Notes under the pieces: model-generated | What the model was told of the DNA's origin: nothing | Database searches by the model: none | What the model saw: the letters and a program-made list of their open reading frames with translations, nothing else | Assembly: GCA_002716355.1 (NCBI GenBank) | Contig: PBAU01000014.1 | Location: 1-14,724 of the forward strand | Origin: a bacterium | GTDB taxonomy: Bacteria > UBP7 > UBA6624 | Direction of reading: 5' to 3' | DNA length: 14,724 nucleotides | Shown here: one piece after another, positions 1 through 14,724 of the stretch | Layout: each line of letters starts with the position of its first letter | How positions within the stretch are numbered: the first letter of the stretch is position 1 | Position numbers and translations under genes: made by a program

Positions 1-1
1 T

Positions 2-1045
2 CAAAGCCAGAAGCTCATCCTCATATTTTGAATTAAAATTTTGAGCTTTAATCAAATTTTTAATAGATTCACTATCTGAGCTTTTCTTACTAAGCGATGG
101 ATGTTTATATATGCATAGCAGGATAAAAATAGGAAGATACTCATCATTTTTAATTAAAGAATAGTTGTTTACTATGTCATTAAAAGTAATAGCGTTCTTA
201 TCTAATTTTACAATATCTTCCTTGAAATTAGTAAAATCAAAACCATGGACACCTTTTTCACCAGAATAATTCAAAACTTTATCAATGTATTGATGTATTA
301 ACATTTTATTAGACTTTATACAAGATGATATTTCATTTTCATATAAAGGTGTAGATAATAATAAAAATGTCTTCCAAATAACTGAGTATTCTTTATTAAA
401 AAGCATATAGTTTATATATTTTTTATTACTTAAAGTAAAAAATAATTGAATTTGCCACGGAATACTAACATTGGGTTCAACAAAAACTTTTTCATGATTA
501 AATTCATTTAGATATTCTTTATAAAATGAACTAAGACTTGATATATGTAAACGACTAAATAAAGAAGATGTTTTAAGGTAAGACATGCCTCCCATTAATT
601 TAAAATAAAATCTTAGCTTAATATTTATTTCTTTATTAAGTCTAGATTTTTCAACATCATAATCAATATTAATCACTCTGTCAATTTCATCAATAATTTT
701 TATTTTTTGAACTAATAAATCAGTGTTAATCTCAACATCCCTAATATGAGGTGTATAAGTTTCTTTTTTTTCTTTATCTAAGCAATATATTGATTTTATA
801 ATATTTACAGGAAGAATTCTATGATACTTGAGTTTTTTTATTTTAACTAAATCAAGTTCTAATAATATATGACTATCATCAAAAAATATCTTTTCAGAAG
901 TCAATGGAATATGATGACACATTTTATCATTAATATATTCAAATCTATCAGGAAATAAAGAATTCATTGATTCAGTGGAATAGATAATTCCATCATTTAA
1001 ATATTTAGTTAACAATCTATGTGATATTGATAAATAGTTGATCAT
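2..1045 (-). CDS. Unrecognised protein, last visible gene of the DISARM-like operon, C-terminus cut by window edge
   Basis: An uninterrupted frame of 348 codons begins at an ATG whose first base is 1045, three bases after the stop of the upstream SF1 helicase gene, and runs off the left edge without a stop. The product starts MINYLSISHRLL and is rich in Lys, Ile, Asn, Phe and Tyr. I see no Walker motif, no HxK phospholipase-D motif, no PD-(D/E)xK signature, no Cys clusters and no membrane segment. It looks like a soluble, mostly helical protein. In class 2 DISARM the gene of unknown function is drmE; this position in the operon makes a DrmE-like or accessory role possible, but I cannot recognise that family here. 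The tight spacing argues that it is co-translated with the operon and belongs to the system. Function unknown. Confidence 0.8.
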   Translation of the reverse strand, partial: MINYLSISHRLLTKYLNDGIIYSTESMNSLFPDRFEYINDKMCHHIPLTSEKIFFDDSHILLELDLVKIKKLKYHRILPVNIIKSIYCLDKEKKETYTPHIRDVEINTDLLVQKIKIIDEIDRVINIDYDVEKSRLNKEINIKLRFYFKLMGGMSYLKTSSLFSRLHISSLSSFYKEYLNEFNHEKVFVEPNVSIPWQIQLFFTLSNKKYINYMLFNKEYSVIWKTFLLLSTPLYENEISSCIKSNKMLIHQYIDKVLNYSGEKGVHGFDFTNFKEDIVKLDKNAITFNDIVNNYSLIKNDEYLPIFILLCIYKHPSLSKKSSDSESIKNLIKAQNFNSKYEDELLAL

Positions 1046-1048
1046 TTT

Positions 1049-2194
1049 CTAAAAAACATCATAAAGATTTGTATCTTGAATATATTCAGCTATTAAAGGC
1101 ATTTGCCCATTAGATGAAATTATTTCCAAGTTAAATTTAGCTCTAGTACATGCTACATATAATTCCTTTAGCTTTAATCGACCAGCATTTTCTAATCTAT
1201 CGATATATGGGATAATAACTGTTTGAAATTCCAACCCTTTTGCACTTTGCTTTGTGCATATTAAGATATTTTCCATTTCACCATTAAACATCATATTTTC
1301 AAGAACTGTATCATTCATTTTATGATGATAATAGGAGGAATTAACTCCTCGATCTGTTAAATATGAATTAATTTCTCTCACTTGTGAAATAGTATCGCAT
1401 AAAATTCCAACATTAACTTCTAGATTATTTTGTGTAATTACATAAATTTGTTGTAATAACTCAGTTCTATTATTCCTAAGATAAATGCGAGGCTTATCTT
1501 CGCCAGGGACCTTAAAGTCTTGTATTATACCGGGATTTACTTCTAATCCAATAACAAAATTTTTCGCAAATTTATATATTGCTTCAGTATTTCTATAATT
1601 ATTTTGTAAGGTTAAAATATTACAGTTTACACCTTGATCCTCTAATGATTCCATCATATTTGATACAGGGCTCTCATTGTCAAAATTTCCCCTTATATCC
1701 TGTGCATCATCACAGCATATTATAATTTGATTGGATATCATATTAAGATGCTGTACAAAGTTAGGCCATAAATCTTGAGACTCATCAATTACAATTTTAT
1801 CATGAAATCTTTCGTTTGCATATTCAGTAAATTTATCTATCAAAATATCTTCTCTTACTGTTCTATAATCATTTTCTAGTAAAAATGTCCCAAATGTGGA
1901 ATAATACCATTTCATAACTGTTACAATTGAATGTGAATTGAAGTTATCTAAATGCTCATTATTTGCAAAGCAATTTATTAAATAACAACGTAATAGTTTT
2001 GCGTATGCCATATATAAACAATTCTCATTACGTTCATAAGCATCAAGAACTTTAAAATTAGCTACGGTTGTTTTTCCACTTCCAGGACATCCTGTAATAA
2101 TAAGTGCATGATTTTCAGAATCGGGGTAATCTATTACAGCATGTTGCTGAGTATCTAAAACATCTCTAGGCGGTTGAGTAAATTCAAATGGCAT
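1049..2194 (-). CDS. UvrD/Rep-like superfamily 1 ATPase/helicase without nuclease domain (381 aa)
   Basis: This is a predicted ATP-dependent DNA helicase or translocase of superfamily 1. Visible motifs in order are Walker A GCPGSGKT (residues 35-42), Walker B IVIDESQD (134-141), a motif III-like CCDDAQD (160-166), NYRNT (199-203), motif V AKGLEFQTVIIP (318-329) and motif VI ELYVACTRAK (344-353). At 381 residues it is about half the length of UvrD or Rep and lacks the large 1B/2B insertions, so it resembles the compact helicase half of NERD-linked proteins. It starts two bases after the drmB stop and is followed three bases later by the next gene. It has the same motif order as the C-terminal part of the NERD-helicase encoded at 7389-9077 but no nuclease domain. 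Its role in the defence system is inferred only from operon membership. The family call is strong; the substrate is unknown. Confidence 0.88.
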   Translation of the reverse strand: MPFEFTQPPRDVLDTQQHAVIDYPDSENHALIITGCPGSGKTTVANFKVLDAYERNENCLYMAYAKLLRCYLINCFANNEHLDNFNSHSIVTVMKWYYSTFGTFLLENDYRTVREDILIDKFTEYANERFHDKIVIDESQDLWPNFVQHLNMISNQIIICCDDAQDIRGNFDNESPVSNMMESLEDQGVNCNILTLQNNYRNTEAIYKFAKNFVIGLEVNPGIIQDFKVPGEDKPRIYLRNNRTELLQQIYVITQNNLEVNVGILCDTISQVREINSYLTDRGVNSSYYHHKMNDTVLENMMFNGEMENILICTKQSAKGLEFQTVIIPYIDRLENAGRLKLKELYVACTRAKFNLEIISSNGQMPLIAEYIQDTNLYDVF

Positions 2195-2196
2195 TT

Positions 2197-4038
2197 TTAC
2201 AAAACCTCTTTAAAATAATTTTCATAATTACTGTTATATGTTTTTGTAATAGTTGATCTATCTAAATATTTATTAAAATGCGAACAACTTGTCTCTGAAA
2301 TTATTAAACAATTATGACATGCTGCAAGATTTGCTTTTTGTGGACCTTGATGGCCAATTGAAGAACAAACAGGGTCACCAGAGCACCAAGATGTTTTTTG
2401 TATTATATTTCTCATAATTCGTTCAAAATTTCCAGGCTTTCCTAATCTAACTAACCCTCCTAACGAGCCCTCCGAATCGCCATCAGAAGTATAAATTAAA
2501 ATTCCTGCCATATGCGATCTGCCTTCTGTATTTGCATAAATTCTTTCTTTAATAGAAGAACTATTATAGCCACATTCTAAGCTTAATTCTTTTATCAATA
2601 AATGAGCGAAACTATGCAATAACACAAAAGTTGTTTCTGATTCATAGTCTAAATTATCTTGTGGATTTTGATTTATTTTATACCCATTCAAAGATGAATC
2701 CTTACGCCATTTATCTAAAGTATCTAAATTGAAATTCAAAAATATGCCCTCTCCCCTTACAATGATAGCTGGAATTTCATTCATATCACCATTAATTGAA
2801 TTAATTTTTTCACTATCATTATTATCAAAATTCTTAGGATAAGGAAGTATTCGCCTAAAACCACAAAAAGCTTTTGTTTCTCTCATTTTTTCAAGTAAAG
2901 ATATTTTGTCAAAATATGTTTCGACCCAACTTTCGTAATCATCTAATGATTGGATTTTAACCTCATAATCTTTATCGCCTGGGATTCCTGGAACTTTATT
3001 AAAAGTTGTATATTCATTAAATTTAATATCTTCCATATCATTTATTGTAACAGCTGCCCTAGTTCTTTCATATTCGTGATATTGCATAATTAATTCTGGT
3101 GTAGTATCATACATTGCAGGATCAATTATATACTTTAAAGCTTGTATATGAATAGTTTCAGTATTTTCAAAAAATCTTCGTTCTTTAAGAATTTTATACT
3201 GCTCAATAGTATCGTTACTAAACCCACTTCCATCTTTAGGAATCCATATTGCAGACCTATTGATGGCATAATAAAAATTAGAGGCTCCCTTCTGGATACC
3301 TTGAATTTTATATTCAGGATAATTTTGATTACATTCTTCTACAGTACTTTCAAGATTGTCTTCGAATAACCAATGTCTATAACCCTTACAAGTATAATTT
3401 ATGTTACCCAGCCTATCTGGTAATAAAGCCTCTCCCATATTTTTTTGCTTATTACATGTAATACACTTAATCATAATCCCTGAAGTAGAGCTGTCATTTC
3501 CATAAGTATTATATTCAAGCTGATGTAGATCTTCATTAATGCCATCATGAACATGTTCAGTAAAATGATAATCATCTACATGACCATTAGTACAAACTAA
3601 TAGAAATCTAACAGGTATTAATGATGATTGTGTCCCAATTCTATCTTTACAATTTTTTTGCTGCTTATTTCTACATTGCGGAATATATTGATCGCAATCA
3701 ACTTTATGCATAGCTCTACATTTTATATTTGTACAATAATGCCATCGAGGAAATCTAATAGTTCTAACAAAAGTATTTGAAGGTTTCCAAATTCTATTTC
3801 CATATTGATATGTCCATGACCCATTATCATTAGGTGGAGAAATAAACTTATTTACTCCTAATAAATTTTTTAGATTTTCTTCATCATTAAGTTGCTTTGT
3901 TTCAAGGTTATTTTCTATTCTCCAGCGCTTATTTGCTAAAATAAGCAAAGATTCATTTAAATCCGTGGTTATAACAGAGCCAATGGCAAATGTATTAATA
4001 AGCTGAGATTTTCTTATTTTATTATTATTTCTAGCCAT
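2197..4038 (-). CDS. drmB: DISARM protein DrmB, DUF1998 domain (613 aa)
   Basis: DrmB is a core component of the DISARM anti-phage system and acts together with the helicase DrmA. The N-terminus has the family opening RKSQLINTFAIGSV (residues 9-22). A Cys-rich region follows (C102, C107, C115, C122, C130, then C192 and C195), suggesting zinc binding. The C-terminal DUF1998 part shows LLHSFAHLLIKELSLECGY (473-491), SDGDSEGSLGGLVRLG (518-533) and a last Cys cluster (C552, C558, C574, C577, C585) that includes CHNC. The length is typical of DrmB. The ATG overlaps the drmA stop by 8 bases (ATGGCTAG), implying translational coupling and probably matched amounts of the two partners. In published DISARM structural work (recalled, not checked) DrmA and DrmB form the DNA-binding complex. 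No truncation is seen. Confidence 0.94.
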   Translation of the reverse strand: MARNNNKIRKSQLINTFAIGSVITTDLNESLLILANKRWRIENNLETKQLNDEENLKNLLGVNKFISPPNDNGSWTYQYGNRIWKPSNTFVRTIRFPRWHYCTNIKCRAMHKVDCDQYIPQCRNKQQKNCKDRIGTQSSLIPVRFLLVCTNGHVDDYHFTEHVHDGINEDLHQLEYNTYGNDSSTSGIMIKCITCNKQKNMGEALLPDRLGNINYTCKGYRHWLFEDNLESTVEECNQNYPEYKIQGIQKGASNFYYAINRSAIWIPKDGSGFSNDTIEQYKILKERRFFENTETIHIQALKYIIDPAMYDTTPELIMQYHEYERTRAAVTINDMEDIKFNEYTTFNKVPGIPGDKDYEVKIQSLDDYESWVETYFDKISLLEKMRETKAFCGFRRILPYPKNFDNNDSEKINSINGDMNEIPAIIVRGEGIFLNFNLDTLDKWRKDSSLNGYKINQNPQDNLDYESETTFVLLHSFAHLLIKELSLECGYNSSSIKERIYANTEGRSHMAGILIYTSDGDSEGSLGGLVRLGKPGNFERIMRNIIQKTSWCSGDPVCSSIGHQGPQKANLAACHNCLIISETSCSHFNKYLDRSTITKTYNSNYENYFKEVL

Positions 4039-7000
4039 CTTCTTCTAAGCCTGTAATAAATAATGGTGTTTCTTTGTCTACATTTCTCATAGAACTTGGC
4101 ACAAAAAACGGAGTTTTTACCCATCTAGGATTAGGTTCTCTTCCATAATTAATAAATAATGGAGGCCTATTAGTATTATCTTGCCATGAATGAAAACGAA
4201 TTCTATTTAATCTTCTCCACTTATCTAATACTCTTTTCAATTCTTTTTTAGCTGACTCCAACTCTTTTTTATCTATAAATTTAATCCTTTCTTCTAAAAA
4301 TAATTCAAATTTCCTAATTATTTGTTCATTTGACCTTACTTGTACAGCATGTTCATCATTTCTATATTCTTGATCTATATGGTTACGCAAAAATCCAATT
4401 AGTATAGCTTCAATAGCTCTATCTCTAACTCTAACAGAAAAAGGTGTAAGGCTCATTGGTTCAACATGGGTATAAATTTTAGAATGATATGATTTAAAAT
4501 TTTCATAATGAGACATATCTCGTGCTCTTGACGTATTATATAAAGTAAATACTATTCCTGGCTTATCAGCGCTTCTTCCAACACGACTTGTTGCTTGTAT
4601 GTATTCAGCAGTTGACTTAGGCTGACAAACACAACACATTAAAGATAATCTTTGAATATCAAGCCCAACTGATATCATATTAGTTGCCAGACACGCATCA
4701 ATATATCCTTTCTTTCCAAGATTTGACATAATTTTTGGTATTTCATAATCTTGTTTCCTGCTTGTTAATTCCTCAATATTGTTAACATAACGTCTATGAT
4801 CAGCATCTAGGTCTAGTTTAGAGTATAATTTTCTTAATCTTAATGATTTTACATCATCTTCAATCATAGTTTTAGCATGTCCTAATTCTTTAAGTGATGA
4901 GTAATAGCATAATAACGTATGATAAGAATCTTGTAAATCTTTATTGTCTTCATCAAACATTTTAGAAGCTTGCAATAGAATTGAATACAATCTTATCTGA
5001 GTTGTTGAAAATGAAGGCGAACTATTTGCATAAACACCAATATACTTTCTCCCAACAGCCTTATTTTCTAATTTAGAAAAAAATGAATCGTCATGACTGA
5101 TTCCTGGAGGAGGGAATATTTTAATATGCTCATCTTTCTTTGCATATAAATTTCTAATTTGTTCTTTGGCCATCGCTATTGTTGCAGTTGAAGCAATAAT
5201 TTTAACTTTTTGTTCATTTCTCATTAGTTCTTGAATAACACCTTCATAGTGACCAACCATTGAGCCAAGTGGACCAGATATTAAATGTAGCTCATCTTGT
5301 ATTATAAGTGAAGGAGGGTTATGATTTCCAATATCCGGCACATCAATTCCAAATAATTTTCTAATCTTTGTTTGATGAGGTAATTGTGCAAATTTATCTA
5401 CTGTTGCAATAACCATTGTTGGTGGTTTATTGTATAAATCCTCATCGACAACGTATACAGGAAAATCACTATTTGAATATTCGCAGTTTCCATAACATTT
5501 AAATTTTGATATACCTTCATTATTTATATAAATACCTTTAGCCCTATCTTGTACTCTTCTATTACTATAGACAGGTCCTAATTCTTTACCACAATTTGGA
5601 CATTTTAAAAGTAAAAATTTATAATGCTGGCTATATCCAGTGTTATTCAAATTTTCTATCAAACTTATAGCTTTATCATTTTTATTAGGAGTCAAAGATT
5701 CTCCAACATATACACCTATAGATATTTCATCTTCACCTAACAACTCTAAATTATCTTTTCTCAATTTTTCGCAACTCATAACCAACGCACATGCTCTTTC
5801 AAATTGTTGAGCTGTTAATAATCTTAATGTATATCGCATTATAATTTCAGTTGCAGCTGGCCTATTAAATGCTAATTCATTATAAAATATTGTAAATGCA
5901 GATAAACCTAAATATGCCTCTGTCTTACCACCTCCAGTGGGGAACCAAATTAAATCTACTATTTCTCTATCATTAGATTCTGGATTTGTCATTGACTTCA
6001 CGTTCATTAATATAAAGGCTAATTGAAACAATCTCCATTTTCCAAATCGAGATTTTTGATTATCTTTATTATAATCTGGCCATGTAGTAATATCATTAAG
6101 GACAGGCAAAATATTATCTTCAATTGTATCATTTGTGATGCTTTCAGATAAGCTCCATTTCTTAAGAGGCAAACTATATCGTAACTGCTGATCAAGCATG
6201 GCGTGATTCATAAATTGAAATGCAATCAAAGCATTGCTATCAGACTTCAGGATATTAATCCCCTCTTCTATTCTAGATACGCATATTTTACAATTATCTA
6301 GATTCACTTTTGCCTGATTTTTATTATATTTATTTGAAAAAGTTTCTTTACTTTTATTATTTATCCATTGACTATATGCAGAAGGTATTTCATTGATTAA
6401 TTTGAAGCTTATTTCATTTTCCCATCCATTTGTTGATAGCTTGTACATCTCTAAATCATTATTATCAATATTAAAATGTAATAATGGTTTTATTTCATGC
6501 TCTGGAATGAAGTTTGATTTAATATAAGTAACAGATCCATTATTATTTTTATCCCAATCTACAGCACAAGAATGACCCGTAGCATATGTTTTAATATCTC
6601 TGTACAAAAGATTATTTAGATTATTATCCCAGCTATCATGAATGATAGGTTCTGGATATTCCTGAAATGAAGATTTTGATTTATTTTTTATAGAGAGTTC
6701 TACTTGATAATAACAATCATTATATCTAGGAATTTTAGGTGTATTATTCTCTTTTTTATTTAAAATAGATAATGATAAAAGAACTTGGTTCTTGTAGTCA
6801 AAATATTGATTTCGAACAGTTCTGTTAATTAAGATGACTTCTAAGTCATGATCTTTTAATTTAAATATTTTTTCTTCGTTAAAATGTAGAGGTATATCAT
6901 CTTTTAATTTAAATTGATGATGATGCTGGATTCGGCTATAAGCAACACTTCCTTTGTGAACTTTATTTTCACAATTTTTACATTTTTGAGAATTGTCAAT

Positions 7001-7399
7001 ATTTATTATATGTTCTTTTTTCAATTCATGGCGGCATGTTATGCACCATCGAATTCTTTGATATGTTGCAAAACTGATATCTATAATATAATCTATATCG
7101 TTTCTAAGTGATAAAAAGCTAAAACCAAATGAAGACTTTGATGTATTAGTGAAAGATAAACCCTCATCTGATACTCCTTCAATATTGTTGTTTCCACTTA
7201 CATTAATAGTAGAATTATCATCAGTAATATCATCTTCATAATTTCCTGCTGATACTCTTTGAGGTTCAAGAATACCTGATATAAACTGCTGAAAAGGACC
7301 TTCTTCACCAATAAGCAATCGACCCTTAACTTGATCATCATCCGACAAAGATGGACCAACAAGATCAAGTCTAACTTCCTTTATAATTTTATCGCGCAT
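4031..7399 (-). CDS. drmA: DISARM protein DrmA, SF2 helicase (1122 aa)
   Basis: DrmA is the large helicase of DISARM, thought to bind and move along incoming DNA in complex with DrmB. Motifs seen are Walker A FPTGGGKTE (residues 486-494), motif Ia TLRLLTAQQ (524-532), a DEAD-box variant DELH (702-705), motif III ASTAT (736-740), ATNMISVGLDI (905-915) and motif VI QATSRVGRS (935-943). The family-typical stretch HVEPMSLTPFSVRVRDRA follows at 978-995. Two possible zinc-binding sites are present: C119/C122 with C140/C143 near the N-terminus, and C600/C603 with C635/C639 between the helicase lobes. The ATG overlaps the stop of the NERD-helicase gene by 11 bases and has only a weak Shine-Dalgarno, so coupled translation is likely. 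Length and motifs look intact. Confidence 0.95.
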   Translation of the reverse strand: MRDKIIKEVRLDLVGPSLSDDDQVKGRLLIGEEGPFQQFISGILEPQRVSAGNYEDDITDDNSTINVSGNNNIEGVSDEGLSFTNTSKSSFGFSFLSLRNDIDYIIDISFATYQRIRWCITCRHELKKEHIINIDNSQKCKNCENKVHKGSVAYSRIQHHHQFKLKDDIPLHFNEEKIFKLKDHDLEVILINRTVRNQYFDYKNQVLLSLSILNKKENNTPKIPRYNDCYYQVELSIKNKSKSSFQEYPEPIIHDSWDNNLNNLLYRDIKTYATGHSCAVDWDKNNNGSVTYIKSNFIPEHEIKPLLHFNIDNNDLEMYKLSTNGWENEISFKLINEIPSAYSQWINNKSKETFSNKYNKNQAKVNLDNCKICVSRIEEGINILKSDSNALIAFQFMNHAMLDQQLRYSLPLKKWSLSESITNDTIEDNILPVLNDITTWPDYNKDNQKSRFGKWRLFQLAFILMNVKSMTNPESNDREIVDLIWFPTGGGKTEAYLGLSAFTIFYNELAFNRPAATEIIMRYTLRLLTAQQFERACALVMSCEKLRKDNLELLGEDEISIGVYVGESLTPNKNDKAISLIENLNNTGYSQHYKFLLLKCPNCGKELGPVYSNRRVQDRAKGIYINNEGISKFKCYGNCEYSNSDFPVYVVDEDLYNKPPTMVIATVDKFAQLPHQTKIRKLFGIDVPDIGNHNPPSLIIQDELHLISGPLGSMVGHYEGVIQELMRNEQKVKIIASTATIAMAKEQIRNLYAKKDEHIKIFPPPGISHDDSFFSKLENKAVGRKYIGVYANSSPSFSTTQIRLYSILLQASKMFDEDNKDLQDSYHTLLCYYSSLKELGHAKTMIEDDVKSLRLRKLYSKLDLDADHRRYVNNIEELTSRKQDYEIPKIMSNLGKKGYIDACLATNMISVGLDIQRLSLMCCVCQPKSTAEYIQATSRVGRSADKPGIVFTLYNTSRARDMSHYENFKSYHSKIYTHVEPMSLTPFSVRVRDRAIEAILIGFLRNHIDQEYRNDEHAVQVRSNEQIIRKFELFLEERIKFIDKKELESAKKELKRVLDKWRRLNRIRFHSWQDNTNRPPLFINYGREPNPRWVKTPFFVPSSMRNVDKETPLFITGLEEDG

Positions 7400-9077
7400 A
7401 ATGTTCTTTAAATCCGTTCATATTATCGTTTTTGTTGAATATGTAAAGTTTATATATAGCTCTTGATAATGCAACATATAAACGATTCAAATATAAATGT
7501 TTTTGCGGATAATCATATAATATAATAATATTATTTTCTAATCCTTTAAAATTTTCAATAGATGAATATCCAACACCAGTTCTGTTTATAAAAAAGCCAG
7601 GGTTCTTATTTAAATTGCAAATTTGTCTATTAATTTTAAAATCTTGATGTTCATAAGGAAAGTCAGATAAAATAGTTATATTATATTCTTTATGACCTAT
7701 TTCTGAAATTTGCCTATCAATTATTTCTTTTAATTTATTGTTCTTATCAATCTTATCATGATACGCTATAAGCTCAGGTAATTCACCTTTAATATTATTG
7801 CTTTTTACTAAATTTTTAAATTTAGTTCTTTTCTTTAAATAATCATTAATCTCTTGTGTATTTCTACAGTTTATATCAAGACAGTAAAATGTATAATTTA
7901 TTTTATTAAACAAAATTTCAAATTCAGCCGCCTCCTTTTCTGTCTGTTGGTTGTCTATATCTCCAAAAAATGACCAAGACCCTCTTCTGTTGAAATCTTT
8001 TTTAAGTATAACTTCAAATAAATTAATTAAATCTTCTATTCTTAATAAATCTTGAAATTCATCAACAACTAAATAATCATAATTATTATCAATATTCTTA
8101 AGAAGATAATCAGCATCAGAAACAGTTTCATTTTCTTTCTTTTGATTTAAGATTCCTCTGATAGAAATAATTTCATTTTCTTGTATTTCAATTTGTTTTG
8201 AAATTATATTTTTAATATAAAGTGCAAGTAGCTCTGAATAACAGATGAATAATACTCTTTTACCTTCTTCTTTAGCCCTTATATAGCTTTCAATCGCCAT
8301 TATTGTTTTTCCAGATCCAGCTGACCCCTTAACTAATAAATTGTTATCAAATAGATTGTTTAAAATACTGATTTGCAAGTTTGTTAAATCATTTAATTCA
8401 TTTTTAATAACTGCAGGATTTAACTCAGTTCTATTTACATGTTTTTTTGATTTACGCTGTCTTAATTTATTGTAAGTTGATTTGATTTCCTTATTGTTCA
8501 TTTCTGAAAATATAATATTAGGGTATCTTTTAGCATGAAATTTTTTATTAGCATTAACTTTATTTTTCACTTTTTCAACAAAAGCATCTACAGTCATATC
8601 CAATGATAGAATAATAGAATCTTTATTGAATTCTTTATGTTCAAATGTTAAAGTTTCAGGAAAAACTACAAGCCAATTAAAAAAATAATTATCTGACTCA
8701 TTAATCATGCATCTAAGCGACTCTTTATTTGATTTTATCTGGTCGAAAGGACTATCAATTTTTTTCCAATTATCGTATTTTCTGTCTTTATTGAAAAATA
8801 TTTGATCTTCATATTTTACAATTGAACTTTTTACTTCTAGACATATAAAACCAAGTTTTTTATCAACAATTAAGAAGTCTATATCACTTCCCTCTGGTTT
8901 ATCTTTATGTTTGTTTTCCGGTATTTGATAAGAGTATAGTATATACCATTCTTCTGTTCTTATAATTTTTTTCAGCAGATGATATACTAATTCTTCACCT
9001 CTACTCTTATATCCACCATAGTGAAAAAAAGTTTTTGAATTCAATTTATCTGGACTTGGAGAAATGCTTCCTTTCAT
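7389..9077 (-). CDS. NERD nuclease domain fused to SF1 helicase (562 aa)
   Basis: The protein has two parts. Residues about 20-150 form a NERD-type PD-(D/E)xK nuclease domain: RGEELVYHLL (26-35), SDIDFLIV (64-71) and ICLEVKSS (78-85) supply candidate catalytic residues D67, E81 and K83. Residues about 225-562 form a UvrD-like helicase: Walker A GSAGSGKT (251-258), Walker B VVDEFQD (337-343), a GD motif (372-373), NCRNT (403-407), the motif V-like SIENFKGLENNIIIL and a motif VI-like LYVALSRA near the C-terminus. A linked nuclease and helicase suggests processive DNA degradation or end processing. The ATG overlaps the restriction endonuclease stop as ATGA, and the gene's end overlaps drmA by 11 bases. 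Classical class 2 DISARM carries a phospholipase-D protein (DrmC) that is not seen here, so this could fill that slot; that is inference. Confidence 0.9.
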   Translation of the reverse strand: MKGSISPSPDKLNSKTFFHYGGYKSRGEELVYHLLKKIIRTEEWYILYSYQIPENKHKDKPEGSDIDFLIVDKKLGFICLEVKSSIVKYEDQIFFNKDRKYDNWKKIDSPFDQIKSNKESLRCMINESDNYFFNWLVVFPETLTFEHKEFNKDSIILSLDMTVDAFVEKVKNKVNANKKFHAKRYPNIIFSEMNNKEIKSTYNKLRQRKSKKHVNRTELNPAVIKNELNDLTNLQISILNNLFDNNLLVKGSAGSGKTIMAIESYIRAKEEGKRVLFICYSELLALYIKNIISKQIEIQENEIISIRGILNQKKENETVSDADYLLKNIDNNYDYLVVDEFQDLLRIEDLINLFEVILKKDFNRRGSWSFFGDIDNQQTEKEAAEFEILFNKINYTFYCLDINCRNTQEINDYLKKRTKFKNLVKSNNIKGELPELIAYHDKIDKNNKLKEIIDRQISEIGHKEYNITILSDFPYEHQDFKINRQICNLNKNPGFFINRTGVGYSSIENFKGLENNIIILYDYPQKHLYLNRLYVALSRAIYKLYIFNKNDNMNGFKEHYAR

Positions 9078-9664
9078 AATATTTGAATTTCTCCATCATC
9101 AACTATAAAAGAAACTGGTTTCCTGAGACCAATAATTATTAATGGCACTGTTAATTGATTCATTAATATTGGTAAATACCTTAATGCTTTTTCATATGAA
9201 CCTACAGCTGAATCAAAGCCACCTATTTTCTTCATTTCCTCTGTAGCAAAAATGACCATTCCTATTCTAGTTTGGATATCTTTATCTATATGATTTAATT
9301 CACCAGATAGTACAGGCTTCAATAGATTCCAAGATATAGCTTCACCATGATTAAATGCAACTTCAATAGAAAAATTATTTTTAGCAAAGTCTAATCTGAA
9401 GCGCTTATTTGAATATTCCTTATCTTGAAAAATTGGAGATTCGCTATGCCATCCTAATTCTGATAAACGTTTTTTAATTAATTGATTTATACATCTTGAA
9501 ATACTTCTATTATTATGATATTGAGGTTTAGAAAATTCTTTGATTATATTCTCATCTGAAATATTATCTAAAACTGATAATACTTGTTCATAATCATCAA
9601 TATACTTATCATTATTTTTAGATATTTCAATAGCATGTCTATGTGAATGCAAATTATATTTCAT
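9074..9664 (-). CDS. BglII/BstYI-like type II restriction endonuclease (196 aa)
   Basis: This is probably a DNA endonuclease with a PD-(D/E)xK fold of the BglII/BstYI type. The core is residues 88-115: RFRLDF with D92, then SIEVAFNH with E101. The spacing D-x8-E equals that of BglII D84 and E93 as I recall it. A BglII-like continuation follows: LLKPVLSGELNH (114-125), IGMVIFATEEM (134-144), and VPLIIIGL (173-180), matching BglII's VPIRLVGL. The length is close to that family's. One oddity is that the third active-site position, Gln95 in BglII, is Ala103 here. A nearby polar residue such as N105 may substitute, or activity may be altered. The gene overlaps the methyltransferase gene upstream by 11 bases (ATGAAATATAA), the close pairing expected of a restriction-modification pair. 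The cognate site cannot be read from the sequence. The family call is from memory of the BglII sequence. Confidence 0.75.
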   Translation of the reverse strand: MKYNLHSHRHAIEISKNNDKYIDDYEQVLSVLDNISDENIIKEFSKPQYHNNRSISRCINQLIKKRLSELGWHSESPIFQDKEYSNKRFRLDFAKNNFSIEVAFNHGEAISWNLLKPVLSGELNHIDKDIQTRIGMVIFATEEMKKIGGFDSAVGSYEKALRYLPILMNQLTVPLIIIGLRKPVSFIVDDGEIQIL

Positions 9665-11000
9665 TTTTAATCCTTTTTTCTAATTCATTACCAATTTTTT
9701 CAACAACTCCAACAACTAGCGCATTCCCCATAAGAAATGCTCTTTTACTAGCTAAGATATCGCCATTTATACCCTTTTGAGTAAAGTTATCTGGAAACAT
9801 ATTCAGTCGTTCTAGCTCCAATGGAGTCAATCTTCGATATTTGCCTTTATTTAATATTAGATGCTTGGTTCTCGATGGAGATTTTCCCCCCTCACCTGTT
9901 ATAATTGTTCGTGAAGGTTTATTTAAATCATCTGTTAAACTCATCGAACCTTCTGAAAAAGTATATGTAAAACCAGTTTTTTTATCTTTTCTAATTTTCT
10001 TTTTGGCTCCCTTATGAAACGCCCAACCTTTTTCTTTATTTTCAGCAACCACCTTATCAACAAAGAAGTCTTCATGTACATCTTTATTTGAAATAATAAT
10101 ATCTTTTAATTTTGTTCTTTTGCCAGTATAGATAGAAGAAACTTTTGTACTTATAAATTTTCTATTAATCATTATACCTGAATTATTAAATGGTGATTTA
10201 TTATTTTTAATATTTTTATTAAAGTTTTTTGTTAATTTTTCAAGGGTTCCATTAATTTCAGATTTATGATACATTATTTGACTTTCTGATTCACAAGGAA
10301 AGCTTTTTGCTAAAATGCCAGAGTCATTAATCCATGTTTTTTCATTTTTTTTCATTTCCTTGTAAAGATTGGTTGATTTATGATATGCTAGAAAAAATAC
10401 TCTTCTTCTTCTTTGAGGCATACCATAATCAGCAGCATTGATTATCCTCCACTCTACTCCATATCCTAAATCTGATAATGAAGCTAACATTATAGCGAAA
10501 TCACGACCTCTTTGCGATGCAGGAGATTTTAATAAGCGATCTACATTTTCTAAAAGTAAGTATTTAGGTTTTTTGCTTTTCTTTTCCCTTAAAATCTTTT
10601 CAATATTCCACCAAAGTACACCTTTTTTACCTTTTAGACCACCAGCAAGTTTCAAAGTATTAGCTACAGAATAATCCTGGCAAGGAAATCCACCAACCAA
10701 CATATCATGATCAGGAATATCCTTTGTTTTCACTGTATTGATATCTTCGTTACAATGATTATTTTCTCCAAATTTATATACATAAACATCTGATGCGTGT
10801 TGCTGAGTTTTTGTAATAGGTTCCCATTGGTTGCTCCATACTATCTCAAAATTATATTTTTCAAGACCTAATCTAAAACCCCCAACTCCAGCAAATAATT
10901 CTACAACTTTTATTTTATTATTACTTTTCATTTTTTCAAAATATTTTTCCATACATTTGCAGTACATTATGACATCTTTACAATCAGGGCATATTTTCAT
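9654..11000 (-). CDS. C5-cytosine DNA methyltransferase, DISARM/R-M type (448 aa)
   Basis: The enzyme transfers a methyl group from S-adenosylmethionine to carbon 5 of cytosine in a specific DNA site. Motif I VVELFAGVGGFRLGL is at residues 32-46, the catalytic motif IV GFPCQDYS at 104-111 (nucleophile C107), motif VI LLENVDRLL at 149-157 and motif VIII PQRRRRVFFLAY at 195-206. Motif IX RRLTPLELERLNMFP lies near the C-terminus, followed by motif X GNALV. A target-recognition region containing PSRTIITGEGGKSPSRTKH sits before motif IX. An N-terminal CPDC(x7)CKC segment (residues 4-16) may bind a metal. It is the first gene of the seven-gene operon and sits in the place of the class 2 DISARM cytosine methylase (DrmMII). 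The adjacent endonuclease gene also fits a type II pair. The start ATG at 11000 has an AAAGG Shine-Dalgarno about 8 bases upstream. Confidence 0.93.
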   Translation of the reverse strand: MKICPDCKDVIMYCKCMEKYFEKMKSNNKIKVVELFAGVGGFRLGLEKYNFEIVWSNQWEPITKTQQHASDVYVYKFGENNHCNEDINTVKTKDIPDHDMLVGGFPCQDYSVANTLKLAGGLKGKKGVLWWNIEKILREKKSKKPKYLLLENVDRLLKSPASQRGRDFAIMLASLSDLGYGVEWRIINAADYGMPQRRRRVFFLAYHKSTNLYKEMKKNEKTWINDSGILAKSFPCESESQIMYHKSEINGTLEKLTKNFNKNIKNNKSPFNNSGIMINRKFISTKVSSIYTGKRTKLKDIIISNKDVHEDFFVDKVVAENKEKGWAFHKGAKKKIRKDKKTGFTYTFSEGSMSLTDDLNKPSRTIITGEGGKSPSRTKHLILNKGKYRRLTPLELERLNMFPDNFTQKGINGDILASKRAFLMGNALVVGVVEKIGNELEKRIKNEI

Positions 11001-11015
11001 TATTCAAACCTTTAG

Positions 11016-11043
11016 TTATGGGGAGCAATCATACTCCCCATAA
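11016..11043. repeat. Perfect 10-bp inverted repeat ahead of the methyltransferase gene
   Basis: TTATGGGGAG (11016-11025) is followed by an 8-base spacer and its exact complement CTCCCCATAA (11034-11043). It ends 16 bases before the methyltransferase ATG. No run of T follows on the minus strand, so it is a poor terminator. It could be an operator for an autoregulatory DNA-binding protein, or an mRNA hairpin in the untranslated leader of the operon. The stem is G-rich in an otherwise AT-rich region, which makes chance less likely. Confidence 0.8.
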
Positions 11044-11058
11044 TTTACACTAAAGTAC

Positions 11059-11178
11059 TTATTTTAGTTTATTTTTTTTCTTCTTTTTTGTGAAAACCAT
11101 TATTTTGAATGTTAGTAAATTAGACAATAACTTTGAGCTATTTTTTTTGATTATTCCTTTTTCTATAAACTCAGCCAT
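11059..11178 (-). CDS. Possible small basic protein (39 aa), doubtful
   Basis: An ATG at 11178 overlaps the stop of the upstream 203-residue gene (ATGGCTGA) and opens a 39-codon frame ending at a TAA (11059-11061). The product begins MAEFIEKGIIKKNSSKLLSN and ends with a Lys-rich tail KKKKKNKLK. The start overlap would allow translational coupling. No clear Shine-Dalgarno is seen, the low complexity reflects local A-richness, and a candidate promoter for the next operon lies inside it. It may be real or chance; I recognise no family. Confidence 0.2.
   Translation of the reverse strand: MAEFIEKGIIKKNSSKLLSNLLTFKIMVFTKKKKKNKLK
11099..11127 (-). promoter_or_regulatory. Candidate promoter for the methyltransferase-DISARM operon
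   Basis: On the minus strand, TTGTCT (11127-11122) and AATAAT (11104-11099) are separated by 17 bases, matching four and five of six positions of the sigma-70 -35 and -10 consensus. The predicted start would leave about 90 bases of leader containing the inverted repeat at 11016-11043. In AT-rich DNA such matches arise by chance, so this is only a candidate. Confidence 0.35.
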
Positions 11179-11782
11179 TTTTAGACTCTTTTTTTCTGCC
11201 AGTAATCCCGCCAAAACCAATAAATTGCCATATTATATCTTCCTCTTTGCAATCTGGATAAGATTGCAGTATCATTTCTTTTTGCTTTTTTATCGAAGGT
11301 GGTCCATTTTCTCCTGGTTTCTTAAGCTCAAGCTGTGCCCAGCCCCATAATTGATGAAACATATATCCATATATATTATGAGGCCAATTATATCTATATA
11401 CTCTATTAATACCATTATATGCACTATTACATATAGCTAATTTCTCACTATTATTTTGAAATCTTTTTGTTGATTTTAAAATATAATTATAAAACTTTAA
11501 CGCACGGCCATATAGCAACCATCTTAAAAATAGCACATCAATATCTCCTGTTCCACCTGATCCACTATCATTAGGCCTTGTCGTAGCCCTATATTGATTC
11601 CATAATCTCATTAGTTTCATTGCTTTTAAAGATAATCTTGGTCTTTTTGATTTCATAGATTTCTTCATGATATTTTGATATAGTTCTATTCTTTTTTCTT
11701 TATCTGAAGTTTTTATACTAAATGGTGAAGGTGCTATCTGAACCCAACCTGTTGTTTTCTTTTTGTTTCTGTTTTGTTTCAT
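11171..11782 (-). CDS. Unrecognised 203-aa protein under leader control
   Basis: The protein starts MKQNRNKKKTTGWVQIAPSP and I do not recognise its family. The start at 11782 is preferred over an upstream in-frame extension to 11941 because it is preceded by a strong Shine-Dalgarno (AGGAGA, 4 bases from the ATG) and because the upstream codons read through a terminator hairpin. The N-terminal 50 residues are Lys/Arg-rich. A middle segment NDSGSGGTGDIDVLFLRWLL is followed by an aromatic-rich stretch with several Trp and Tyr (RVYRYNWPHNIYGYMF and HQLWGWAQLELKKPGENGPP). The end is again basic. There is no signal peptide, no clear membrane helix and no nuclease or ATPase motif. It lies upstream of and in line with the methyltransferase operon, separated by about 170 bases, so it may be co-expressed with it or belong to a separate mobile-element module. 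A small regulatory or structural role is possible, but no function is assigned. Confidence 0.75.
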   Translation of the reverse strand: MKQNRNKKKTTGWVQIAPSPFSIKTSDKEKRIELYQNIMKKSMKSKRPRLSLKAMKLMRLWNQYRATTRPNDSGSGGTGDIDVLFLRWLLYGRALKFYNYILKSTKRFQNNSEKLAICNSAYNGINRVYRYNWPHNIYGYMFHQLWGWAQLELKKPGENGPPSIKKQKEMILQSYPDCKEEDIIWQFIGFGGITGRKKESKNG

Positions 11783-11785
11783 CTT

Positions 11786-11872
11786 ATCTCCTAATAGGAG
11801 ATTATTTGAGGCAATATGAAAGCTTAAGGCTTTAGCACATTTTTTGCGTGGTTGCAATCCTCTCAAATCTCC
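11786..11872 (-). promoter_or_regulatory. Leader RNA with mutually exclusive anti-SD/SD and anti-anti-SD pairings
   Basis: In the minus-strand transcript the Shine-Dalgarno UAGGAGAU (11793-11786) can pair with an immediately upstream AUCUCCUA, the two together forming a perfect 17-bp palindrome (11786-11802). That anti-SD is part of CUCAAAUAAUCUCC (11810-11797), which can instead pair fully with GGAGAUUUGAG (11872-11862), leaving a 3-base bulge. The two pairings exclude each other, so translation of the 203-residue protein could be switched. Between the arms lies a small hairpin, AAAGC/GCTTT on the plus strand (11819-11833). What selects one state is unknown; it could be a trans RNA, ribosome position or transcription speed. 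Confidence 0.5.
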
Positions 11873-11882
11873 ACGTTTCAAG

Positions 11883-11974
11883 TTAATCAACCCGAAAATA
11901 AAAATAGCACCCGGAGGTGCTATCAAATCCCGGTTTAGCATTTATTTTATATCGCTGCAAGTTGAGTTAAATGA
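11883..11974 (-). ncRNA. Possible short C4/CI-type antisense RNA ending at the terminator
   Basis: A weak promoter (TCATTT 11974-11969, 17-base spacer, TATAAA 11951-11946) would start a short RNA near 11939 that ends at the terminator hairpin. The RNA would carry GGGATTTGATAG, nearly repeated downstream as GGAGATTTGAG (11872-11862); both can pair with the UCAAAU of the anti-SD arm. A short terminated RNA whose segment recurs near the ribosome binding site of the next gene resembles the C4 RNA of phage P1 and the CI RNA of satellite P4. The resemblance is from memory and the start is a guess. Confidence 0.3.
11895..11923 (-). terminator. Intrinsic terminator inside the leader of the 203-aa gene
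   Basis: On the minus strand, ATAGCACC (11923-11916), the tetraloop TCCG (an UNCG-type stable loop) and GGTGCTAT (11911-11904) form a perfect 8-bp stem, followed directly by TTTTATTTT. This is a classical Rho-independent terminator reading toward the 203-residue gene. It lies about 120 bases before that gene's start, so it either ends a short upstream RNA or attenuates the leader. Confidence 0.75.
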
Positions 11975-12016
11975 CGATGTTGTATTTTATAAATCTTCTA
12001 CATAAAATAAAAGTAT
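11942..12016. other. Intergenic stretch between the winged-helix gene and the leader
   Basis: AT-rich spacer after the winged-helix gene stop. An 8-bp inverted repeat TATTTTAT/ATAAAATA (11983-11990 and 12002-12009, 11-base loop) is present but consists only of A/T pairs and has no T-run, so I do not call it a terminator. The weak candidate promoter for the short RNA overlaps the left side. Confidence 0.4.
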
Positions 12017-12448
12017 TTATTTCTTACATAAGATATTAATCTCTATAGATTTAATTTTATCTTTATTTCCAATTTTATGGTTTTCTATTTTACTAAGGCT
12101 ATCTAAGATTGTAGATATTTCATCCTTATTTTCTTTTATCTCATCTTCATCATAGCTATAAGCCATCATAATTGGATTTTTTGGTTTATTTATTTTATAA
12201 TATTGAGTTTTTCCAATGGAAAGCTTAGTATCCTTTTTAATAAGGTTGAAGTTTTCAAGTATCGTTAAGTGATGATATAAGTTATACCTATCTTCCTTAT
12301 TTAAGTCTAATCTGTCTATAATATCTATAGTTGATAGGGATGATCCATCCTTTAATAATTTTAATACTTTTCTTCTTATTGGATGCAATGCAACTTTTGT
12401 TGCTTTTGTTAAATGCTCCCTTAATAAACTATCTTTTAATTTAACCAT
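12017..12448 (-). CDS. ArsR-like winged helix-turn-helix transcriptional regulator (143 aa)
   Basis: This is a small DNA-binding protein with one winged-helix domain. With the ATG at 12448, residues about 12-85 carry it: VALHPIRRKVLKLLKDG as first helix, LSTIDIIDRLDLNKEDRYNLYHHLTILENFNLI as the helix-turn-helix with recognition helix NLYHHLTILENFNLI, and IGKTQYYKINKP as the wing. The Lys/Glu-rich tail may be a dimerisation helix. No ArsR-type metal-binding Cys pair is visible; the only Cys is near the C-terminus. The ATG overlaps the stop of the upstream amidotransferase-like gene (ATGGTTAA), implying coupling. An upstream in-frame TTG at 12478 would add ten residues but lacks a ribosome binding site. 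The AAGGA directly abutting the ATG is too close for an ideal site, so the start is uncertain. It likely autoregulates the two-gene unit through the repeats at 13303-13344. Confidence 0.82.
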   Translation of the reverse strand: MVKLKDSLLREHLTKATKVALHPIRRKVLKLLKDGSSLSTIDIIDRLDLNKEDRYNLYHHLTILENFNLIKKDTKLSIGKTQYYKINKPKNPIMMAYSYDEDEIKENKDEISTILDSLSKIENHKIGNKDKIKSIEINILCKK

Positions 12449-13286
12449 TCCTTTTAAACCATGATTTTTTTTTGTCAAATAATATTTTATTGATTATAGC
12501 TGTAGATGTATATGCAGATTCTACTTCAGCAACATTTGTATCAGAATCTACCATGGAAGCATATTTGTTCTTTTTAGCAGAATTCATTTTTAATTTTTCT
12601 GATGCATAAAAAGATCCGGATTTAACTCCCCTACTGTCCCTAACCTCAGATCTTTGAAGATAAAAATGGCTAATCATATGATATACTTTCCCTTTACCAT
12701 ATGGAAATGTAACAAAAACTGGAGACTGCCCATACTTATTTCTTATTTCTGAAGACTTTACTAAAATTTCAACATTATCATGATTAATAACTTCAATTGG
12801 ATAGCTTGATCCTTCGAGCCACCATAAAGGATTATCTCTATTTTCTATTAATGTACTCAAAAATGGATCATTTCCAACTATCTCTACTTTTACAACTTCA
12901 TCACGAGTTGGTTTATTATTGTATTTAATATATCCTGGAAATGCCTTCTCGATAACATTTGTCAGAGCCCAATCTGTAGTAAATAAAAATCCACCTTCAT
13001 TAACAAAATGTGATATTTTTCTAATTCCAAGATTGGTTATTTTTCCTGGACAATTAATAAAAATAGTTTGCTCAGGATTAATTTGAACTTTATCAAGACC
13101 TACTGGTGGAGTTAGCCCGTATTTCATATCAGCTGCTTTAAATACATTCTGAATATGATCATAGCAACCTGACACAATTACAACATCAGCATCTTTAATT
13201 TTCATAAAATCATCATATCTATCTGATTCTCTCATTTTATCATTAATCATTTCATTTGCAACTTTATAAGCATTCGGCATCCCCAT
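12441..13286 (-). CDS. Class I glutamine-amidotransferase/ThuA-like (flavodoxin-fold) protein of unknown role (281 aa)
   Basis: The N-terminal two thirds look like an alpha/beta flavodoxin-type or GATase1-like domain: DADVVIVSGCYDHI (33-46), QTIFINCPGK, then LGIRKISHFVNEGGFLFTTDWAL (a GG turn after a helix as in ThuA/GATase1 proteins) and IEKAFPGYI. Further conserved-looking blocks are PLWWLEGSSYPIEV, FVTFPYGKGKVYHMISHFYLQR and a low-complexity tail ending KKSWFKRNG. The NCPG segment sits where a nucleophile-elbow Cys could lie, but no clear Cys-His-Glu triad can be assigned, so amidotransferase activity is doubtful. It may be a ligand- or protein-binding version. A Shine-Dalgarno AGGAGAG lies 5 bases before the ATG. 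It pairs with the winged-helix gene as a compact two-gene unit. The fold assignment is moderate, the function unknown. Confidence 0.75.
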   Translation of the reverse strand: MGMPNAYKVANEMINDKMRESDRYDDFMKIKDADVVIVSGCYDHIQNVFKAADMKYGLTPPVGLDKVQINPEQTIFINCPGKITNLGIRKISHFVNEGGFLFTTDWALTNVIEKAFPGYIKYNNKPTRDEVVKVEIVGNDPFLSTLIENRDNPLWWLEGSSYPIEVINHDNVEILVKSSEIRNKYGQSPVFVTFPYGKGKVYHMISHFYLQRSEVRDSRGVKSGSFYASEKLKMNSAKKNKYASMVDSDTNVAEVESAYTSTAIINKILFDKKKSWFKRNG

Positions 13287-13302
13287 ACATACTCTCCTTT
13301 TA

Positions 13303-13344
13303 GTAAGTTAAATTTTACTTAAATGTAAGTTAAATTTTACTTAA
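13303..13344. promoter_or_regulatory. Tandem 20-bp operator-like repeats
   Basis: GTAAGTTAAATTTTACTTAA occurs twice, at 13303-13322 and 13325-13344, with a 22-bp period (about two helical turns). Each copy contains the near-palindrome AAGTTAAATTTTACTT (14 of 16 positions symmetric), as expected for a dimeric winged-helix protein. The pair lies between the candidate -10 and the Shine-Dalgarno of the amidotransferase-like gene, a position suited to repression. The winged-helix protein encoded downstream in the same unit is the obvious candidate ligand. Confidence 0.75.
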
Positions 13345-13356
13345 CATGCAAATATT

Positions 13357-13385
13357 ATTATATTTAAAATAAAACTAATTTATAA
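13357..13385 (-). promoter_or_regulatory. Candidate promoter of the amidotransferase-like/winged-helix unit
   Basis: On the minus strand a consensus TATAAT (13362-13357) is preceded at 17 bases by TTATAA (13385-13380), four of six matches to the -35 consensus. It sits immediately downstream of the rmuC stop and upstream of the tandem repeats, so initiation would be just before the operator pair. Confidence 0.5.
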
Positions 13386-13387
13386 AA

Positions 13388-14629
13388 TTAAGAGTGTTCT
13401 TTGTCGGGGATTGATGTTATAGCATCATCAGTGGTAGTTGAATCAATCAACTCAACATCTTTTAATTTTCTTCCAATAGCTCTCGTTCTTGTTCCTTGAA
13501 GATTTTCAAGTGATGTAGATGCAGTTTTTAGTTGAGTTTGGACTTTAGAAAGATGTGATTCAAATTTCGAGAACTCTGATTTAACGCCGGCTAATATATT
13601 CCAGACCTCGCTGCTTCGCTCTTGAACTAAAAGAGTTCTAAATCCCATCTGAAGACTATTTAATAAAGCTGATAATGTTGTTGGTCCTGTTAATGCAATC
13701 TTATGCTTTTGACGTAATGTTTCCATAATACCAGGCTCACGCAATACTTCTGCAAACAATCCCTCTATTGGAAGAAACATAATAGCAAAATCGGTCGTAT
13801 TTGGCACAGAAATATATTTGGTTGATATATCCTTAGCAAAGCCATCAATTGCCCTTATAAGCTGCTTTCTTGCTGAATCCACACCATCCTTATCTGCTGA
13901 CTCATAAGCGTTAAGCAATACTTCATAACTTTCAGTTGGAAACTTAGAATCAATTGGAAGCCATAATACGCTATCAGTATCCTTGCCAGGCATTTTTACG
14001 GCGTATTCTACAGAACCATTATAATCTGGATTTGTTGCAACATTATTTCCATATTGATCAGGTGTTAAGATTTGTTCTAAAATATTACCTAATTGGTATT
14101 CTCCAAATACACCTTTTGTTTTAACATTTGATAAAACTTTTTTTAGGTCCCCCACTCCTGTTGCAATTGTTTGCATTTCACCTAGACCTTTGTGAACTTC
14201 TTCTAGCCTTTCACTTACAAGTTTAAAAGATTCACCTATTCTCTTTTCTAGTGTTTTTTGAAGTTTCTCATCAACAGTTTCTCGCATTTTATCAAGCTGT
14301 TTAGTATTATCATTTCGAATATCTTTCAACTGATTATTTACAGTTTCTCTTATATCCTTGATATTTTTACCAAATTTCTCTTCGAATTGATTTAATGTTT
14401 TTGTGAGCTCCTGTCTATTATCTAAAGATGTTTTATTTAATTCAGAACGATTACGTTCAAGCTGATCATAAATCATTTTCTCATTTTTATCCAAAGAATT
14501 CTGAAATTTTAGAATAGATTCATTTATTGAACCGAACCCTTCATTACTAGAAGTTGTTTTATTTTGGAAAGAAAAATAAAGATTTACTAATGAAACAATG
14601 ATAGCTATTGATATTAAAATTTCGAGCAT
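13388..14629 (-). CDS. rmuC: RmuC family DNA recombination protein (413 aa)
   Basis: RmuC proteins are membrane-tethered, predicted nuclease-like proteins; in E. coli, loss of RmuC raises inversion between short inverted repeats. An N-terminal hydrophobic helix (residues about 3-21, LEILISIAIIVSLVNLYFSF) would anchor it. A long Lys/Glu/Asn-rich coiled coil follows (about 30-160). The RmuC domain comprises KGVFGEYQLGNILEQILTPDQY, the block VLWLPIDSKFPTESYEVLL, DISTKYISVPNTTDFAIMFLPIEGLFAEVL, and then ALTGPTTLSALLNSLQMGFRTL. These blocks are family hallmarks, and the length is slightly below that of E. coli RmuC (475 residues). No strong Shine-Dalgarno precedes the ATG at 14629. It stands as a separate gene with the next unit's promoter after its stop. 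It could be a chromosomal gene bordering the island, or part of it, since RmuC homologues also occur on mobile elements. Confidence 0.9.
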   Translation of the reverse strand: MLEILISIAIIVSLVNLYFSFQNKTTSSNEGFGSINESILKFQNSLDKNEKMIYDQLERNRSELNKTSLDNRQELTKTLNQFEEKFGKNIKDIRETVNNQLKDIRNDNTKQLDKMRETVDEKLQKTLEKRIGESFKLVSERLEEVHKGLGEMQTIATGVGDLKKVLSNVKTKGVFGEYQLGNILEQILTPDQYGNNVATNPDYNGSVEYAVKMPGKDTDSVLWLPIDSKFPTESYEVLLNAYESADKDGVDSARKQLIRAIDGFAKDISTKYISVPNTTDFAIMFLPIEGLFAEVLREPGIMETLRQKHKIALTGPTTLSALLNSLQMGFRTLLVQERSSEVWNILAGVKSEFSKFESHLSKVQTQLKTASTSLENLQGTRTRAIGRKLKDVELIDSTTTDDAITSIPDKEHS

Positions 14630-14724
14630 AAATAAAGTTTTTTTGTTTTTAAACTAGATTTAATATAAATCAATTTTAATGGATAAAAAATATCATAATT
14701 GAGATAATTCATAAAGATATGAAA
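14630..14724. other. Upstream region of rmuC
   Basis: About 95 AT-rich bases with no gene visible. Several weak TATATT/TAAAAA-like boxes occur on the minus strand but no promoter stands out, and I see no hairpin or repeat of note. Confidence 0.4.

What the first reader, a model, noticed from the sequence alone, without database searches (positions are those of the whole stretch)
2..11000. DISARM variant with extra nucleases and no visible DrmC
DrmA and DrmB are unmistakable by motif and are in one operon with a C5 methyltransferase, the class 2 DISARM core. The gene set differs from the described class 1 (DrmD, adenine methylase, DrmA, DrmB, DrmC) and class 2 (DrmE, DrmA, DrmB, DrmC, C5 methylase). 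The phospholipase-D protein DrmC is not seen. Instead a BglII-like endonuclease and a NERD-helicase lie between methylase and DrmA, and an SF1 ATPase plus an unknown protein follow DrmB. This may be a separate DISARM subtype in which dedicated nucleases do the cutting. Caveat: drmC or drmE could lie just beyond the left edge.
Basis: partly seen in the sequence, partly recalled or inferred. Interest (0 to 1): 0.8.

Follow-up and report, generated by a model that had tools for sequence, protein, structure and literature searches.

The report
DISARM operon built from three modules
A seven-gene anti-virus operon joins the DISARM DNA-sensing pair and a nuclease-helicase to an ordinary restriction-modification pair on one side and a probable ADP-ribosylation pair on the other; that last partnership appears not to have been described for DISARM.

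Summary
In detail: seven abutting minus-strand genes run C5 methylase, BglII-like nuclease, NERD-SF1 helicase, DrmA, DrmB, SF1 ATPase, and an ORF cut by the contig end. The single-subtype reading needs correction: the operon is three modules.

(1) Methylase plus BglII is a portable Type II R-M pair. The nuclease is 46-51% identical to plasmid BglII/BstYI enzymes; the methylase groups 100/100 with R-M methylases, apart from DISARM-adjacent ones. No other DISARM locus here has the nuclease.

(2) NERD-helicase-DrmA-DrmB is a widespread DISARM form. NERD is in 43 of 83 DrmA loci, never with DrmC, usually after DrmE. The window's DrmA belongs to that clade, yet DrmE is absent from the assembly.

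(3) ATPase and last ORF look like a "two-component" ATPase/ADP-ribosyltransferase pair. The ATPase groups (99/98) with two ATPases followed by true Pfam 2CompART genes; 2CompART is Pfam's only, sub-threshold, hit in the last ORF (E 0.016).

A separate DISARM clade across at least four phyla also carries a related ATPase plus ART-like protein after DrmB, so DrmAB joined such pairs at least twice: perhaps an ADP-ribosylating branch of DISARM. Function is untested; drmC beyond the contig end cannot be fully excluded.

The parts
9654..11000 (-). C5-cytosine DNA methyltransferase of a Type II R-M pair (448 aa), first gene of the operon
   Evidence: PF00145 8e-70, PADLOC MTase_II 3e-157 against 1.5e-42 for DrmMII; groups 100/100 with R-M methylases
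9074..9664 (-). BglII/BstYI-family restriction endonuclease (196 aa); 11-base overlap with the methylase
   Evidence: PF09195 3e-9; 46-51% identical over the alignment to four plasmid enzymes, D92-x8-E101 conserved
7389..9077 (-). NERD nuclease-SF1 helicase fusion (562 aa)
   Evidence: PADLOC RTasNERD-Hel 1.6e-33; homologues next to DrmAB in 43 of 83 loci
4031..7399 (-). DrmA, YprA-family SF2 helicase (1122 aa)
   Evidence: PADLOC DrmA 677 bits; NCBIfam DISARM_DrmAS 862 bits; tree
2197..4038 (-). DrmB, DUF1998/MZB protein (613 aa)
   Evidence: NCBIfam DrmB_fam 408 bits, cut-off 240; MZB 3.7e-10
1049..2194 (-). Short SF1 (UvrD/HelD-like) ATPase without NERD domain (381 aa)
   Evidence: UvrD_C 8.7e-9; groups 99/98 with ATPases L199 and L209 that precede 2CompART genes
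2..1045 (-). Cut ORF (348 aa visible) with a probable N-terminal ADP-ribosyltransferase-like domain at residues 3-97; possibly followed by an ADP-ribose glycohydrolase-like domain (by eye only)
   Evidence: Only Pfam hit is 2CompART E 0.016, sub-threshold; first non-member among 1152 proteins with an ART profile built without it, E 3e-4; follows the ATPase as true 2CompART genes do

Best explanation
A composite defence operon of three modules, probably transcribed together from upstream of the methylase. (1) A Type II R-M pair marks self DNA and cuts unmarked DNA at one short site. (2) DrmA-DrmB, as in characterised DISARM, loads on unprotected DNA ends or 5' overhangs and translocates; the NERD-SF1 helicase supplies the nuclease that other DISARMs may take from DrmC. 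(3) An SF1 ATPase, coupled to the DNA-bound complex or to aberrant nucleic acid, controls a DarT-like ADP-ribosyltransferase that modifies viral nucleic acid or a host target as a second or last-resort response. Shown here by sequence: gene content, order, intact catalytic motifs in the nucleases and ATPases, module boundaries by phylogeny, and recurrence elsewhere. Inferred: co-transcription, division of labour, the ART activity of the last ORF, and its target.
For: Gene identities and abutting order. R-M pair homologues on plasmids without DISARM, conserved active-site residues, methylase tree. NERD next to DrmAB in 43 of 83 loci, 0 with DrmC; DrmC in 11 of 40 NERD-less loci. DrmA clade of DrmE-NERD-DrmA-DrmB systems holds the window at 100/99. 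NERD-DrmA-DrmB-ATPase-ART-like order also in Deinococcus, Actinomycetota and a Bacteroidota-group genome, without BglII. Window ATPase clusters with partners of true 2CompART genes. ART profile hit. DrmAB mechanism from PMC9142583.
Against: The last ORF's ART assignment is weak: Pfam is sub-threshold, no blastp support, and neither the two-sequence 2CompART profile nor the DISARM-only profile finds it alone. Its 3' end is missing. AlphaFold models were unusable. Abutment may reflect stacking of independent systems in a defence island rather than cooperation. The window is the only example found with this exact seven-gene set. Promoter-like matches are not evidence here.
Confidence: 0.6

Rival explanations
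1. Defence-island stacking: a complete R-M system, a NERD-type DISARM that has lost DrmE, and an independent ATPase-ART system sit side by side by chance of insertion and act separately.
For: Each module occurs alone elsewhere: R-M on plasmids, NERD-DrmA-DrmB with DrmE, ATPase-2CompART without DISARM. The window ATPase is not sister to the DISARM ATPases.
Against: Gene ends overlap or are 2-3 bases apart throughout. An ATPase plus ART-like gene sits directly after DrmB in a whole separate DISARM clade, which chance stacking does not predict.
Confidence: 0.27
2. One integrated DISARM subtype in which BglII and NERD are dedicated nucleases that replace DrmC.
For: Both nucleases lie between methylase and DrmA with overlapping ends; NERD and DrmC are mutually exclusive in the survey.
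Against: BglII is found in no other DISARM locus surveyed and, with its methylase, is close to stand-alone R-M systems.
Confidence: 0.08
3. An ordinary class 2 DISARM with DrmC (and DrmE) just beyond the contig end.
For: The contig ends inside the last ORF and the genome is 86.6% complete.
Against: No DrmC or DrmE within 7-13 kb of the ends of the other 15 contigs; no DrmE in the assembly; no NERD locus with DrmC among 43.
Confidence: 0.05

Closest known systems
DISARM class 2 (DrmE, DrmA, DrmB, DrmC, C5 methylase)
   Same: DrmA and DrmB as separate adjacent genes; a C5 methylase in the operon; DrmA falls within a DrmE-associated clade
   Different: No DrmE and no DrmC seen; NERD-helicase present; methylase is of the R-M kind; ATPase and ART-like gene added
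DrmE-NERD-DrmA-DrmB loci (e.g. L010, L012, L014, L042, L076)
   Same: Same DrmA clade and same NERD-DrmA-DrmB order
   Different: Window lacks DrmE and has methylase/BglII upstream and ATPase/ART downstream
DrmA-DrmB-ATPase-ART-like DISARM clade (Deinococcus gobiensis plasmid P4, Photobacterium plasmids, Pimelobacter, L154, L197)
   Same: SF1 ATPase directly after DrmB, followed by an ART-like protein; several also have NERD before DrmA
   Different: Different DrmA clade (100/99) and different ATPase lineage; no BglII pair
Two-component ATPase / ADP-ribosyltransferase system (Pfam 2CompART, 2CompARG)
   Same: Short SF1 ATPase followed at once by the ART-type gene; ATPases group 99/98
   Different: The window ORF scores below Pfam's cut-off and the reference systems are not next to DrmAB
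BglII/BstYI-family Type II restriction-modification
   Same: 46-51% identical nuclease with conserved D...E; related C5 methylase
   Different: Known examples here are stand-alone on plasmids, with the methylase divergent where it is annotated; here the pair is co-directional at the head of a DISARM operon
ARMADA type II (YprA helicase with GajB-like helicase)
   Same: YprA-family helicase next to a GajB/UvrD-like helicase
   Different: No BrxHII-like helicase or PglX-like methylase; the DUF1998 part is a separate gene (DrmB)

Membership tests
DISARM (core) | DrmA helicase and DrmB DUF1998 protein encoded by separate adjacent genes | tested here: met
DISARM class 2 | DrmE | tested here: not met
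   no match in the assembled genome; assembly is 86.6% complete
DISARM class 2 | DrmC phospholipase-D nuclease | tested here: inconclusive
   none in the window or near other contig ends, but the contig ends inside the last ORF
DISARM class 2 | C5 methylase of the DrmMII kind | tested here: not met
   a C5 methylase is present but groups with R-M methylases
DISARM class 1 | DrmD SNF2 helicase and adenine methylase DrmMI | tested here: not met
   no such hit in any operon gene
NERD-type DISARM (as delimited here) | NERD-SF1 helicase beside DrmA-DrmB, no DrmC | tested here: met
Type II R-M (BglII/BstYI family) | BglII-fold nuclease with active-site D...E plus a methylase of the partner kind adjacent | tested here: met
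   site specificity and activity not tested
Two-component ATPase/ART (2CompART) | SF1 ATPase of the 2CompART-partner lineage followed by the ART gene position | tested here: met
Two-component ATPase/ART (2CompART) | 2CompART domain above Pfam cut-off | tested here: not met
   15.9 bits against a cut-off of 27; supported only by a wider profile
Two-component ATPase/ART (2CompART) | 2CompARG domain | tested here: inconclusive
   no profile match in the assembly; only a short motif resembles it by eye and the ORF is truncated
ARMADA | BrxHII-like helicase, PglX-like methylase, DUF1998 fused to the YprA helicase | tested here: not met
   definition from PMC12458937
Any of the above | anti-phage activity | not testable with these tools
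   needs experiment

The most novel reading that the evidence does not exclude
DISARM has an ADP-ribosylating branch: DrmAB, with a NERD nuclease-helicase in place of DrmC, senses invading DNA and through a small SF1 ATPase licenses an ADP-ribosyltransferase effector. The pairing of DrmAB with an ATPase-ART unit arose at least twice, once in a multi-phylum DISARM clade and once, from a different ATPase lineage, in this operon.
Probability: 0.35. Interest if true: 0.78.

Novelty: new variant of a known kind. Interest (0 to 1): 0.6.

Why it matters
DrmC is reported to be non-essential and not to co-purify with DrmAB (PMC9142583), so the source of cutting in DISARM is open. A nuclease-helicase that never occurs with DrmC in the survey is a direct, testable candidate. 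The repeated coupling of DrmAB to an ATPase plus an ADP-ribosyltransferase-like protein would add a second effector chemistry to a system thought of as restriction-like, and would show how DISARM, R-M and ADP-ribosylation systems exchange modules.

Tried and rejected
Extension past the left edge: impossible, the window is a whole contig; searches at the other contig ends found no overlap and no DrmC or DrmE. First idea that the last ORF is, over its whole length, the same family as the last gene of the Photobacterium/Deinococcus loci: not supported by whole-protein profiles, so the claim is limited to the N-terminal domain. Direct blastp of the last ORF with a true 2CompART protein: nothing significant. 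Split tests of the ART profile link the DISARM-clade proteins with true 2CompART proteins but do not find the window ORF. Structure prediction of the last ORF and of L080's last protein: pLDDT 38 and 34, so no fold search was made. Viral-contig scans with the window's DrmA or last ORF as single queries found nothing. Host identification: no SSU rRNA in the genome. ARMADA, Druantia, Dpd and TALON were considered and set aside because DrmA and DrmB are separate genes and the partner genes do not match.

Full report
WHAT IS THERE. The window is the whole of contig C14 of a 1.26-Mb, 86.6%-complete assembly. Seven minus-strand genes follow one another with overlaps or gaps of a few bases: C5 methylase 9654-11000, BglII-like nuclease 9074-9664, NERD-SF1 helicase 7389-9077, DrmA 4031-7399, DrmB 2197-4038, short SF1 ATPase 1049-2194, and an ORF 2-1045 cut by the contig end. 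Family searches confirm each identity except the last. The catalytic signatures read directly from the sequence are intact: NERD D-I-D...E-V-K, Walker A and B of the NERD-helicase, of DrmA and of the ATPase, and D92-x8-E101 of the BglII-like enzyme, which is invariant in five aligned relatives. The G+C of the seven genes (0.23-0.30) is below that of the other contigs' ends (0.35).

MODULE 1, AN R-M PAIR. The nuclease is 46-51% identical to BglII/BstYI-family enzymes on four Bacillota plasmids. In Psychrobacillus a C5 methylase lies near it, 42% identical to the window's. In a tree of 58 methylases, most of them beside DISARM loci, the window's methylase joins only the Psychrobacillus R-M methylase and a second, separate methylase of Planomicrobium L047 (100/100, long stem). 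No BglII homologue occurs in any other DISARM locus examined. The methylase and BglII are therefore a Type II R-M pair placed at the head of the operon, not a DISARM methylase plus a DISARM nuclease.

MODULE 2, NERD-DrmA-DrmB. An alignment of DrmA from the window, Deinococcus, two Photobacterium and a Streptomyces plasmid was used to fetch the 80 best-scoring DrmA loci of GTDB genomes and 18 of viral contigs. Profiles were then run over all ORFs. Among 83 loci with enough flank, 43 have a NERD-helicase and none of these has DrmC; 11 of the 40 others have DrmC (Fisher p 1.4e-4, not corrected for kinship). The sample leans toward window-like DrmA, so the frequencies are not those of DISARM at large. 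In most cases the order is DrmE, NERD, DrmA, DrmB; in others NERD follows DrmB, the place of DrmC. The ~880-aa upstream protein is DrmE (Pfam DrmE_C, NCBIfam DrmE_fam 175 bits). In many loci DrmE is split into two genes whose products match its N- and C-terminal parts. The window's DrmA lies in this DrmE-NERD clade (100/99), with a marine alphaproteobacterial locus, DrmE-NERD-DrmA-DrmB, as a possible sister on a long branch (92/85). DrmE itself is absent from the window's assembly.

MODULE 3, ATPase AND LAST ORF. A related ATPase follows DrmB directly in a separate DrmA clade (100/99, 15 rows) from Deinococcus, Photobacterium plasmids, Actinomycetota, a rhodobacteral genome, genomes of the Bacteroidota group and a viral contig, so at least four phyla. 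In nine or more of these loci the next gene encodes a 417-595-aa protein, most with a recognisably shared N-terminal region. In samples of 296-395 genomes of the Bacteroidota group, Pfam 2CompART (a "2-component system ADP-ribosyltransferase domain") was found in two, and in both it lies immediately after such an ATPase with no DrmAB gene found around it; one of the two proteins also carries 2CompARG, an ADP-ribose glycohydrolase domain. The window's ATPase groups with these two ATPases (99/98), not with the DISARM-clade ATPases.

HOW SURE IS THE ART ASSIGNMENT. 2CompART is the only Pfam hit in the window ORF (E 0.016, below cut-off), and it is also the only hit in two of the DISARM-clade last proteins (E 0.014 and 0.017). 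A profile of the ART regions built without the window ORF ranks that ORF first among 2001 sequences including 2000 shuffles (E 6e-4), and first after the profile's own members among 1152 real proteins (E 3e-4; next 0.14), over residues 3-97. Against this, smaller profiles do not find it, direct blastp does not, and AlphaFold models failed. I put the ART assignment of the window ORF at about 0.7. A glycohydrolase-like second domain is suggested only by eye (a GG motif about 150 residues in, as in the relatives) and a profile search did not find it.

MECHANISM. In characterised DISARM, DrmAB is autoinhibited, loads on DNA with a 5' overhang, and needs ATP hydrolysis for protection; DrmC is dispensable and does not co-purify (PMC9142583). 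The most economical reading is that the NERD-helicase does the cutting in DrmC-less systems, that the R-M pair gives independent site-specific restriction, and that the ATPase gates an ADP-ribosyltransferase as a further effector. The first part is supported by distribution, the second by homology, the third by gene order, ATPase phylogeny and weak domain evidence. None was tested for activity.

COMPARISON AND NOVELTY. The recent YprA-family survey (PMC12458937) describes DISARM as typically with DrmC and, in the parts read, names a NERD nuclease only in TALON. Searches of the open literature for DISARM with NERD or with ADP-ribosylation found no description, but the original DISARM paper was not held and most subscription papers are missing from the library. 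The finding is a new variant of a known kind: DISARM with a NERD nuclease-helicase, coupled to an ATPase-ART unit, with an R-M pair attached.

Noticed in passing
window 13388-14629 (minus): A protein recognised by eye as RmuC-like (413 aa) lies upstream; RmuC domains are listed as a DISARM accessory and in the Shield system, but this may be a housekeeping gene. It was not searched against a family library.
   Followed up: no
L020-L025, L027, L028, L033-L036, L038, L055, L069, L070, L091: DrmE is split into two adjacent genes (~330 aa and ~520 aa) upstream of DrmA-DrmB, mostly with NERD between; the halves match the N- and C-terminal parts of DrmE by profile.
   Followed up: partly
L043 14700-18074: The ATPase that follows DrmB is fused to sigma-70 regions 2, 3 and 4; in Streptomyces L006 a 1273-aa sigma-70-like protein lies just upstream of DrmA.
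   Followed up: partly
L049, L050, L062, L065, L066, L068, L071, L077-L079, L084, L086, L087: In many Actinomycetota a ~1570-aa protein (TmtA-like N-terminus with a helicase C-terminus in L050) and a ~610-aa GajB-like helicase precede DrmA-DrmB, apparently another DISARM form without DrmC or DrmE.
   Followed up: partly
L198 6067-11064: DrmA and DrmB appear fused into one 1665-aa protein, followed by the ATPase and ART-like gene.
   Followed up: no
L197, reverse strand, after the ART-like gene: A complete NERD-DrmA-DrmB-ATPase-ART-like operon is followed directly by a Vsr-like gene, a C5 methylase and two genes that read as McrB- and McrC-like.
   Followed up: no
L146, L147: Very divergent DrmA-DrmB pairs on viral contigs with NERD-helicase homologues both before and after them.
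   Followed up: no
L047 15819-21617: A DrmC-type DISARM in Planomicrobium has its own methylase and, about 3 kb away, a second methylase closely related to the window's R-M methylase.
   Followed up: partly
L201, L202, L203, L204: The same short SF1 ATPase family pairs with other partners outside DISARM: next to DUF1848-like, Hsp70-like or protein-kinase-like genes.
   Followed up: no
contigs C2, C3, C5-C11 of G000: Many contig ends of the host assembly consist of short tandem repeats, which probably broke the assembly.
   Followed up: no
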